NCBI RefSeq assembly: GCF_014191375.1
Contig: NZ_JACHWN010000001.1
Location: 558,001-622,000 of the forward strand
From: Mesorhizobium sp. RMAD-H1
GTDB taxonomy: Bacteria > Pseudomonadota > Alphaproteobacteria > Rhizobiales > Rhizobiaceae
Direction: 5' to 3'
Length of the DNA stretch: 64,000 bases
Made by a program: the position numbers and the translations under genes. Of this stretch, positions 1 to 64,000 are shown piece by piece; position 1 is the first letter of the stretch, and each line of letters begins with the position of its first letter. The notes below the pieces were generated by a model. The model was not told the DNA's origin. It made no database searches and worked only from the letters and a program-made list of their open reading frames with translations.

Positions 1-1
1 A

Positions 2-274
2 AAGCTTCTGGCGACGCTGAAACCGATGCGGCTCCCCTATGACGTGGCGCTCGAGCGCGGATGGAGTGGAAATTATGCGATCTTCACGACCGACAGGCCG
101 CTGGTGACCTTCTCGAAGGAGGCGGGTTCCACGATCGCCGGAAGAGCCGCGTATGCGAAGACGAAGCTGCCTGCCTGGAAGCGGATCGGCACATTGGTTT
201 TCAGAACGAGCGATTATCTGCGCCGCATGCTATTTGCATGGACGCCTGTTCGCCTGACGGACGCAACGAAATGA
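2..274 (+). CDS. C-terminal fragment of a GT25-like LPS glycosyltransferase
   Basis: The gene enters from the left edge, and only its last 90 codons or so are visible. The reading frame is open from base 2 and includes LPYDVALERGW, which resembles the C-terminal part of family 25 LPS/LOS glycosyltransferases, where a conserved PYD.A.ERGW-like block lies near the end. The stop overlaps the ATG of the following O-antigen ligase-like gene (ATGA), so the two genes are translationally coupled and belong to one polysaccharide operon. The donor and acceptor sugars cannot be read from this fragment, and the family call is tentative because the catalytic part is outside the window. Confidence 0.5.
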   Translation, partial: KLLATLKPMRLPYDVALERGWSGNYAIFTTDRPLVTFSKEAGSTIAGRAAYAKTKLPAWKRIGTLVFRTSDYLRRMLFAWTPVRLTDATK

Positions 275-1515
275 GCATTATCAGGAAATCCTTTCTGATG
301 CGGCGTCGCATCGATGGCTGGGTTCTCGGCGCCGGCTCGGCGGCGATGCCGATCCGCATCGGCTTCGGCCCTGTCGCCCTGTTTCTCTTCGCCTGCATCG
401 GCATATATCTCATCTGCGGGCGGCACCGGAGCGTGCGTCTGTTCGCGCGCAATTTCTATATCTGTGCCGTGCTTTACGGCGTCTGGTCGCTCGGGCTGAT
501 CCTCTTCCGCGGCGAGCCGATCATGGACAATCGTCAGGTCGGCTATACCCTGCTCTTCACGGTTCTGTCCTTTGCCGGCCCCGGCATGGTCCTGGTTCGC
601 GATCCCCTGCGCGCTTTCGTGCTGGGCGCGCGTGTCGGCATCGTCCTCGCCTTCCTGGCCGCGTTCGGCATGGCCGTCGTCTATGGCGGACGCATCGGCG
701 TCGGCGGCAATGCGGCCGTCTTCGCCTTCGTCGCGGCCCTGGCGGCCATCGGCGCCGCGATACCGATCGCCAATGCGCCCCGTTACCTCCCGAATGGGCC
801 GTATTACCTCATCCTCGGCACGGCCGCCGTGCTTACCTCCGAGACACGCGCCGTGCTGGTGGTCCTGCCGCTCTTCGCATTGGTCGAGATTCTTTTCAGC
901 GTCCGTAAATTTCCGGCCAGGGCGAGGATGATATCCTATGCAGCCTTGTCGCTCGCCGCGGTGGGCCTTGCCTCGTTCGGGCCTGTCGACGAGATCATCT
1001 CGAAGCGATTTGCGGGAATCGTCGAATATTACGATACCGGCAATGAGAGCAAATGGGAGGACAAGATATCGGCCGATATCCGTTTTGCGCTATGGGACGG
1101 CGCAAGGCAGGTCATCGCCGAACACCCGATCATCGGCGTTGGGCCCTATGAGAAGATGGATGCGGTCCGCGCCAAGGCTGGCGAGAACGCGGCGATGCTC
1201 GGCGGCTTCCGCCATGTGCACAACACGGTTCTCGACGAACTGCTCAATGACGGCGTGATCGGGCTTATTCTGCTCTCTCTCTGCGCCTATTTCGGCCTCG
1301 CGCATCTCTTCCGCCATTCCTCCAGTCCCGGGATGACGCGCAGCATCATCTATTTCATCATTGTCTGCACGACCTACGGCATGCTGCACAACCCGCTGCT
1401 GCACGAGGTGACGATATCGGGGATCTTCTTCTATTTCGGCGCGCTCAACGCGGCCGCCTCGCGTTTCGTCATGGCGCAGCGCCGCAGTCTCGCACCTTTT
1501 AATCGTCGGGGGTGA
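271..1515 (+). CDS. O-antigen ligase/polymerase family membrane protein (Wzy_C)
   Basis: A 414-residue polytopic inner-membrane protein with about ten hydrophobic segments. A large periplasmic loop sits at about residues 255-330, followed by HVHNTVLDELLNDGVIGL, the typical Wzy_C block with a conserved H.HN. The family either joins lipid-linked O-chains to lipid A-core (WaaL) or polymerises repeat units (Wzy), and sequence alone does not separate the two. A longer upstream reading frame exists, but the ATG at 271 overlaps the stop of the preceding glycosyltransferase (ATGA), which is the natural coupled start. The next gene begins one base after the stop, so the operon continues into a UDP-sugar epimerase. 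Confidence 0.85.
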   Translation: MSIIRKSFLMRRRIDGWVLGAGSAAMPIRIGFGPVALFLFACIGIYLICGRHRSVRLFARNFYICAVLYGVWSLGLILFRGEPIMDNRQVGYTLLFTVLSFAGPGMVLVRDPLRAFVLGARVGIVLAFLAAFGMAVVYGGRIGVGGNAAVFAFVAALAAIGAAIPIANAPRYLPNGPYYLILGTAAVLTSETRAVLVVLPLFALVEILFSVRKFPARARMISYAALSLAAVGLASFGPVDEIISKRFAGIVEYYDTGNESKWEDKISADIRFALWDGARQVIAEHPIIGVGPYEKMDAVRAKAGENAAMLGGFRHVHNTVLDELLNDGVIGLILLSLCAYFGLAHLFRHSSSPGMTRSIIYFIIVCTTYGMLHNPLLHEVTISGIFFYFGALNAAASRFVMAQRRSLAPFNRRG

Positions 1516-1516
1516 C

Positions 1517-2491
1517 ATGAAAGCGATCGTAACGGGCGCGGCAGGGTTCATCGGCTTCCACACGGCCAGGCGATTGCTGCGCGAGGGCTGGCAGGTGGTG
1601 GGGATCGACGATCTCAACGCTTATTACCCGGTGGAGCTGAAGGAGACCCGGCTGTCTGCCCTGCAGGGGCAGACGAACTTTCGCTTCGCCCGTGCCGATA
1701 TCGCCGATGCAGCTGCACTGAAAGCCGCCATCGGTGCCGACGCCGATGCCGACATCATCGTCCATCTCGCCGCCCAGGCGGGTGTGCGCTACTCCATCGA
1801 GAACCCGTCCGCCTATGTATCGGCCAATGTCCAGGGGCAGGTGACGGTGTTCGAGCAGGCGCTCACCATGCCCAAGCGCCCGCCGGTCGTCTATGCCTCT
1901 TCCTCCTCGGTCTATGGCGCCAACGAGAGGATGCCGTTCAGCGAGAGCGACGCCGTCGACCGTCCGGTCTCTGTCTATGCGGCAACGAAGCGGGCGGGTG
2001 AACTGCTCGCCCATTCCTACGCCCAAGTGCATGGCCTGCCTTCGACGGGCTTGCGATTTTTCACGGTCTATGGCCCCTATGGCCGGCCCGACATGGCGCC
2101 CTGGCTCTTCACCAGCGCCATTCTCAAGGGGGAGCCGATCCGCGTCTTCAATAATGGCCAGATGGCGCGCGACTTCACCTATATCGACGATATCGTCAGC
2201 GGCGTGGTGGGAGCGGTCAATCGTATCCTCGATCGGCCCTCGGATGTGGCGCCGGTCTATAATCTCGGCAACAGCAGTCCCGTCGCACTCAATGACTTCA
2301 TCGCCGAGATCGAGAAGGCCACCGGCCGGCAGGCGATCAAGAAGCTCGAGCCCATGCCGCCGGCCGATGTGCCGCGCACCTATGCCGATATCGCGCTTGC
2401 CGCCCGCGATCTGGGTTTCGCGCCGGTGACGCCGCTTGCGCAGGGAATTCCTTTGTTCGTCGAGTGGTTCCGCGGTTATAATGGCGCATGA
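1517..2491 (+). CDS. UDP-glucuronate 4-epimerase-like NAD-dependent epimerase
   Basis: A 324-residue extended short-chain dehydrogenase. It has the NAD-binding TGAAGFIGFHTA at residues 6-17, the SSSSVYG strand, the catalytic Tyr-Lys pair in YAATK, and RDFTYIDDIVSGVVG, which is typical of UDP-glucuronate epimerases. These enzymes convert UDP-glucuronate to UDP-galacturonate in the cytoplasm, supplying galacturonate for rhizobial LPS core or capsule. The family is usually about 335-345 residues, so this copy is near full length. It is co-transcribed with the O-antigen ligase, separated by a single base. S. meliloti lspL belongs to this family, but orthology is not established here. Confidence 0.85.
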   Translation: MKAIVTGAAGFIGFHTARRLLREGWQVVGIDDLNAYYPVELKETRLSALQGQTNFRFARADIADAAALKAAIGADADADIIVHLAAQAGVRYSIENPSAYVSANVQGQVTVFEQALTMPKRPPVVYASSSSVYGANERMPFSESDAVDRPVSVYAATKRAGELLAHSYAQVHGLPSTGLRFFTVYGPYGRPDMAPWLFTSAILKGEPIRVFNNGQMARDFTYIDDIVSGVVGAVNRILDRPSDVAPVYNLGNSSPVALNDFIAEIEKATGRQAIKKLEPMPPADVPRTYADIALAARDLGFAPVTPLAQGIPLFVEWFRGYNGA

Positions 2492-2543
2492 CCTGGAAAA
2501 GCCGCGGACTTTTCGGGATCATGCAGCTGAATGATGGGGAGCC

Positions 2544-3053
2544 ATGAGCGACAGGGAAGCATATCGCGGCTTTCGCCCGCTGGCCGATACCGCATCCGGT
2601 GTTCTGGATCCGGTGTTGCGCAAGCGCGCGGGCATCAATCTGGCGCTGCTGCAGTCCTGGGAAGACATCATCGGCCCGGCGCTCGGCCCCCAGTCGCGTC
2701 CGCTGAAGATCCTCTGGCCGCGCCGAGCCCATGAGGACGATCCGTTCCAGCCGGCGACGCTGGTGATTGCCTGCGAGGGCTTCGCCGCCATCCGCATTCA
2801 GCACGAGACGGGCGAAATCATCAGCCGTGTCAATGCCTTCCTGGGTTTCGCCGCGATCGGGCGCATCAAGATCGAGCAGAAGCCGGTACCGAGCGCCGCG
2901 CCGCCGCGCCGCATGCGCCAGCCGGTCGTCGACGCGGCTTCGGAGAAGCGCATCGAGGCGGTGACGAGCGCGATCGAGGACGACGGTCTGCGCGCCGCTT
3001 TGGCCAAACTCGGCCGCAGCGTGATCGCGGAAAAGGCAAAACGCCGCTCCTGA
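2544..3053 (+). CDS. DUF721 (DciA-like) protein
   Basis: A 169-residue basic protein. The N-terminal DUF721 domain (about residues 10-105) shows the pattern LALLQSWEDIIGPALG followed by a strand-rich segment with LVIACEGFAAIRIQHE and a helix with INR-like features. The family includes DciA, the loader or regulator of the replicative helicase DnaB in bacteria lacking DnaC. The rhizobial members have an extra C-terminal basic tail, seen here from about residue 110. A GGGGA ribosome site lies just before ATG 2544. In relatives the gene stands between mutY and a DsbA-like gene ahead of smc. Here the upstream neighbour is a polysaccharide gene instead of mutY. Function in this organism is inferred from the family only. 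Confidence 0.8.
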   Translation: MSDREAYRGFRPLADTASGVLDPVLRKRAGINLALLQSWEDIIGPALGPQSRPLKILWPRRAHEDDPFQPATLVIACEGFAAIRIQHETGEIISRVNAFLGFAAIGRIKIEQKPVPSAAPPRRMRQPVVDAASEKRIEAVTSAIEDDGLRAALAKLGRSVIAEKAKRRS

Positions 3054-3173
3054 TCCTGGTTTTCACGAAAAAGTCAAAGACTTCCCGCTTATCCTGCCTT
3101 AAAGGTTTGCTATCGCGCCTCTGGAATGGTGCGGCTACTGTAATGAAAAACAGATACACAACGGGTGATTCGC

Positions 3174-3872
3174 ATGGCTGCTATGTTGAGCCGTAGAAAC
3201 GTTCTTTCCCTCGCGGCCATATCTGCTGTTGGCGTGGCGCTTGCCGCGTGCAGCGATTCCTCGGATCAGGTTGTTGCGGCTGCCGAGACGACTGGCGCGA
3301 CGTCTGATGCACCGGCCCCCGAAGGGACCGTCGATGTCACGAAGCTTTACGAGCCGGGCAAGCTGAAGGACATGGTGATGGGCAACGCCGATGCGCCTGT
3401 TACCATCGTCGAATATGCCTCGATGACTTGCCCGCACTGCGCTCATTTCGCCGAGACGACGCTGCCGGCCATCAAGCAGAAATATATCGATACCGGCAAG
3501 GTGCGGCTGATCTTCCGCGAGTTTCCGTTCGACCCCCGTGCGGCCGCGGCGTTCATGCTGGCGCGTTGCTCGCCGGAGGACCGCTATTTCCCCATGGTCG
3601 ACGTGCTTTTCAAGCAGCAGCAGCAATGGGCGGCGGCAGCGGATGCAGAGGCTCCTTTGATGCAAATCGCAAAGCTGGCCGGTTTTACACAGGAGTCCTT
3701 CAAGGCTTGCTTGACGAACCAGCAACTTCTCGATGATGTGAATGCATCACGGGAGCGTGGGGAAAAGGAATTCGGCGTTACGTCCACACCGACTTTTTTC
3801 ATAAACGGAAAGAAATACGCTGGAGCACTGTCGGTTGACCAGATGTCGGCGATCATCGACGGCCTTCTCTGA
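3174..3872 (+). CDS. DsbA-family thiol:disulfide lipoprotein
   Basis: A 232-residue exported oxidoreductase. The N-terminus MAAMLSRRNVLSLAAISAV carries a twin-Arg-like RR and ends in the lipobox LAAC, so the mature protein is probably a lipoprotein anchored on the periplasmic side. The thioredoxin-fold DsbA domain has the active site CPHC (Cys86 and Cys89) and the cis-proline loop TSTPTFFI near the C-terminus. The family oxidises or isomerises cysteines in exported proteins. A GTG at 3165 is also in frame, but ATG 3174 or 3183 gives a more normal signal peptide. It lies between the DciA-like gene and smc, a conserved rhizobial neighbourhood. Its substrate partners are unknown. Confidence 0.85.
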   Translation: MAAMLSRRNVLSLAAISAVGVALAACSDSSDQVVAAAETTGATSDAPAPEGTVDVTKLYEPGKLKDMVMGNADAPVTIVEYASMTCPHCAHFAETTLPAIKQKYIDTGKVRLIFREFPFDPRAAAAFMLARCSPEDRYFPMVDVLFKQQQQWAAAADAEAPLMQIAKLAGFTQESFKACLTNQQLLDDVNASRERGEKEFGVTSTPTFFINGKKYAGALSVDQMSAIIDGLL

Positions 3873-3892
3873 CCCGCATTCCTTGCGAACGG

Positions 3893-3920
3893 GCGGGCGA
3901 TCGCGCATGCCCGCTCTTTT
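3893..3920 (+). terminator. Probable rho-independent terminator after the DsbA-like gene
   Basis: A GC stem (GCGGGC pairing with GCCCGC, loop about 10 nt) is followed by CTCTTTTCTC. It lies 20 bases after the DsbA-like stop and ahead of smc, so it may reduce read-through into smc. The T tract is short, so efficiency is doubtful. Confidence 0.45.
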
Positions 3921-3934
3921 CTCATCGGAGCCTT

Positions 3935-3950
3935 CCTCCGCTGACGGAGG
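3935..3950 (+). promoter_or_regulatory. Hairpin enclosing the smc ribosome binding site
   Basis: CCTCCG-CTGA-CGGAGG forms a perfect 6-bp stem with a 4-nt loop. Its 3' arm contains GGAGG, the ribosome binding site of smc (ATG at 3960, 9 nt spacing). If it folds in the mRNA, translation initiation of smc would be partly masked. The structure is seen directly; a regulatory role is inference. Confidence 0.5.
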
Positions 3951-3959
3951 ACGTGGCTG

Positions 3960-6900
3960 ATGCGCTTCTCCAAGCTCCGTCTCGTCGGTTTCAAATCCTT
4001 CGTCGAGCCGATGGAGTTCGTCATCGAGAACGGGCTGACCGGCATTGTCGGCCCGAATGGCTGCGGCAAATCCAATCTTGTCGAGGCGCTGCGCTGGGTC
4101 ATGGGCGAAAGCTCATACAAGAACATGCGCGCCTCCGGCATGGACGACGTGATCTTCTCCGGCTCCGGCACCAGGCCTGCGCGCAACACCGCCGAAGTCA
4201 CCCTTTTCCTCGACAATCAGGACCGCTCCGCGCCTTCCGCCTATAATGATGCGGACGAGCTGCAGGTCTCCCGCCGTATCGAGCGCGAGGCGGGTTCCGT
4301 CTACCGCATCAACGGCAAGGAAGCCCGGGCCAAGGATGTGCAGCTTCTCTTCGCCGACCAGTCGACCGGCGCGCGCTCGCCCTCCATGGTCGGGCAGGGC
4401 CGCATCGGTGAGCTGATCCAGGCCAAGCCCCAGGCGCGCCGCGCGCTTCTGGAAGAGGCGGCCGGCATCTCCGGCCTGCACACCCGCCGCCATGAGGCGG
4501 AGCTTCGCCTGCGCGCCGCCGAGAGCAATCTGGAACGGCTAGAGGATGTCGTCGGCGAGCTGGAAACGCAGATCGAAAGCCTCAAGCGCCAGGCGCGCCA
4601 GGCCAATCGCTTCAAGGCGCTTTCCGCCGATATCCGCTCGTCCGAGGCCATTCTCCTGCATCTGAAATGGACGCTGGCCAAGACGCAGGAGGCGGAGGCG
4701 CAGAGCGCGCTTTCGGCGGCGACCGTGCTCGTCGCGGAAAAGGCGCAGGCGCAGATGCTTGCCGCCAAGGAGCAGGCGATCTCCGCCCATCGCCTGCCGG
4801 AGCTGCGCGATGCCGAGGCCAGGGCGGCGGCCGCGCTGCAGCGCCTGACCATCGCCCGCACGCAGCTCGACGAGGAGGCCGAGCGCATCCGCGCCCGCCG
4901 CTCCGAACTCTTCAAGCGGCTGGAGCAGCTGGCCGCCGATATCGTGCGCGAAGAGCAGATGGTGCGCGAGAATGCCGATATTCTGGCGCGGCTCGATGAG
5001 GAGGAGCGTGCGCTCAATGCCGATAATGATGCGGCGGGCGACCGTGATATCGAGGCGCGCGCTGTATTCGAGGCGGCCGATGCCAAGCTCCGGGAGAGCG
5101 AGGCCGCGCTTGCCCGCGTGACGGCTGAGCGGGCGGAAGCCACTGCCGAGCGCGCGCAAATCGAACGCAGCCTACGCGATGCCGCCGAGCGGCGCGACCG
5201 GCTGGCGAGCCAGATGCAGGATGTCGAGCGCGAAATTGCCGCCATTGCCGCGCAGATTTCGGGCCTCGCGGATCCGGCGGAAAAGCGCCTGGCCGTCGAG
5301 GCGACGGAGGAGACGATTGTCGCCGCCGAAGAGGCCGCCCTTGCCGCCGAGGAACATGTCGAAGAGGCCCGCACCAATGAGACCGCCCTGCGCCAGCCGC
5401 TGGCCGAGGCCCGCGGCGAGCTGAACCGGATCGAGACCGAAGCCCGCACGCTCGCCCGCATCATCAATGCCGATGCCTCCGACCTGTTTCCGGCCGTGGT
5501 CGAGCAGGTTCGGGTCGAAAAAGGTTTCGAAACCGCGCTCGGCGCGGCGCTTGGCGAAGATCTCGACGCGCCGACCGATCCAGGCGCCCCGGTCTTCTGG
5601 ACGGACACCGGGGATGTATCGGGCGATCCCGTCTTGCCGGAAGGGGTAGAGCCGCTTGCCCGGCTCGTGAGCGCGCCGCGCGAGCTCGCCCGGCGGCTCG
5701 CCCAGATCGGCGTCGTCGGCGAGGCGGACGGTTCCCGCCTGCAGAAGCTCTTGAAGCCCGGCCAGCGTCTGGTGAGCCGGGCCGGCGCGCTCTGGCGCTG
5801 GGACGGCTATACCGCCAGCGCCGATGCGCCGACGCCTGCCGCGCAGCGGCTTGCCCAGAAGAACCGTCTGGCCGAGCTGGAGCTGGAGGCCGTCGGGGCG
5901 AAGAGACATCTTCAGGCCGCCGAGGCAGCGGTCGCGCAGGGCGAGGCTGCGGTGCGCGAGGCGGTGGAACGGGAGCGCATGGCGCGCGATCACTGGCGGG
6001 CGACGCAGCGCGCGCTGGACGAGGCCCGCGAGGCCCTTGCCGCGGCGGAACGCGCGGCCGGTCAGCTTTCGAGCCGCCGCGCCGCGCTCGACGAGGCGCG
6101 GGCCCGCATTACCGACAGCCTCGACGAGGCGCAGGTGCAAATGGTCGAGGCGGAAGACCATCTGGCTTCCATGCCGGAGATCGATGAGATCAATGCCCGC
6201 CTTGCCTCGCTGACCGCCGAGGTGATGGCCGATCGCGCGGCGCTTGCCGAGGCCCGGCTGGCGCATGACGGCCTGCGCCGCGAGGCGGAGGCCCGTGCCC
6301 GGCGCCTTGAGGCGATCGGCCATGAGCGCAGAAGCTGGATTGCCCGCGCCCAGAACGCCGACCGCCAGATCGAGGCGCTTTCTGAGCGCCGCGCCGAGAC
6401 GGCCGCGGAAGCCGAGGGTCTGGCGGACGCACCTGAGGAAATCGAAGAGCGCCGCCGCGCATTGCTGACGCAACTGACGCAAGCGGAGGCTCTGCGCAAG
6501 GAGGCCGCCGACAGGCTGGCAGTGGCGGAGGCCAGGCAGGCCGAGCTCGACAAGCTCGCCACACAGGCCATTCAGGATCTTGCCGCCTCGCGCGAGGCTA
6601 GGGCACGCGCCGAGGAACGCGGTGCGGCCGCGCAGGAGCGGCGGCAGGATGCGGAGAGGCGTATCCACGAGGCCCTGAACTGCCAGCCCCATGAGGCGAT
6701 CCGCATGACCGGCCTGGGGCCGGACGATCCGCTGCCCGATGTGGAGCAGGTCGAGCAGCGGTTGGAAAGGCTGAAGATCGAGCGCGAGCGCCTAGGCGCG
6801 GTGAATTTGCGTGCCGACGAGGAGCAGCAGGAGCTTGCCGAGCGGCTGGAGGCGATCGTCAGCGAGCGCGAGGACGTGATCGAGGCGATCAAGAAGCTGC

Positions 6901-7418
6901 GCCAGGCGATCCAGAACCTGAACCGCGAAGGGCGCGAGCGCCTGCTTGCCGCCTTCGACGTGGTGAATGCGCAGTTCCAGCGGCTGTTCACCCATCTCTT
7001 CGGCGGCGGCACGGCGGAATTGCAGCTGATCGAATCCGACGATCCGCTGGATGCCGGGCTTGAGATCCTCGCCCGCCCGCCCGGCAAGAAGCCGCAGACG
7101 ATGACGCTCCTGTCCGGCGGCGAGCAGGCGCTGACGGCGATGGCGCTGATCTTCGCGGTGTTCCTGACCAATCCCGCGCCGATCTGCGTGCTCGACGAGG
7201 TCGACGCGCCGCTCGACGATCATAATGTGGAGCGCTTCTGCAATCTGATGGACGAGATGGCGGCCTCGACCGAGACGCGCTTCGTCGTCATCACCCATAA
7301 CCCGATCACCATGGCCCGCATGAACCGCCTGTTCGGCGTCACCATGGCGGAGCAGGGCGTTTCGCAGCTCGTCTCTGTCGATCTGCAGATGGCCGAGCGG
7401 CTGCTGGAGGCGAGTTAG
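3960..7418 (+). CDS. smc: Chromosome segregation ATPase SMC
   Basis: A full-length 1152-residue SMC protein. It has an N-terminal ATP-binding head with Walker A GPNGCGKSN (residues 31-39), a long coiled coil rich in E, A and R, a hinge around residues 500-650, a second coiled coil, and a C-terminal head with the ABC signature LLSGGEQ (Ser1052) and Walker B CVLDEVDAPLDD (Asp1079, Glu1080). SMC dimers with ScpA/ScpB extrude DNA loops and help resolve sister origins. The start at 3960 matches the conserved N-terminus MRFSKLRLVGFKSF and has GGAGG 9 nt upstream, although that site is inside a hairpin. No scpA or scpB lies in the window. Confidence 0.97.
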   Translation: MRFSKLRLVGFKSFVEPMEFVIENGLTGIVGPNGCGKSNLVEALRWVMGESSYKNMRASGMDDVIFSGSGTRPARNTAEVTLFLDNQDRSAPSAYNDADELQVSRRIEREAGSVYRINGKEARAKDVQLLFADQSTGARSPSMVGQGRIGELIQAKPQARRALLEEAAGISGLHTRRHEAELRLRAAESNLERLEDVVGELETQIESLKRQARQANRFKALSADIRSSEAILLHLKWTLAKTQEAEAQSALSAATVLVAEKAQAQMLAAKEQAISAHRLPELRDAEARAAAALQRLTIARTQLDEEAERIRARRSELFKRLEQLAADIVREEQMVRENADILARLDEEERALNADNDAAGDRDIEARAVFEAADAKLRESEAALARVTAERAEATAERAQIERSLRDAAERRDRLASQMQDVEREIAAIAAQISGLADPAEKRLAVEATEETIVAAEEAALAAEEHVEEARTNETALRQPLAEARGELNRIETEARTLARIINADASDLFPAVVEQVRVEKGFETALGAALGEDLDAPTDPGAPVFWTDTGDVSGDPVLPEGVEPLARLVSAPRELARRLAQIGVVGEADGSRLQKLLKPGQRLVSRAGALWRWDGYTASADAPTPAAQRLAQKNRLAELELEAVGAKRHLQAAEAAVAQGEAAVREAVERERMARDHWRATQRALDEAREALAAAERAAGQLSSRRAALDEARARITDSLDEAQVQMVEAEDHLASMPEIDEINARLASLTAEVMADRAALAEARLAHDGLRREAEARARRLEAIGHERRSWIARAQNADRQIEALSERRAETAAEAEGLADAPEEIEERRRALLTQLTQAEALRKEAADRLAVAEARQAELDKLATQAIQDLAASREARARAEERGAAAQERRQDAERRIHEALNCQPHEAIRMTGLGPDDPLPDVEQVEQRLERLKIERERLGAVNLRADEEQQELAERLEAIVSEREDVIEAIKKLRQAIQNLNREGRERLLAAFDVVNAQFQRLFTHLFGGGTAELQLIESDDPLDAGLEILARPPGKKPQTMTLLSGGEQALTAMALIFAVFLTNPAPICVLDEVDAPLDDHNVERFCNLMDEMAASTETRFVVITHNPITMARMNRLFGVTMAEQGVSQLVSVDLQMAERLLEAS

Positions 7419-7475
7419 CGGTGGAGATGCCTTTGGCAAGCGATGCAGAAAAAGGCTCTGTCATCAATGACGGTC

Positions 7476-7511
7476 AATCTCCCCCCTTGCGCGGGAGATG
7501 CCATAGGGGGG
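7476..7511. repeat. Half element of palindromic repeat family A (right arm)
   Basis: AATCTCCCCCCTTGCG...AGATGCC followed by a run of G matches the right arm of the family seen complete at 12143, 51374, 52993, 55412 and 59472. The outer part is degenerate (ATGCCATAG in place of ATGCCCGGCAGGGCAG). It lies just after smc and is separated from a left-arm copy at 7624, so this locus holds a split or rearranged element. Confidence 0.7.
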
Positions 7512-7525
7512 TGCTGTCCCGCCAA

Positions 7526-7546
7526 CTTTCCCGCTGAGCGGGAAAG
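7526..7546. terminator. Perfect hairpin downstream of smc
   Basis: CTTTCCCGC-TGA-GCGGGAAAG is a perfect 9-bp stem with a 3-nt loop. It is strong enough to terminate transcription, but no T run follows, so it may instead be part of the repeat cluster or an mRNA-stabilising 3' structure. Confidence 0.35.
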
Positions 7547-7575
7547 GTCTCTATCCTACGGGCCGCACGCGTGGC

Positions 7576-8283
7576 ATGCCAAACATCCACGACAATAGTC
7601 CTCAATGGCGGTTCTCTATGTCGCCCCCCTCTGTCCTGCCGGACATCGCAAGGGGGGAGATTGGCCTTCATAGACATTGGTCCCTTGCCACCTCGCTTGC
7701 CTTCCACATCCTCCTTCTTGCTACCCTGTTTCTTCTCCCCAAAACCCCGCAACCCAGACTGCCGCCCGAAGAAGCCATTGTGGTGGAGATGGTTGCGTCG
7801 CCGCCCGAACCGGCTCCGCCCGTGCAGGAACTGGCTGTTCCTGAGAAAAGCCCGACGCCACCCGAAGCGCCGGCGCAAGCTCCCGCCGCCGCCCCTTCCA
7901 TGATCCGCGCAACCAACCTGTTCTCCGCCAAACTCCTCGCCGATCCGCGCAACCGGCAGGCGAGGGAGGGGCTGGCGCAACTGGCGGGGTCAGACCGGAT
8001 GGAGCAATTGTGCAATGCCGAGGCGATGGAGCAGATCCACCACTGGCGAAAGGATTTCGATCCTGACAGGCTCGTCGCCTACGCCATGGGCGATACGCGG
8101 ATCGACGGCGACATGTTCATTGCCGACCGCGCGGCATTCCGCAGCAAGCATCAGTGGTACAACGTCAAATTCCGATGCGGGCTGACATCGGACTTCAAGA
8201 CGGTCGCCTCCTTCGAATTCGAGATCGGCGATGCAATTCCGAGGGCCGAGTGGGAGGGGCACAACCTGGCGCCGGTCCATTGA
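7576..8283 (+). CDS. DUF930 domain protein with TonB-like N-terminus
   Basis: The protein is 235 residues from ATG 7576, or 221 from ATG 7618. It has a single transmembrane segment (LATSLAFHILLLATLFLLP), a Pro/Glu-rich linker reminiscent of TonB, then the C-terminal DUF930 domain (about residues 115-230) with conserved LCNAEAMEQI and FEFEIGDAIP. The family is common in rhizobia and its function is unknown; a periplasm-spanning role is suggested by topology. Neither start has a good ribosome site. The codons for SPPSVLPDIARGEIG are read from a half copy of palindromic repeat A (7624-7662). No start codon occurs between the repeat and the membrane helix, so initiation must lie in or before the repeat. 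Confidence 0.75.
   Translation: MPNIHDNSPQWRFSMSPPSVLPDIARGEIGLHRHWSLATSLAFHILLLATLFLLPKTPQPRLPPEEAIVVEMVASPPEPAPPVQELAVPEKSPTPPEAPAQAPAAAPSMIRATNLFSAKLLADPRNRQAREGLAQLAGSDRMEQLCNAEAMEQIHHWRKDFDPDRLVAYAMGDTRIDGDMFIADRAAFRSKHQWYNVKFRCGLTSDFKTVASFEFEIGDAIPRAEWEGHNLAPVH
7624..7662. repeat. Half element of repeat family A inside the DUF930 gene start
   Basis: CCCCCCTCTGTCCTGCCGGA followed by CATCGCAAGGGGGGAGATT is the left arm of repeat family A, with TGTCC-TGCC-GGACA as its first hairpin. It is translated in frame as part of the N-terminus of the DUF930 protein. Confidence 0.75.
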
Positions 8284-8325
8284 AGGGAAGGTAGCATCGA
8301 CGTTCCCACCTGAAACCGGAAGGTT

Positions 8326-8709
8326 CTAAAGCGCCTCCGGTTTCTGCGGTTCGCCGATCTCTATCGCGTGCCTGTCCGGATCATAGAAGCGGAATACGCG
8401 CTGTCCCCATGCCTGCCGCTCCACAGGATGGATCAGATCCACATGTGGCGCGATCTTTTCAAAAGCCGCGTCGACGTCCTCATGCTCGAAGTACAGGAGC
8501 AGATTTTTCCGCCCGTAAGCTTCTTCCGGGACAGACGGCTCTCCCCAAATCGTCTGCTCGAGTGACGATCCTTCATGGATGGCAAAGCCGGTCTCGAAAA
8601 GGACGAAACCTCCGAAATCCTCCAATATCTTCAGGCCGAGCCGCCTTTGATAAAAGGCCTTGGAGCGGTTGATGTCACGGACGAAGGGGATGGGATTAAC
8701 AAACCGCAT
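8326..8709 (-). CDS. VOC family (glyoxalase/bleomycin-resistance-like) protein
   Basis: A 127-residue single-domain vicinal oxygen chelate protein. It begins MRFVNPIPFVRDINRSKAFY, has the paired beta-alpha-beta-beta-beta modules, and ends with VFRFYDPDRHAIEIGEP, the usual C-terminal metal/substrate strand with a conserved Glu. The family includes glyoxalase I, dioxygenases and antibiotic-binding proteins; the substrate cannot be inferred. GAGGAAA precedes the start. A second VOC gene lies immediately upstream on the same strand, but the two differ clearly in sequence. They may be co-transcribed across a 95-bp gap. Confidence 0.8.
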   Translation of the reverse strand: MRFVNPIPFVRDINRSKAFYQRRLGLKILEDFGGFVLFETGFAIHEGSSLEQTIWGEPSVPEEAYGRKNLLLYFEHEDVDAAFEKIAPHVDLIHPVERQAWGQRVFRFYDPDRHAIEIGEPQKPEAL

Positions 8710-8804
8710 CGAATTTCCTCGTGAAATCCGGAGATATCCGATCCGCCTGCAATCTGTCTTTCGACAGCCTCGCTATGAGGGGGTGGACGCAAGCCGCTCG
8801 ATAC

Positions 8805-9143
8805 CTATTGGCCCCATACGGCCAGCTCGTTGCCCGCGGGATCGGTGAAGTGGAAGCGGCGGCCGCCGGGGAAGGAGAAGATCGGCTTGACGATGGTGCC
8901 GCCGGCCTTTTCCACCGCTTCCAGCGTTTCCTCCAGATTTTCGGAATAGAGCACCGGCAGCGGCTTTGCTGCCGAAGGCGTGGCGGCGAAGCCTCCGTCC
9001 AGCCCCTCGTCAAAGGCCGAATAGGTCGGACCGTAATCGGTGAAGGTCCAGGAAAACGCCGCGCTGTAGAAATTCTTCACCCTGTCCAGCGTCCCGCCGC
9101 CGGCCGGCAATTCGAGATAATCCAGCTTGCCCGTCTTACGCAT
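8805..9143 (-). CDS. VOC family protein
   Basis: A 112-residue VOC protein. It carries KLDYLELPAGG at the N-terminus, the typical VKNFYSAAFSWTF helix, and FHFTDPAGNELAVWGQ at the C-terminus. It resembles small glyoxalase-like proteins that act as dimers. GGAG lies about 9 nt before the ATG. Its promoter region, shared with the divergent ppdK gene, contains two copies of GAACATA 11 bases apart just upstream of the start, a possible operator. Function is unknown beyond the fold. Confidence 0.78.
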   Translation of the reverse strand: MRKTGKLDYLELPAGGGTLDRVKNFYSAAFSWTFTDYGPTYSAFDEGLDGGFAATPSAAKPLPVLYSENLEETLEAVEKAGGTIVKPIFSFPGGRRFHFTDPAGNELAVWGQ

Positions 9144-9396
9144 GACATCTGCTCCTATATGTTCCTGTTATGTTCTATTTCCATATCGAGAAAAATGCAA
9201 GAGGCGATGAAACCCTGCCGTCATGGTTCGTTCCAGCAAATAGGGCGGAATTCAGGGCGATAAAGTCTGATTACACCGCGATGCGAAGAGTTTTTCGCTC
9301 TAATCGATTTGATCATGCAGCGCAGCATTTTGTGATGGCACGGGCGGCTTCGATCGCTTAAGCATCAATTCTGAAGGAGAGCTGAGGGAGGTCTCG

Positions 9397-12108
<2,712 letters not shown>

Positions 12109-12142
12109 AGCGCTTTTATTCGGAAATGCTGGCGCGGCAACA

Positions 12143-12298
12143 CCCCCCTCTGGCCTGCCGGCCATCTCCCCCTCAAGGGGGGAGATCGGCTATGAGTGCC
12201 GCTTGTGGCAATCACTAACATTACAGAATTAAGCTCCGTCATCGATGAGAGCTAATCTCCCCCTTGAGGGGGAGATGGCTGGCAGGCCAGAGGGGGTT
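12143..12298. repeat. Complete palindromic repeat, family A
   Basis: The left arm (12143-12187) carries TGGCC-TGCC-GGCCA and a C-run/G-run hairpin. The right arm (12254-12298) is its inverted counterpart with TGGCT-GGCA-GGCCA. About 66 bases separate the arms. It follows ppdK by 34 bases and may serve as its 3' structure. The rest of the 12109-12458 gap is AT-rich and includes TATAAT at 12332-12337, a possible -10 element for the deacetylase gene. Confidence 0.85.
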
Positions 12299-12458
12299 AT
12301 TTCAAAAAAACGCACCCCAATTTCAAGGATTTATAATGCTTTATTTTCCAAGAAAGCAGAGAAGGTTGTAGAGCGCAGCCGATTTTTCAACCTTCGCCAC
12401 AATTCGGCTTTGGTGCTCGATCTATCTTCCGGCGTCGAAACGATCCGAGAGCCACATC

Positions 12459-13262
12459 GTGCGTTTTTCCCTTTCTGCCTATACCCTTGCCCTGGTTCTT
12501 GCAGGCTGTGCCGTTTCCCATGCGGGCGATATCGTCGAGCCTCGGTTGCACATCGCTGAAGGTGGCGCGGCGGGACCGCAAGTGGCGCTGACGCTGGATG
12601 CCTGTTCCGGCCAGACCGACCGGCGCATCCTCGACATGCTCGTCGAAAACAGGATCCCTGCGACGATCTTCGTCACCGGCCGGTGGACGAAGCGCAATGC
12701 CGAGGCGCTGGCGATCATGAAGGCGCATCCGGACCTGTTCGAGCTCGAAAACCACGGGCTGAACCATGTGCCGGCGATCGACAGCCAGCCCACCATGTAC
12801 GGCATCAGGACGGCGGGCAGCCCGCAGGCAATCCGGGCGGAAGTCGAGGGCGGGGTGGAGTCCCTGCGCTCGGCCGCAGGCGTCACGCCGCGCTGGTACC
12901 GCGATGCCACTGCCCGGTACTCGTTGTGCGCCGTGGGGCAGGTCGAGAAAATGGGCTACAGGATCGCCGGCTATTCGCTGAACGCCGATCAGGGCGCCAC
13001 GCTTCTGGCGCCGATGGTGGAGAAGCGCATTGCAAATGCCCGGGATGGTGACGTCATCATCGCCCATATTAATCAGCCGACTCGTTCGGCAGGCGAGGGC
13101 GTGGTCAAGGGTATCCTGGCGCTCAAGGCGAAGGGCATGCGCTTCGTCCGCCTCGATGATGTCCAGTCGTCACAGACGCTCGATCCGGTGCCCCTCCAGA
13201 AACCGGCGAAGGCACGCCACGTCGCAACCGCTGTTCAGCCGCAGTCGCGGACCCGCTACTGA
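12459..13262 (+). CDS. Secreted polysaccharide deacetylase-like protein
   Basis: A 267-residue protein starting at GTG. The N-terminus MRFSLSAYTLALVLAGCAVSHA is a signal peptide, with LAGC as a possible lipobox. The NodB-type carbohydrate esterase fold follows. VALTLDACSG occupies the position of the usual TFDDG (Asp retained) and ENHGLNH supplies the two metal-binding His. GVTPRWYRDATARYS replaces the usual R.P.G motif. Such proteins remove N-acetyl groups from periplasmic glycans. The start is uncertain because GTG has no strong ribosome site, although the signal peptide fits it. No other glycan genes adjoin it. Confidence 0.8.
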   Translation: MRFSLSAYTLALVLAGCAVSHAGDIVEPRLHIAEGGAAGPQVALTLDACSGQTDRRILDMLVENRIPATIFVTGRWTKRNAEALAIMKAHPDLFELENHGLNHVPAIDSQPTMYGIRTAGSPQAIRAEVEGGVESLRSAAGVTPRWYRDATARYSLCAVGQVEKMGYRIAGYSLNADQGATLLAPMVEKRIANARDGDVIIAHINQPTRSAGEGVVKGILALKAKGMRFVRLDDVQSSQTLDPVPLQKPAKARHVATAVQPQSRTRY

Positions 13263-13267
13263 ACGTC

Positions 13268-13651
13268 CTAGGCCGGATCGTTGCCGAGCTTGCGCATCAC
13301 CGCCGCATAGTTGCGCCCCAGGCTCTCGAACAGCGCGTTCTCGCCTTCCAGCGGCGCGAGGGACAGCGTGATGCCGTCATTGAGCAGCGTCACGAAGATG
13401 ATCTGATCATAAGGGTTGCCGGCAATGGCGATGGCGCCGATCCGCTGCGCCTGGCTCTTGTCCAGCGCCGGCATGTTGAACAGCACCTCGCCGCCGACAA
13501 GCTTCGCCGCCTTGGCGAGCGCACCGTCGAATCCATCGGTCAATACATCCTGCGCGCCGAGCGCGAATTCCACTTCGACGGCCTCGAGCGTGGCCGCATT
13601 TTCGATCGGCAGCGTTTCCGGCGCAAGGTCGGTTACTGGGGCTCGATTCAT
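13268..13651 (-). CDS. Conserved hypothetical protein
   Basis: A 127-residue protein with no domain I recognise. It is acidic and lacks a signal peptide or membrane segment. Its middle section LLNDGITLSLAPLEGENALFESLGR looks like an ordinary globular fold. The stop is only a few bases from the stop of the convergent deacetylase gene. The codon use is like its neighbours, and the frame has no competing ORF of better quality, so I believe it is a real gene. Confidence 0.6.
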   Translation of the reverse strand: MNRAPVTDLAPETLPIENAATLEAVEVEFALGAQDVLTDGFDGALAKAAKLVGGEVLFNMPALDKSQAQRIGAIAIAGNPYDQIIFVTLLNDGITLSLAPLEGENALFESLGRNYAAVMRKLGNDPA

Positions 13652-13864
13652 GACACATACTCCACACCGAATCTACGGCGCCCCCATATACATCATGCCT
13701 TCAGGGCCGCATTGTCGCAATGACACTTTTTAGGTGCGTCATGACATTTGATTCACGTGGGAAACAAAACGTTTTTTGCTGCGGTCCGACATTCGCCGCT
13801 TTGACCGGAAAAACCAGGGCGGATAAAACGCTGCAAGGGTTGCCGGAAGAAGGGGCGGGCCGAG

Positions 13865-14650
13865 ATGAGGAAACTGCGTTATGAGCGGCGTAAATCGCGC
13901 TCCGCCATCTGGTCTTTCCGGCTGGCGGTGTTTTCCGCCGTGCTGTTCCTGTTTTCCGCCCTCGGTCATCGTTTCCAGGCCATCGAGACACCGGATTTTC
14001 TGATACTCGCCGCTCTGGCCGGAGCGCTCGCCCTTCTTGCACTGCTCCTTGCGGCAAAGGGCTTTGCCAATCTCTGGCGCAATGGCGACAAGGGCGGCAC
14101 GCGCTCCCTCTGGGGATCGGTGATCGCGCTCGCGGTGCTCGCGCCTTTCGCCTGGGCGGCCTATGAAGCCTTCGTCACCCCGCCGCTCCACGATATTTCC
14201 ACCGATCTGGTCACGCCGCCGCAGTTCTTCCGCGCCGTCCAGCAGCGCAAGGCGGGCATGAACCCGATAAATGGCGATGTCGCGCTGCGTGCCGCCATGC
14301 AGATGGCTGCCTATCCCCAGGTGACGGGCCGTCGCTACGAAGGATCTCCCGACCGTATCCTTGAGGCGGTGATGGCCGTTATCGAGGCACAGGGCTGGAC
14401 CACGACAGGCCGCTTCGGCATGCCGGGCGAGCAGGTTGAAACCGTCGTGGAGGCCGTTGCGCGCAGCTTCCTGCTCGGCCTCACCAGCGATGTTGCCATC
14501 CGCCTCACCGACGAGGGCGAGACGACCTATGTCGATATGCGCTCCGTCTCGCGCTTCGGAAATCGCGACCTCGGCCTCAACGCCCGCTTCATCTCCGATT
14601 TCATGAACGCGCTCGACCAGCAGGTCAACGGCGCCCCGGCGGAGGGGTGA
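13865..14650 (+). CDS. DUF1499 domain membrane protein
   Basis: A 261-residue protein. There are three hydrophobic segments in the first 110 residues, then a soluble DUF1499 domain. The domain contains YPQVTGRRYEGSPDRILEAV, a gap region with WTTTGR, and the family-typical VDMRSVSRFGNRDLGLNARF at the end. DUF1499 proteins are widespread in proteobacteria and plastids and have no settled function. The 213-bp gap upstream is shared with the divergent hypothetical gene and contains a short inverted motif around ATGAC near 13719-13745. Confidence 0.8.
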   Translation: MRKLRYERRKSRSAIWSFRLAVFSAVLFLFSALGHRFQAIETPDFLILAALAGALALLALLLAAKGFANLWRNGDKGGTRSLWGSVIALAVLAPFAWAAYEAFVTPPLHDISTDLVTPPQFFRAVQQRKAGMNPINGDVALRAAMQMAAYPQVTGRRYEGSPDRILEAVMAVIEAQGWTTTGRFGMPGEQVETVVEAVARSFLLGLTSDVAIRLTDEGETTYVDMRSVSRFGNRDLGLNARFISDFMNALDQQVNGAPAEG

Positions 14651-14684
14651 GGAATGGCCGCTTTTAAAGTCAACGCTTTCCCAA

Positions 14685-14963
14685 CTAGGCGACGGCCTTC
14701 GCTACTATGTCGGGATACTGGCCGATGACCCGCACATAAGCGATAGCGAAGTCCGGCGCAGTTGCCCGTGCCTGCTCCCAATCGCGCAGAGTGCCAACGG
14801 GAACCCGGAAGCGGCTGGCGAACTCGGACTGCGACAGACCAAGCTCCGTTCTTGTTTTGCGGATCAGGCGGGCGCGCTGGCCCCGATCCATCGCCTCGAC
14901 CGTTACGTTGAAATCTTCGGCGTCGGTCGGATCAGCTGGCAGCGTGATATGCTCGTTCTTCAC
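14685..14963 (-). CDS. XRE-family helix-turn-helix antitoxin
   Basis: A 92-residue DNA-binding protein starting at GTG with AGGAG 8 nt upstream. The helix-turn-helix is clear: LGLSQSEFASRFRVPVGTLR followed by DWEQ. The N-terminal 35 residues are acidic and may bind the toxin. It lies directly downstream of a BrnT-type toxin gene on the same strand, a pairing found in proteobacteria where an XRE protein stands in for the BrnA antitoxin. The intact toxin frame would overlap this start by 32 bases. It probably represses the operon through the palindrome at 15217-15235. The toxin frame is broken here, so this may now be an orphan antitoxin. Confidence 0.8.
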   Translation of the reverse strand: MKNEHITLPADPTDAEDFNVTVEAMDRGQRARLIRKTRTELGLSQSEFASRFRVPVGTLRDWEQARATAPDFAIAYVRVIGQYPDIVAKAVA

Positions 14964-14978
14964 CTTTGTTACTCCTTC

Positions 14979-15206
14979 TCACCGAGATGAAGCGGGCAGG
15001 TCGCCCCGCCAGACGAAAATGCCGGTGAACAGTTTCTCTTCGACAGCCCCAACCACCTTGAAGCGTTCCTCTCCATCGATCTCGCGAATCGAGGGAATGA
15101 TCAGATGATTGTCATCCTCGAAAATTCGATCGCCAAAGATCAGCGGCAATTTGTGCTTTTTGCGGTTGGCCGCATCCTTTATGGGATCGAACCTGTCTTC
15201 TACCAT
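14979..15206 (-). CDS. brnT: BrnT-family (DUF497) toxin, frameshifted near its C-terminus
   Basis: The open frame gives 75 residues with the BrnT pattern: FDPIKDAANRKKHKLPLIFGD, ERFKVVGAVEEKLFTGIFVW and a premature end after GDLPASSR. Reading the -1 frame from the CCC codon of GDLP restores RFISVRRSNKGEERAYHAAS, the canonical BrnT C-terminal block (R.IS.R...E.R.Y), ending at 14932. The full product would be about 90 residues. A single missing C in the CCC run would explain it, as would programmed -1 frameshifting or a sequencing error. BrnT toxins are RNase-like growth inhibitors. ATG 15206 is chosen because the promoter lies directly upstream; a longer upstream frame would run through the promoter. 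Confidence 0.75.
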   Translation of the reverse strand: MVEDRFDPIKDAANRKKHKLPLIFGDRIFEDDNHLIIPSIREIDGEERFKVVGAVEEKLFTGIFVWRGDLPASSR

Positions 15207-15214
15207 GGAACATG

Positions 15215-15243
15215 AATATACGGGATTCCCGTATAATATGCAA
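15215..15243 (-). promoter_or_regulatory. Promoter and palindromic operator of the BrnT/XRE operon
   Basis: On the minus strand a -35 TTGCAT (15238-15243) and a -10 TATATT (15215-15220) are separated by exactly 17 bases. The perfect palindrome TATACGGGA-T-TCCCGTATA (15217-15235) covers the spacer and the -10. Only 8 bases separate the -10 from the toxin ATG, so the transcript would be almost leaderless. Autoregulation by the XRE protein is inferred from position. Confidence 0.7.
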
Positions 15244-15255
15244 TGTCTGGATTCC

Positions 15256-16161
15256 CTAACCCGGCATGAATATCCCATCCAGCGCGGGAGCGCCGTCCGT
15301 CGTCACCACCCCGCGGGCGACGAGATCTTCGAGATGGGCGAATACGGAAAGACCGGCCGCGCCGTGGAGGCGCGGATCGGTATCGCGATAGATCGCCTTC
15401 ACCATGTCGGGAATCGTACGGTCACCCCTATGGATGCGTTCCAGCACGGCGCGCTCGCGCATCCGGCGGTGTGTGCGCAAGCCCCGGATGAAGGTCTTGG
15501 GGTTTTTCACGGGGCCGCCATGACCCGGCAGGTAGATGTGGTCGTCGCGTTCCAGCAGTTTCTCCAGCGAGGCCATGTAGTCGGCCATGGCTCCGTCGGG
15601 CGGCGCCACGATCGTCGTCGCCCATGCCATGATATGGTCGGCGGAAAAGAGCACGCCGGTTCCCTCCAGCGCGAATGCCGCGTGGTTGGCCGTATGACCC
15701 GGCGTGTGGATGGCGCGCAGCGCCCAGCCATCGCCCTCGATCACTGCTTCATCTGCAATGGCGATATCCGGCCTGAAATCCGTGTCGGCGCTGGCGTCGA
15801 GCGCGTTGATCTCGCCCAGATGCAGCGGCCGGGCCGAGCGGTGCGCGCCTTCGGCCACGACTGTCGCGCCAAGCGCCTCTTTCAGCCTGGCGGAAAGGGG
15901 TGAATGGTCGCGGTGCGTATGGCTGACGAAGATGTGGCTGACGGGGCGCCCGGCGACGGCGCGAAGCAACGCTGCATAATGCGCCTCGTCCTCCGGCCCC
16001 GGATCGATGATCGCCAGCGTATCGCGGCCGACGAGATAGGAATTGGTGCCGTGAAAGGTGAACGGACCCGGATTATTGACCGTGATTCGCTGCACATTGG
16101 GCGCGACATCGACCGCATTGCCATGATCAGGGGCGAAGGAATTGTCGAAAACAAGCGCCAT
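15256..16161 (-). CDS. MBL-fold metallo-hydrolase (LACTB2-like)
   Basis: A 301-residue soluble beta-lactamase-fold protein. It contains NSYLVGRDTLAIIDPGPED, the metal motif SHTHRDHSP (H.H.DH), HTPGHTANH, SADHIMAWATTIVAPPDG and a C-terminal winged-helix-like tail, the layout of LACTB2/RNase-like or thioesterase-like hydrolases in alphaproteobacteria. The catalytic ligands are all present. The substrate is unknown. Its stop lies about 50 bases upstream of the toxin-antitoxin ATG, so the toxin-antitoxin promoter sits in the tiny gap between them. Confidence 0.88.
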   Translation of the reverse strand: MALVFDNSFAPDHGNAVDVAPNVQRITVNNPGPFTFHGTNSYLVGRDTLAIIDPGPEDEAHYAALLRAVAGRPVSHIFVSHTHRDHSPLSARLKEALGATVVAEGAHRSARPLHLGEINALDASADTDFRPDIAIADEAVIEGDGWALRAIHTPGHTANHAAFALEGTGVLFSADHIMAWATTIVAPPDGAMADYMASLEKLLERDDHIYLPGHGGPVKNPKTFIRGLRTHRRMRERAVLERIHRGDRTIPDMVKAIYRDTDPRLHGAAGLSVFAHLEDLVARGVVTTDGAPALDGIFMPG

Positions 16162-16218
16162 CGGGCAGGGAACTCTTCATTCTGTGGCGGGGTGATATTG
16201 CCGGGTGGGTCTTTCCTT

Positions 16219-16255
16219 AATATACGGTAATGATCAGAATATATGGTAACGATCA
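16219..16255. promoter_or_regulatory. Two 18-bp direct repeats upstream of bioY
   Basis: AATATACGGTAATGATCA (16219-16236) and AATATATGGTAACGATCA (16238-16255) are tandem copies with a 19-bp period and two mismatches. They lie in the divergent region between the MBL hydrolase and bioY, 30 bases before the bioY ATG. They do not resemble the TTATMKATAA palindrome known for BioR. An operator role is inference. Confidence 0.5.
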
Positions 16256-16285
16256 ACGGCAACAGCCGCCCCGGAGGATGAGTTC

Positions 16286-16885
16286 ATGATCCCTGCCCAA
16301 ACCCGCACCGCAAACGCGTCGCTGGCCGAACGGTTTCTGCCGGAGGGGCAGCTTGCGCGCGCCTTCTGGCTGGTTTCCCTGGCGCTGGTCGGCACCGCGC
16401 TCCTGACGATCTCCGCCAAGATCAAGGTCGATCTCGTTTATGTGAACGTGACGATGCAGACCTTCGCCGTCTTCGCCATCGCTGCTGCCTATGGCTTGCG
16501 CCTCGCGGTCGCCACCGTGGCCCTCTATCTCCTCGAAGGTGCGCTCGGCCTGCCGGTCTTCACCGGAACACCTGAGAAGGGCATCGGCCTTGCCTATATG
16601 GTCGGCCCGACGGGCGGCTATCTCCTTGCCTATCTCGCAGCTGCATGGATCGTCGGCCGTGCCGCCGATCTGGGCTATGCGCGCAATCCGTTCGCGCTGG
16701 GCGGCTTCATGCTGATAGGCGAAGCCATCATCCTGGCCCTGGGCGCCCTGTGGATGTCCTGTCTCTTCGGCCTGGAAAAGGGCCTGGCATTCGGCTTCGG
16801 CATCTTCATCATCGGCGATCTGGTCAAGCTGGCGCTCGCCGCCTGCCTGATCCCGGCCATCGGCTCGCTGTTCAAGCGCCGCTGA
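16286..16885 (+). CDS. bioY: Biotin transporter BioY
   Basis: A 199-residue polytopic membrane protein of the BioY family, the substrate-binding S component of ECF biotin transporters. It shows six hydrophobic segments and the family motifs VNVTMQTFAVFAIAAAYG, LYLLEGALGLPVF and GPTGGYLLAY. GGAGG precedes the ATG. No bioM/bioN energy-coupling genes adjoin it; alphaproteobacterial BioY can work alone or share components encoded elsewhere. Repression by BioR or another biotin sensor is likely, but only the unusual direct repeats upstream are visible. Confidence 0.93.
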   Translation: MIPAQTRTANASLAERFLPEGQLARAFWLVSLALVGTALLTISAKIKVDLVYVNVTMQTFAVFAIAAAYGLRLAVATVALYLLEGALGLPVFTGTPEKGIGLAYMVGPTGGYLLAYLAAAWIVGRAADLGYARNPFALGGFMLIGEAIILALGALWMSCLFGLEKGLAFGFGIFIIGDLVKLALAACLIPAIGSLFKRR

Positions 16886-16907
16886 GGGCTGGCCAATGAC
16901 AGAAAAG

Positions 16908-16932
16908 GCCGGGCCTCGCGCCCGGCTTTTTT
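16908..16932 (+). terminator. Rho-independent terminator of bioY
   Basis: GCCGGGC-CTCGC-GCCCGGC is a perfect 7-bp GC stem followed by TTTTTT. It ends the bioY transcript and insulates the purine operon that begins at 16995. Confidence 0.9.
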
Positions 16933-16994
16933 ATTGACAAAAAGCGCTCCGGCCCGCTTCCCTCGCAACAGAAATATCCAGAGGGTTTCTTTCC

Positions 16995-17918
16995 ATGCAG
17001 ACTTCCTATCCCCGCGATCTCATCGGTTATGGCCGCCATACGCCCGATCCGCGCTGGCCAGGCGGCGCCAATATCGCCGTGCAGTTCGTCATCAATTACG
17101 AGGAGGGGGGCGAGAGCTGCATCCTTGATGGCGATCCCGCGTCGGAATGCCTGCTTTCGGAGATCGTCGGCGCGCAGCCCTGGCCGGAGCAGCGCAACCT
17201 CAACATGGAATCGCTCTATGAATATGGTGCGCGCGCCGGCTTCTGGCGTCTGTGGCGCATCTTCACCCGCCGCAAGCTGCCGGTGACGGTCTATGGCGTG
17301 ACGCTCGCCATGGCGCGCAATCCGGAGGCCGTGGCCGCGATGAAGGAAGCGGATTGGGAGATCGCCAGCCATGGCCTGCGCTGGCTCGAATACAAGGATT
17401 TCCCGGAAGAGGAGGAGCGCCGGCACATTCTCGAGGCCGTGCGGCTCCATACCGAGATCACCGGCTCGCGTCCGCTCGGCATCTATCAGGGCAAGCCCTC
17501 GGTCAATACGCTCCGGCTCGTCATGGAGGAGGGCGGTTTCCTCTATTCCGCCGATTCCTATGCCGATGAGCTTCCCTATTGGGTGAAAGGGCCGAAGGGG
17601 CCGCATCTGATCGTGCCCTATACGCTCGACGCCAACGACATGCGCTTCGCCACCCCGCAGGGCTTCAATTCCGGCGACCAGTTCTTCACCTATCTGAAAG
17701 ACAGTTTCGACGTGCTCTATCGCGAGGGGGCGGAAGGCGCGCCCAAGATGATGTCGGTGGGGTTGCATTGCCGCCTGGCCGGGCGGCCGGGCCGCGCGGC
17801 GGCGCTCGAACGCTTCCTCGATTATGTCACGAGCCACGACAAGGTCTGGGTGACGAAGCGCGTCGATATCGCCCGCCACTGGCACGAGAATCATGCACCG
17901 GCGGAGCACGTCTCGTGA
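16995..17918 (+). CDS. puuE: Allantoinase PuuE (polysaccharide deacetylase family)
   Basis: A 307-residue cytoplasmic NodB-fold amidohydrolase. The motifs [43 protein letters not shown] and the C-terminal [16 protein letters not shown] are characteristic of PuuE, the allantoinase that opens allantoin to allantoate without the cyclic-amidohydrolase metal site. It is the first gene of the purine catabolism cluster. Its stop overlaps the GTG of the ureidoglycolate lyase gene by four bases (GTGA). In many annotations the product is simply called a polysaccharide deacetylase; the neighbours support allantoinase. Confidence 0.92.
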
Positions 17919-18427
17919 GGGTGGAAAGCCTCGATGTCCGTCCTTTGACCCGTGAGGCCTTCGTGCCCTTTGGCGAGGTGATCGAGACCGGGGGCGCCGA
18001 AATGCGCCTCATCAACAACGGCACCACCAGGCGCTTCCATGATCTCGCCAATGTCGAAGCGACCGGCGAGGCGGCCCGCGTACTGGTCAATATCTTCCGC
18101 GGACAGGCCTTCGCGCCGCCGATCGATATCGTGATGCTGGAGCGCCATCCCCTCGGTTCGCAGGCCTTCATGCCGCTGGAGCGGCGGCCCTTTCTGGTGG
18201 TGGTGGCCGAGGATGAGGGCGGGCGCCCCGGCCGGCCACAGGCCTTTCTGGCCGCCGGCCATCAGGGCGTGAATTATCGCCGCAATGTATGGCACCACCC
18301 GCTGCTGGCCCTGGCCGCGCCTTCCGAATTCCTGGTCGTCGACCGCGGCGGAAAGGGCGATAATCTCGAGGAGTTTTTCTTCGAAGGCGTTGTTTACAGG
18401 ATCCAGGCGCTTCTCCCTGCGCCGTAG
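17915..18427 (+). CDS. allA: Ureidoglycolate lyase
   Basis: A 170-residue cupin-like enzyme that cleaves ureidoglycolate to glyoxylate and urea, the last step of allantoin degradation. The start is GTG 17915, overlapping the puuE stop. It has [16 protein letters not shown] at the N-terminus, [16 protein letters not shown] with the conserved His, [14 protein letters not shown], and [13 protein letters not shown] near the C-terminus, all typical of AllA. A longer upstream reading frame inside puuE is an artefact. Translational coupling to puuE implies matched expression. Confidence 0.93.
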
Positions 18428-18449
18428 CCTAGTGGGATCGTTGAGGCAG

Positions 18450-18583
18450 GGATTCCTGTGATAAGCACAGGAATGACGGGGGGAGGACGTTAGCGCCTAA
18501 CGAGAACCGTTGCCTATTATCCACGCAGACGAATGGCTGAAGCATCAACACTTCCGTCATTCCTGTGCTTGTCACAGGAATCC
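18450..18583. repeat. Palindromic repeat, family B (two inverted hairpin arms)
   Basis: Arm 1 (18450-18479) and arm 2 (18554-18583) are inverted copies that differ at one position in 30. Each arm folds as TTCCTGTG-ataag-CACAGGAA or its equivalent. The element fills the 258-bp gap between allA and xdhA and would give a large cruciform or RNA structure. A related copy is at 45535. No promoter for xdhA is obvious in the remainder. Confidence 0.75.
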
Positions 18584-18685
18584 ACGCCTCGATATCTCCG
18601 CTGCAATGAGGCTGAAGGCATCGAAGAAGATACCTCGCCGCAATAATCCTTGACGGTTCACTCCTGCCGTCGGAAGCTGAATTCC

Positions 18686-20101
18686 ATGGCAAATTCGATC
18701 CGATTTTTTCTGAATGGTCAAAAACAGGATGTCGTCGTCCGGCCCGATACCACCGTTCTCGAATGGTTGCGTTCGGGCCCGCGGCTGACCGGCACGAAGG
18801 AGGGATGCGCCGAGGGCGATTGCGGCGCCTGTTCCGTGCTTCTGGGCGATGTCGTGGACGGCGAAATCCGTTACCACGCGGCCAATAGCTGCATCATGAT
18901 CATGGGGCAGATCGACGGGCGGGCGCTGGTGACGGTCGAGGGGCTGAAAGGCAAAACGCTGCACCCCATCCAGGCGGCGATGGTCGAGAACGGTTCCTCG
19001 CAATGCGGCTTCTGCACGCCTGGTATCGTCATTTCGCTCGCCGGTCTAGCGGCAAGCAATGCTACCGCCGACGATCATGCCATCCACGATGCGCTTGCCG
19101 GCAATCTCTGCCGTTGCACGGGATATCGGCCGATCGTGGAAGCCGCGCGCAAGGTGGTGGAGGAGGGCGGCGCGTCCATTCCGGGGCCTGCTGTCGCCGC
19201 CTTCGCGGAGATGCAGCCGGCGGATGAGATCGCGGCCTTCGGCGCTATGTTCCATCAGCCCCGGACGCTCGATGATCTCCTGAGGCTTCGCCGTGACAGG
19301 CCGGATGCCGTATTGCTTGCCGGAGGCACCGATCTTGGCGTAGCGCTCGCCGATTTCCACGGCGATTGGGACGAGGTGATCTCCACCGCTCATGTGCGCG
19401 AACTGCGCGATACCGGGGAGACGCCGACGCATCTGACCTTCGGCGCGGCGGTGACGTGGGAGGAGGTGCTGGCGCGCGTCGCGTCCCTCTATCCCTCTTT
19501 TGCCACCCTCATCCGCCGCTTCGGCTCGACACAGATCCGTTCCATGGGCACGGTCGGCGGCAATATCGGCACGGCAAGCCCCATCGGCGATGGCCCGCCG
19601 GCGCTGATCGCGCTTGGCGCGGAGATCGAGCTTGCCTCCCTCGACGGCAGGCGGGTAATGCCGCTCGAGGATTTCTTCCTCGATTACCGCAAGACGGCGC
19701 TGAAGCCGGATGAGGTGATCGCGTCGGTCCGCATCCCCAGACCGGCAGCGGGACAGGATTTCCGCGTCTACAAGATTTCCAAGCGCTACGATCAGGATAT
19801 ATCCACCGTCTGCGGCGCGTTCTCGGTGGTGCGCGAAGATGGTATCGTCATATCGGCCCGCATCGCCTTCGGTGGCATGGCGGCGATCCCGAAGCGGGTG
19901 CGGGAGGCCGAGGCCGTGCTCATCGGCAGGCAGCTGGACGAGGAGGCAGGGCGGGCCTGCGCCGCCGCCATCCGCGATGCCTTCTCGCCCCTGAGCGACT
20001 GGCGCGGCAGTGCGCAATACCGCCGAATGGTGGCGGCCAATCTTGCCGAGCGGTTCCGCCGCGATCTCTCAGGCGAGATGGTGGAGGTGATGGCGCTATG
20101 A
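18686..20101 (+). CDS. xdhA: Xanthine dehydrogenase small subunit (FeS/FAD)
   Basis: A 471-residue subunit. Two [2Fe-2S] clusters are ligated by GCAEGDCGACSVLLG (Cys41, 46, 49) with a following Cys, and by CGFCTPG (107, 110) with CRCTGYRP (142, 144). The FAD domain carries LLAGGTDLGVAL and GGNIGTASPIGDGPP, then the CO dehydrogenase flavoprotein C-terminal domain. The enzyme oxidises hypoxanthine and xanthine to urate. ATG 18686 gives the conserved MANSIRFFLNGQ; the longer TTG frame lacks family support. The stop overlaps the xdhB start by four bases. The usual accessory gene xdhC is not in the window. Confidence 0.95.
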   Translation: MANSIRFFLNGQKQDVVVRPDTTVLEWLRSGPRLTGTKEGCAEGDCGACSVLLGDVVDGEIRYHAANSCIMIMGQIDGRALVTVEGLKGKTLHPIQAAMVENGSSQCGFCTPGIVISLAGLAASNATADDHAIHDALAGNLCRCTGYRPIVEAARKVVEEGGASIPGPAVAAFAEMQPADEIAAFGAMFHQPRTLDDLLRLRRDRPDAVLLAGGTDLGVALADFHGDWDEVISTAHVRELRDTGETPTHLTFGAAVTWEEVLARVASLYPSFATLIRRFGSTQIRSMGTVGGNIGTASPIGDGPPALIALGAEIELASLDGRRVMPLEDFFLDYRKTALKPDEVIASVRIPRPAAGQDFRVYKISKRYDQDISTVCGAFSVVREDGIVISARIAFGGMAAIPKRVREAEAVLIGRQLDEEAGRACAAAIRDAFSPLSDWRGSAQYRRMVAANLAERFRRDLSGEMVEVMAL

Positions 20102-22434
20102 ACATCGATGTCCCGAACCTCGAGACCAAGACTGTCCAGCGTAGCATCGTCGGGCGCGGCATCGCGCATGATTCCGCCGGGCGTCATGTCGCGGGTGAAG
20201 CCCTCTATATCGACGACATGCCGGAACTGCCAGGCACGCTGCATGCCGCCTTCGTGCTGTCGCCCGTCGCCCATGGCAGGCTGAGAGGTATCGATGCGGG
20301 CGCCGCGCTGGCGCTTCCCGGCGTCGTGGGCGTCTGGTCGGCTGGGGATGTGCCCGGGGTGAACGATGTCGGCCCGGTCATTCCGGGCGAGCCGCTTTTC
20401 GCCGAGGATCTCGTCGATCATGAAGGGCGGGTGATCGCCGTCGTTGCCGCCGAAGATTTCGAGACGGTCTATCGCGCCGCCCGGCTGGTCAAGCCCGACA
20501 TAGAGGAACTGCCGCCGGTTCTCGATGTCGAGGAGGCGCATGCCAGGAAGAGCTATGTCCTGCCCTCCCAGACCGTCAGCGAGGGGGATGCGGCGGGCGC
20601 GATTGCCGCGGCTCGCCATGTGTTTTCCGGCAAGCTGCGCATGGGCGGCCAGGACCATTTCTATCTCGAAACCCATATCGCCTACGCCGTTCCGGGCGAG
20701 GGTGGCGACATGCTGGTTCATTCCTCCACCCAGCACCCGACCGAGGTGCAGCATCATGTGGCGCATCTCCTTGGACTTCATGCCAACGCCGTGGAATGCC
20801 AGGTGCGGCGCATGGGCGGCGGCTTCGGCGGCAAGGAGAGCCAGGCGACAATCATCGCGGGCGCGGCGGCGCTGGTCGCCGCCAAGACAGGCCGCCCATG
20901 CAAGCTGCGGCTGAAGCGCCGCGACGACATGGCCGGCACCGGCAAGCGCCATGACTATGTGGCCATGTGGAAAGCCGGCACGGACGAGCAGGGCCGCATT
21001 CTTGGTCTCGAGGTGGAATATCTGGCGCGGGCGGGAAATTTGCCGGATCTGACCGGCGCCGTCATCACCCGCACCCTGACCCATACGGACAATTCCTACT
21101 TCATTCCCAATGCCCGCTTCGTCGGCCATGCCTGCAAGACGAATACGGTCTCCAACACCGCTTTCCGCGGGTTCGGCGGGCCGCAGGGCATTCTCACCAT
21201 CGAGGCGATCGTCGACACCATCGCGCGCAAGCTCGGCCGTGATCCGAACGAGGTGCGCCGCATCAACTATTATGGCGACGAGACCGGCGACGTGACGCCC
21301 TATGGGCAGAAGGTCGAGGACAACCGGCTCGTCGAGGTGACGGATGCCGTGCTTGCCTCCGCCTTCTGGCAGGAGCGGCGCCGGGAAATCGATGAATATA
21401 ACGCCCGCTCGCCGGTCATCCGGCGGGGGCTGGCGATGATGCCGGTCAAGTTCGGCATTTCCTTCAATCTGACCTCGCTCAACCAGGCGGGCGCGCTGGT
21501 CCATGTCTATCTCGACGGCTCGATCTTCCTCAACCACGGCGGCACCGAGATGGGGCAGGGCCTGTTCGTCAAGGTGGCGCAGGTGGTGGCCGAGGTCTTC
21601 CAGGTCGATCTCGAGATGGTGAAGATCTCCTCGACCGCCACCGGCAAGGTGCCGAACACCAGCGCCACCGCCGCATCGACAGGATCGGACCTGAACGGCA
21701 TGGCCGCCTTCAAGGCGGCAAGCGCCATCAAGGCGCGGATGGCGCGGGTGGCCGCGGAGCATTTCGACGTCGAGGAGGAGGTCATCGTCTTCCGCGAGGG
21801 CCGCGTCCATGCGGGCAATGAATCCATTTCCTTCGGCGAACTGGCGAAGATGGCCTGGGCGAAGCGCGTGCAGCTTTCCGAAGCCGCGCATTACGCCACC
21901 CCGAAGATCCATTGGGACGGCAGGACGATGAAGGGGCGGCCCTTCTTCTATTTCACCTATGGCGCGGCGATTGCCGAGGTCGCGGTCGATACGCTGACCG
22001 GCGAGACGCGCTGCCTGCGCGCCGATATCCTGCAGGATGTGGGCTCGCCGCTCAATCCGGCCATCGATCTCGGCCAGATCGAGGGCGCTTTCGTGCAGGG
22101 CATGGGCTGGCTCACCTGCGAGGAGCTCTGGTGGGACGGGAAGGGGAGGCTGAGGACGGTCGGCCCGTCGACCTACAAGATTCCCGGTTCGCGCGACGTG
22201 CCGCCGCAATTCAATATCCGCATCCTCGACGATCAGCCGAACCGCGAGGAGACGATCTTCCGCTCGAAGGCCATCGGCGAGCCGCCGCTGATGCTCGGCG
22301 TCTCCGTATGGCTCGCGATCCGCGACGCCATCGCTTCCATTGCGGGCGAGGGCGTCGCGCCGGAACTCGATGCGCCGGCCACGCCGGAGAATGTGCTGCG
22401 CGCCATCTCCGGGCTCGAAAGCGCCCGACCATGA
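20098..22434 (+). CDS. xdhB: Xanthine dehydrogenase molybdopterin subunit
   Basis: The 778-residue molybdenum cofactor-binding large subunit. HDSAGRHVAGEALYIDDMP starts the a/b hammerhead. GGGFGGKES is the first Mo-binding loop, and TAFRGFGGPQG and GTEMGQGLFVKV are further cofactor loops. KAIGEPPLMLG holds the catalytic Glu that acts as base on xanthine. It pairs with XdhA to form the (AB)2 enzyme. Start and stop both overlap neighbours by four bases (ATGA), so the three genes xdhA-xdhB-uraD are tightly coupled. Confidence 0.96.
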   Translation: MNIDVPNLETKTVQRSIVGRGIAHDSAGRHVAGEALYIDDMPELPGTLHAAFVLSPVAHGRLRGIDAGAALALPGVVGVWSAGDVPGVNDVGPVIPGEPLFAEDLVDHEGRVIAVVAAEDFETVYRAARLVKPDIEELPPVLDVEEAHARKSYVLPSQTVSEGDAAGAIAAARHVFSGKLRMGGQDHFYLETHIAYAVPGEGGDMLVHSSTQHPTEVQHHVAHLLGLHANAVECQVRRMGGGFGGKESQATIIAGAAALVAAKTGRPCKLRLKRRDDMAGTGKRHDYVAMWKAGTDEQGRILGLEVEYLARAGNLPDLTGAVITRTLTHTDNSYFIPNARFVGHACKTNTVSNTAFRGFGGPQGILTIEAIVDTIARKLGRDPNEVRRINYYGDETGDVTPYGQKVEDNRLVEVTDAVLASAFWQERRREIDEYNARSPVIRRGLAMMPVKFGISFNLTSLNQAGALVHVYLDGSIFLNHGGTEMGQGLFVKVAQVVAEVFQVDLEMVKISSTATGKVPNTSATAASTGSDLNGMAAFKAASAIKARMARVAAEHFDVEEEVIVFREGRVHAGNESISFGELAKMAWAKRVQLSEAAHYATPKIHWDGRTMKGRPFFYFTYGAAIAEVAVDTLTGETRCLRADILQDVGSPLNPAIDLGQIEGAFVQGMGWLTCEELWWDGKGRLRTVGPSTYKIPGSRDVPPQFNIRILDDQPNREETIFRSKAIGEPPLMLGVSVWLAIRDAIASIAGEGVAPELDAPATPENVLRAISGLESARP

Positions 22435-22949
22435 CGCTTGATGAATTGAACGAGGCACCGCGCCACGCTTTTATTGCGGCACTTGGCGGCATCTTCGAGC
22501 ATTCCCCCTGGGTGGCCGAAGCCGTCGTCGACAAACGGCCTTTTCAAAGCGTCGAGGCACTGCATGGGGCAATGGTGGAGGCCGTGAATGCGGCGGGGCG
22601 TGAGAAGCAGCTTGCCCTGATCCGCGCCCATCCCGACCTCGCGGGCAAGGCGGCACGGGCGGGGGCGCTCACTGCGGAATCGACGCGGGAGCAGAAAGGG
22701 GCGGGGCTCGATCGCCTGTCGGACACCGCATTCGACGAGTTCCACCGGCTGAACGATGCCTATAAGGCACGCTTCGGCTTTCCCTTCATCCTTGCCGTCC
22801 GCGGGTTCGATGGCCGTGCGCACGATGCGCGTTCCATCCTAGCATCTTTTCGCGCCCGGCTCGATAACGCGACGGAAACGGAAATCGACGAGGCACTGCG
22901 CCAGATCGCCCGGATAGCGCGCCTGCGCCTCGACGATCTGATCTCTTGA
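22431..22949 (+). CDS. uraD: OHCU decarboxylase
   Basis: A 172-residue 2-oxo-4-hydroxy-4-carboxy-5-ureidoimidazoline decarboxylase, the third step of urate to (S)-allantoin. LIRAHPDLAGKAA contains the catalytic His; FPFILAVRG and the helix IARIARLRLDDLI near the C-terminus match the family. The ATG overlaps the xdhB stop. The longer frame that begins inside xdhB is an artefact. It is followed nine bases later by uraH. Confidence 0.95.
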   Translation: MTLDELNEAPRHAFIAALGGIFEHSPWVAEAVVDKRPFQSVEALHGAMVEAVNAAGREKQLALIRAHPDLAGKAARAGALTAESTREQKGAGLDRLSDTAFDEFHRLNDAYKARFGFPFILAVRGFDGRAHDARSILASFRARLDNATETEIDEALRQIARIARLRLDDLIS

Positions 22950-22958
22950 GGAGCGAGA

Positions 22959-23315
22959 ATGGGAAAGCTTTCCACACATGTGCTCGATACGGCCTATGGG
23001 CGTCCGGCGGCGGCCATGCGGCTGGAACTCTATCGCGTCCGCGGCGATGGCAAAACGGAACTCCTCAAGCGCGCCGTCACCAACCTCGACGGGCGCACCG
23101 ACGCACCGCTGCTGGCGGATGGGGAAATGGAAACAGGGCAATACGAGCTGCAGTTCCATTGCGCCGAATATTTCTCCGGTCAGGGAGCGGAACTCTCCGA
23201 TCCGCCTTTTCTCGATATCGTCCCGATCCGCTTCGCCATCGCGGATGGCGACGGCAATTACCATGTGCCGCTGCTGGTCAGCCCATGGTCCTATTCGACC
23301 TATAGGGGGAGCTAG
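22959..23315 (+). CDS. uraH: 5-hydroxyisourate hydrolase
   Basis: A 118-residue transthyretin-like protein. [18 protein letters not shown] at the N-terminus has the active-site His, HCAEYFS follows in the middle, and [17 protein letters not shown] at the C-terminus carries the diagnostic YRGS tetrapeptide. It hydrolyses 5-hydroxyisourate to OHCU. A GAGGAGCG ribosome site lies between uraD and this start. It closes the operon. The urate-oxidising enzyme (PuuD, HpxO or UOX) that should feed it is not in this window. Confidence 0.96.
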
Positions 23316-23354
23316 GGCGTTTCACGTTAGGATAGAAGCACGGGCGTTATGGAA

Positions 23355-23519
23355 TGCCCCTCACCCTTACCCTCTCCCCGTGAACGGGGAGAAGGAGGCC
23401 TTGACGTCGGCTACACGCTCTACTTCGTTTCTGCCAGGCACCTCGGGTGAAATACGAGGTGCAAATGCCACACGTCCCCTCTCCCCGTCTTCACGGGGAG
23501 AGGGTAAGGGTGAGGGGCA
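23355..23519. repeat. RIME-like palindromic repeat, family C
   Basis: Inverted arms TGCCCCTCACCCTTACCCTC (23355 onward) and its complement (ending 23519) flank a variable centre. Each arm includes an inner hairpin built on CTCCCCGTGAACGGGGAG or CTCCCCGTCTTCACGGGGAG. It resembles the rhizobial intergenic mosaic elements (RIME). The 23316-23614 gap holds nothing else recognisable. It probably forms the 3' end structure of the uraH transcript. Confidence 0.7.
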
Positions 23520-23614
23520 AATCGCGAACGGTTCCGTTGAGACACAAACCGCACTAAGCCAGTAAGGACTTATCCCACATTGCGTGCATTCTCCTAAGAT
23601 TTCGGGCGGAACGA

Positions 23615-24982
23615 ATGAGAAGGATCCGCCCCTTGGAAAACACGGCCAATCTGAAACTCCCCTACATCCTGCCGAGCCAGGCGCAGAAGCATGTCACCCA
23701 TAACGAGGCGTTGCGGGCGCTGGATGCCCTGGTGCAACTGAGTGTGGTGGGGCGCGATGCGGCGGTGCCCCCGAGCGATCCGCGGGAAGGCGAGCGCCAT
23801 ATCGTCGCTGACCGGCCGCAGGAGGGTTGGAGCGGCCATGCGCATGAGATCGCCGTTTTCCAGGACGGCGGCTGGATGTTCCATGCGCCGCTGCCCGGCT
23901 GGGTCGCCTACATCCTTGCGGAAAACCTGCTGGCGGTTTTCGACGGGGCGCAGTGGGTTCCGCTTTCCGCTGGCGCCACGATCGGGGCGGCGGAAAAACT
24001 CGGCCTCAACACCACCGCCGACAGTACCAACCGCCTGGCGGTCAAGTCGGATGCGGTTCTCTTCAGCCATGACGATGTGACGCCGGGCACCGGCGATATG
24101 CACGCCAAGCTGAACAAGGCGGCAGCGGAAAAGGATGCAGGTCTCGTCTTTCAGACCGGCTGGTCGACGCGGGCGCTTTCCGGTCTGCTCGGCGATGACG
24201 ACTGGAAGGTGAAGGTGAGCCCGGACGGCGCCGCCTTCTTCGACGGGATCGTGATCGACAAGGACGATGGCACGGTGAGGTTTCCCTCCGGTGTGCGCGA
24301 TTCCCGCTCGGGCCTGATGACGACATCCCTGATCCCCGCGGCGGTCAGGGACATCTGGCGGATCAATGCGGATACCGCCGCCGGCACGCCCCGGACCTAC
24401 GTCATTGCCAGGGTAAGCGGGTCCGTCATCTTTCTGAGAGGCAACCAGGCCGAGGAAATTTTCTCTTCGGACATGCGCGATGTGAGCATGGTCCGCATCT
24501 GGAACATCAGCAAATCGCCCGCCCAGCCGGCCTGGGTCAATTGGAACAATGCGGCCAATCAGATCAATGTCGCCAATGCAGCGGATGTCGCAAGCTGGGG
24601 GGCGGGCGAGACGATCCGGCTTGGCGATCCCAACCCCACCGGTGACAATACGCTTGAGATGGTCGCCCTGGATATCAGCAATTACATGTTCAACAATTAT
24701 GGCACCGTCTGGCGCCAGCGGGGACTGCTGTTTTCGAACAGTGTCGCGGGCGCCGACGGTCCGGTTCGTCTCGACTACTCCGGTAGCGGCGCACCGAATA
24801 CGCCTACCGGCTCCTATAGCGACAGCGATGGATCGAAGCAGGACGTGATGCTCAGCATCTTCACGAGCGAAAAGAGCCCGATATCGAACTCCAATCTGCT
24901 GTTCGTCCGCGAGATGCTTCGTCCTGGCGCGAAGGCCCTGGCCGCCGGCAGGTGGGCGCGCCTCGTCGGCATCTACGTTTGA
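23615..24982 (+). CDS. DUF2793 domain protein, phage-tail-like
   Basis: A 455-residue protein. The N-terminal DUF2793 domain (about residues 8-110) reads LKLPYILPSQAQKHVTHNEA, then ALVQLSV and the repeated DGGWMFHAPLPGWVAYI. The remainder, about 340 residues, is rich in Gly, Asn, Ser and Asp with short beta-strand patterns, as in phage or R-type tail fibre and surface-display proteins. No signal peptide or transmembrane segment is seen. DUF2793 is found in prophages, gene transfer agents and isolated rhizobial genes. No other phage gene flanks it here, so it is a solitary copy. It sits directly beside the polysaccharide region; function is unknown. Confidence 0.65.
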   Translation: MRRIRPLENTANLKLPYILPSQAQKHVTHNEALRALDALVQLSVVGRDAAVPPSDPREGERHIVADRPQEGWSGHAHEIAVFQDGGWMFHAPLPGWVAYILAENLLAVFDGAQWVPLSAGATIGAAEKLGLNTTADSTNRLAVKSDAVLFSHDDVTPGTGDMHAKLNKAAAEKDAGLVFQTGWSTRALSGLLGDDDWKVKVSPDGAAFFDGIVIDKDDGTVRFPSGVRDSRSGLMTTSLIPAAVRDIWRINADTAAGTPRTYVIARVSGSVIFLRGNQAEEIFSSDMRDVSMVRIWNISKSPAQPAWVNWNNAANQINVANAADVASWGAGETIRLGDPNPTGDNTLEMVALDISNYMFNNYGTVWRQRGLLFSNSVAGADGPVRLDYSGSGAPNTPTGSYSDSDGSKQDVMLSIFTSEKSPISNSNLLFVREMLRPGAKALAAGRWARLVGIYV

Positions 24983-25330
24983 CCAGTACCCCGGGGCGGC
25001 GGCAAGGACCGGCTCGATCGGCAGGCGAACGGCGCCAAGGCGGGGACGGCCTGTCTTCGCGCCGGATCCCCTGTGGATGGCGGGGATTGTCTGTGCGGAT
25101 CTTGCCTGCTTGATGATCAAATCATATTTGAGCCACAAATCCTTCTTGACAGGTGGGTGCGGCCAAATCACATGGTTTCAATCGATGATTGTTACCATCG
25201 ATGATTTTATCCATTATAACGACATGCTGGTGGCAGCGACTCCAGCGGGCCGGCCGGGAGCGTATGCCGGCTTATTGAGCCCGCAACGGGAACATGGTGA
25301 AGCGTGCCGAAAACGGAACCTGCGGCGGAC
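24983..25330. other. Intergenic region upstream of the 4,6-dehydratase gene
   Basis: About 350 bases with no convincing gene. The right half is AT-rich. TTGACA at 25146-25151 could be a -35 element, but no good -10 lies at normal spacing. ATCGATGATT occurs twice near 25182 and 25198, a short direct repeat that may be an operator. Confidence 0.4.
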
Positions 25331-27226
25331 ATGAATCTCAATCGTATTTGTGGGAAACTCTCGCTGCTTCCGCGGTTTTCCAAGCAGTTGATTCTGGCTT
25401 CTGCCGATTTCGTCCTCCTGCTCGTGAGCGTATATCTCGCCTATGTGCTGCGGCTCGGCTTCGTTTTCACGCCGAACTGGGCGCAATGCCTGCTGATGTT
25501 GGCGGCCCCTGTCCTCGCCATTCCGGTTTTCCTGCGGTTCGGGCTTTACAGGGCTATCATCCGCTATCTGCCGGAGCGGGCGATCTGGCCGATTTTCCAG
25601 GCGACGGCGATCGCTTCCCTGTTCTGGGTCATGCTTGTCTTCCTGACCGAGATGACGGGTGGGGAGGGCGTGCCGAGGTCGGTGCCGCTGCTTTACTGGC
25701 TGTTGAGCACGATCCTGATCGCCTCGAGCCGCTTCGGCGCCAAATGGCTGCTGCGGCTTGGCCAGAGCGGCAAGACCTACAGCCATTCCGCCCTCATCGT
25801 CGGGGCGGGGGAGGCCGGCAGGCAATTGGCGACGGCCCTGCGCAGCCACAGCGATACATTCGTGCTCGGCTTCGTCGACAAGGATCCGGCGCTTTACGGC
25901 ATGGATATTGTCGGCCTGCGCGTCTACCCGCCCGAGCAGGTCCAGAACCTGATCGAGAATCACGGCATCACGGAAGTCGTAGTCTGTGATCCCACGCTCG
26001 ATGGCGCGCAGCGTCGCCAGCTCATCGCGCAGCTCAGCAAGCTGCCGGTCGATACCCGCATTCTCCCGCCGATCGCCGATCTGACGCGCGGCAAATATCT
26101 TGTGAGCGCCCTGCGCAGCATCGAGATCGACGACCTGCTCGGCCGGTCTCCCGTCCCGCCGGATGCCTCGCTCCTGCGCAGCATGGTCGAGGGAAAGACC
26201 ATCATGGTGACCGGTGCGGGGGGCTCGATCGGCAGTCAGCTCTGCCGCACGGTTGCCTACTGGTCGCCCGCCCGCATCATCCTGTTCGAGATGAGCGAGT
26301 TTGCGCTCTACCAGATCGACCGGACATTGCGCGAGGCAGCCAATTGCGAAATCGTGCCGGTCCTGGGGTCTGTCCTCGACCAGGAACTCGTCGAGCGCGC
26401 CATTCGCCAATATGGCGTCGACACAGTCTATCATTGCGCGGCCTACAAGCATGTTCCCCTGGTGGAGGCGAACCCGTTCGAGGGCATCCGCAACAATGTC
26501 TTCGGCACGGCGGCGGTTGCGCAGGCCGTTCTGGCTACGCAGACCGAACGCATGGTCCTGATCTCGTCCGACAAGGCGGTGCGGCCGACCAACGTCATGG
26601 GCGCGACCAAGCGCTGGGCCGAGTTTATTGTCCAATATTACAGCAGCATTGCCAGGTCGGCTGGCAGGAATCAGTCCTTTTCCTCGGTGCGTTTCGGCAA
26701 TGTCCTGGGCTCGAACGGCTCGGTCGTCCCGCTTTTCCAGGAGCAGATCGCCCGCGGCGGTCCTGTCACGCTCACCCATGAGGATATGACGCGCTACTTC
26801 ATGTCGATCAGGGAGGCATCCGAACTCATCATTCAGTCGGGTGCCGTTTCGGAAACCGGCGATACCGTCCTTCTCGAGATGGGCGAACCCGTCAAGATCC
26901 GCGATCTTGCCGAGAACATGATCCTGCTGGCGGGGCTGACCGTCCGCAACGCACAGAACCCGGACGGCGATATTGCAATCGAGGTGATTGGCATACGTGA
27001 GGGAGAAAAACTGTACGAAGAACTCTTCTACGATCCCTCCAGCGCGGAAGTCACGAAGCATCCCAAGATCATGCGGGCGCGCCACGGCGGCCTCACCGTT
27101 CCCGATCTGCCGGCGGAGCTCGAAAGGCTGCGCGCAGCCGTCAGCGCGCGCGACGAGGAGCGGGCGCGGCGCATCCTTTTCGGCCTGATCGAGGCGGCAA
27201 GTGAGCCGCGCAAACTGTCCGCCTGA
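25331..27226 (+). CDS. Membrane-bound nucleotide-sugar 4,6-dehydratase (WbpM/CapD type)
   Basis: About 631 residues. Four N-terminal transmembrane helices lead into a CoA-binding-like Rossmann domain (ALIVGAGEAGRQLATAL). The catalytic SDR domain has VTGAGGSIGSQLCR, HCAAYKHVPLVEANP, SSDKAVRPTNVMGATKRWAE with the S-M-K triad of long dehydratases, and VRFGNVLGSNGSVVP. It converts UDP-GlcNAc to UDP-4-keto-6-deoxy-GlcNAc, precursor of QuiNAc or FucNAc. ATG 25331 is preferred; an upstream GTG at 25304 is possible and neither has a strong ribosome site. It faces a WecA-like transferase gene, a pairing seen in R. etli O-antigen initiation (wreV/wreU). Confidence 0.88.
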   Translation: MNLNRICGKLSLLPRFSKQLILASADFVLLLVSVYLAYVLRLGFVFTPNWAQCLLMLAAPVLAIPVFLRFGLYRAIIRYLPERAIWPIFQATAIASLFWVMLVFLTEMTGGEGVPRSVPLLYWLLSTILIASSRFGAKWLLRLGQSGKTYSHSALIVGAGEAGRQLATALRSHSDTFVLGFVDKDPALYGMDIVGLRVYPPEQVQNLIENHGITEVVVCDPTLDGAQRRQLIAQLSKLPVDTRILPPIADLTRGKYLVSALRSIEIDDLLGRSPVPPDASLLRSMVEGKTIMVTGAGGSIGSQLCRTVAYWSPARIILFEMSEFALYQIDRTLREAANCEIVPVLGSVLDQELVERAIRQYGVDTVYHCAAYKHVPLVEANPFEGIRNNVFGTAAVAQAVLATQTERMVLISSDKAVRPTNVMGATKRWAEFIVQYYSSIARSAGRNQSFSSVRFGNVLGSNGSVVPLFQEQIARGGPVTLTHEDMTRYFMSIREASELIIQSGAVSETGDTVLLEMGEPVKIRDLAENMILLAGLTVRNAQNPDGDIAIEVIGIREGEKLYEELFYDPSSAEVTKHPKIMRARHGGLTVPDLPAELERLRAAVSARDEERARRILFGLIEAASEPRKLSA

Positions 27227-27238
27227 AGGGGTTCCGCC

Positions 27239-28234
27239 TTACAGAAGGCCGCGAAAGCGCAGCAGGAGCGTGATGGTCGCGATGAAGCCTGTCGCGGTGA
27301 AAATCATCGTGCCGACGGGACCTGTGCCTGCCATGCCTGCCGCGCACAGGGCGAGGAGGATATTCAGCGCCGCGACATGGCCTATGACGCGCAGGACCGG
27401 CCATCCGGCGCGTTTCGCTATCTGGTAGCCATGTTTCGAATGGGCGGCGAGAATATTCTCGCCCGCAAGGAGCCGCATAACCAGCGTCGAGCCCGTCTCC
27501 AGCAGATAGTAGAGCGGCAGGAGCAAGCCGGCGAGAAGCGCCGCCTCGCGCGCCACCATCAGGAATACTACACCCGAGAGGAGGCCGAGCGGCAGGCTGC
27601 CGGAATCGCCGAGAAAGATCCGGGCAGGCGGTCTGTTGAAGAAGCCGAAGCCGAGGAGGGCGCCGCCTGCCGCTGCCGCGATCATCCCGCTTTGGGGGCC
27701 GGTCGTGCCGAGGATGGCGAAGAGCATGGCAGCAATCAGCGGAATGCCGATGCCCGTCACGGTCATCAGGTCGAGGCCGTCCATGAAATTCGTCATGTTG
27801 ATGAATGACAGCAGCGCAAAGATCATGAGCGGCGCCTCCAGCCATTGCGGCAGAAGAGCCGGCATGAGCCTGAAATCCGGACCCAATCCATAGACGCAAA
27901 GGCCGGCGGCGATGATCTGCGCGCAGAGCCGTATCGCGACCGGAAGCGAGTATCGGTCATCGAAAAAGCCGATCAGCCACAGGAGCGCCGCCGCAAACGC
28001 CAGCGAGAGGAGAAGGCGCCCGTCGAGCCCCATCGTCGGCCCGAGGATCAGAAGTGCGGCAAGCGCGGCGGGAACCACTGCCAGCCCGCCGATTTGCCGG
28101 GCTGCGACCGTGTGGTTGGAGCGTTCGTTCCTGGTAGCCGCCAGGAAGTCTGGTGGCAACGCTTTCGACAGAACCGCCAGGAACAGCGCGGCAACTGCGG
28201 CGCTCACCAGAAACGAGATGATCAGAAGGGACAT
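27239..28234 (-). CDS. WecA/WbpL-like undecaprenyl-phosphate sugar-1-phosphate transferase
   Basis: A 331-residue polytopic membrane protein of the MraY/WecA superfamily with about ten helices. The motifs are RSNHTVAARQIGG, GFFDDRYSLP (aspartates for Mg), NMTNFMDGLD, FLGDSGSLPLG and the cytoplasmic AHSKHGYQIAKRAGW, which resembles the HIHHH-like loop. It transfers a sugar-1-phosphate from a UDP-sugar to undecaprenyl phosphate, the first committed step of O-antigen assembly. Its stop is 12 bases from the stop of the dehydratase gene; the two are convergent and likely act in sequence. Confidence 0.88.
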   Translation of the reverse strand: MSLLIISFLVSAAVAALFLAVLSKALPPDFLAATRNERSNHTVAARQIGGLAVVPAALAALLILGPTMGLDGRLLLSLAFAAALLWLIGFFDDRYSLPVAIRLCAQIIAAGLCVYGLGPDFRLMPALLPQWLEAPLMIFALLSFINMTNFMDGLDLMTVTGIGIPLIAAMLFAILGTTGPQSGMIAAAAGGALLGFGFFNRPPARIFLGDSGSLPLGLLSGVVFLMVAREAALLAGLLLPLYYLLETGSTLVMRLLAGENILAAHSKHGYQIAKRAGWPVLRVIGHVAALNILLALCAAGMAGTGPVGTMIFTATGFIATITLLLRFRGLL

Positions 28235-28455
28235 ATGGGCCGGGCTCTTGCAGCTTGTGGAACGTCACTAGCATTGGCGGCGTGGACCGGACAAGTCCAG
28301 AAGGGACGGCTTCCTCCCGGAGATGCGGAAGCGGCATCTTACTCAGGGATCCGAAAAACCAAGGGATTGTGGAGGGGTGCGGAACCGGGATCGGAGCACG
28401 CGCCGCAGCTTGTGGGAAACCACGATCATGAGTGCGAAACGATGGAAAACCTCCA

Positions 28456-28484
28456 TTGCGCTAGACCCCGCGAGCGGCTATAAG
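28456..28484 (+). promoter_or_regulatory. Promoter of tRNA-Gln
   Basis: TTGCGC (28456-28461), a 17-base spacer and TATAAG (28479-28484) match the usual alphaproteobacterial stable-RNA promoter. The tRNA starts 36 bases after the -10. The rest of the 28235-28520 gap shows no gene. Confidence 0.65.
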
Positions 28485-28520
28485 GCCGCCCACCGCGTGA
28501 TTTCATGCGTGTAGCGGCGA

Positions 28521-28595
28521 TGGGGCGTAGCCAAGCGGTAAGGCAGCGGTTTTTGGTACCGCCATTCCCTGGTTCGAATCCAGGCGCCCCAGCCA
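28521..28595 (+). tRNA. tRNA-Gln (anticodon TTG)
   Basis: The 75-nt tRNA has an encoded CCA. The acceptor pairs TGGGGCG with CGCCCCA. The anticodon stem GCGGT/ACCGC encloses the loop TTTTGGT, with anticodon TTG at its centre. The T-arm is CCTGG-TTCGAAT-CCAGG. The U1-A72 start and G73 are typical of tRNA-Gln. It marks the left flank of the ABC-exporter glycan genes and could have been an integration site, though no duplicated 3' end was found. Confidence 0.97.
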
Positions 28596-28927
28596 TTGGC
28601 GATCCCGTAGCTGAACCGTACCAAGCAATATCAGCAGGGCTTGTGGCGGGGCGAATCTCCGGGGCTGAAGGAGATCGAAAAGGCTGAACCGTGTGCCCAA
28701 CATCTCCTCACCCGATTTCTGCTCCTGTGGTGATCCAGCTTGATGCCGCAACGCATCTCCTCGGCGGGAATGGCGGTATCTCCGGTCGCAAATACGCCGT
28801 ATTCGATGACGATGTCCTTGTTGACTCGTGAGAATTAGTTCTCCATGTACCCTGCACCGCAATCGCCCGGGTTCCTATCATGAAAGGCGCGTATTTTGAC
28901 GAGTTCCAGCTTGCCTGAGGAGCGGTG
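28596..28927. other. Gap between tRNA-Gln and wzm, with a degenerate reading frame
   Basis: No intact gene is visible. One plus-strand frame is open from about 28683 to the wzm ribosome site except for a single TGA near 28828. It reads LDAATHLLGGNGGISGRKYA and, after the stop, ARVPIMKGAYFDEFQLA. It may be a decayed gene end or chance. GAGAA-TTAG-TTCTC is a short palindrome just before wzm. Confidence 0.3.
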
Positions 28928-29779
28928 ATGAACATCGAGATTCCCAATAGAAACAGTCGGGACTTGGCGGCATCGGTTGAGCCGACGACGGGTCCTGGTG
29001 TCGCTCTCCAGGATATCGCGGAGGCATTGACCAAATACCGCCTGGCGCTGATTTTCGGGTGGCAGGATGTTGCCCAGCGCTACCGCCGCTCAAGGGTTGG
29101 AGCGTTTTGGCTGACGCTGAACATGGCGGTTTTCATCGGCGCGCTCGGCCTGATTTTTGGAACGCTCTTTCAGTCCGATATGCGTGAGTTCCTTCCATAT
29201 CTGTGCGCCGGCATTATTTCCTGGGGCTTCATATCGACGTGCCTGTCGGAAGGCTGCACGGCATTCAGTTCTTCTGATGGAATTATTCTTCAGGTCCGGA
29301 TGCCTTTGTTTACGCATATATTACGGACCCTTTGGCGAAATGTAATTATATTTGCGCATAATATTGTTATTTTTCCTGTTCTTGCATTGATTTTGGGCAG
29401 GGGCATCAATTTTAACATTATCTGGGCCGTGCCGGGCTTTCTGCTGGTATGTATGAACCTTGCCTGGGTGATGCTGATCCTGGCTATTCTCTGCGCCAGG
29501 TTCCGGGATATGACCCAGGTGGTGACGAACGTCTTGCAGGTTCTGTTTTACGCTACCCCGATCATGTGGATGGTGAAGATACTCCCTGATCACGTCTCGC
29601 GGGCGTTCATCGAGTGGAACCCGTTCTATCACTTCATCGAGCTGGTGAGGGCGCCCCTTCTTGGCCACGCGCCGACCGCTCTCGACTGGGGAATACCGAT
29701 CGCCTTCGCGATTGCCGGCTGGGGAATCGCTATAGCGTTCTTCGGCAAATATCGTTGGCGCGTAGCATATTGGTTGTAG
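28928..29779 (+). CDS. wzm: ABC-2 type polysaccharide export permease (Wzm)
   Basis: A 283-residue inner-membrane permease. ALIFGWQDVAQRYRRSRVGAF is the cytoplasmic interface helix typical of Wzm/KpsM proteins, followed by six hydrophobic segments and FYATPIMWM near the end. It forms a homodimeric channel for a lipid-linked glycan. ATG 28928, preceded by AGGAG, is chosen over an adjacent GTG. The ATPase gene starts two bases after the stop. Export through Wzm/Wzt implies that a complete chain is made in the cytoplasm, unlike Wzx/Wzy systems. Confidence 0.9.
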   Translation: MNIEIPNRNSRDLAASVEPTTGPGVALQDIAEALTKYRLALIFGWQDVAQRYRRSRVGAFWLTLNMAVFIGALGLIFGTLFQSDMREFLPYLCAGIISWGFISTCLSEGCTAFSSSDGIILQVRMPLFTHILRTLWRNVIIFAHNIVIFPVLALILGRGINFNIIWAVPGFLLVCMNLAWVMLILAILCARFRDMTQVVTNVLQVLFYATPIMWMVKILPDHVSRAFIEWNPFYHFIELVRAPLLGHAPTALDWGIPIAFAIAGWGIAIAFFGKYRWRVAYWL

Positions 29780-29781
29780 AA

Positions 29782-30525
29782 ATGAGCATGATCCAGCTTC
29801 AAAATGTGAGCGTGGAGTTCCCGATTTATAACTCCTCAAGCCGCTCGCTGAAAAACCGCGTTCTAAGCCTCGCGACGGGTGGCAAGATCGAAAGGCGCAG
29901 CGATCGGTTGGTGATCGTTCGTGGTCTGGACGATGTGTCCATGACCTTCATGGATGGGGACCGGATCGGCCTGATTGGTCATAACGGTTCGGGGAAGACA
30001 ACGCTTCTTCGCGTGCTTTCCGGAATTTATGCTCCCACGCATGGAAGCGCGGTGATCAACGGAAACTGCGTCTCGCTGATCAATATCAATCTCGGGATAG
30101 ATCCCGATGCGACGGGACGCGAGAATATCCGCCTGCGGTCTGCGATGATGGGTATGCACCCCAAGGAGATTGCCGAAAATTTCGAGGAGATAGCCGAATT
30201 TTCGGGTCTGGGCGAGTTTCTGGATGTGCCATTCAGGACTTATTCCTCGGGAATGCAGCTGCGCCTGGCATTTGCCACCTCCACAGCGGTCCGTCCGGAA
30301 ATCCTCATCATGGACGAATGGCTTTCCACGGGTGACGAAGACTTCAAGGAGCGGGCGAACAGGCGCATGCGCGATCTGGTGGACACCACCAAAATCCTGG
30401 TTCTGGCGAGCCACTCCAGGGAACTGCTGGAGGAAAACTGCAACAGGGTGATTTGGCTCGAACATGGCCGTCTGAAGATGGACGGTGCGCCATCCGATGT
30501 TCTGCCCGCCTATTTCAGCCACTGA
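29782..30525 (+). CDS. wzt: Polysaccharide ABC exporter ATP-binding protein (Wzt)
   Basis: A 247-residue ATPase. Walker A is GHNGSGKTT (residues 66-74), the signature YSSGMQLRLAFA, and Walker B ILIMDEWLSTGD with the D-loop; the switch His is in LASHSRE. The N-terminal extension with FPIYNSSSRSLKNRVL is typical of Wzt/TagH. It ends after the nucleotide domain, so it lacks the C-terminal carbohydrate-binding module that reads chain-end caps in E. coli O8/O9a Wzt. The longer frame beginning inside wzm is an artefact. It forms an operon with wzm. Confidence 0.93.
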   Translation: MSMIQLQNVSVEFPIYNSSSRSLKNRVLSLATGGKIERRSDRLVIVRGLDDVSMTFMDGDRIGLIGHNGSGKTTLLRVLSGIYAPTHGSAVINGNCVSLININLGIDPDATGRENIRLRSAMMGMHPKEIAENFEEIAEFSGLGEFLDVPFRTYSSGMQLRLAFATSTAVRPEILIMDEWLSTGDEDFKERANRRMRDLVDTTKILVLASHSRELLEENCNRVIWLEHGRLKMDGAPSDVLPAYFSH

Positions 30526-30888
30526 GCAGGCGATGAACCATATATCCGGGTTTCGCGGGAAGACGTCGGTTCTTTTAAGGCACGAGGGCTGTAGAGTGGA
30601 TTTTTTCGGTGAAGATCGCAATCCACTCTTTTATCGTTTCGGAAAAACGGTGCATTCTGTTGCCGGATTCTCAAGAGTAGTGGGACGGTTTGTGACCGTT
30701 CTCAAAAATATTCATATTCATGGCAGATACCTATATTTTATATCACCATTCAATTTTAAGGAAATGACTGAGCGGAGCCGTACAAAGAATTATAATTGTT
30801 GGTGAAACGGGGCTTTTTTGTTCGAAAAATTCACAATCATCGACGGGCTGCCGGGAATAGTCATCCCTGTATCAGGACTTTTATCTTA
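30526..30888. other. AT-rich gap after wzt
   Basis: No convincing gene. A 90-codon frame starts at 30533, but it overlaps the terminator-like hairpin and has no recognisable motif. The base composition is markedly more AT-rich than the flanking wzm/wzt genes. It separates wzt from the next glycosyltransferase gene, which may have its own promoter here. Confidence 0.4.
30593..30633 (+). terminator. Hairpin terminator after wzt
   Basis: AGAGTGGATT and AATCCACTCT form a perfect 10-bp stem with a 17-nt loop, followed by TTTTA. It lies 68 bases past the wzt stop and probably ends the wzm-wzt transcript. Confidence 0.55.
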
Positions 30889-32571
30889 ATGCCCAGATTG
30901 AACAATCACTTCAGACAGCTGACCAACGCCCTGCGTTATCTTGCCCGGGGGGATTTGCCCGGTCTCGTAAATCGCTTGAAATGGTATGGACGTGAATATT
31001 CGAACGCCAAGGTCCGCAAGCGTCTTATCTCAGGCAGCGGAGCGGTGTGGGGCATCCTTTGCACGCCACACACGCTGTTTGTCGCGCAGGCAATATCTGC
31101 GCGCCTGGCAAGCCATGGTATCGGAAGCGAAATCATCACCGGCCAGTTGAAGCGGTTTGACCACGATTTCTATATCGTCTTGTGCGCCCAGATGTTCAAG
31201 CAGCTCCCTCCTGGGAATCGCCGGGTCATTTTCCAGCTCGAGCAGTCCGTCAGCTCGCGCTGGTTCACCGATAAATATATCAGGGATTTGGAAGAATCCT
31301 TTGCTGTCCTTGAATATTCTCTCACGAATATCGAGTTCCTCGCGAAAAAAGGGGTGAGATACCCCCATGTGCATTATCTGCCGATCGGCGCATATGTTGA
31401 TGAGGGCGCTCCCGGCATTCAGGCAGAGAAAAAGTACGATTTCGTTTTTTACGGCGACAGCCTGAGCAGTGAGCGCCGGCGCAGCTTTCTGCAGGAACTC
31501 CAATCCAGATACACCGTCAGGATTTGTAAGGATGTGTTCGGCGAGGAAATGCATGGGATCATTCGGGAAGCCAAAGCCGTAATAAACATCCATTACTATG
31601 AAGGCGCACTGCTCGAAACGCCTCGCCTGTGCGAATGCATCTCGCTGGGTGTGCCCGTGCTTTCCGAAGGGACGGCTGATCAGGGCGAGTATCCGGAACT
31701 CGACGGCGCGGTAAAGTTCTTCGAGCAAGGTTCCATCGAGGCGATGATGTCCGCCGCCGATGAGATGATGAGGAATATACGCAGCTTCGACAGCACCCTG
31801 CCGGCTGCGGCCGCCACCAGCGCGGATCGCTTCGCCTTCATGTTCGATCGCTTCCTGGTGGCCTTGGGCGTCCTGCCTGCCAATGCCATTCTGGAAAAGC
31901 CGATATATGTAGCCGAGGGCAGCAGCTTCTTTGCCCTCTCGCTTCCCGAAACGATCGACCGGAGGAGGGCGATAACGCGGATTCGCCCCGATGGGTGTGT
32001 CATATTTGATGGTATCCGCAACACACGCGGTTGGGTTGGTTGCGCCAGCAGTTTCAATGCCCTGTCGCGTTATGCGCTCGATAAGCACTTGGACAAGCTG
32101 ACCGTAATAGAAGATGACGTCATTCTGCCGCCTGATTTCGACAAGGTCTTTGAAGAGGTTATAGATTATCTCGACAACAGGGAATCGAGGTGGGATATTT
32201 TCTCGGGCTTGATGGCTGATATCCATCCATCAGCCCGTGTCCTGTCTGTCGAGGATGTGGCGGGTCGCACCTATGTAACCATGGACAAGATGACCAGTAC
32301 GGTCTTCAATATCTACGGCAAACGCGCGCTGGAACTGTTATCCATTTGGAACCCGCTGGATACGGATGCTGTGACCAACACGATAGACAGATATCTGGAG
32401 CGTCAGAAGGATCTCAGGATCGTCGTGACGTTGCCGTTTATCGCCGGGCACAAGGAAGAAATGACGTCCACCTTGTGGGGATTTGAGAACGGACGCTACA
32501 CCCCGATGATCGCCGAAGCCGAGCGCAAGATCGAGGCTCTGGTGCAGGAGTGGCGAAGGAAAAAGCGGTAG
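30889..32571 (+). CDS. Two-domain glycosyltransferase (GT1-like plus GT25-like)
   Basis: 560 residues from ATG 30889. The N-terminal half (about 60-320) has a CgeB/GT-B-like fold with KYDFVFYGDSLSSERR and INIHYYEGALLETPRLCECI, whose E.PR.CE pattern is the nucleotide-sugar site of family 1-like glycosyltransferases. The C-terminal part (about 350-540) resembles GT25: RGWVGCASSFNALSRYAL followed by VIEDDVILPPDF with the acidic EDDV site. Two sugar additions by one polypeptide are likely. An alternative TTG start at 30796 would add 31 residues without family support. Acceptor and donors are unknown. Confidence 0.75.
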   Translation: MPRLNNHFRQLTNALRYLARGDLPGLVNRLKWYGREYSNAKVRKRLISGSGAVWGILCTPHTLFVAQAISARLASHGIGSEIITGQLKRFDHDFYIVLCAQMFKQLPPGNRRVIFQLEQSVSSRWFTDKYIRDLEESFAVLEYSLTNIEFLAKKGVRYPHVHYLPIGAYVDEGAPGIQAEKKYDFVFYGDSLSSERRRSFLQELQSRYTVRICKDVFGEEMHGIIREAKAVINIHYYEGALLETPRLCECISLGVPVLSEGTADQGEYPELDGAVKFFEQGSIEAMMSAADEMMRNIRSFDSTLPAAAATSADRFAFMFDRFLVALGVLPANAILEKPIYVAEGSSFFALSLPETIDRRRAITRIRPDGCVIFDGIRNTRGWVGCASSFNALSRYALDKHLDKLTVIEDDVILPPDFDKVFEEVIDYLDNRESRWDIFSGLMADIHPSARVLSVEDVAGRTYVTMDKMTSTVFNIYGKRALELLSIWNPLDTDAVTNTIDRYLERQKDLRIVVTLPFIAGHKEEMTSTLWGFENGRYTPMIAEAERKIEALVQEWRRKKR

Positions 32572-32729
32572 ATCCTGATTGTTCGTAATAAACTTGGACG
32601 CCGATGGGAGCAGGAAGGGAATGGACCTTTAACTTTGGCTGGAGTGCCGGAAGATCTGCATCGTGTCGCCTAGTCCTCGCAATAAATTGGATACCTGCCA
32701 ACAAAAGCGCCAGACGACAACCAAACCCG

Positions 32730-35627
32730 CTACGACCGCAGACCCCTTCTGAAGCGTATAGCCAAACTCCATGCTAAGCGCGCTATGGACCGCAATGCGG
32801 AGTAGACTATCGGCACTCGCCTTAGTCGGAAAACAATAGCATCCGTTATCCTGAGGATTTTGCGATTTTCGAGCGCATGCAACCTTTTTTGGATATCGAC
32901 AATGCCACCAGCACCAGAAGTGGCACGAGACAGCCGTTGAAGTTGCAATGTTTCAAATCGGGAAAGGCCATTGGTTGTCTGGTATAATCTTACTTGCCCC
33001 GGCCATTCCGCGTAGGTCCTGGCCATAGAATTCTTTCGAACGCGGTAAAGGCACGTTACCGTCGGGATGATCGCGATACGAAGACCATTTGCTAAGACGT
33101 TAAGATAAAACGCCCAATCTTCATACTTTGCCTTTGAGGAAGCATTCCATCCGCCCATGCCTCTAGCAACCGAAACCCTGTATCCGGAGTTTGCATGGCC
33201 CAGATCATTATGCGTCTGGGACGTGACAAACCCGTCACCGAGGGGACGATAGGTGTATTGACCCTTGGCTACATAGCGGTTGTAATCACTCCCTGCATCG
33301 AACGCGCTAAGATAGGGAACAGCGGCAGCGGCCATCGGGTTCCGGCTCAGGGCAACTACGATACTTTTTACCCAATCATTCAGCGGGATGTCGTCCGAAT
33401 CTGCATTTAGTATCAAATCAGTTTTACAAGCCGATAGCGCCGTATTTCGTGCGCCTGCCAAACCACAATTCACCGCGTGATCAATGATCTTATAGGGTAT
33501 TTCAAGATACTTCTCCGAGGCCTCTTCGAGTTCCTGCCGGCTCTTGTAATTCGAGGCGTCATTCACGATGATAACTTCGGAAGGTCGCAATGATTGCTGA
33601 TTAAGTGCTTTTAAAAGATCAATGAATTCAGAAATATCTGTATTATAGAAGGGAATCATCACAGTCGAGCTTAGTAATTCCCCATCTGTCTTCCGCGGCT
33701 CTGGGTGTTTAACGCCGCTTGCAATGCGATTTGTTTCGTCCAAATCATCGATTAGTTCGCTTGCGATGCGGTATTTTTTACCATTATCCCAATCTATAAG
33801 CTCTCTTATCTTGTAGCGCAATGTATCTACTGTAAGGTCTGCCAAGCATTCGCGCCATGTATTCGTGCGGAACATTTCTGGTATTCCGCCTGCATTTCCT
33901 GCGAGCAGAACTCCACCATTTCCCACAACATCAAAAACGGCCAGTGGGAAATTGTCTCCCCTGTATGGTTCCACAAACAAGCTATCCGAGCGGTTCTCCC
34001 GGATAAAATTGATCAGCTTGGATTGATCGAAGTTCGTATGAACCGAGAGTTTGAACCTGCTCTTGATTACTCGTTCATTATCGAACCCGGTGTCCCGCCC
34101 TCGGCCAATCAGTGAAATTTCCTCGATGCCCTTTGCCTTCAGTTCCTTACAGAAACTCTCATCCAGCGCGGCACAAAACAGGTCAAACCCTTTCATCGGC
34201 ATAAATTTGCCGACGAAGACCAATCTTTTCACATTCCTGTACGGACCGATTTCTGGAGCGATATTCGTATATCGGTACGGGCAAACCAACGTCGTATCTG
34301 CATTGATCTGGATGCCTGACTGGCTATACAAACTCCACAGGTAATTCGATGGAAATATTACGGAATCTGCAAGCTCTATAGAAACTTTTTCTTTAACAGC
34401 GTAAACTTGCGCCTCTTCTCCAAACCATGTTTGATTTGCATTTTCAAGGTAATGCTGGTTGCCGTGGCAATGAGCTATTATGCTGATCGAATCCGGCAAA
34501 ATACCGGCTCTCTTAGCTTGAGCAATGCGAAACCCTATGCCGAGATATTCCTGATAATGTATTTCTTTAATTTCCGGGCACAAGAACAACAGCTGCGTCA
34601 CAGACTGTAGAAAGATATCCGGTATCCCGACGTCATCCATCATTGATTGATCGAGAAGACTTGATGGACTAATTATCGAGTCATGAGATGACTTCTCGTT
34701 TGTATCAAACTCAAATGAGGTCAGTATCGCTGAATTTTGTGTTGAGCGGTGCCAATCAGCTACGAATGTGCCAATACCACCGCTATTTATCAATCCGGGA
34801 TACTCGGTAGTCAGCATTATAGATGATATGATGTCGCTTGTAGCTATTCCCGCCCTGGTCAGAGATCGCTGATACAATTCCTTGTCAAATGAGCACTCGG
34901 CCAGAATAGTGCTATTTCGCTCATCACGGACGTTTGCCCGGATGTTGCCGATCTGCACTACGTTGAATCCAGAAGACATCAGCAGATTTCTGAGCTCGCC
35001 ATTTGTCCATTCGCGGATATGCGCTGGATTAGCCGGTTTGTTCGTTAGCGATGCATATCCCAGCCGGGAGCGATCGGGCGTCGACAAGAAACACCGGTTT
35101 TCTCCAGAACCGGCCAGCAATGTTCGAATAAAGGCGAGCAATGGTCGAGGGTCAGGGATATGCTCAATTACGTCTGCGCATATGACGACCGTTGGTGTGC
35201 CATCACGGTACCTGTCGGCGACTGCCAATACCTCATTCCAGGATGTAAGGTCACACTCTACGTGTGTTGCATTCGGGTAGTTCTCTTTTGCCGCTACTAG
35301 AGATCCTGCAAAATCGACAGCAATTACGTCTAAATCTCCATCTGAGAACAGGCTTTTTAGTTTAAGAGCGCTACCACACCCGATATCTATTACGCGCTCG
35401 GCACCAATTTCATCAGCATATTTTCTTGCCGCGTGATAAGTGTCAGGCTGCCAAACGATGTCGGACGTCAAGCCATCATTAAAAATATCATTAAGCACTC
35501 GCGCTTCGGCGTTAACCCCAAAATTCCATTGCGGGGTGCAGACATATTGATGCGGGATATTGGTGTTGTCGTAAGGTCTATGATTTATCGCGGCTGGTTC
35601 CGGCATAACAAATGTATCTGAACTCAC
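32730..35627 (-). CDS. Three-domain methyltransferase / GT-B / GT2 glycosyltransferase
   Basis: A 965-residue protein. Residues about 70-230 form a SAM methyltransferase (VIDIGCGSALKLKSLF, then CADVIEHIPDPRPLL). Residues about 270-640 are a GT4-like domain (NSGGIGTFVADWHRS, LVFVGKFMPMKGFDLF, EPYRGDNFPLAVFDVV.NGG). Residues about 650-880 are GT2 (VMIPFYNTDISEFIDLL, VNDASN, GLAGARNTAL, NADSDDIP as the DXD region). The C-terminal 80 residues are basic and hydrophobic and may touch the membrane. The gene is more AT-rich than its surroundings, suggesting transfer. It follows the epimerase gene by nine bases. A chain-building and chain-capping role is plausible, but the products are unknown. Confidence 0.8.
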   Translation of the reverse strand: MSSDTFVMPEPAAINHRPYDNTNIPHQYVCTPQWNFGVNAEARVLNDIFNDGLTSDIVWQPDTYHAARKYADEIGAERVIDIGCGSALKLKSLFSDGDLDVIAVDFAGSLVAAKENYPNATHVECDLTSWNEVLAVADRYRDGTPTVVICADVIEHIPDPRPLLAFIRTLLAGSGENRCFLSTPDRSRLGYASLTNKPANPAHIREWTNGELRNLLMSSGFNVVQIGNIRANVRDERNSTILAECSFDKELYQRSLTRAGIATSDIISSIMLTTEYPGLINSGGIGTFVADWHRSTQNSAILTSFEFDTNEKSSHDSIISPSSLLDQSMMDDVGIPDIFLQSVTQLLFLCPEIKEIHYQEYLGIGFRIAQAKRAGILPDSISIIAHCHGNQHYLENANQTWFGEEAQVYAVKEKVSIELADSVIFPSNYLWSLYSQSGIQINADTTLVCPYRYTNIAPEIGPYRNVKRLVFVGKFMPMKGFDLFCAALDESFCKELKAKGIEEISLIGRGRDTGFDNERVIKSRFKLSVHTNFDQSKLINFIRENRSDSLFVEPYRGDNFPLAVFDVVGNGGVLLAGNAGGIPEMFRTNTWRECLADLTVDTLRYKIRELIDWDNGKKYRIASELIDDLDETNRIASGVKHPEPRKTDGELLSSTVMIPFYNTDISEFIDLLKALNQQSLRPSEVIIVNDASNYKSRQELEEASEKYLEIPYKIIDHAVNCGLAGARNTALSACKTDLILNADSDDIPLNDWVKSIVVALSRNPMAAAAVPYLSAFDAGSDYNRYVAKGQYTYRPLGDGFVTSQTHNDLGHANSGYRVSVARGMGGWNASSKAKYEDWAFYLNVLANGLRIAIIPTVTCLYRVRKNSMARTYAEWPGQVRLYQTTNGLSRFETLQLQRLSRATSGAGGIVDIQKRLHALENRKILRITDAIVFRLRRVPIVYSALRSIARLAWSLAIRFRRGLRS

Positions 35628-35636
35628 AGCGTCACC

Positions 35637-36599
35637 TTATAGACTTTTTACTGTTAGTTTTATCCCGTCGTTCAGATCAATCCGGGGGTGCCAGGCCAAT
35701 TCATTCCTCGCTAGCGAAATATCAAGAATGCTCTTCCTGACGTCGAAACTTCTCCCGGGTCGCTGATTTTTTTGCGCTTTCTTCCCCATAGTTGCTTCAA
35801 CTAACGCGACAATTTCATTGACGCTTTTTCCCTCGCCGCTACCAATATTAAAGATTTTATAAATCCCATCATACGTTATCGCGGAGGTCATCGCCTTAAC
35901 GGCATCTGCAATGTAGATGTAATCTCGCTGGGTTTCCCCATCTCCATAAATGTCTATGGGATGATCGTTTTTTATCGCGTCAATTACTGCAGCTATAAGG
36001 CCGACGCCTTTGCCCACCGGCTGTAAGGGGCCGTACGGATTTGACAGCCGCACAATGAGGTAATCCAGTTGTCTGTCACTTGCAAAAACTCGAAGATAAT
36101 TTTCGATAAGGAGTTTGTGTGTGCCGTACGCGTTCATCGGTATGGTCGGGTCGCTCTCTCTCGACGCAACCATCCCGTTATTCCCGTATACAGTCCCGCC
36201 AGAGCTCAAGAAAATTACCCGATTCACCTGTTTGGCAACGCATTCGTCAAGCAATGAAATTGTAGGTTTTATGGTTCTCTCTATATCCCCTTGAATATCA
36301 GAGTTTACACGAGGGGGATTAGTCCCATGAATTAGGTGATATACGTAATCCTGTCCTTGGAGGGCCTCTTTGACCTTTGAAAAATCGTTAAAATCTCCAC
36401 GAAGGTAATCTACCTTCTCGTGCAGTGAAGTTGATGCCGACCTCCCAAAGGCGCGCACCTCGCACCCGGCGGCAACAAGCTCGTTACAGAGATGGGTGCC
36501 GATGAAGCCGCCTCCACCCAGCACCAGAACCCTTGGTTGTGACAACTTCTTTCTCCGACTTTCCGCATCCGCCGTAATGAAAAGAGGGCTGCGAGTCAA
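35637..36599 (-). CDS. NAD-dependent sugar epimerase/dehydratase (GalE-like)
   Basis: A 320-residue extended SDR. VLVLGGGGFIGTHLCNEL binds NAD; FLSSGGTVYG, catalytic YGTHK (Tyr/Lys) and VRLSNPYGP define the active site, with GDGETQRDYIYIADAV near the C-terminus. It is most like UDP-glucose 4-epimerase-type enzymes of polysaccharide clusters, but a reductase role on 4-keto sugars cannot be excluded. It precedes the three-domain glycosyltransferase gene on the same strand and shares its AT-rich composition. Upstream lies the GT2 gene at 36675, 75 bases away. Confidence 0.82.
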   Translation of the reverse strand: MTRSPLFITADAESRRKKLSQPRVLVLGGGGFIGTHLCNELVAAGCEVRAFGRSASTSLHEKVDYLRGDFNDFSKVKEALQGQDYVYHLIHGTNPPRVNSDIQGDIERTIKPTISLLDECVAKQVNRVIFLSSGGTVYGNNGMVASRESDPTIPMNAYGTHKLLIENYLRVFASDRQLDYLIVRLSNPYGPLQPVGKGVGLIAAVIDAIKNDHPIDIYGDGETQRDYIYIADAVKAMTSAITYDGIYKIFNIGSGEGKSVNEIVALVEATMGKKAQKNQRPGRSFDVRKSILDISLARNELAWHPRIDLNDGIKLTVKSL

Positions 36600-36674
36600 A
36601 TGCGATGGGCATAGGTGCTGGAATATGAGGATTCAATTGAACCACTCTGGTCCGCCGAAGCCGAGCGGCTCGGA

Positions 36675-37514
36675 TCAAAACAGCCTCAGCCCATGCGTCA
36701 TATAAAACCGCGCCGCTGAGCGGATGAACTGGCGGATGTGCCAGGAGCCTTTTCGGGCTGCGTGGCCGCCCGCATGCACGATGCGCACATCGGGCACATA
36801 GGCGGTCGGTGCGATCTGCCCGGACCGAAGGGACAGGTCGAAATCCTCGAAATAGAGCATATAGCCGGGATCGAAGCCCGTGAGCCTCTTCAGCATACCG
36901 CTCCTGAAGAACATGAAGCAGCCGCTCACGATCGGCGGGCCCCGGAAAACGGCGTCCTGGCTCTCCGCGCGCATCTCATAGCGGGAGAGCCGTTGGTCGA
37001 AGCGGGAGCGGAGAGCCTGCGGCGCGAAGCCTCTCAGCAGCAGGTCGAAGACAGCCGGAAACCGCTTGCACAGATATTGCCTTTGTCCATTGGGCCACCG
37101 GGCATGGGGGGAGAGCAATGCGCAGTCGGGATTGTCGCGCATGAAGTCCACGGCAATCCTCAGCGCATCGGGTTGCAGCTGGATGTCGGGGTTGAGGATA
37201 AGGTGGAATTCGCCAAGCCTGTCGAGCGCCAGATTGTGGCCCCGGCCGAAGCCGACATTGCCATGCCCGTGGATGAGCCGGATATTTCTGCCGAAGGGCA
37301 GCGCCTCCAGCAGGGGCGGAATTGTATTTTCCCTCGAATTGTCCACCAGCGTTATCAGGACCGAACCGGGCTTGAACGGCTCCAGTGCCCGGCCGAGGCT
37401 TTCCAGCGTGGTCCTCAATTCCGCCGGATCCGGTTCGAACGCAACGATCGAGACGGTCAGCAGCAGCTTCTCCCCAATTGTCGTCTCGGTCGAAACGGAA
37501 CTTGAATCGCTCAT
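36675..37514 (-). CDS. GT2 glycosyltransferase (rhamnosyltransferase-like)
   Basis: A 279-residue GT-A enzyme. LTVSIVAFEPD starts the fold; LITLVDNSREN, GHGNVGFGRGHNLAL and LNPDIQLQPDAL supply the nucleotide and metal sites; SGCFMFFRSGMLKRLTGFDP and LYFEDFDLSLR contain the acidic catalytic region. This pattern is that of WbbL-like rhamnosyltransferases. Its position divergent from rfbACBD, which makes dTDP-rhamnose, agrees with a rhamnosyl donor. Donor specificity remains inference. Confidence 0.85.
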   Translation of the reverse strand: MSDSSSVSTETTIGEKLLLTVSIVAFEPDPAELRTTLESLGRALEPFKPGSVLITLVDNSRENTIPPLLEALPFGRNIRLIHGHGNVGFGRGHNLALDRLGEFHLILNPDIQLQPDALRIAVDFMRDNPDCALLSPHARWPNGQRQYLCKRFPAVFDLLLRGFAPQALRSRFDQRLSRYEMRAESQDAVFRGPPIVSGCFMFFRSGMLKRLTGFDPGYMLYFEDFDLSLRSGQIAPTAYVPDVRIVHAGGHAARKGSWHIRQFIRSAARFYMTHGLRLF

Positions 37515-37711
37515 TCGTTGTCCTTAATCAGAATGCCACAACATCGATGCAGACATTCAAAGTTGGGCCGGATAATCGATATGTTGAAAGATGGGCCGCT
37601 TTTGCCGGCAGTTCCTGTTCCAGCTTTCGATATCTGCCCCGATCTATCCTGTCGCAAAATCAAAGCCGCAATGTTATGGGGCTATTATCCAAAATGCCGA
37701 AGGGAAGCTAG

Positions 37712-38593
37712 ATGAAGGGAATAATACTCGCGGGCGGGAGCGGCACGAGGCTGTACCCTCTGACGATAGCGGTGTCCAAGCAGATCCTCCCTATCTATGA
37801 CAAGCCGATGATCTATTATCCGCTGAGCGTCCTCATGCTCGCCGGTATCCGCGACATCCTCGTCATCTCCACCCCGCACGATCTGCCCCTCTTCCAGAAG
37901 CTGCTGGGGGACGGCAGCGATTTCGGCGTCAGTTTCTCCTATGCGGAACAGGCACATCCGAATGGGCTTGCCGAAGCCTTCATCATCGGGCGCGAATTCA
38001 TCGGCCACGACAGCGTCGCGATGATCCTGGGCGACAATATCTATTTCGGCGATGGGCTGTCCCATCTCTGCCAGCTTTCCTCCCAGATGGAAAAGGGGGG
38101 AACCGTCTTTGCCTATCGTGTTGACGACCCCCAGCGCTATGGCGTCGTCGAATTCGACAACACGACGGGAAAAGCGATCTCGATCGAAGAGAAGCCGGAA
38201 AAGCCGAAATCGCACTGGGCTGTGACGGGCCTTTATTTTTACGACAACGAGGTGGTCGATATCGCCCGCTCGATCAAGCCGTCGGCCCGCGGCGAACTGG
38301 AGATCACCACCGTCAACAACATCTATCTGGAACGCGGCGAGCTCAGCGTGCGGCAGCTGGGGCGCGGCTATGCCTGGCTTGACACCGGCACGCATGACAG
38401 CCTTCACGAGGCTGCTTCCTTTGTCCGCACCATCGAGAAGCGGCAGGGGATCAAGATCGCCTGTCCCGAGGAGATCGGGCTGGAGAGCGGCTGGCTCTCC
38501 GGCGAGGCGGTGTTGGAGAGGGCTGCAAGGCTCGGGAAAACGGAGTATGCGGCCTATCTGCGTCGCCGCGTCGAAGAAATAGGAAAGCGATGA
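37712..38593 (+). CDS. rfbA: Glucose-1-phosphate thymidylyltransferase
   Basis: 293 residues. [18 protein letters not shown] is the nucleotide-binding signature, with [28 protein letters not shown] and [20 protein letters not shown], all diagnostic of RmlA/RfbA. It makes dTDP-glucose from dTTP and glucose-1-phosphate, the first step of dTDP-L-rhamnose synthesis. AAGGGAAG precedes the ATG. The 197-bp gap upstream is shared with the divergent GT2 gene. The stop overlaps the rfbC start by four bases. Confidence 0.97.
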
Positions 38594-39144
38594 TGGACAT
38601 TCGGTCTCTCGGACTGGAAGGGGTTTTCGAGATCGTCCCGCGCAAATTCGGCGATCATCGCGGGTTCTTTTCCGAAACCCATAATGCGAAATCGCTGGCT
38701 GAAGCGGGCATCGACCTGCAATTCGTGCAGGACAACCACTCCTATTCGGCTGCCAAAGGCGTTTTGCGGGGGCTTCATTACCAATTGCCGCCCCGCGCGC
38801 AGGACAAGCTGGTGCGGGTGATCCGCGGCGCCATTCTCGACGTGGTCGTGGATATCCGGAAAAGCTCCCCGACCTTCGGGAAATGGGTTTCGCTCGAGGT
38901 TTCGGCGGAGAAATGGAACCAGATCCTGGTGCCGAAAGGCTTCGCGCATGGTTTCGTCACACTCGTGGAGGATACGGAAGTCGTCTACAAGGTGACGGAC
39001 TATTATTCGCCGGAGCATGACCGGTCGATCCGCTTTGACGATCCGGCAATCGGCATCGAATGGCTGGTCCCGGCATCCGGCGTCCAGCTGTCGGACAAGG
39101 ATCGCAACGCGCCGCTTCTGGCCGACGCAGACATATTTGCTTGA
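38590..39144 (+). CDS. rfbC: dTDP-4-dehydrorhamnose 3,5-epimerase
   Basis: A 184-residue cupin-fold epimerase. [34 protein letters not shown] with the catalytic His, [20 protein letters not shown], and [11 protein letters not shown] with [15 protein letters not shown] are all hallmark segments. It converts dTDP-4-keto-6-deoxyglucose to the L-lyxo form. Tight overlap with rfbA and a 12-base gap to rfbB show a single operon. Confidence 0.97.
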
Positions 39145-39155
39145 GGGGTGGAAAG

Positions 39156-40238
39156 ATGAATATCCTCATAACGGGTGGAGCAGGCTTCATCGGATCGGCC
39201 GTATGCCGGCATCTCGCGGCCAATCCGCACAACAACATCATCAATCTCGACAAGCTCACCTATGCCGGCAATCTGGCGTCGCTGCGCCAGATCGAAAACC
39301 ACCCGAACTACCGTTTTGCTCAAGGCGACATTTGCGACGATGGCCAGGTTCTGGACATTCTTCGCGATAATGAGATCGATGTCGTCATGCACCTTGCGGC
39401 GGAAAGCCATGTCGACCGTTCGATCGACGGCCCGGCGGCCTTCATAGAAACCAATATCATCGGCACGTTCCGGCTGCTCAACGCAGCGCTCGCCTATTGG
39501 CGCGAACTGTCGGAGCCGCGCAGGTCGAGCTTCCGTTTCCATCATATCTCGACGGACGAGGTCTTCGGCGATCTTCCCTTCGACAGCGGCATCTTCACGG
39601 AGGAGACGCCCTATAAGCCGTCATCGCCCTATTCCGCGTCGAAGGCCGCTTCGGACCATCTGGTGCGGGCCTGGCACGAGACCTACGGGCTGCCGGTGGT
39701 CCTTTCCAACTGCTCCAACAATTACGGACCGTTCCACTTCCCGGAAAAGCTCATTCCGCTGGTCATCCTGAATGCTCTTGATGAAAAGCCCCTGCCGGTC
39801 TATGGCGCCGGCGCCAATGTTCGCGACTGGCTGTTTGTCGAAGACCACGCGCGTGCCCTGGAGCTGGTGGCCACCAGGGGCAGGGTCGGCGAGAGCTACA
39901 ATATCGGCGGCCGCTCGGAGCGCACCAATCTCAACGTGGTGGAGACGATCTGCGCCATTCTCGACAGGAAGCGCCCTCGTGCGAACGGCAGGCGGTACAG
40001 CGATCTGATCACCTTCGTGACCGATCGTCCCGGCCATGACCGCCGCTACGCGATCGATGCCTCGAAGATCGAGCGGGAGCTGGGCTGGAAGCCGCAGGAG
40101 ACCTTTGAAACCGGTCTTGAGAAGACCATCCAGTGGTATCTCGACAATGATTGGTGGTGGCAGCCGATCCGCAGCGGCCGTTATGCAGGAGAGCGTCTGG
40201 GGAGCACTCCCGTGCAGGAGAAGGTGGGAGCGGCGTGA
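39156..40238 (+). CDS. rfbB: dTDP-glucose 4,6-dehydratase
   Basis: A 360-residue [21 protein letters not shown] binds [44 protein letters not shown] with catalytic Tyr/Lys, and [20 protein letters not shown] are typical of RmlB. It catalyses the second step of the dTDP-rhamnose pathway. GAGGGG lies upstream of ATG 39156. Its stop overlaps the GTG start of rfbD. Confidence 0.97.
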
Positions 40239-41125
40239 AGATCCTCGTCACTGGACGTGAAGGGCAGGTCGTTCAGAGCCTGATTGAGAAAGCGGCTCTA
40301 CGGCCGGACCTGCAGCTGGTCGCAATGGGGCGGCCGGACCTCGATCTTGCCCGCCCGGAAACGGTTCTTGCGGCGATCTCGGAAGTGCAGCCCGATCTCG
40401 TCGTGTCGGCTGCGGCCTATACGGCCGTCGATCAGGCGGAGGATGAGCCGGAAGCCGCTTTCGCGGTCAATGCCGCCGGTGCCCATGCCGTCGCCGAGGC
40501 GGCGAGGGCGTGCGGCGCGCCTGTCATCCACCTGTCGACGGATTACGTCTTTGCCGGGGATTCCGGTAAAGCCTATGTCGAGAGCGACCCCGTCGGCCCC
40601 AAGGGCGTTTACGGCCGATCCAAGCTGGAGGGCGAGCGCCTGGTGGCCGAGGCGCATCCCGAACATATCATCTTGCGCACCGCCTGGGTCTACAGCCCCT
40701 TCGGAAAGAACTTCGTCAAAACGATGCTGAGAGTGGCCGAGACGCGCGAACGCCTGTCCGTCGTCTCCGATCAGTGGGGCAATCCCACCAGCGCTTTGGA
40801 CATAGCCGATGCGGTCCTGCGCGTCGCGGATCATCTGGCCGGCAAGGCGGATTTCGCGGGTTATGGCATCTATCATCTGGCGGGAACCGGGGATACGAAC
40901 TGGAGCGGCTTCGCGAGAGGGATCTTTGCCGAAAGCGCTAGGAATGGCGGACCGGTCGCCGAAGTGATCGATATCGCGACGTCGCAATATCCGACCAAGG
41001 CCGTCCGCCCGGCCAACTCGCGGCTTTCGACCGAAAAGTTCAGGAAGACCTTCGGCTGGTCGATGCCTGAATGGCAGGCTTCGCTGCGCGATGTGGTCAA
41101 AAGGATTGTCTCGCCAGCGGTTTAG
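40235..41125 (+). CDS. rfbD: dTDP-4-dehydrorhamnose reductase
   Basis: A 296-residue SDR starting at GTG 40235, overlapping rfbB by four bases. [43 protein letters not shown], catalytic [28 protein letters not shown] and [17 protein letters not shown] identify RmlD. It makes dTDP-L-rhamnose with NADPH. The longer upstream frame within rfbB is an artefact. It completes the operon order A-C-B-D. Confidence 0.97.
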
Positions 41126-41166
41126 GGTTTTCAACCCGCATTTTGAGCGGTTTTCCGTTTGGATCG

Positions 41167-41211
41167 TTCAGGCATGGTTTCTCGGGTCAAGTCCGAGGAT
41201 CCATGCCTGAA
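41167..41211. repeat. Single palindrome of the family B type
   Basis: TTCAGGCATGG (41167-41177) and CCATGCCTGAA (41201-41211) are perfect 11-bp arms, with an inner stem CTCGG-gtcaagt-CCGAG. It lies 40 bases after rfbD in the 263-bp gap before gmd and may act as the operon's 3' structure. No T run follows. Confidence 0.65.
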
Positions 41212-41388
41212 CATCGCCGCTCCGCCAGCGGTCGAACATCAAGGCCATCGCTATCCAAAGCGACCCGATTCCATCAAAACAGGAATCGCTCGAACGGCAA
41301 TTACCGATGATTGCCTAGTGCCATAGCCCATTTGGCTGAATTCCCGCCGGGCGATGCTGGTTTATTGTAGCGGCATCGGAGGACGGGA

Positions 41389-42477
41389 ATGCACATGAAA
41401 AAAGCGCTCATCACCGGTGTCACGGGTCAGGACGGATCCTATCTGGCTGCCCTGTTGCTGAACAAGGGTTACGAGGTTCACGGCATCAAGAGGCGGACGT
41501 CTCTCTTCAATACCGACAGAATTGACCATTTGTATCAGGAGCCGCACGAAACGGATCGCCGGTTCATTCTCCATTATGGCGATATGACCGACTCCTCGAG
41601 CCTGATCTGCGTCATGCAGCAAGTGCAGCCGGACGAGGTCTATAATCTGGCTGCGCAATCGCATGTGGCGGTTTCTTTCGAGGAGCCGGAATATACCGCC
41701 AATTCGGACGCGTTGGGCACGCTGCGCATCCTCGAGGCGATCCGCATTCTCGGGCTCCAGGATAAGACCCGCTTCTACCAGGCTTCCACGTCGGAGCTCT
41801 ACGGGCTTGTCCAGGAAGTTCCCCAGCGCGAAACCACCCCCTTCTATCCGCGTTCGCCCTATGCCGTGGCCAAGCTCTACGCCTACTGGATCACCATCAA
41901 TTATCGGGAGGCATACGGCATCTATGCCTGCAACGGCATTCTCTTCAATCACGAGAGCCCGGTTCGCGGCGAAACCTTTGTGACGCGCAAGATCACCCGC
42001 GCCCTTGCGCGCATCAAGCTCGGCCTTCAGGACTGCCTCTATCTCGGCAATCTGGATGCGCGGCGGGACTGGGGACACGCAAGGGACTATGTCGAGATGC
42101 AGTGGCTGATGCTGCAGCAGGACCAGCCTGAGGATTTTGTGATAGCCACCGGCGTGCAGTACAGTGTACGGGATTTCGTCGATGCGGCAGCCAACGAGAT
42201 CGGGATCAGGATCATGTGGAAGGGCAGGGGCCTCGACGAAAAGGGCTATGATCAAAGCGGCAAATGCATTGTCGCGGTCGATCCGCGTTATTTCCGTCCC
42301 ACGGAAGTCCAAACCCTGCTCGGCGATCCCGCCAAGGCCAAGGCGAGACTCGGATGGCAGCCCAGGATCACATTTGAGGAACTTGTCGCTGAAATGATGA
42401 TGGAAGACATGAAGGCGGCTGAGCGCGACGAGCTTGTAAAATGCCACGGTTTTCCGGCATATGATTATCACGAGTGA
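41389..42477 (+). CDS. gmd: GDP-mannose 4,6-dehydratase
   Basis: A 362-residue [59 protein letters not shown], catalytic [30 protein letters not shown] and [20 protein letters not shown] leave no doubt. It forms GDP-4-keto-6-deoxymannose, precursor of GDP-fucose, GDP-rhamnose and perosamine. No reductase or aminotransferase that uses it (fcl, rmd, per) lies in the window. ATG 41395 is an alternative start two codons in. Confidence 0.97.
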
Positions 42478-42594
42478 TCTGCCGCATCCGATCGTGATGG
42501 TTTCTTCATCCTTTTCCGGCAAAACTGGCGTTTCTGGCGGAATTCTGAACAATTGCGCGGGCGTTGCGGCATTTCTGAAATCAATGATGTGAAT

Positions 42595-44025
42595 ATGAGC
42601 GATTTGAAATTTGGAACAAGTGGCCTGCGGGGGCTTGTCACCGAGCTTCGCGATGACGTCTGCAGGGCCTACACGCTCGCCTTCCTGAAGTATCTGCAGA
42701 GCCGGCATGACGTACCGGCGGACGGCCTTCTGCTCATCGGCCACGACCTGCGGGCAAGCAGTCCACGCATCGCGGCCGCTTGCATCAGCGCGGCAAAGGC
42801 CTTCGGCATGCGCGTCGAGAATTGCGGAGCGCTGCCGACGCCGGCTCTGGCTTTCCACGCCATGAGCCTGCGGGTCCCCGCGATCATGGTAACGGGCAGC
42901 CATATCCCCGACGACCGCAACGGCCTCAAATTCTATCGTCCCGATGGCGAGATCGACAAGGCGGACGAGGCCGGGATTCTGGCGTTTCTTGACCTTGAAA
43001 AGCCGGTGGCGTCCGCAAATGGTGAAGCCGGGTTGTCGGAGGAGGCGCTGAGCCGCTATGTCGCGCGCTGCGCCTCCCTGCTGCCGGCAGGCGCTCTCTC
43101 GGGCAGGAGGATCGGCGTCTACCAGCACAGCTCGGTCGCCCGCGACGTCATGGTCGACATCCTGAGAAAAGCGGGCGCGGAGGCGATCGGCGTCGGGCGG
43201 TCCGATGTTTTCGTCCCCGTCGATACCGAGGCGCTTCGCCCCGAGGATATCGCCTTCGCCGAAAAGGCCTGCCGTGAGCTAGAGCTCGATGCGCTGGTAT
43301 CGACCGACGGCGATGCCGACAGGCCGCTGATATCGGACGAAAAGGGCAATTTCCTGCGCGGCGACATGGTCGGGCTCCTGACGGCGCGCTTTCTCGGTGC
43401 CGATGCCGTGGTCACCCCGGTCACCTCCAATACCTCGATCGAGCATTGCGGCTTCTTCGACAAAGTCTACCGCACCCGCGTAGGCTCGCCCTATGTCATC
43501 GAGGGCATGAGCAGGGCGGGCAGCGACGGCTGTCGTACGATTATCGGCTTCGAGGCCAATGGCGGCGTGCTGCTCGGCACGTCGGTCGCAGTTGGCGGGC
43601 ATCGGCTGGATGCGCTGCCGACGCGGGATGCCATGCTGCCGATCCTGAGCGTTCTCGGAATGGCGGCGAGGGAAGGGCTGTCATTGTCCGGGCTCGTCGC
43701 CAGGCTGCCGGCGCGCTTCACCGCCAGCGGCCGCCTGGAGCATGTGCCGGCCGATCAAAGCGCGGTATTTCTGAAGAGCCTCGAAGATGCCGAAACCATG
43801 CGAGGCTTCTTCGCCGGTGCCGGTTCGGTAAAAGACAGCGACCGCATCGATGGCACGCGCGTCATTCTGTCGGGCGGCGAGCTGATACACTATCGCGCTT
43901 CGGGCAATGCCCCCGAATTGCGCTGCTATACGGAAGCAGCCACCAGGGAGCGTGCCGCCGAACTGCTGGCGTGGGGGCTGGAGCGCGCCAGGCGCGCATT
44001 GAGCGACAAGGAGTTCTCCCGATAA
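42595..44025 (+). CDS. Phosphomannomutase/phosphoglucomutase
   Basis: A 476-residue alpha-D-phosphohexomutase. LKFGTSGLRGLV, VTGSHIPDDRNGLKFYR with the phosphorylated Ser102, STDGDADRPLISD for the metal site and GFEANGGVLLG for the sugar site are in order. It makes mannose-1-phosphate for the guanylyltransferase encoded next; the two genes overlap at TAATG. The rhizobial homologue NoeK acts similarly in GDP-fucose supply. ATG 42595 gives the conserved N-terminus; a longer frame from 42553 has no family support. Confidence 0.9.
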   Translation: MSDLKFGTSGLRGLVTELRDDVCRAYTLAFLKYLQSRHDVPADGLLLIGHDLRASSPRIAAACISAAKAFGMRVENCGALPTPALAFHAMSLRVPAIMVTGSHIPDDRNGLKFYRPDGEIDKADEAGILAFLDLEKPVASANGEAGLSEEALSRYVARCASLLPAGALSGRRIGVYQHSSVARDVMVDILRKAGAEAIGVGRSDVFVPVDTEALRPEDIAFAEKACRELELDALVSTDGDADRPLISDEKGNFLRGDMVGLLTARFLGADAVVTPVTSNTSIEHCGFFDKVYRTRVGSPYVIEGMSRAGSDGCRTIIGFEANGGVLLGTSVAVGGHRLDALPTRDAMLPILSVLGMAAREGLSLSGLVARLPARFTASGRLEHVPADQSAVFLKSLEDAETMRGFFAGAGSVKDSDRIDGTRVILSGGELIHYRASGNAPELRCYTEAATRERAAELLAWGLERARRALSDKEFSR

Positions 44026-45440
44026 TGAAGATCATACCGGCGATCATGAGCGGTGGGGCTGGAGCGCGCCTCTGGCCCGTCTCGCGGGAGAAGCATCCCA
44101 AGCCCTTCATCCGGCTGGCGGATGGAAAGAGCCTGTTGCAGCACGCCTTCCTGCGTGCCGCGGCGCTGCCGGACGTCGCTGAGGTGCTGACGATCACCAA
44201 TCGCGAGCTCTTCTTCAAGACCGAGGACGAATACCGCGAACTGGCTGTTCCGCAGTTCGAATGCACCTATCTCCTGGAGCCGATGGGCCGCGATACGGCG
44301 GCGGCCGGCGCCATTGTCTCGCTGCATGTGCAAAAGGCTTATGGCGATGATGCCATCATCGCCCTTTTTCCGGCTGACCATATGATCCGCGATCTGGAGG
44401 CTTTCCGCGCGGCGGCGGTGAAGGCCGTCGCCCTGGCCGATACCGGGCGGCTGGTGACCTTCGGCATCGCGCCGCAATATCCCGAAACCGGCTATGGCTA
44501 TATCGAGGCCGATGGCGAGGATGTGGTCCGCTTCGTCGAAAAGCCGGATCTGCCACGCGCCAGGGAATATCTCGCATCCGGCCGCTTCTACTGGAATTCG
44601 GGCATGTTCTGCTTTTCCGCCGGGACCATGACGAGGCTGATGGAGGAGCATTGTCCTGATATTCTGGAACAGAGCCGCAAGAGCCTTCTCGCCGCAAACC
44701 GGTCGACGGTGGCGAGCGGCACCCGGATCGACCTGGACGCGGAAGCCTTTTCCCAGGTGCCGAAGAAGTCGATCGATTACGCGGTGCTGGAAAAAGCCGG
44801 CAACATAGCGGTTGTCGGCTGCGACATCGGCTGGAGCGATATCGGCTCGTGGAACGCCCTGGCCGATTTGACCGAGGCGGATGACCACGGCAACAGGACC
44901 AATGGCGATGCGGTGCTGGTCGATGTCGAAAACTGCTATATACAGAGCTCCGACCGTCTGGTCGGCGCCGTCGGCGTCAAGGATCTGGTCATCGTCGATT
45001 CGGCGGATGCGCTGTTGGTCGCCCACAAGGATGAGGCGCAGAACGTCAAGAAGCTCTTCTCGAAGCTGAAGGACAGCGGCCATGAGGCGCATAATCTGCA
45101 CAGGACGGTGCACCGGCCCTGGGGAACCTATACGGTTCTGGAGGAGGGCGAGCGCTTCAAGATCAAGCGCATCGAGGTGAAGCCGGGCGCGAGCCTCAGC
45201 CTGCAGATGCATTATCACCGCTCCGAGCACTGGGTGGTCGTCAGCGGCACGGCGAAGGTGGTCAATGGCGATCGGGAGCTTCTCCTGGCGACCAATGAAT
45301 CGACCTATATCCCGTCGGGAAACAAGCACCGCCTGGAAAATCCCGGCATCCTGCCGCTCGTCATGATCGAGGTGCAGAGCGGGGATTATCTCGGCGAGGA
45401 CGATATCGTCCGCTTTGACGACGTTTACGGGCGCAAATGA
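44025..45440 (+). CDS. manC: Mannose-1-phosphate guanylyltransferase / mannose-6-phosphate isomerase
   Basis: A 471-residue bifunctional enzyme. The N-terminal nucleotidyltransferase has MSGGAGARLWPVSREKHPKP, LFPADHMI and FVEKPDLPRAREYLASG. The C-terminal cupin isomerase domain has HRPWGTYTVLEEGERFKIK, LSLQMHYHRSEHWVVVSGT and STYIPSGNKHRLENPG with metal-binding His/Glu. It converts fructose-6-phosphate and GTP-linked substrates toward GDP-mannose. A longer frame overlapping the mutase gene is an artefact. Together with the mutase and gmd it forms a GDP-6-deoxyhexose supply unit. Confidence 0.95.
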   Translation: MKIIPAIMSGGAGARLWPVSREKHPKPFIRLADGKSLLQHAFLRAAALPDVAEVLTITNRELFFKTEDEYRELAVPQFECTYLLEPMGRDTAAAGAIVSLHVQKAYGDDAIIALFPADHMIRDLEAFRAAAVKAVALADTGRLVTFGIAPQYPETGYGYIEADGEDVVRFVEKPDLPRAREYLASGRFYWNSGMFCFSAGTMTRLMEEHCPDILEQSRKSLLAANRSTVASGTRIDLDAEAFSQVPKKSIDYAVLEKAGNIAVVGCDIGWSDIGSWNALADLTEADDHGNRTNGDAVLVDVENCYIQSSDRLVGAVGVKDLVIVDSADALLVAHKDEAQNVKKLFSKLKDSGHEAHNLHRTVHRPWGTYTVLEEGERFKIKRIEVKPGASLSLQMHYHRSEHWVVVSGTAKVVNGDRELLLATNESTYIPSGNKHRLENPGILPLVMIEVQSGDYLGEDDIVRFDDVYGRK

Positions 45441-45534
45441 CCGCCGTTTCGCTATCGCGGACGGCAGGAGGAGACTGCGCCTAAATCGTCTGGATTCCAC
45501 TGGCACCGCTATTGTTGTGGAAAGGTCGAGGCAT

Positions 45535-45672
45535 GGATTCCAGTGACAAGCACTGGAATGACGGGATGGAGATGCGTTGCCTTAACGAAGACTGTCCTGC
45601 AGCGGAGACGTCGAACATCATCGGCAACATCTAACTGCCGTCCATCCCGGTACTTGGCACCGGGATCCAGGC
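45535..45672. repeat. Palindromic repeat, family B
   Basis: The left arm (45535-45564) matches the 18450 copy but with TTCCAGTG...CACTGGAA in place of TTCCTGTG...CACAGGAA, a compensatory change. The right arm near 45640-45672 folds as TCCCGGT-acttggc-ACCGGGA. The gap 45441-45798 otherwise contains only a possible short leader for the next gene. Confidence 0.7.
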
Positions 45673-45798
45673 CTCCGCGGTGCAGCCATGGCATCGTTTC
45701 ATAAAAGGGAGGGCCGTGATAGCAACAACCGGTAATTGACTTCGGTCCCGCCCTGGTTTCTCATCCCATGATAGCAGAGAAAGCGCAGGAGGGATGTC

Positions 45799-48700
45799 AT
45801 GCCGGTTCGTGCAGCTTTTGGAGTGATCGGTTTCCTCGCGGCTGCGCTTTCGGGCGCCATGGTCGCAAGCCCTTCGCCGGCTCTCGCGGCGGAAGGCGCG
45901 CGGCAGGTCATCACCACACCGGACGCGGATTATTTCGGCTCCGACCTGCGCACCGAGCAGAATGTCTCGCTCGAGCAATGCGAGGTGGCCTGTGTCGGCG
46001 ACAATGCCTGCCGCGCCTTCACCTATAACGTCAAGGCGCAATGGTGCTTCCTCAAATCCGATTTCACCAGGCTCAATCCGTCTCCGGGGGCCATAGCCGG
46101 CAAGGTGGTCGAGGCGGCGGGCGGGCCGGATATCGGCGCGCCGCCGTCGCTGGCCTTTGTTCCCGCATCCGTCGTCGACGATGCGCGTGCCTACAGGCAA
46201 AGGATAATGGAGGGCGTGCCGCCGGCCCCCGGCACTCAGCCCGGGCAGCCGGCTCCCCGGGCGGGCAGCATGCTCGGCGGTCATATCGACGGCTCGCCCC
46301 GGCCTGCGATGGAAAATCAGCCTGGCGCTGCCGCTGCCGGCCCGCTCGATGGATACATCACCGCTCTATCCAGGGCCCCGGATAATGGCGGCATCTGGTT
46401 GGAACTGGCGCGTGCAGCACTCTCCGCCCAGCCCGCTCTGGGAGAAAACCCCCTTGCCTACCAGCAGGCCGCGACGTCGGCGGCCTATAATGCCTATCAG
46501 CTGTCGCGCACGGCCGCCGCGCGGGCCGAGGCGCTGGCCGTGCTTGCCGCCGCGCTCGAGAGGCGGGCGCTCTACCGCCCGGCGCTTGATGCCTATCGGG
46601 CGAGCCTGGCGCTTGGCCCGTCGCCGCAGGTGCAGGCGGCCTATGATGATCTCAAGGCGCGTCAGGGCTTTCGCGTCGTGGACAATACGGTTGATTCCGA
46701 CAATCAGACGCCGCGCATCTGCGTGCAGTTTTCCGAGCAACTGGTGAAATCAGGCGTCGACTATTCCCAGTTCGTTACGCTCGACAATGCCGCGCCCAGG
46801 GCGATCGAGGCCAAGGACCGGCAGATCTGCATTGAGGGACTGGAGCATGGCAGGCGGTATAATGTGACCCTGCGCGCCGGGCTTCCCGATGCCATCGGCG
46901 ACATGCTGGAAAAGCCCGTCGTGCTCAATCTCTATATCCGCGACCGCACGCCGACTGTTCGCTTCACGGGTGAGAATTTCGTCCTGCCGTCGGCCATGCG
47001 CCGCGGCATCCCGCTGGTGACCGTCAACACCTCCACCGCTGCGCTCAAGCTCTACCGTGTCAACGACCGGTCGCTCACCGAGGTGATGACGGGCTCGCAG
47101 TTCCTGACGCAGCTTGACGACTATCAGGCGGGAAACATTGCAAGCAGCTATGGCGAGCTGGTTTGGGAAGGCAAGCTGGATATCAAGCCTGAGCGCAACA
47201 AGGACGTGGTGACGAGCTTCCCCGTCGACGAGGCGCTGCCTGAGCGCAAACCCGGCGTCTATGTGCTGACAGCCGTGCCCGATGGCATGCCGGATACCTA
47301 TGGTGCGCGGGCCACGCAATGGTTCGTGGTTTCCAATATTGGTCTTGCCACCTATGCCGGCGAGGACGGGCTCAATGTCTTTGCCCGTTCGCTCGCAACC
47401 GCCAAGCCGCTCGCCGGCCTCGAACTGCAGCTGCTCGCCCGCAACAACGAGATTCTCGGTACCGCGACGACCGATGCCGATGGCCGCGCCACCTTCACCG
47501 CAGGCCTGACGCGGGGCAGCGCCGGTCTGGCGCCCGCGGTCCTGACGGCGAAAGACGGCGCCAGCGACTACGTCTTCCTCGATATGACGCGCGCGGGGTT
47601 CGACCTTTCCGACCGCGGCGTCACCGGCCGGCCCGTTCCGGGCCCGATCGATGTCATGGCCTGGACGGAGCGCGGCATCTACCGGGCGGGCGAGACCGTG
47701 CATGCGGCGGCCCTTGCCCGCGACCATGCGGCCATGGCCGTGGAAGATTTGCCGCTGACCTTCGTCTTCTTCAGGCCCGACGGTGTGGAGGACCGGCGCA
47801 TGGTGAGCGACGGTTCCGCGCTCGGTGGTCATGTAGCGGAGTTGCCGCTGCCTCAAAATGCGATGCGCGGCACCTGGCAGATGCGCGTCTTCACCGACCC
47901 CAAGGCCGCCCCGATCGCCGACAAATCCTTCCTGGTCGAGGATTTCGTGCCCGATCGCATCACTTTCGATCTTACGAGCGAAGCAAGGGAGATCGCCATC
48001 GGCAGACCGGAGCGGGTCGATGTCGACGGCCGCTATCTCTATGGCGCGCCCGCTGCCGGGCTGGCGCTGGAAGGGGAGGTGCGTCTGAAGACCGTGCGCG
48101 AGCGCGCCGGCTATCCCGGTTTCCTCTTCGGCCTGGCCGATGAGGAGGCGAATGAGGACAGCCGCATCGATCTGGGCCAACTGCCGGTCCTCGACGATCA
48201 GGGCAAGGCCTCCTTCGATGTCAACATCGATGAGGCGCCCTCCACGACGCGCCCACTGGCAGCCGATGTCGTCGTGCGCATGCGCGAGGCGGGCGGCCGC
48301 GCCGTCGAGCGCTCGCTTGTCCTGCCCGTTGCGCCGGATGGCCCGGCGATCGGCATCCGGCCGGAATTCTCGGGCAACCAGGTGGCGGAGAACTCGACGG
48401 CCGCCTTCAAGGTCATCGCGGTCGATCCCGCCGGCCAGCGCCAGAACCTCGCCGATGTGAGCTGGTCGCTCATCAAGGTCGAGCAGAATTACCAATGGTA
48501 TCGCAATGGCGACGCCTGGAACTACGAGCCGGTGACCTATACCAAGAAGGTCGCCGACGGGAAGCTGGCGCTCGCCGCCGGCAGTGAGGCGGATATTTCG
48601 GTGCCCGTCGGATGGGGCCGCTACCGGCTTGAGGTCGAGACCGCGGATACGGCGGGACCGGCATCCAGCGTCGAATTCGATGCGGGCTGGTATGTCGAGG

Positions 48701-51330
48701 CCCGCTCGACGGAAACGCCCGACGGGCTGGAGATTGCGCTCGACAAGGAAAGCTACGCTGCCGGCGATGTGGCGAAGCTCAAGGTCTCGCCGCGCTTTGC
48801 CGGCGAGGTGCTGGTCACCGTCGGCGCCGACCGCCTGCAGCTGGTGAGGACCGCCAGCGTGCCGGAGGAGGGCGCTACCATCGATATTCCCGTCAGCGGC
48901 GATTGGGGCGCGGGCGCCTATGTGACGGCGGCTCTCTACCGCCCCGGCGACGCGCAAGCCAGCCGCATGCCGATGCGCGCCATCGGCATCAAATGGCTGA
49001 AACTCGATCCCGGCAATCGCAAGCTGGCTGTGACGCTCGGCACGCCCGAAAAGACCGAGCCGCGCCGGCCATTGAACATACCCGTGCAGGTCGCGGGCCT
49101 CGGGGCAGGGGAGACGGCCTATGTCACCGTCGCCGCCGTCGATGTAGGCATTCTCAACCTGACGAAATACCAGGCGCCCGATCCCGACGGCTGGTATTTC
49201 GGCCAGCGGCAGCTGGGGCTGGAAATCCGCGATCTCTACGGCCGTCTGATCGACGGTTCGCTCGGCGCGATGGGGCGCATCCGCACCGGCGGCGACGGGG
49301 CGCAGATGACGACGGAGGGGAGCCCGCCGACGGAGAAGCTGGTCGCCTTCTTCTCTGGTCCGGTCAGGCTCGATGACCAGGGGCGTGCCAATGTCAGCTT
49401 CGACATCCCGCAGTTCAACGGCACGGTCCGTGTCATGAGCGTCGCCTGGACGAAGAGCGGCGTCGGCCATGCCGAGCGGGACGTGATCATCCGCGATCCG
49501 GTGGTGGTGACCGCCAGCCTGCCGGAATTCCTGGCGCCGGGCGACCGGGCGCAGCTGCGCCTCGATATCGCCAACACCGACGGGCCGGCCGGCGACTATA
49601 TGCTCGGCCTCGATACGCAAGGGCCCATCGCGGTCGACAAGGCGAATGCACCGAAGAGCGTGCAGCTCGCCGCGGGCGGCAAGACGGGCCTGACTCTGCC
49701 GCTGACGGCGAGCGCGCCGGGAGCAGGCCACCTGTCGGTGCGGCTCACCCATGCCGATGGCGTCAGTGTCGAGCAGGCGCTGGACCTTCCGGTCAGGCCC
49801 TCGGTCCTGCCGGTGACGACGCGGCGTGAGCTCAATCTGGCCGCCAATGGCGGGAGCATCACCATCGATCGCGAGCTTCTGGCCGCAAGCCTGCTTCAGG
49901 GCGCTTCGGTCGGCGTCAGTGTCTCGCATACGCCCGGCTTCGATGTTCCCGCGCTGCTGATGGCGCTCAACCGCTATCCCTATGGCTGCGCCGAGCAGAC
50001 CACGAGCAAGGCCCTGCCGCTTCTCTATATGAGCGAATTGTCGGCCACGTCAGGCATTGCCGAGGACCCTGATGTGCGCAAGCGCGTGCAGGACGCGATC
50101 TCCACCGTTCTCGCCTTCCAGTCCTCCTCCGGCAGCTTCGGCCTGTGGGCCCCGGGCTCCGGTGATCTCTGGCTCGATGCTTACGTCACGGATTTCCTGA
50201 CGCGGGCCCGCGAGCAGAAATACGACTTGCCGGATGAAGCCATGTCCCAGGCGCTGGACAATCTGCAGAACGCCTTGTCCTATAATACGGATGTGAAGGA
50301 TCAGGGCAGCGATATCGCCTATGCGCTCTATGTGCTGGCGCGCAACCGCCGCGCCAATGTGGGCGATTTGCGCTATTATTCGGAAACGCAGCTCGATGAT
50401 TTCCGCTCGCCTCTGGCCCGCGCCCAGCTCGCCGCCGGCCTTTCGCTCTATGGCGATGCGCAAGCGGCGCAAAGCACATTCGCTTCCGCCTATCAGCTGG
50501 CCAGCACGGCGCCGGTCGATCCCGCCCGCGACGATTACGGCTCCGCCCTGCGTGACGGTGCGGCGATGCTGACGCTGGCTGCCGAAAGCCGGCCGGTGCC
50601 GAGCCAGGTGCCGCAGATGGTCAACCTGGTTTCCACGCTGCGCAAGCAGACGCCCTATATGAGCACCCAGGACGATGCCTGGATGCTGCTTGCCGCCCGC
50701 GCACTCCGCCAGGACAATGATGACATCGCGCTTGCAATCAACGGCACGGCGCACACCGGGAACTTCGCCGAGACGCTGAGCGGGCAGGAGGTGATCGACA
50801 ATCCGCTGACCGTCGTCAATCGCGGCGACAAGCCGATCGAGGCGGTGGTGACGACCATTGCGGCTCCGGCACAGCCGCTTCCCGCCGGCGGCAACGGCTT
50901 TGCCATCGACCGCCGCTATTACACGCTCGACGGCAATGAGATCAGCGTCATGGAGGCCAGGCAGAACGAGCGCTACGTGGTCGTCCTGAAGGTCACCGAG
51001 AACAATGCCTGGACATCGCGCGTGCTCGTCACCGACCTGCTGCCGGCAGGCTTCCAGATCGATAACCCGAGCCTGGTGTCGAGTGCGGACCTCAAGAATT
51101 TCGAGTGGCTCGGCCAGACGGACACAGCCCATAGCGAGTTCCGCTACGACCGCTTCGTCGCGGCCTTCAACGGTGATGCTTCGAGCCCGCGCGAGTTCAC
51201 CGTCGCCTATGTCGTGCGCGCGGTGACGCCGGGTACTTACGCCCATCCGGCGGCAAGCGTCGAGGACATGTACCGCCCCGAGCTTTCAGCGCGTACGGCG
51301 ACGGGGATGATGGAGGTGAGGGGTAAGTGA
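45799..51330 (+). CDS. Alpha-2-macroglobulin family protein with N-terminal PAN domain
   Basis: An 1843-residue exported protein. A signal peptide ends near residue 31 (SPALAAEG). A PAN/apple-like domain follows (about 36-105) with paired Cys: LEQCEVACVGDNACRAFTYN and WCFLKSDF. Then come macroglobulin MG domains, a bait region, and a thioester domain with the intact PYGCAEQTTS (Cys1397, Gln1400), and a C-terminal receptor-like domain. Bacterial members are periplasmic protease traps that act with PBP1C in wall repair. GGAGGG precedes the ATG. pbpC follows after a repeat of family A, so the classical pair is conserved although split by 224 bases. Confidence 0.93.
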   Translation: MPVRAAFGVIGFLAAALSGAMVASPSPALAAEGARQVITTPDADYFGSDLRTEQNVSLEQCEVACVGDNACRAFTYNVKAQWCFLKSDFTRLNPSPGAIAGKVVEAAGGPDIGAPPSLAFVPASVVDDARAYRQRIMEGVPPAPGTQPGQPAPRAGSMLGGHIDGSPRPAMENQPGAAAAGPLDGYITALSRAPDNGGIWLELARAALSAQPALGENPLAYQQAATSAAYNAYQLSRTAAARAEALAVLAAALERRALYRPALDAYRASLALGPSPQVQAAYDDLKARQGFRVVDNTVDSDNQTPRICVQFSEQLVKSGVDYSQFVTLDNAAPRAIEAKDRQICIEGLEHGRRYNVTLRAGLPDAIGDMLEKPVVLNLYIRDRTPTVRFTGENFVLPSAMRRGIPLVTVNTSTAALKLYRVNDRSLTEVMTGSQFLTQLDDYQAGNIASSYGELVWEGKLDIKPERNKDVVTSFPVDEALPERKPGVYVLTAVPDGMPDTYGARATQWFVVSNIGLATYAGEDGLNVFARSLATAKPLAGLELQLLARNNEILGTATTDADGRATFTAGLTRGSAGLAPAVLTAKDGASDYVFLDMTRAGFDLSDRGVTGRPVPGPIDVMAWTERGIYRAGETVHAAALARDHAAMAVEDLPLTFVFFRPDGVEDRRMVSDGSALGGHVAELPLPQNAMRGTWQMRVFTDPKAAPIADKSFLVEDFVPDRITFDLTSEAREIAIGRPERVDVDGRYLYGAPAAGLALEGEVRLKTVRERAGYPGFLFGLADEEANEDSRIDLGQLPVLDDQGKASFDVNIDEAPSTTRPLAADVVVRMREAGGRAVERSLVLPVAPDGPAIGIRPEFSGNQVAENSTAAFKVIAVDPAGQRQNLADVSWSLIKVEQNYQWYRNGDAWNYEPVTYTKKVADGKLALAAGSEADISVPVGWGRYRLEVETADTAGPASSVEFDAGWYVEARSTETPDGLEIALDKESYAAGDVAKLKVSPRFAGEVLVTVGADRLQLVRTASVPEEGATIDIPVSGDWGAGAYVTAALYRPGDAQASRMPMRAIGIKWLKLDPGNRKLAVTLGTPEKTEPRRPLNIPVQVAGLGAGETAYVTVAAVDVGILNLTKYQAPDPDGWYFGQRQLGLEIRDLYGRLIDGSLGAMGRIRTGGDGAQMTTEGSPPTEKLVAFFSGPVRLDDQGRANVSFDIPQFNGTVRVMSVAWTKSGVGHAERDVIIRDPVVVTASLPEFLAPGDRAQLRLDIANTDGPAGDYMLGLDTQGPIAVDKANAPKSVQLAAGGKTGLTLPLTASAPGAGHLSVRLTHADGVSVEQALDLPVRPSVLPVTTRRELNLAANGGSITIDRELLAASLLQGASVGVSVSHTPGFDVPALLMALNRYPYGCAEQTTSKALPLLYMSELSATSGIAEDPDVRKRVQDAISTVLAFQSSSGSFGLWAPGSGDLWLDAYVTDFLTRAREQKYDLPDEAMSQALDNLQNALSYNTDVKDQGSDIAYALYVLARNRRANVGDLRYYSETQLDDFRSPLARAQLAAGLSLYGDAQAAQSTFASAYQLASTAPVDPARDDYGSALRDGAAMLTLAAESRPVPSQVPQMVNLVSTLRKQTPYMSTQDDAWMLLAARALRQDNDDIALAINGTAHTGNFAETLSGQEVIDNPLTVVNRGDKPIEAVVTTIAAPAQPLPAGGNGFAIDRRYYTLDGNEISVMEARQNERYVVVLKVTENNAWTSRVLVTDLLPAGFQIDNPSLVSSADLKNFEWLGQTDTAHSEFRYDRFVAAFNGDASSPREFTVAYVVRAVTPGTYAHPAASVEDMYRPELSARTATGMMEVRGK

Positions 51331-51373
51331 GATGGCTTTTCAGAAGAAAAGTAAACTTCTGTTCTCGCTAGGC

Positions 51374-51532
51374 GCCCCCCTCTGGCCTGCCGGCCATCTC
51401 CCCCGCAAGGGGGGAGATTACGCTTTCATGGACGTCCGGCATCAATCGCAAGCCTCGCAGAATAAAGGGCTGTCGCTGATGCCAGCCAATCTCCCCCCTT
51501 GCGGGGGAGATGCCCGGCAGGGCAGAGGGGGG
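51374..51532. repeat. Complete palindromic repeat, family A, between the macroglobulin and pbpC genes
   Basis: The arms start at 51374 and end at 51532. The hairpins are TGGCC-TGCC-GGCCA and TGCCC-GGCA-GGGCA, with inner C/G-run hairpins that use GCA loops. It ends 22 bases before the pbpC ATG and could affect coupling of the two genes. Confidence 0.85.
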
Positions 51533-51554
51533 CGCTGTCCCGCCAGCGTTTAAG

Positions 51555-53843
51555 ATGGTCCGTTCTAAAGCCATAATCTGGACAGCCGCGGCACTTGCCG
51601 CTGCCATCGGTGCCACAGCAGCCACGCTCATAACCCTCGACCGGCTCTATCCGCCGCCGCTCGAAGTGGCACGCTCCGTCTCGACGGAGGTGGTCGACCG
51701 CAACCGCCAGCTCCTCCGCGCCTTCGCCACCGCAGATGGGCGTTGGCGGCTCAAGACGGGGCTGGAGGATGTCGACCCGCGCTTCGTCCGCATGCTGGTC
51801 GCCTATGAGGATCGCCGGTTCTGGACCCATCACGGCGTCGATCCGCTGGCGCTCCTGCGCGCCGCCGGCCAGCTGATCGTAAATGGCCGCATCGTCTCCG
51901 GCGGCTCCACGCTTTCCATGCAGCTTGCGAGGCTGATCGAACCCAGGGCTGAGCGCAGCATCGCTTCGAAGCTCAGGCAGATGGCGCGGGCCATCCAGAT
52001 CGAGCAGCGGCTGAGCAAGCAGGAAATCCTTGAATTGTACCTCACGCTTGCGCCCTATGGCGGCAATCTGGAGGGCGTGCGTGCCGCAAGCCTCGCCTGG
52101 TTCGGCAAGGAGCCGCGCCGGTTGACGCTTGCCCAGTCGGCCCTTCTGGTCGCCCTGCCGCAACTGCCGGAAAGGCGCCGTCCCGACCGCAATCTGGTCG
52201 GCGCCCGCGCCGCGCGCGACCGGGTTCTGGAACGCATGGCCTCCACGGACACGATCGATGCCGGCGAAATCCGGCGGGCGGCCGGGGAGGCGGTGCCCTC
52301 GATCCGGCGGGCCTTGCCGGCGTTCGCAGCGCATCTGGCGGATGATGCCGTGCGCAAGGATCCGGCGGTGCGCCTGCACAAGGTGACCATCGACCGCAAC
52401 GTCCAGCAGGGGCTGGAAAATGTGGCGAAAGCCGCCGCAGCGCATCTCGGACCCAGGCTCTCCGTCGCCATGGTGCTTGCCGATGCCGGCACGGGCGAGA
52501 TCCTGGGGGAGGTGGGCTCGGCCGATTATTTCGACAACAGCCGGTCCGGCTGGATCGACATGACGAGGATTTCCCGCTCGCCCGGTTCGACGCTGAAGCC
52601 CTTCATCTACGGCCTCGCCTTCGAGGATGGGCTTGTGCGGCAGGAGACGATCATCGAGGATCGGCCGGCGAATTTCTTCGGTTACAGGCCGCGCAATTTC
52701 GACATGGGCTATCAGGGCGATGTCAGCATCCGCGAGGCCCTGCAGCTCTCGCTCAATGTTCCTGCCGTCCGGCTTCTCGATGCCGTCGGGCCGACGCGGC
52801 TGCTGGTGCGCTTCCGGCGGGCAGGGGTGAATGCGCAATTGCCGAAAGGCGAGGCGCCGGGATTGGCCATAGGGCTCGGCGGGGTGGGGCTGACGCTGCG
52901 CGATCTCGTGCAGCTTTATGCCGGTCTGGCCAACGGTGGGAAGGTGGTGCGGTTAAGGAATGGGGTGGAGGACTGTGAAAAACCGCAAGACACCCCCCTC
53001 TGGCCTGCCGGCCATCTCCCCCTCAAGGGGGGAGATTACGCTGTCATGGGCCATCGGCACCAATCTTCGGCGTTGCAGAACGAAAGCAGAGGGCCGTGTC
53101 GACCAATCTCCCCCCTTGAGGGGGAGATGCCCGGCAGGGCAGAGGGGGGTGAAGAGACGGGTGGTGCCGTCCAAACAGCATCCGCTCCACAACCCCAAAC
53201 CCTCCTCAGCCCCGCCGCCACATGGCAAGTCGCCGATATACTCTCCGGCGTCCTGCCGCCGCAGGGTGCCGCCAGGCGTGGCATCGCCTACAAGACCGGC
53301 ACGAGCTATGGCTATCGCGATGCGTGGTCGGTGGGCTTCGATGGCCGTTATGTGCTGGGCGTCTGGGTCGGGCGGGCGGACAATGCCGCCGTGCCGGGGC
53401 TGACGGGCTATGGCTCCGCTGCGCCTGTTCTCTTCGAGGGCTTCGCAAAATCCGGCCTCGCCCTCACGCCGCTGCCGCGCGCGCCTGCCGGAGCGGTCCG
53501 CATGGCGCGTTCCGAATTGCCGCCGAGCCTGCGCCGCTTCTCGCAAGGCAGGCTTGTCACCGCAACCTCAAGCGAACCCGCACCTGAGATCGTCTATCCC
53601 CCGGAGGGCGCGCGGGTGGAACTGATGGGCGGCGGAACGGGCGAAATCTCGCCGCTGGTATTGAAGCTGCAGGGCGGCCGTGCGCCCTTCCGCTGGCTTG
53701 CCAATGGCAGGCCCCTGCCGGAAGCCTCGCGCCGCCGCACCGCCTCCTGGATGCCTGATGGCGCCGGCTATTCGACGCTGACGGTGATCGATGCCGCGGG
53801 AAGGGCGGCAAGTGTGAAGGTGGAAATAGTGAGTAGGGAATAG
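51555..53843 (+). CDS. pbpC: Penicillin-binding protein 1C with an in-frame repeat insertion
   Basis: 762 residues from ATG 51555 (the longer frame begins in the repeat). After an N-terminal membrane anchor, the transglycosylase domain has AYEDRRFWTHHGVDPLALLR, GGSTLSMQLARLIEP and QEILELYLTLAPYGGN. The transpeptidase domain has SPGSTLKPF (Ser345, Lys348), SLN (399-401) and KTGTSYGYRDAW (Lys580). The C-terminal BiPBP_C domain follows. Residues about 480-532 are the translation of a repeat A copy, between the SLN and KTG motifs where relatives have a short loop. It probably retains function, since all catalytic motifs remain in frame. Confidence 0.9.
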   Translation: MVRSKAIIWTAAALAAAIGATAATLITLDRLYPPPLEVARSVSTEVVDRNRQLLRAFATADGRWRLKTGLEDVDPRFVRMLVAYEDRRFWTHHGVDPLALLRAAGQLIVNGRIVSGGSTLSMQLARLIEPRAERSIASKLRQMARAIQIEQRLSKQEILELYLTLAPYGGNLEGVRAASLAWFGKEPRRLTLAQSALLVALPQLPERRRPDRNLVGARAARDRVLERMASTDTIDAGEIRRAAGEAVPSIRRALPAFAAHLADDAVRKDPAVRLHKVTIDRNVQQGLENVAKAAAAHLGPRLSVAMVLADAGTGEILGEVGSADYFDNSRSGWIDMTRISRSPGSTLKPFIYGLAFEDGLVRQETIIEDRPANFFGYRPRNFDMGYQGDVSIREALQLSLNVPAVRLLDAVGPTRLLVRFRRAGVNAQLPKGEAPGLAIGLGGVGLTLRDLVQLYAGLANGGKVVRLRNGVEDCEKPQDTPLWPAGHLPLKGGDYAVMGHRHQSSALQNESRGPCRPISPLEGEMPGRAEGGEETGGAVQTASAPQPQTLLSPAATWQVADILSGVLPPQGAARRGIAYKTGTSYGYRDAWSVGFDGRYVLGVWVGRADNAAVPGLTGYGSAAPVLFEGFAKSGLALTPLPRAPAGAVRMARSELPPSLRRFSQGRLVTATSSEPAPEIVYPPEGARVELMGGGTGEISPLVLKLQGGRAPFRWLANGRPLPEASRRRTASWMPDGAGYSTLTVIDAAGRAASVKVEIVSRE
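52993..53149. repeat. Repeat family A inserted in frame in pbpC
   Basis: The complete element, arms and centre, is translated from 52993 as PLWPAGHLPLKGGD to 53149 as GEMPGRAEGG with no stop codon. The flanking sequence on both sides is ordinary PBP1C coding sequence. Confidence 0.9.
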
Positions 53844-53870
53844 TGAGTAGTGAGTAGAAGGATATCCTTT

Positions 53871-53907
53871 CACTACCTCACTACCTCACTACCTCACTAC
53901 CTCACTA
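53871..53907. repeat. 8-bp tandem repeat between pbpC and betB
   Basis: CACTACCT is repeated four times and then CACTA, ending on the betB stop codon (TAG, 53905-53907 on the minus strand). Complementary GTGAGTAG motifs lie just after the pbpC stop (53828-53858) around the palindrome AAGGATATCCTT, so the 60-bp gap can fold into a loose hairpin and may serve as a bidirectional terminator. Confidence 0.6.
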
Positions 53908-55368
53908 ATACGGACTTTCCACCCGCCCCATCTCCACATACACCGTCTTGATCTGGCTGTAGTGGAAGAGCGCGGCGATGCCGTTCTCGCGGCCGATGCC
54001 CGATTGCTTGTAGCCGCCGAAGGGCACTTCCACCGGCGTCAGATTATAGGCGTTGATCCAGCAGGTGCCCGCCTTGATCTGGCCGATGACGCGATGGCCG
54101 CGCTGGAGATCGGCGGTGAAGACACCCGCCGCGAGGCCGAATGCGGTGTCGTTGGCCCGCGCGATCACCTCGTCCTCCTCGGAGAATTCGAGGATGCTCA
54201 TCACCGGCCCGAAGATTTCCTCGCGCGCAATGGTCATCTCGTCGGTCACGTCGGTGAAGACGGTAGGCTCGATGAAGAAGCCGTTCTCGAAACCCTGCAG
54301 ATGCGGCACGCCGCCGCCATTGCTGAGCGTTGCACCCTCGGCCTTGCCCTTCTCGATATAGGAGAGAACCTTGTCGCGCTGGGCAGCGCTGATCAGCGGT
54401 CCCATCTGCGTCGCCTCATCCAGCGGGTCGCCGATGCGGATGGTGCGGGTGCGCTCGACAAGGCGCTCGACGAAGCGCTCGCGAATGGTCCTTTGCACGA
54501 AGACGCGGGTGCCGTTCGAACAGATCTGGCCGGTGGAATAGAAATTGCCCAGCATGGCGCCGCCGATGGCGCTTTCGAGGTCGGCATCATCGAAGACGAT
54601 CAGCGGCGACTTGCCGCCGAGTTCCATCGTCACATGTTTCAGATGCGCGCCGGCCTGGCCCATGATGCGCTTGCCGGTCGGCACGGAGCCGGTCAGAGAA
54701 ACCTTGGCGACATCGGGATGATCGACCAGCGCGGCGCCCACATCGCCGAAACCTTGCACGACATTGAAAAGCCCGTCCGGCAGGCCAGCCTCCTTATAGG
54801 CTTCCGCCAGCGCCAGGGCCGACAGCGGCGTGTTCTCGGAGGGCTTGAAGATGAAGGCGTTGCCCATGGCGAGCGCCGGGGCGGATTTCCATGCCGCGAT
54901 CTGGATCGGATAGTTCCACGCGCCGATGCCAGCGCAGACGCCCAGCGGCTCGCGGCGCGTATAGGCGAAGGAGCCGCCGAGCTCGACGAACTCGCCGTTG
55001 AAGCCTGAGATGATGCCGCCGAAGAATTCCAGCGCATCCGCCGCTGAGGCCGCATCGGCCACCAGCGTCTCCTGGATTGCCTTGCCGGTGTCGAGCGTTT
55101 CGAGTTCCGAGAGCTGCCTGTTCTTTTCGCGCAGGATTTCCGCCGTGCGGCGCAATATCCGCCCGCGCTCGACGGGCTTCAGCGCCGCCCATGCGCCTTG
55201 TGCATCTGCCGCGGCCCGCGCCGCCTGTTCGATAATGGCCGGCGTGGCGGAATGCAGCTTTGCGATTTCCTCGCCCGTCGCCGGGTAGATGACCGGCAGC
55301 GACTTGCCCGCCTTGTCCTCCACGAATTCGCCGTTGATGAAGTGCGATGCCTTGGGTTGTGCGCGCAT
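53905..55368 (-). CDS. betB: Betaine aldehyde dehydrogenase
   Basis: A 487-residue NAD(P)-dependent aldehyde dehydrogenase. [15 protein letters not shown]-like [60 protein letters not shown] (catalytic Glu) and [14 protein letters not shown] (catalytic Cys) are in order. It oxidises betaine aldehyde to glycine betaine. It is the last gene of the bet operon, and the gap to betA upstream is filled by a repeat of family A. The stop is embedded in an 8-bp tandem repeat. Confidence 0.96.
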
Positions 55369-55411
55369 GGGTTAGGGTGTTCCTGCGATTTGGAAATTAG
55401 CTGTTGTAGAA

Positions 55412-55567
55412 CCCCCCTCTGTCCTGCCGGACATCTCCCCCTCAAGGGGGGAGATTACGCTCTCATTTGCGCTGCAGCCAATCGCAGACAGTAGAGGATG
55501 GAGGCCGTCGTTGCTGCAAGCCAATCTCCCCCCTTGAGGGGGAGATGCCCGGCAGGGCAGAGGGGGG
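55412..55567. repeat. Repeat family A between betA and betB
   Basis: A complete element with the left hairpin in the variant form TGTCC-TGCC-GGACA, where both sides of the stem have changed. It fills most of the 212-bp betA-betB gap inside the operon and ends 13 bases beyond the betA stop. Confidence 0.85.
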
Positions 55568-55580
55568 TGAGCATGGATTT

Positions 55581-57230
55581 TCATCTGTCCGAAACCTGCC
55601 AATGCGGGTTGATCCACGGTTCCTGATTGGACCGGGGTAGGGGATCGAGCCCCAGAATATGATCCGCCGCCTTCTCGCCGGTCATGATCGACGGGCCGTT
55701 GAGATTGCCGTTGGTGATGCGCGGAAAGATGGATGAATCCGCGACCCGCAGGCCCTCCACCCCGATCACCCGGCATTCGGGATCGACCACGGCCATTGGG
55801 TCGTCAGCAGCTCCCATCTTGCACGTGCCGCAGGGGTGGAAGGCGCTTTCCGCATGGGCGCGGATGAAATCGTCGATCTCCGCGTCGCTCTCGACATTCT
55901 CACCCGGCTGGATCTCGCGTCCGCGATAGGGATCGAAGGCCGGTTGCCCGAAGATCTCGCGCGTCAGCCGCACGCAATGGCGGAAATCGGCCCAGTCGTC
56001 GGGATGCGACATGTAGTTGAAGACGATCTTCGGCTTCTCCAGCGGATCAGCCGAGCGCAACGCCACGCTGCCGCGCGATTTCGAGCGCATCGGCCCGACA
56101 TGCGCCTGGAAGCCATGGCTCTCTGCCGCCGCCTTGCCATCATAGCGGATGGCGACCGGCAGGAAATGATACTGAATATCGGGATATTCCACGCCCGGCC
56201 TCGATCGCACGAAGGCGGCGCTCTCGAAATGGTTCGTCGCGCCGTCGCCGGTCTTGAAGAACAGCCACTGCGCGCCGATCCGCGCCTTGGAGAAGAGGTT
56301 GAGCTTGGAATAGAGCGTGATCGGCTGGATGCACTCCTGCTGGATATAGACCTCCAGATGGTCCTGCAGGTTCCGGCCGACGCCCGGCCGGTCGGCGATC
56401 ACCTCGATGCCGTGTTCCTTCAGATGCGCCGCGGGGCCGATGCCGGAGAGCATCAGGAGCTTCGGCGAGTTGATCGAGGATGCCGAGACGATGACCTCGC
56501 GCCGCGCCTTGATGGTCTGGATCTTCTTGCCCGTCTGGATCTCGACGCCGGTCGCGCGTTGATTCTCGATGACAATCCTGCGCGCCAACCCCCTGATGAG
56601 TTGAACATTTTGGCGCTTCAGCGCCGGCTTCAGATAGGCGTTCGCCGCCGACCAGCGGCGACCCTGATAGATCGTCTGCTCCATCGCGCCGAAGCCTTCC
56701 TGCTTCGAGCCGTTATAATCATCCGTCACCTCGAAACCCGCCTGTTTGCCTGCCTCAACGAAGGCTTGGAACAGCGGGTTGCGGCGGCTGCCGCGCTGGA
56801 CGTGGAGCGGCCCGTCGGTCCCGCGCCAGCCCTCCTCGCCGCCATGGGAATTCTCCATGCGCTTGAAATAGGGCAGCACGTCCGCATAGGCCCAGCCGCG
56901 CGCGCCCACCTCGGCCCAATGGTCGAAGTCGCGGGCGTGGCCGCGCACATAGACCATGCCGTTGATGGAGGATGAGCCGCCGATCACCTTGCCGCGCGGT
57001 GTGACGAGGCTGCGCCCGCTCAAGTGCGGCTCCAGCTCCGAGGCGAAGCCCCAATCATAGGTCGCCATGTTCATCGGGAAGGAGAGGGCGGCAGGCATCT
57101 GGATGAAGGGGCCGATATCCGTGCCGCCATATTCGATGACGATCACCGAGTGTTTGCCGCTCTCCGAAAGCCGGTAGGCGAGCGCCGAGCCTGCCGATCC
57201 CGAGCCGATGATGACGAAATCCGCTTCCAT
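55581..57230 (-). CDS. betA: Choline dehydrogenase
   Basis: A 549-residue GMC oxidoreductase. [19 protein letters not shown] binds [21 protein letters not shown] and [16 protein letters not shown] are the GMC signatures; HPCGTCKMG carries the active-site His; [20 protein letters not shown] lies near the C-terminus. It oxidises choline to betaine aldehyde at the membrane. ATG 57230, with GAGG five bases upstream, is preferred to a GTG at 57248 that would overlap betC. It is followed by betB across a repeat insertion. Confidence 0.96.
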
Positions 57231-57237
57231 CGATGCC

Positions 57238-58785
57238 TCATTCGCCACGCGGGAAGCGGGCGTTCTCTTCCAGGACGTTCAAGTCCATGTGGTTGCGCAT
57301 GTAGCGCTCGGAGGCCTTCTGCAGGGGCTGGTGGTCCCATGGGTAATAGGCTCCGTTGCGCAGCGCCTCATAGACCACCCAGCGCCGCGCCTGGCTTTCG
57401 CGCACCGCCGCGTCGAAAGCGGCCATATCCCAGCGCGCCCGGACCTTGGCCATGAATTCCGCCACCAACGCGCCATGCGCCAGGTCGGCGGCGAGATTGG
57501 TCAGCTCCAGCGGATCGGATTCAAGATCAAAGAGTTGCGGCGGATCGATCTCGCAATGGACGAACTTGTAGCGCCCCTCGCGCAGTGCGACGAGCGGCGC
57601 TTCCGAGCCCTCGGCCGCATATTCCATCGGCACGCCGCCCGTGCGGTGGGCGCCGTTGAGAAGCGGCAGCAGGTTCTGCCCATCCGTCCAGGGCGCTACG
57701 GCCGAAAGATCGATGCCGGCGAGAGCGGCGAGCGTCGGGTTGATGTCGAGCGTCGAGACGGGTTCGCGGATCAGCTGCGGGGTGATGCCGGGTCCGGCGA
57801 TCATCAGCGGCACGCGGGCGGAACCCTCGAAGAAGCTCATCTTGAACCACATGCCGCGTTCGCCCAGCATGTCGCCATGGTCGGAGGTGAAGACGATGAG
57901 CGTATCGTCGAGCATCCGCGTCGTGCGCAGCACCTCGAGGATTTCGCCGAGCTTGTCGTCGATATAGCTGATATTGGCGAAATAGCCCTGCCGCGCGCGG
58001 CTTATATGCTCCGGCGCGATATCGAAATTCGTATAGTCGCAGGCGCGCATCAGCCGCTGGGAATGCCGGTCCTGCTCCTCGAAGGAGATGGCGTCGACAT
58101 CAGGATCGAGCGCCGGCGAGCCCTCATAGAGGTCCCAATATTTCCGCCGAGCTACGTAAGGGTCGTGCGGATGGGTGAAGGAGACGGTGAGGCACCAGGG
58201 CCGCCGCGCCGCATCGTCCGACTGGCGGGCAAGCTGATAGAGCTTCTGCGTGGCGTGGAAGGCGACCTCGTCGTCATATTCCATCTGGTTGGTGATCTCG
58301 GCCACGCCCGCGCCGGTGACGGAGCCGAGATTGTGGTACCACCAGTCGATCCGCTCGCCGGGCTTGCGGTAATCCGGCGTCCAGCCGAAATCGGCCGGAT
58401 AGATATCGGTCGTCAGCCGTTCCTCGAAGCCGTGCAGCTGGTCCGGACCGACGAAATGCATCTTGCCGGAAAGCGCGGTGTAATAACCGGCACGGCGTAA
58501 GTGATGCGCATAGGTCGGGATGTCTGAGGCGAATTCGGCCGCATTGTCATAGACGCGGGTGCGCGACGGCAATTGCCCCGACATGAAGGAGGCGCGGGCG
58601 GGGGCGCAGAGCGGCGAGGCCGTATAGGTGTTGGCGAAACGGGCCGAGCGCTCGGCGAGCTTCTTCAGGTTCGGCGCATGCAGAAAGGCCGCCGGGCCGT
58701 CCGGCATGAATGTGCCGTTCATCTGATCGACCATGACGATCAGGATATTCGGGCGGGATGGACGGCCAGGCGTATCGCTTGTCAT
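57238..58785 (-). CDS. betC: Choline-sulfatase
   Basis: A 515-residue type I sulfatase. [18 protein letters not shown] supplies the first metal Asp. [21 protein letters not shown] contains the C-x-P-x-R motif (Cys60, Arg64) whose Cys is converted to formylglycine. [16 protein letters not shown] provides further metal ligands. It hydrolyses choline-O-sulfate to choline, feeding BetA. This gene within bet operons is characteristic of rhizobia. It overlaps betI by four bases and is followed by betA after seven. Confidence 0.96.
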
Positions 58786-59375
58786 GCGGGGGCTCCGGAA
58801 GCTGCGAGTTTGGTGGCGATGTAGTCTTCGACAAGGGCTGTCGCCGAGGCGGCGTCCGGGGCATCGGCGCCGAGCGCGTGGCGGATATAGAGGCCGTCGA
58901 TCAGCGCGCCGGCGCCCTCGGCGATGAACCGCGCTTCAGCCCGGTCGGTGAGGCGCGCCAGCGCCTCGGCGAGATTGGAATGCAGCCTGCGGGCATAGAC
59001 GCGCAAAAGCCGCCGCGTTTCCGCCGATTGCTGCGCATGCACATAGAAGGTGAGCCAAGCGGCCACCGTCTCGGGCGCGAATTGCGAGGCGGAGAAATTG
59101 ACCGCGACGATCGCCGATATCCGCTCGCGTGGGGATGAGGCCCGCCGCAGCGCGGCGCTGAGATCCCGCCCCAATCCATGCAGCAGATGGCGCATCGTGG
59201 CCAGCATCAGCTGCTCCTTGCCGCCGAAATAATGATGCGCCAGGGCCGGCGAGACGCCTGCTTCATGGGCAATCTGCGCCACGGTCACATCGAGCGAGCC
59301 GCGCTGCCCGATCGTGCGGATCGCAGCACTGATCAGCTCGCGCCTGCGCATGGGCTCCATTCCGATTTTCGGCAT
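58782..59375 (-). CDS. betI: TetR-family choline-responsive repressor BetI
   Basis: A 197-residue regulator. The N-terminal helix-turn-helix has [20 protein letters not shown] with [15 protein letters not shown], typical of BetI; the C-terminal domain contains [12 protein letters not shown] and binds choline. It represses the bet operon in the absence of choline. It is the first gene of the operon and is autoregulated by the palindrome at 59414-59433. The stop overlaps the betC start, giving tight coupling. Confidence 0.95.
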
Positions 59376-59404
59376 GCCTGTCGTTTTTCCCGTGGGTTTT
59401 TCTC

Positions 59405-59433
59405 AATCTATGTTTGATTGACTGATCAATCAA
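59405..59433 (-). promoter_or_regulatory. bet operon promoter with BetI-type operator
   Basis: TTGATTGA-CTGA-TCAATCAA (59414-59433) is a perfect 8-bp inverted repeat like BetI operators. On the minus strand, -35 TTGATT (59428-59433) and -10 TAGATT (59405-59410) are 17 bases apart, so repressor binding would cover the -35 and spacer. Confidence 0.75.
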
Positions 59434-59471
59434 TAAAAATCGCAAGAAGGGTTACCGCTGGCGGGACAGCG

Positions 59472-59627
59472 CCCCCCTCTGGCTTGCCAGCCATCTCCCC
59501 CGCAAGGGGGGAGATTGCGCCTTCATAGACATACGGCACCAATCACAGGCCTTGCGGAATGAACGCGTAGAGTAGTGTCAGCCAATCTCCCCCTTGTGGG
59601 GGAGATGCCCGGCAGGGCAGAGGGGGG
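59472..59627. repeat. Complete palindromic repeat, family A, upstream of the bet promoter
   Basis: It contains TGGCT-TGCC-AGCCA, another compensated stem variant, and the right arm TGCCC-GGCA-GGGCA. It lies between the divergent betI and asparaginase genes, 40 bases beyond the BetI operator. Confidence 0.85.
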
Positions 59628-59750
59628 TATCACAGGGCAAACATCTCTGAGCAATTGGCATAGCAAGAGCCGCTAGCTTTTCTGCATTGGAATGCCGCCT
59701 GCCACGATCTATAGAGATCACTGGATAAAAGGCTGAAAGCGAAAAGGCAC

Positions 59751-60770
59751 ATGACCAATCCGGTTCTCGTTGAGGTTTTTCGGGGCGAAACGGTGGAGAG
59801 CCGCCATCGCGGGGCGATCGCGGTTGTTGATGGCGATGGACGCACGGTGTTTTCGCTCGGCGATATCGAGCGTCCGGTCTTCCCACGCTCGGCCATCAAG
59901 GCGATCCAGGCCCTGCCGCTGGTCGAGACCGGCGCCGCGGATGCCTTTGGCTTTGGCAATGTCGAGCTCGCCATGGCCTGCGCCTCGCATTCCGGCGAGC
60001 CGGAGCATGTGGCGCGCGCAGCTATGATGCTTGAGCGCGCCGGACTCGACGCCTCGGCGCTCGAATGCGGCTCGCACTGGCCGTTCGACCAGCCGGTCCT
60101 GATCGAGCTGGCGAAGAGCGGCAAGGAGCCGACGCCGCTGCACAACAATTGCTCGGGCAAGCATGCCGGCTTCCTCTCCACCTGCGTCCATTGCGGGCTG
60201 GAGACGAAGGGCTATGTCGCGCTCGGTTCGCAGATCCAGGAGATGGTGCGCGAGAGCATGGAAGCGGTCACCGGCGCGCCGCACGCGATCGATCTTTGCG
60301 GCACCGACGGCTGCTCGATCCCGACCTATGCGATCCCGCTCAGGAATTTGGCGCAGGGCTTTGCGCGGATGGCGACTGGCAACGGGCTTGGCCCCGAAAG
60401 GGCGAAGGCCGCCCGGCGTCTGATCGAGGCCTGCATGGCAGAACCCTTCTATGTCGCGGGCACGAAGCGCGCCTGCACCATGCTGATGGGCATGGCGCCG
60501 GGCCGGGCCTTCGTGAAGACGGGAGCGGAAGGCGTCTTTGCCGGCGCGGTGCCCGAGCTGGGGCTCGGCTTTGCCATCAAGTGCGACGATGGGGCGACGC
60601 GGGCCTCCGAGGCGATGGTCGCCGCGCTCCTGTCGCGGCTCTTCGCCTTCGAGCCGGAACTCTGCGCCAAGTTCGACCGCTATTCGACCCGCGAGATGAG
60701 GAACTGGAACGGCATTCCCTATGGTGTCGTGGCTCCGGTGGAGGAACTGACGACGGCCGAGATCCGATAG
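59751..60770 (+). CDS. ansA: R. etli-type (class 3) L-asparaginase
   Basis: A 339-residue cytoplasmic enzyme hydrolysing asparagine to aspartate and ammonia. It belongs to the serine-hydrolase-like asparaginases of Rhizobium etli (ReAV), which are unrelated to E. coli type I/II. Seen here are FPRSAIKAIQ with the Ser47-x-x-Lys50 pair, CASHSGEPEH, HNNCSGKHAGF (Cys134, Lys137) and DLCGTDGCS (Cys188), which correspond to the known zinc-site residues of ReAV shifted by one. The length is slightly shorter than ReAV. It is transcribed away from the bet operon. No transporter gene adjoins it. Confidence 0.88.
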   Translation: MTNPVLVEVFRGETVESRHRGAIAVVDGDGRTVFSLGDIERPVFPRSAIKAIQALPLVETGAADAFGFGNVELAMACASHSGEPEHVARAAMMLERAGLDASALECGSHWPFDQPVLIELAKSGKEPTPLHNNCSGKHAGFLSTCVHCGLETKGYVALGSQIQEMVRESMEAVTGAPHAIDLCGTDGCSIPTYAIPLRNLAQGFARMATGNGLGPERAKAARRLIEACMAEPFYVAGTKRACTMLMGMAPGRAFVKTGAEGVFAGAVPELGLGFAIKCDDGATRASEAMVAALLSRLFAFEPELCAKFDRYSTREMRNWNGIPYGVVAPVEELTTAEIR

Positions 60771-60812
60771 AATCTCCTTGTGAGTATGGGCTTCAAGTCC
60801 TAAACTCATGGG

Positions 60813-61274
60813 ATGAGCCGAGCATTTACGAAGGAGCAGGACGACGCTCCCATTGATATTGCCGAGCGTCCCATCAGTCCCCATCGCAATCTGGTCACGC
60901 CGGAAGGCCTGAAGCAGATTGAAAGCGAGATCGCGACACTTCAGGAACAGCTGCACAAGGCCAGTGACGAGGAGGACCGGGAGACGAACGCCCGTGTCGC
61001 CCGTGACCTGCGCTATTGGACGGCGCGCCGCGAAACGGCGGAAGTCTCCGTGCCTGACCCGGATAGCGACGTCGTGCGCTTCGGCATGACCGTCACCATC
61101 GAGAATGACGATGGCAAGGCACAGACCTGGAAGATTGTCGGCGAGGATGAGGCGGACGCCGCGCACGGCAAGATTTCCCATGTCTCGCCGGTGGCGGTCG
61201 CTCTGTTCGGCAAGGGCGTCGGCGACGTCATCACCGTCAACGACAAGGAATGGGAAATCACCGCGATCGGGTGA
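60813..61274 (+). CDS. GreA/GreB-family protein
   Basis: A 153-residue protein. An N-terminal coiled coil (LVTPEGLKQIESEIATLQEQ) with acidic DEEDRE at the loop precedes the C-terminal FKBP-like domain: VVRFGMTVTIENDDGK, WKIVGEDEADAAHGKISHVSPVAVALFGKGVGDV and WEITAIG. GreA proteins stimulate cleavage of backtracked RNA by polymerase. This copy has an N-terminal extension and is divergent from housekeeping GreA, so it may be a paralogue or a Gre-like regulator. Start ATG 60813 lacks a strong ribosome site. Confidence 0.8.
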   Translation: MSRAFTKEQDDAPIDIAERPISPHRNLVTPEGLKQIESEIATLQEQLHKASDEEDRETNARVARDLRYWTARRETAEVSVPDPDSDVVRFGMTVTIENDDGKAQTWKIVGEDEADAAHGKISHVSPVAVALFGKGVGDVITVNDKEWEITAIG

Positions 61275-61328
61275 CGAGGCTCCCGGTTCCTGTTTTTCGT
61301 TATCACCTGATTTTGGAGGAGACCCAGC

Positions 61329-61721
61329 ATGGACCGGTTCACCGGCGGATGCCTGTGCGGCAATGTCAGGATTGTGGCTTCGGGACGCCCATATCGGGTC
61401 GGCCTTTGTCACTGTCTCGATTGCCGCAAGCATCATGGGGCGCTTTTTCACGCTTCCGCGATATTTCCGCAGGACGCGGTGACGATCGAGGGCGAAACGC
61501 GCGACTATGCCGGGCGGTTTTTCTGCCCCCGTTGCGGCTCGCCCGTTTTTGGGCGCAGCGCGGACGAAATCGAAGTCAACCTGGGATCCCTGGACGCCCC
61601 CGATCAGCTGACGCCGACCTACGAGCTCTGGACCATCCGCCGCGAATCCTGGTTGCCGCCTTTTCCGCTCGAGAAGCGATATGAGCGCGATCGCGACGCC
61701 GCGAGCCGCTTCGAGGCGTAG
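61329..61721 (+). CDS. GFA family zinc-binding protein
   Basis: A 130-residue protein of the glutathione-dependent formaldehyde-activating (Mss4-like) fold. The Cys pairs are GGCLCGNV, CHCLDCRKHHGA and FFCPRCGSPVF. GGAGG stands before the ATG. GFA proteins bind zinc and glutathione, but most, including this one, have no proven substrate. A second, more divergent GFA gene is encoded at 62447 on the other strand. Confidence 0.85.
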   Translation: MDRFTGGCLCGNVRIVASGRPYRVGLCHCLDCRKHHGALFHASAIFPQDAVTIEGETRDYAGRFFCPRCGSPVFGRSADEIEVNLGSLDAPDQLTPTYELWTIRRESWLPPFPLEKRYERDRDAASRFEA

Positions 61722-61775
61722 GGCGCACGAAAGAGTGCGCAGATGCCATTAGGCCTTTCCGGCTCCATCCTCTGA

Positions 61776-62165
61776 TTATAGAGCAATGCTGACGGTATGA
61801 TCACGGAAAAAGGCCGCGGCCCCGGCTTCGTCGATCTCGCCCGCGGCAAGCGCCATGGTGAATGCATAGATGGTGCCGTCGTCCGCGGTCATGCGATAGC
61901 CGTTCAGCAGGAGAAACGTGCCTGCCGCAACGATTGCTGTGCGCTTGTTACCATCGACGAAAGCATGATTGCGGGCGAGACCGAACGCATAGGCCGCCGC
62001 CAGATCGAATATCTCCGGATCGCCGTACGACAGCTTGTTTTCCGGTAGGGCCAGCGCCGATTCAAGCGCGTTCACATCGCGAATGCCGCGTGCGCCGCCG
62101 TGGCGACGCAACTGCTCTTCGTGCATTGCCTCGATGACCAGCCGGGACAGAAACTCCCAACTCAT
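61776..62165 (-). CDS. doc: Doc-family (Fic fold) death-on-curing toxin
   Basis: A 129-residue protein. The Fic core HAFVDGNKRTAIVA matches the Doc consensus HxFxDGNKRT and is intact. The N-terminus begins with the family-typical SRLVIEAMHEEQLRRHGG and the ALESALALPEN block. Doc toxins phosphorylate EF-Tu and halt translation. The start overlaps the stop of the AbrB-type antitoxin by four bases, so it is co-transcribed downstream of it. The pairing of Doc with an AbrB/MazE-like partner rather than Phd is common in proteobacteria. Confidence 0.9.
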   Translation of the reverse strand: MSWEFLSRLVIEAMHEEQLRRHGGARGIRDVNALESALALPENKLSYGDPEIFDLAAAYAFGLARNHAFVDGNKRTAIVAAGTFLLLNGYRMTADDGTIYAFTMALAAGEIDEAGAAAFFRDHTVSIAL

Positions 62166-62383
62166 TCAGCAAGCTTCTGCAGCGCGACCTTATATTGATC
62201 CATGACCTCGCGCGCGGCCTTCAACTGCCGCTCGAAGCTGTCGTCGATGGGCTTCAGCACGAGATCATCGCCATTTTCGATGACGGCAAGCACGTCGCCC
62301 GCCTTCAGATTGTGCCGGTCGAGCAATTCCTTCGGCAGAATGAACCCTTCCGAGTTTCCGATCTTGCGCAGGACGACATTCAT
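62162..62383 (-). CDS. AbrB/MazE-like antitoxin
   Basis: A 73-residue swapped-hairpin DNA-binding protein. NVVLRKIGNSEGFILPKELL and LKAGDVLAVIENGDDLVLKP are the SpoVT/AbrB beta strands; the C-terminal helix region FERQLKAAREVMDQYKVALQ would bind and neutralise Doc. It overlaps the toxin start by four bases. A perfect inverted repeat lies 14 bases upstream of its ATG and probably mediates autorepression. Confidence 0.88.
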   Translation of the reverse strand: MNVVLRKIGNSEGFILPKELLDRHNLKAGDVLAVIENGDDLVLKPIDDSFERQLKAAREVMDQYKVALQKLAE

Positions 62384-62397
62384 AGCCCGATCTCCAA

Positions 62398-62420
62398 TTG
62401 TTATAACTTATGTATAACAA
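62398..62420. promoter_or_regulatory. Palindromic operator of the Doc/AbrB operon
   Basis: TTGTTATA-acttatg-TATAACAA is a perfect 8-bp inverted repeat with a 7-nt spacer. It sits where the promoter of the antitoxin gene should be. The AT-rich arms could also contribute promoter elements. Confidence 0.6.
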
Positions 62421-62446
62421 TCGAGCCCGCTTGTCGAGTCGGTGCC

Positions 62447-62860
62447 TTAATCGGCCTCTCTCCCCGGCAAGCCTTCAAAGGCGCTCGCTGCCCAGGGGAG
62501 GGCCGAACGGCACCAGAACTGCTGCTTCGGAGACAGGTCCCGGCGCTGGTTGATGCTGCCCCAGCGGATGCCCCAGGGTTTATTGTCTGCGTCCTCGCCG
62601 CTGGTGAAGAGGGGAGAGCCGCAATCCGGGCAGAAATATTGCAGGCGTTTTCGGCCGCTGGTCGCAGTCTTCACATAGATCTTGGGCGGGTTGCCGGTGA
62701 GGCGGATATTGCCGGACGCGGCGGTCACCGTCACGCGATAGGGCGAGCCGGTCAGCCTCTGGCAGTCGGTGCAGTGGCAGATCGTGACCTGCTCAGGATC
62801 GATCTCCGCCTCATAGGTGACGTGACCGCAATGGCACTGCCCGTCGATCTTCACAGCCAT
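62447..62860 (-). CDS. GFA family zinc-binding protein
   Basis: A 137-residue Mss4-like protein. DGQCHCGHVTYEAEI, ICHCTDCQRLTGSPYR and YFCPDCGSPLFTS give the expected Cys pairs, and WCRSALPWAASAFEGLPG ends it in the usual way. The start overlaps the end of the CorA gene by ten bases, so the two are probably co-transcribed. The substrate is unknown. Confidence 0.85.
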   Translation of the reverse strand: MAVKIDGQCHCGHVTYEAEIDPEQVTICHCTDCQRLTGSPYRVTVTAASGNIRLTGNPPKIYVKTATSGRKRLQYFCPDCGSPLFTSGEDADNKPWGIRWGSINQRRDLSPKQQFWCRSALPWAASAFEGLPGREAD

Positions 62861-63843
62861 CCCTTCCGGCGGAAATAGACGAGCGGCAGGATGGCGGAGA
62901 CGACCATCAGGACGAGCGCCATCGGATAGCCCCAGGATTCGTTCAGCTCCGGCATGAAATGGAAGTTCATGCCGTAGATCGATGCGATGAGGGTGGGCGG
63001 CATGAAGCCGACGGCGGCAACCGAGAAGATCTTGATGATGGCGTTCTGTTCCACCGAAATCAGCCCGACCACGGTGTCGAGCAGGAAATTGATCTTGTTC
63101 GACAGGAAATCGACGTAGTTTTCCAGCGATTGCGCGTCCCGCTCCAGCGATTTGACCCAGGCGCTGTTCTCCTTTCCAGCCCCGCTCGCCCGCATGTTCG
63201 CCGTGACATAGACGAGCAGCCGGCTGATGCCGGTCAGGCTTTCCCGCACCTTGGAAAGAAAGGCACCCTGGCCGCCGATCTGCCTCAGCAGGCGGCGGAA
63301 GTCGTCGTTCGTCATCGGCCGGTCATGGGCCCGCAGATGGAAAATCGCCTGCGACGCCGCTTCGGTTTTTTCCGCCACGCCTTCCAGTATGTCGGCCAGC
63401 CGGTCCGTTGTCGCTTCCACGATGCCGAGCAGAACCGAGAGGCCGCTGCACTTCGCATCGATCAGGCCGTTCCCCGGCTTCATTGCCCGTTCGATATAAA
63501 GCGATATCGCCTTCGGCTCCGCATAGCGCACGGTGACAAGCAGCTTGCCGGCCACGACGAATGAGACCGGTGCGGTCTTGCGATGATCCTTGTCCACGGC
63601 ATAGAGAACGGGCACGGTCAGATATTGCACCCCGTTTTCCATATAGAAGCGGCTCGATTCCTCGATCTCGGCCATATCAGCATCGGTCGGTATGTCGACG
63701 CCCAGCCATCCCTCGACGGCTTTCTCTTCTTCCGCGGTGGGGTTGATGAGGTCGATCCACAGCGCGCTGGCAGGCAGCGAGCTGCCCGGCTCCTCTTCAA
63801 CCAGTATCAGATGGTCATTGTCGAGGCAGTAGATCCTGAGCAT
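62851..63843 (-). CDS. CorA-family magnesium/divalent cation transporter
   Basis: 330 residues from ATG 63843. A long cytoplasmic funnel domain (residues about 1-265), including the helix IPTDADMAEIEESSRFYMEN, precedes two transmembrane helices with the pore signature YGMNF followed by HFMPEL, and a basic C-terminus RRKGWL. The protein forms a pentameric Mg, Co or Ni channel. An upstream TTG at 63858 would add five residues. It is followed by the GFA gene on the same strand with a 10-bp overlap. Confidence 0.92.
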   Translation of the reverse strand: MLRIYCLDNDHLILVEEEPGSSLPASALWIDLINPTAEEEKAVEGWLGVDIPTDADMAEIEESSRFYMENGVQYLTVPVLYAVDKDHRKTAPVSFVVAGKLLVTVRYAEPKAISLYIERAMKPGNGLIDAKCSGLSVLLGIVEATTDRLADILEGVAEKTEAASQAIFHLRAHDRPMTNDDFRRLLRQIGGQGAFLSKVRESLTGISRLLVYVTANMRASGAGKENSAWVKSLERDAQSLENYVDFLSNKINFLLDTVVGLISVEQNAIIKIFSVAAVGFMPPTLIASIYGMNFHFMPELNESWGYPMALVLMVVSAILPLVYFRRKGWL

Positions 63844-63929
63844 GGCGTTCTCTGGCAAATATCGATGAAAGAGAACTCTATCTCGAGGAGGCTTTAAAAT
63901 AGGATAACCGCGTTACCTCGCCGAAATGT

Positions 63930-64000
63930 TCATAGCCGCTCCAGCAGGATATCGATCAGATTTTCCGCCGCCTCGCCGATGATGGTTCCCGGCGGATAGA
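63930..64000 (-). CDS. C-terminal end of an unidentified gene at the window edge
   Basis: An open minus-strand frame enters from the right edge and stops at 63930. The visible end is YPPGTIIGEAAENLIDILLE followed by RL and the stop. Codon use fits neighbouring genes. It lies 87 bases upstream of the CorA start on the same strand. Too little is visible to name a family. Confidence 0.45.
   Translation of the reverse strand, partial: YPPGTIIGEAAENLIDILLERL

Follow-up and report, generated by a model that had tools for sequence, protein, structure and literature searches.

In-frame copies of a palindromic repeat in penicillin-binding protein 1C and three other enzymes of a rhizobial genome

How a conserved enzyme comes to carry a long palindromic repeat within its reading frame, and which part of that repeat is kept, is the question raised by the pbpC gene of Mesorhizobium sp. 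RMAD-H1. The gene lies in the 64,000-nucleotide stretch analysed here (the window), part of a genome of 5.14 Mb in 21 contigs. Its product is a penicillin-binding protein 1C (TIGR02073 PBP_1c, 675 bits against a cutoff of 494) with the Pfam domains Transgly, Transpeptidase and BiPBP_C, and the complete 157-bp element sits between the transpeptidase motifs S400-L401-N402 and K581-T582-G583, numbered from 51552 (Table 1). The first-pass annotation had described a complete element at this place, an open frame that gains about 53 residues, and downstream segments that stay in frame. All of this holds, with ORF 51510-53843 open across the element, the added residues at 481-533, and both K581-T582-G583 and BiPBP_C present beyond it.

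Table 1. Features of the pbpC locus and copies of the element in the window.
Feature	Position	Strand	Remark
pbpC, penicillin-binding protein 1C	51552..53843	+	probable start ATG 51555
In-frame palindromic element	52993..53149	+	residues 481-533 of the ORF counted from 51552
Left mini-hairpin GNCC-TGCC-GGNC	53002..53013	+	variable pair formed in 77/77 copies (helix 1)
Left hairpin ATCTCCCCC..GGGGGAGAT	53014..53036	+	helix 2 of covariation analysis
Variable core of element	53037..53105	+	paralogue identity: core 0.64, arms 0.91
Right hairpin	53106..53128	+	helix 3 of covariation analysis
Right mini-hairpin GCCC-GGCA-GGGC	53129..53140	+	variable pair formed in 75/77 copies (helix 4)
Left linker, species-variable	52974..52992	+	alignment, by eye
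Right linker, species-variable	53150..53195	+	alignment, by eye
Second element copy, just upstream of pbpC	51375..51532	+	no spanning ORF
Element copy without spanning ORF	55412..55567	+	window search and ORF check
Element copy without spanning ORF	59472..59627	+	window search and ORF check
Divergent element copy without spanning ORF	12143..12296	-	window search and ORF check
Degenerate or mosaic relative of element	7475..7664		no spanning ORF

The element is built from two inverted arms of 47 nt each (52991-53037 and 53105-53151) that are 96% complementary and have 67 nt between them. It is not a product of chance, because a one-arm pattern allowing two mismatches matches the genome 85 times in the forward and 84 times in the reverse direction while the reversed control gives 0 and 0, and because its RNA fold, at -123.4 kcal/mol, has z = -11.7. 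Rfam gives ten matches, of which nine are to microRNA models and the tenth, at 56632-56741, to a model of a Burkholderia sRNA; all score below the gathering scores and are taken as palindrome artefacts or chance. The helices covary in an alignment of 77 copies compared with 500 shuffles, in which 80 cells within arms have changed on both sides against 23.8 in the shuffles, none of the 500 being as high. The mini-hairpins account for 42 double changes on the left and 28 on the right. Pairing of arm with arm, considered as the main unit, also exceeds the shuffles (double-sided changes in 42 cells where the shuffles give 27.4, and 3 of 500 reaching as many), yet it is the weaker at variable positions, where the mini-hairpin bases pair across the arms in 37 and 31 of the 77 copies and inside the arms in 77 and 75. 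Since the mini-hairpins covary within arms and the two arms vary independently at these positions, the unit that is kept is a pair of inverted hairpin arms, REP-like in build. We also note a loop position (columns 31 and 136 of alignment A2) that covaries across the arms, as UA in 53 and GC in 16 of the 77 copies.

The first-pass annotation placed the other copies here only between genes or at gene ends. In the window this stands, as no ORF reaching at least 30 codons to both sides was found for any other copy; outside it three more copies lie inside enzymes. In the stretches around placeable copies, window included and among the matches listed, there are at least 83 full-length copies (120 nt or longer) in this genome, and four of the 83 examined lie in frame inside recognised enzymes. 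Besides pbpC, the hosts are an assimilatory-type nitrate reductase (L184:925-3774; it falls below the cutoff of the specific NCBIfam models and takes its name from its domains and the models that fit best), NadB (L167:2751-4445) and CobN (L178:3-3353, minus strand), which has two insert-bearing loops. The inserts fall between domains, at residues 551-603 of the nitrate reductase between Molybdopterin (68-489) and Molydop_binding (642-753), and at residues 404-456 of NadB between FAD_binding_2 (5-377) and Succ_DH_flav_C (471-549).

Spanning ORFs were those extending at least 30 codons to both sides of a copy, or in one batch 30 upstream and 20 downstream. Seven further scanned ORFs of this kind have no family match, five with NCBIfam and Pfam (in L181, L190 and L152, on the minus strand of L184, and a 333-aa one in L192) and two with Pfam only (L156 and L158), and for this reason are taken as spurious. 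Antisense ORFs over NadB (L167, minus) and CobN (L178, plus) and short ORFs in L179, L183, L186, L280, L284 and L287, with a 165-aa one in L192, lay outside the family scans, as did an ORF of L278 that is UbiB-like by eye and has the element before its probable start. A search with the element peptide in the related genome G003, with 150 of 549 candidates scored and 17 stretches read, gave no host protein recognisable by eye beyond pbpC; in the other long ORFs of these stretches the element is close to the start, or the product is, by eye, unlike familiar proteins. A tblastn search of plasmid records for more host genes gave best places without an annotated feature, in gene tables that are incomplete. 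The copy at 51375-51532 ends just before pbpC and supplies an in-frame ATG (MPGRAEGG...), so that annotated starts may be drawn into the element; long ORFs of G003 (L289, L292 and L294) likewise have the element near the start. At the pbpC stop codon (53826-53906), short tandem-like runs of TAGTGAG.. and CTCACTAC.. are seen by eye.

Comparison of PBP1C proteins marks the segment as an addition. The loop is 102 residues long here and most commonly 35 in relatives, an excess of 67 that includes the flanks, and in 110 aligned rows it measures 31-42 residues in 100 and 77-105 in 10, so that PBP1C of other lineages is without a homologous segment, as the first-pass annotation had supposed. The ten long-loop rows are six genomes of the genus (G000 to G005) and four named public records, Phyllobacterium leguminum, Paramesorhizobium deserti, P. 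phragmitis and P. salinisoli, with loops identical to those of G001, G002, G004 and G005; we infer that these are the same genomes. In all six genus genomes this loop contains the element, whole or shortened, one copy being internally deleted, and the flanks beside it, which differ between species, look like drifted linker. Longer matches at the pbpC loci of Sinorhizobium, Ensifer and Mesorhizobium were rejected as independent inserts, since the element there lies outside the PBP1C match. A structure model built from 31 sequences, with 7 of 38 left out of the alignment, is middling (mean pLDDT 74.4; five models 39-74), and its fold matches class A PBPs (4oon, Z 33.5, rmsd 3.2, 320 aligned). 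Residues 475-547 are modelled as coil with pLDDT below 50, between helices 449-460 and 554-565 and ahead of the KTG strand (579-584), which fits a disordered loop and agrees with the exposed loop guessed at the outset.

One explanation is that the host genes are decaying pseudogenes or assembly artefacts whose frame is open by chance. A single copy could indeed be open, the frames in question being open in 8-53% of 76 other element copies. However, each of the four hosts is one open frame across the loop in all six genomes, and the 20 gene-by-genome comparisons with G000 all give a host dN/dS (simple Nei-Gojobori) of 0.09-0.18, or of 0.09-0.24 for the part downstream of the insert. The corresponding values for pbpC are 0.13-0.18 and 0.12-0.21, which answers the concern that this gene might be drifting as a pseudogene, and the four named public records with the same pbpC loops argue against an assembly artefact. 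The host genes look functional, and we regard decay or artefact as scarcely credible. The ORFs were picked by length and similarity, and genome searches that read through stops counted zero stops within the host matches. In the genus, every one of the 19 internal full-length inserts reads through without a stop in its host's frame (the list holds 20, of which NadB L225 5-160 is an upstream extension), whereas for other copies the open share is the 8-53% given above; the product over the 20 listed inserts, 6.4e-12, is no P value because related inserts are not independent. The same observation bears on the proposal that ribosomes bypass the hairpin and the residues are never made. The extremely stable predicted mRNA hairpin could be read in its favour, but bypass would tolerate stops in the insert and all 19 are open, which makes it highly improbable.

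The sites differ in their occupancy between sister species. The nitrate reductase site holds a full element in four of the six genomes (G000, G002, G003 and G004), a degenerate stretch, perhaps of another repeat, in G001, and no match in G005, where a short scar is seen by eye. At NadB the element is full in G000, G001 and G003, a remnant in G002 and absent from G004 and G005. CobN loop 1 is filled in five of six, with a scar in G005. In loop 2 the element is complete in G001 and G004 and reduced to short remnants in G002 and G005, while G000 and G003 have a different palindrome there. Scar DNA keeps the ends of the element and keeps the frame. These remnants, scars and absences show that NadB, nitrate reductase and CobN can do without the insert. 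The palindrome in CobN loop 2 of G000 is 74.5% identical to an inverted repeat of a second family at window 23360-23518. That family (CCCTCTCCCC...GGGGAGAGGG) occupies 23355-23519; its relative sits in frame in CobN loop 2 of this genome, and the peptide at that loop is the same in G003. Within the genus, G003 is closest for CobN (92%) and nitrate reductase (90%) and most distant for PBP1C (74%) (L014, L196, L249), which hints at recombination around pbpC.

The element is also read in different frames. Its offset in pbpC is 2 in G000 and G004 and 0 in G001, G003 and G005, and it is 2 in nitrate reductase, 1 in NadB and 0 or 1 in CobN; both orientations occur by best match, although orientation is hard to call in a near-palindrome. 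Because the frames differ between species, the peptide is not the conserved thing. This weighs directly on the idea that each enzyme has put the peptide to use as a functional part, for which the occupancy of the pbpC loop throughout the genus could be cited. The sequence of such a part would change from species to species with the frame, it is predicted to be disordered, and it is reduced or missing in some sisters for the other three hosts, and we find adoption distinctly improbable.

What does persist is the likeness of the arms. In the full pbpC inserts their identity to the G000 arms is 0.95-0.98 (0.90-0.98 when every pair is counted), while synonymous sites in the pbpC pairs with G000 differ by 0.42-0.50. 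The best explanation is some constraint, or a homogenisation, that acts on the DNA or RNA. The insert might accordingly be kept for a function of the mRNA or DNA, such as translation pausing, mRNA processing or hairpins that bind a protein or polymerase, with the peptide as a by-product, and arm identity at such synonymous divergence, the different frames, the covarying mini-hairpins and the very stable fold are all consistent with this. However, random copies of this genome show a similar arm identity (0.91), so that no gene-specific role is needed, and the sister NadB, nitrate reductase and CobN genes have reduced their inserts to remnants or scars or are without them. We consider such a function unlikely, and prefer the reading that the insert is a tolerated and dispensable spacer.

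The insert cores bear on whether each site was filled once or many times. With CobN pairs mixing loops 1 and 2 dropped, only 1 of 23 same-site pairs of insert cores exceeds the 95th percentile of paralogue pairs. Same-site cores are thus hardly more alike than paralogues, and at pbpC an old insertion with drift or conversion is indistinguishable from repeated insertion. At CobN loop 1, G000 and G003 differ by 0.24 at synonymous sites and their cores share an identity of 0.60, which is at the 29th percentile for pairs of paralogues, and this low identity despite close hosts speaks for replacement, conversion or fresh insertion over plain descent.

The same CobN loops recur as sites of the element across the family. 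A search of 151 genomes gave a CobN match at 1e-200 in 79, and element arms are present at the CobN loops in 14 of the 27 best-scoring loci outside the genus, in 12 genera, a choice of loci that favours insert carriers; in this count L313 is placed by position only and L254, whose matches lie upstream of the protein, is uncounted. Shinella sp. PSBB067 has a degenerate copy, and at the CobN loci of S. meliloti Ak57 and Sinorhizobium sp. M103 no element was found. A CobN tree was made from 37 rows by exact anchors, with the loops excluded and L255, L313 and L315 skipped (L316 is a poor row, its first anchor misplaced). The label 'no element' requires 9 changes on this tree, and supported branches force at least 8 of them. 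Taken singly, loop 1 gives at least 9 changes and loop 2 at least 6, and a rougher loop 2 cut without L313, L315 and L316 likewise forces at least 8. These are not eight insertions, because an element that was lost, or that decayed until the search no longer recognised it, is scored as a change too. A wider reading is that protein-invading palindromes occur throughout the Rhizobiaceae and land preferentially in certain loops. The two CobN loops, and one loop each in PBP1C, NadB and nitrate reductase, would then gain, lose and regain inserts over and over, whatever the frame and even from a palindrome family that is unrelated, because what is targeted or kept would be the hairpin in DNA or mRNA and not the peptide; we offer this tentatively, as a possibility that we would not yet favour.

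Several known repeats invite comparison. The Rickettsia palindromic element (RPE; Ogata et al. 2000, 2002) is described, in the available parts of PMC10969869, PMC2229807 and PMC3733652, as a small palindrome forming a long stem-loop, found between genes and in frame in unrelated conserved proteins. The element studied here is alike in being a palindrome both intergenic and in frame in several unrelated, functional-looking conserved genes, and at 157 bp with 47-nt arms it is slightly longer than the 105-146 bp that the accessible text of PMC2229807 gives for RPE. The differences are that the host is a rhizobial lineage, that all three frame offsets are used and change between sister species in pbpC and CobN, that the same CobN loops are occupied in many genera, that each arm has two hairpins, and that 4 of 83 copies examined lie in enzymes as against 'nearly half' of RPEs, a figure cited in PMC10969869. 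The element resembles RPE in how it works. The protein-invading behaviour proposed in the first-pass annotation is borne out by four unrelated enzymes in this genome; its view of the Rickettsia element as the only parallel is not, as in-frame fusions with genes are also reported, in the available portions of the sources, for the small enterobacterial ERIC/RU-1 and RU-2 elements (PMC2759123, PMC2229807), the 107-bp Neisseria Correia element (PMC2229807) and Coxiella QMITE2 (PMC5896051). Those cases are given gene by gene in these portions, whereas here the same loops are traced across a genus and a family, and dN/dS values and a tree go with them.

By its distribution, the element is probably of the rhizobial RIME kind. 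It is a high-copy and mostly intergenic repeat of Rhizobium relatives, with homologous copies in records of Sinorhizobium, Ensifer, Rhizobium, Shinella, Nitratireductor and Mesorhizobium. In plasmid records, several of which carry few annotations, no annotated feature underlies the best place in 23 of 25 and 18 of 20, the remaining 2 and 2 being without annotation. It may also resemble RIME1/RIME2 in sequence. The Rhizobium-specific intergenic mosaic element (Osteras et al. 1995) is cited as intergenic in the accessible parts of PMC2573895, PMC2245857 and PMC2873474, whereas here there are in-frame, putatively translated copies inside enzymes. REP/BIME sequences, according to what is available of PMC3733652, are short hairpin units with compensatory changes and a GTAG or CGTC tag. 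The short hairpin units, their inverted pairing and the compensatory changes in 77 copies are shared, but by inspection neither tag is in the consensus arms of the 77 copies, and some copies lie inside genes. The element has the terminal inverted repeats expected of a MITE. A clear target-site duplication was not seen; repeats of 5 bp or more were found at the ends of none of the 83 copies, and an excess of 2-bp repeats at the ends (also 4 bp inside them) is confounded by shared flanks and by the palindrome itself. Literature searches in which subscription papers are thinly covered showed, in titles and abstracts, no report of translated copies of this element, and this is weak evidence of novelty.

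The mechanism that we propose is that a high-copy hairpin repeat, made of two inverted REP-like units and a variable core, inserts into, or is copied to, new places in the genome, and that insertions into genes would nearly always be lost. The survivors would be those in frame in permissive loops or interdomain linkers, as in PBP1C, nitrate reductase, NadB and CobN. There the element would be translated, presumably into stable protein, as some 53 extra residues forming a disordered spacer, and the enzyme would keep working. The peptide itself would be unselected and its presence neutral, with the frame shifting between species and the insert able to shrink to an in-frame scar. We think it very probable that this is a usually intergenic REP/RIME-like repeat that is retained in genes only when in frame in permissive loops, and is translated there as a disordered, dispensable spacer.

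The finding places an in-frame palindrome in a rhizobial lineage with cultured members, and in four enzymes at once. Because filled, shortened and empty sites exist in sister species, the question of whether such an insert is neutral, harmful or useful is directly testable, and the sites show which protein loops tolerate 53 foreign residues. They also carry a warning that automatic annotation may include repeat peptides within conserved proteins. As is known for Rickettsia, mobile-looking DNA has here apparently been built into proteins.
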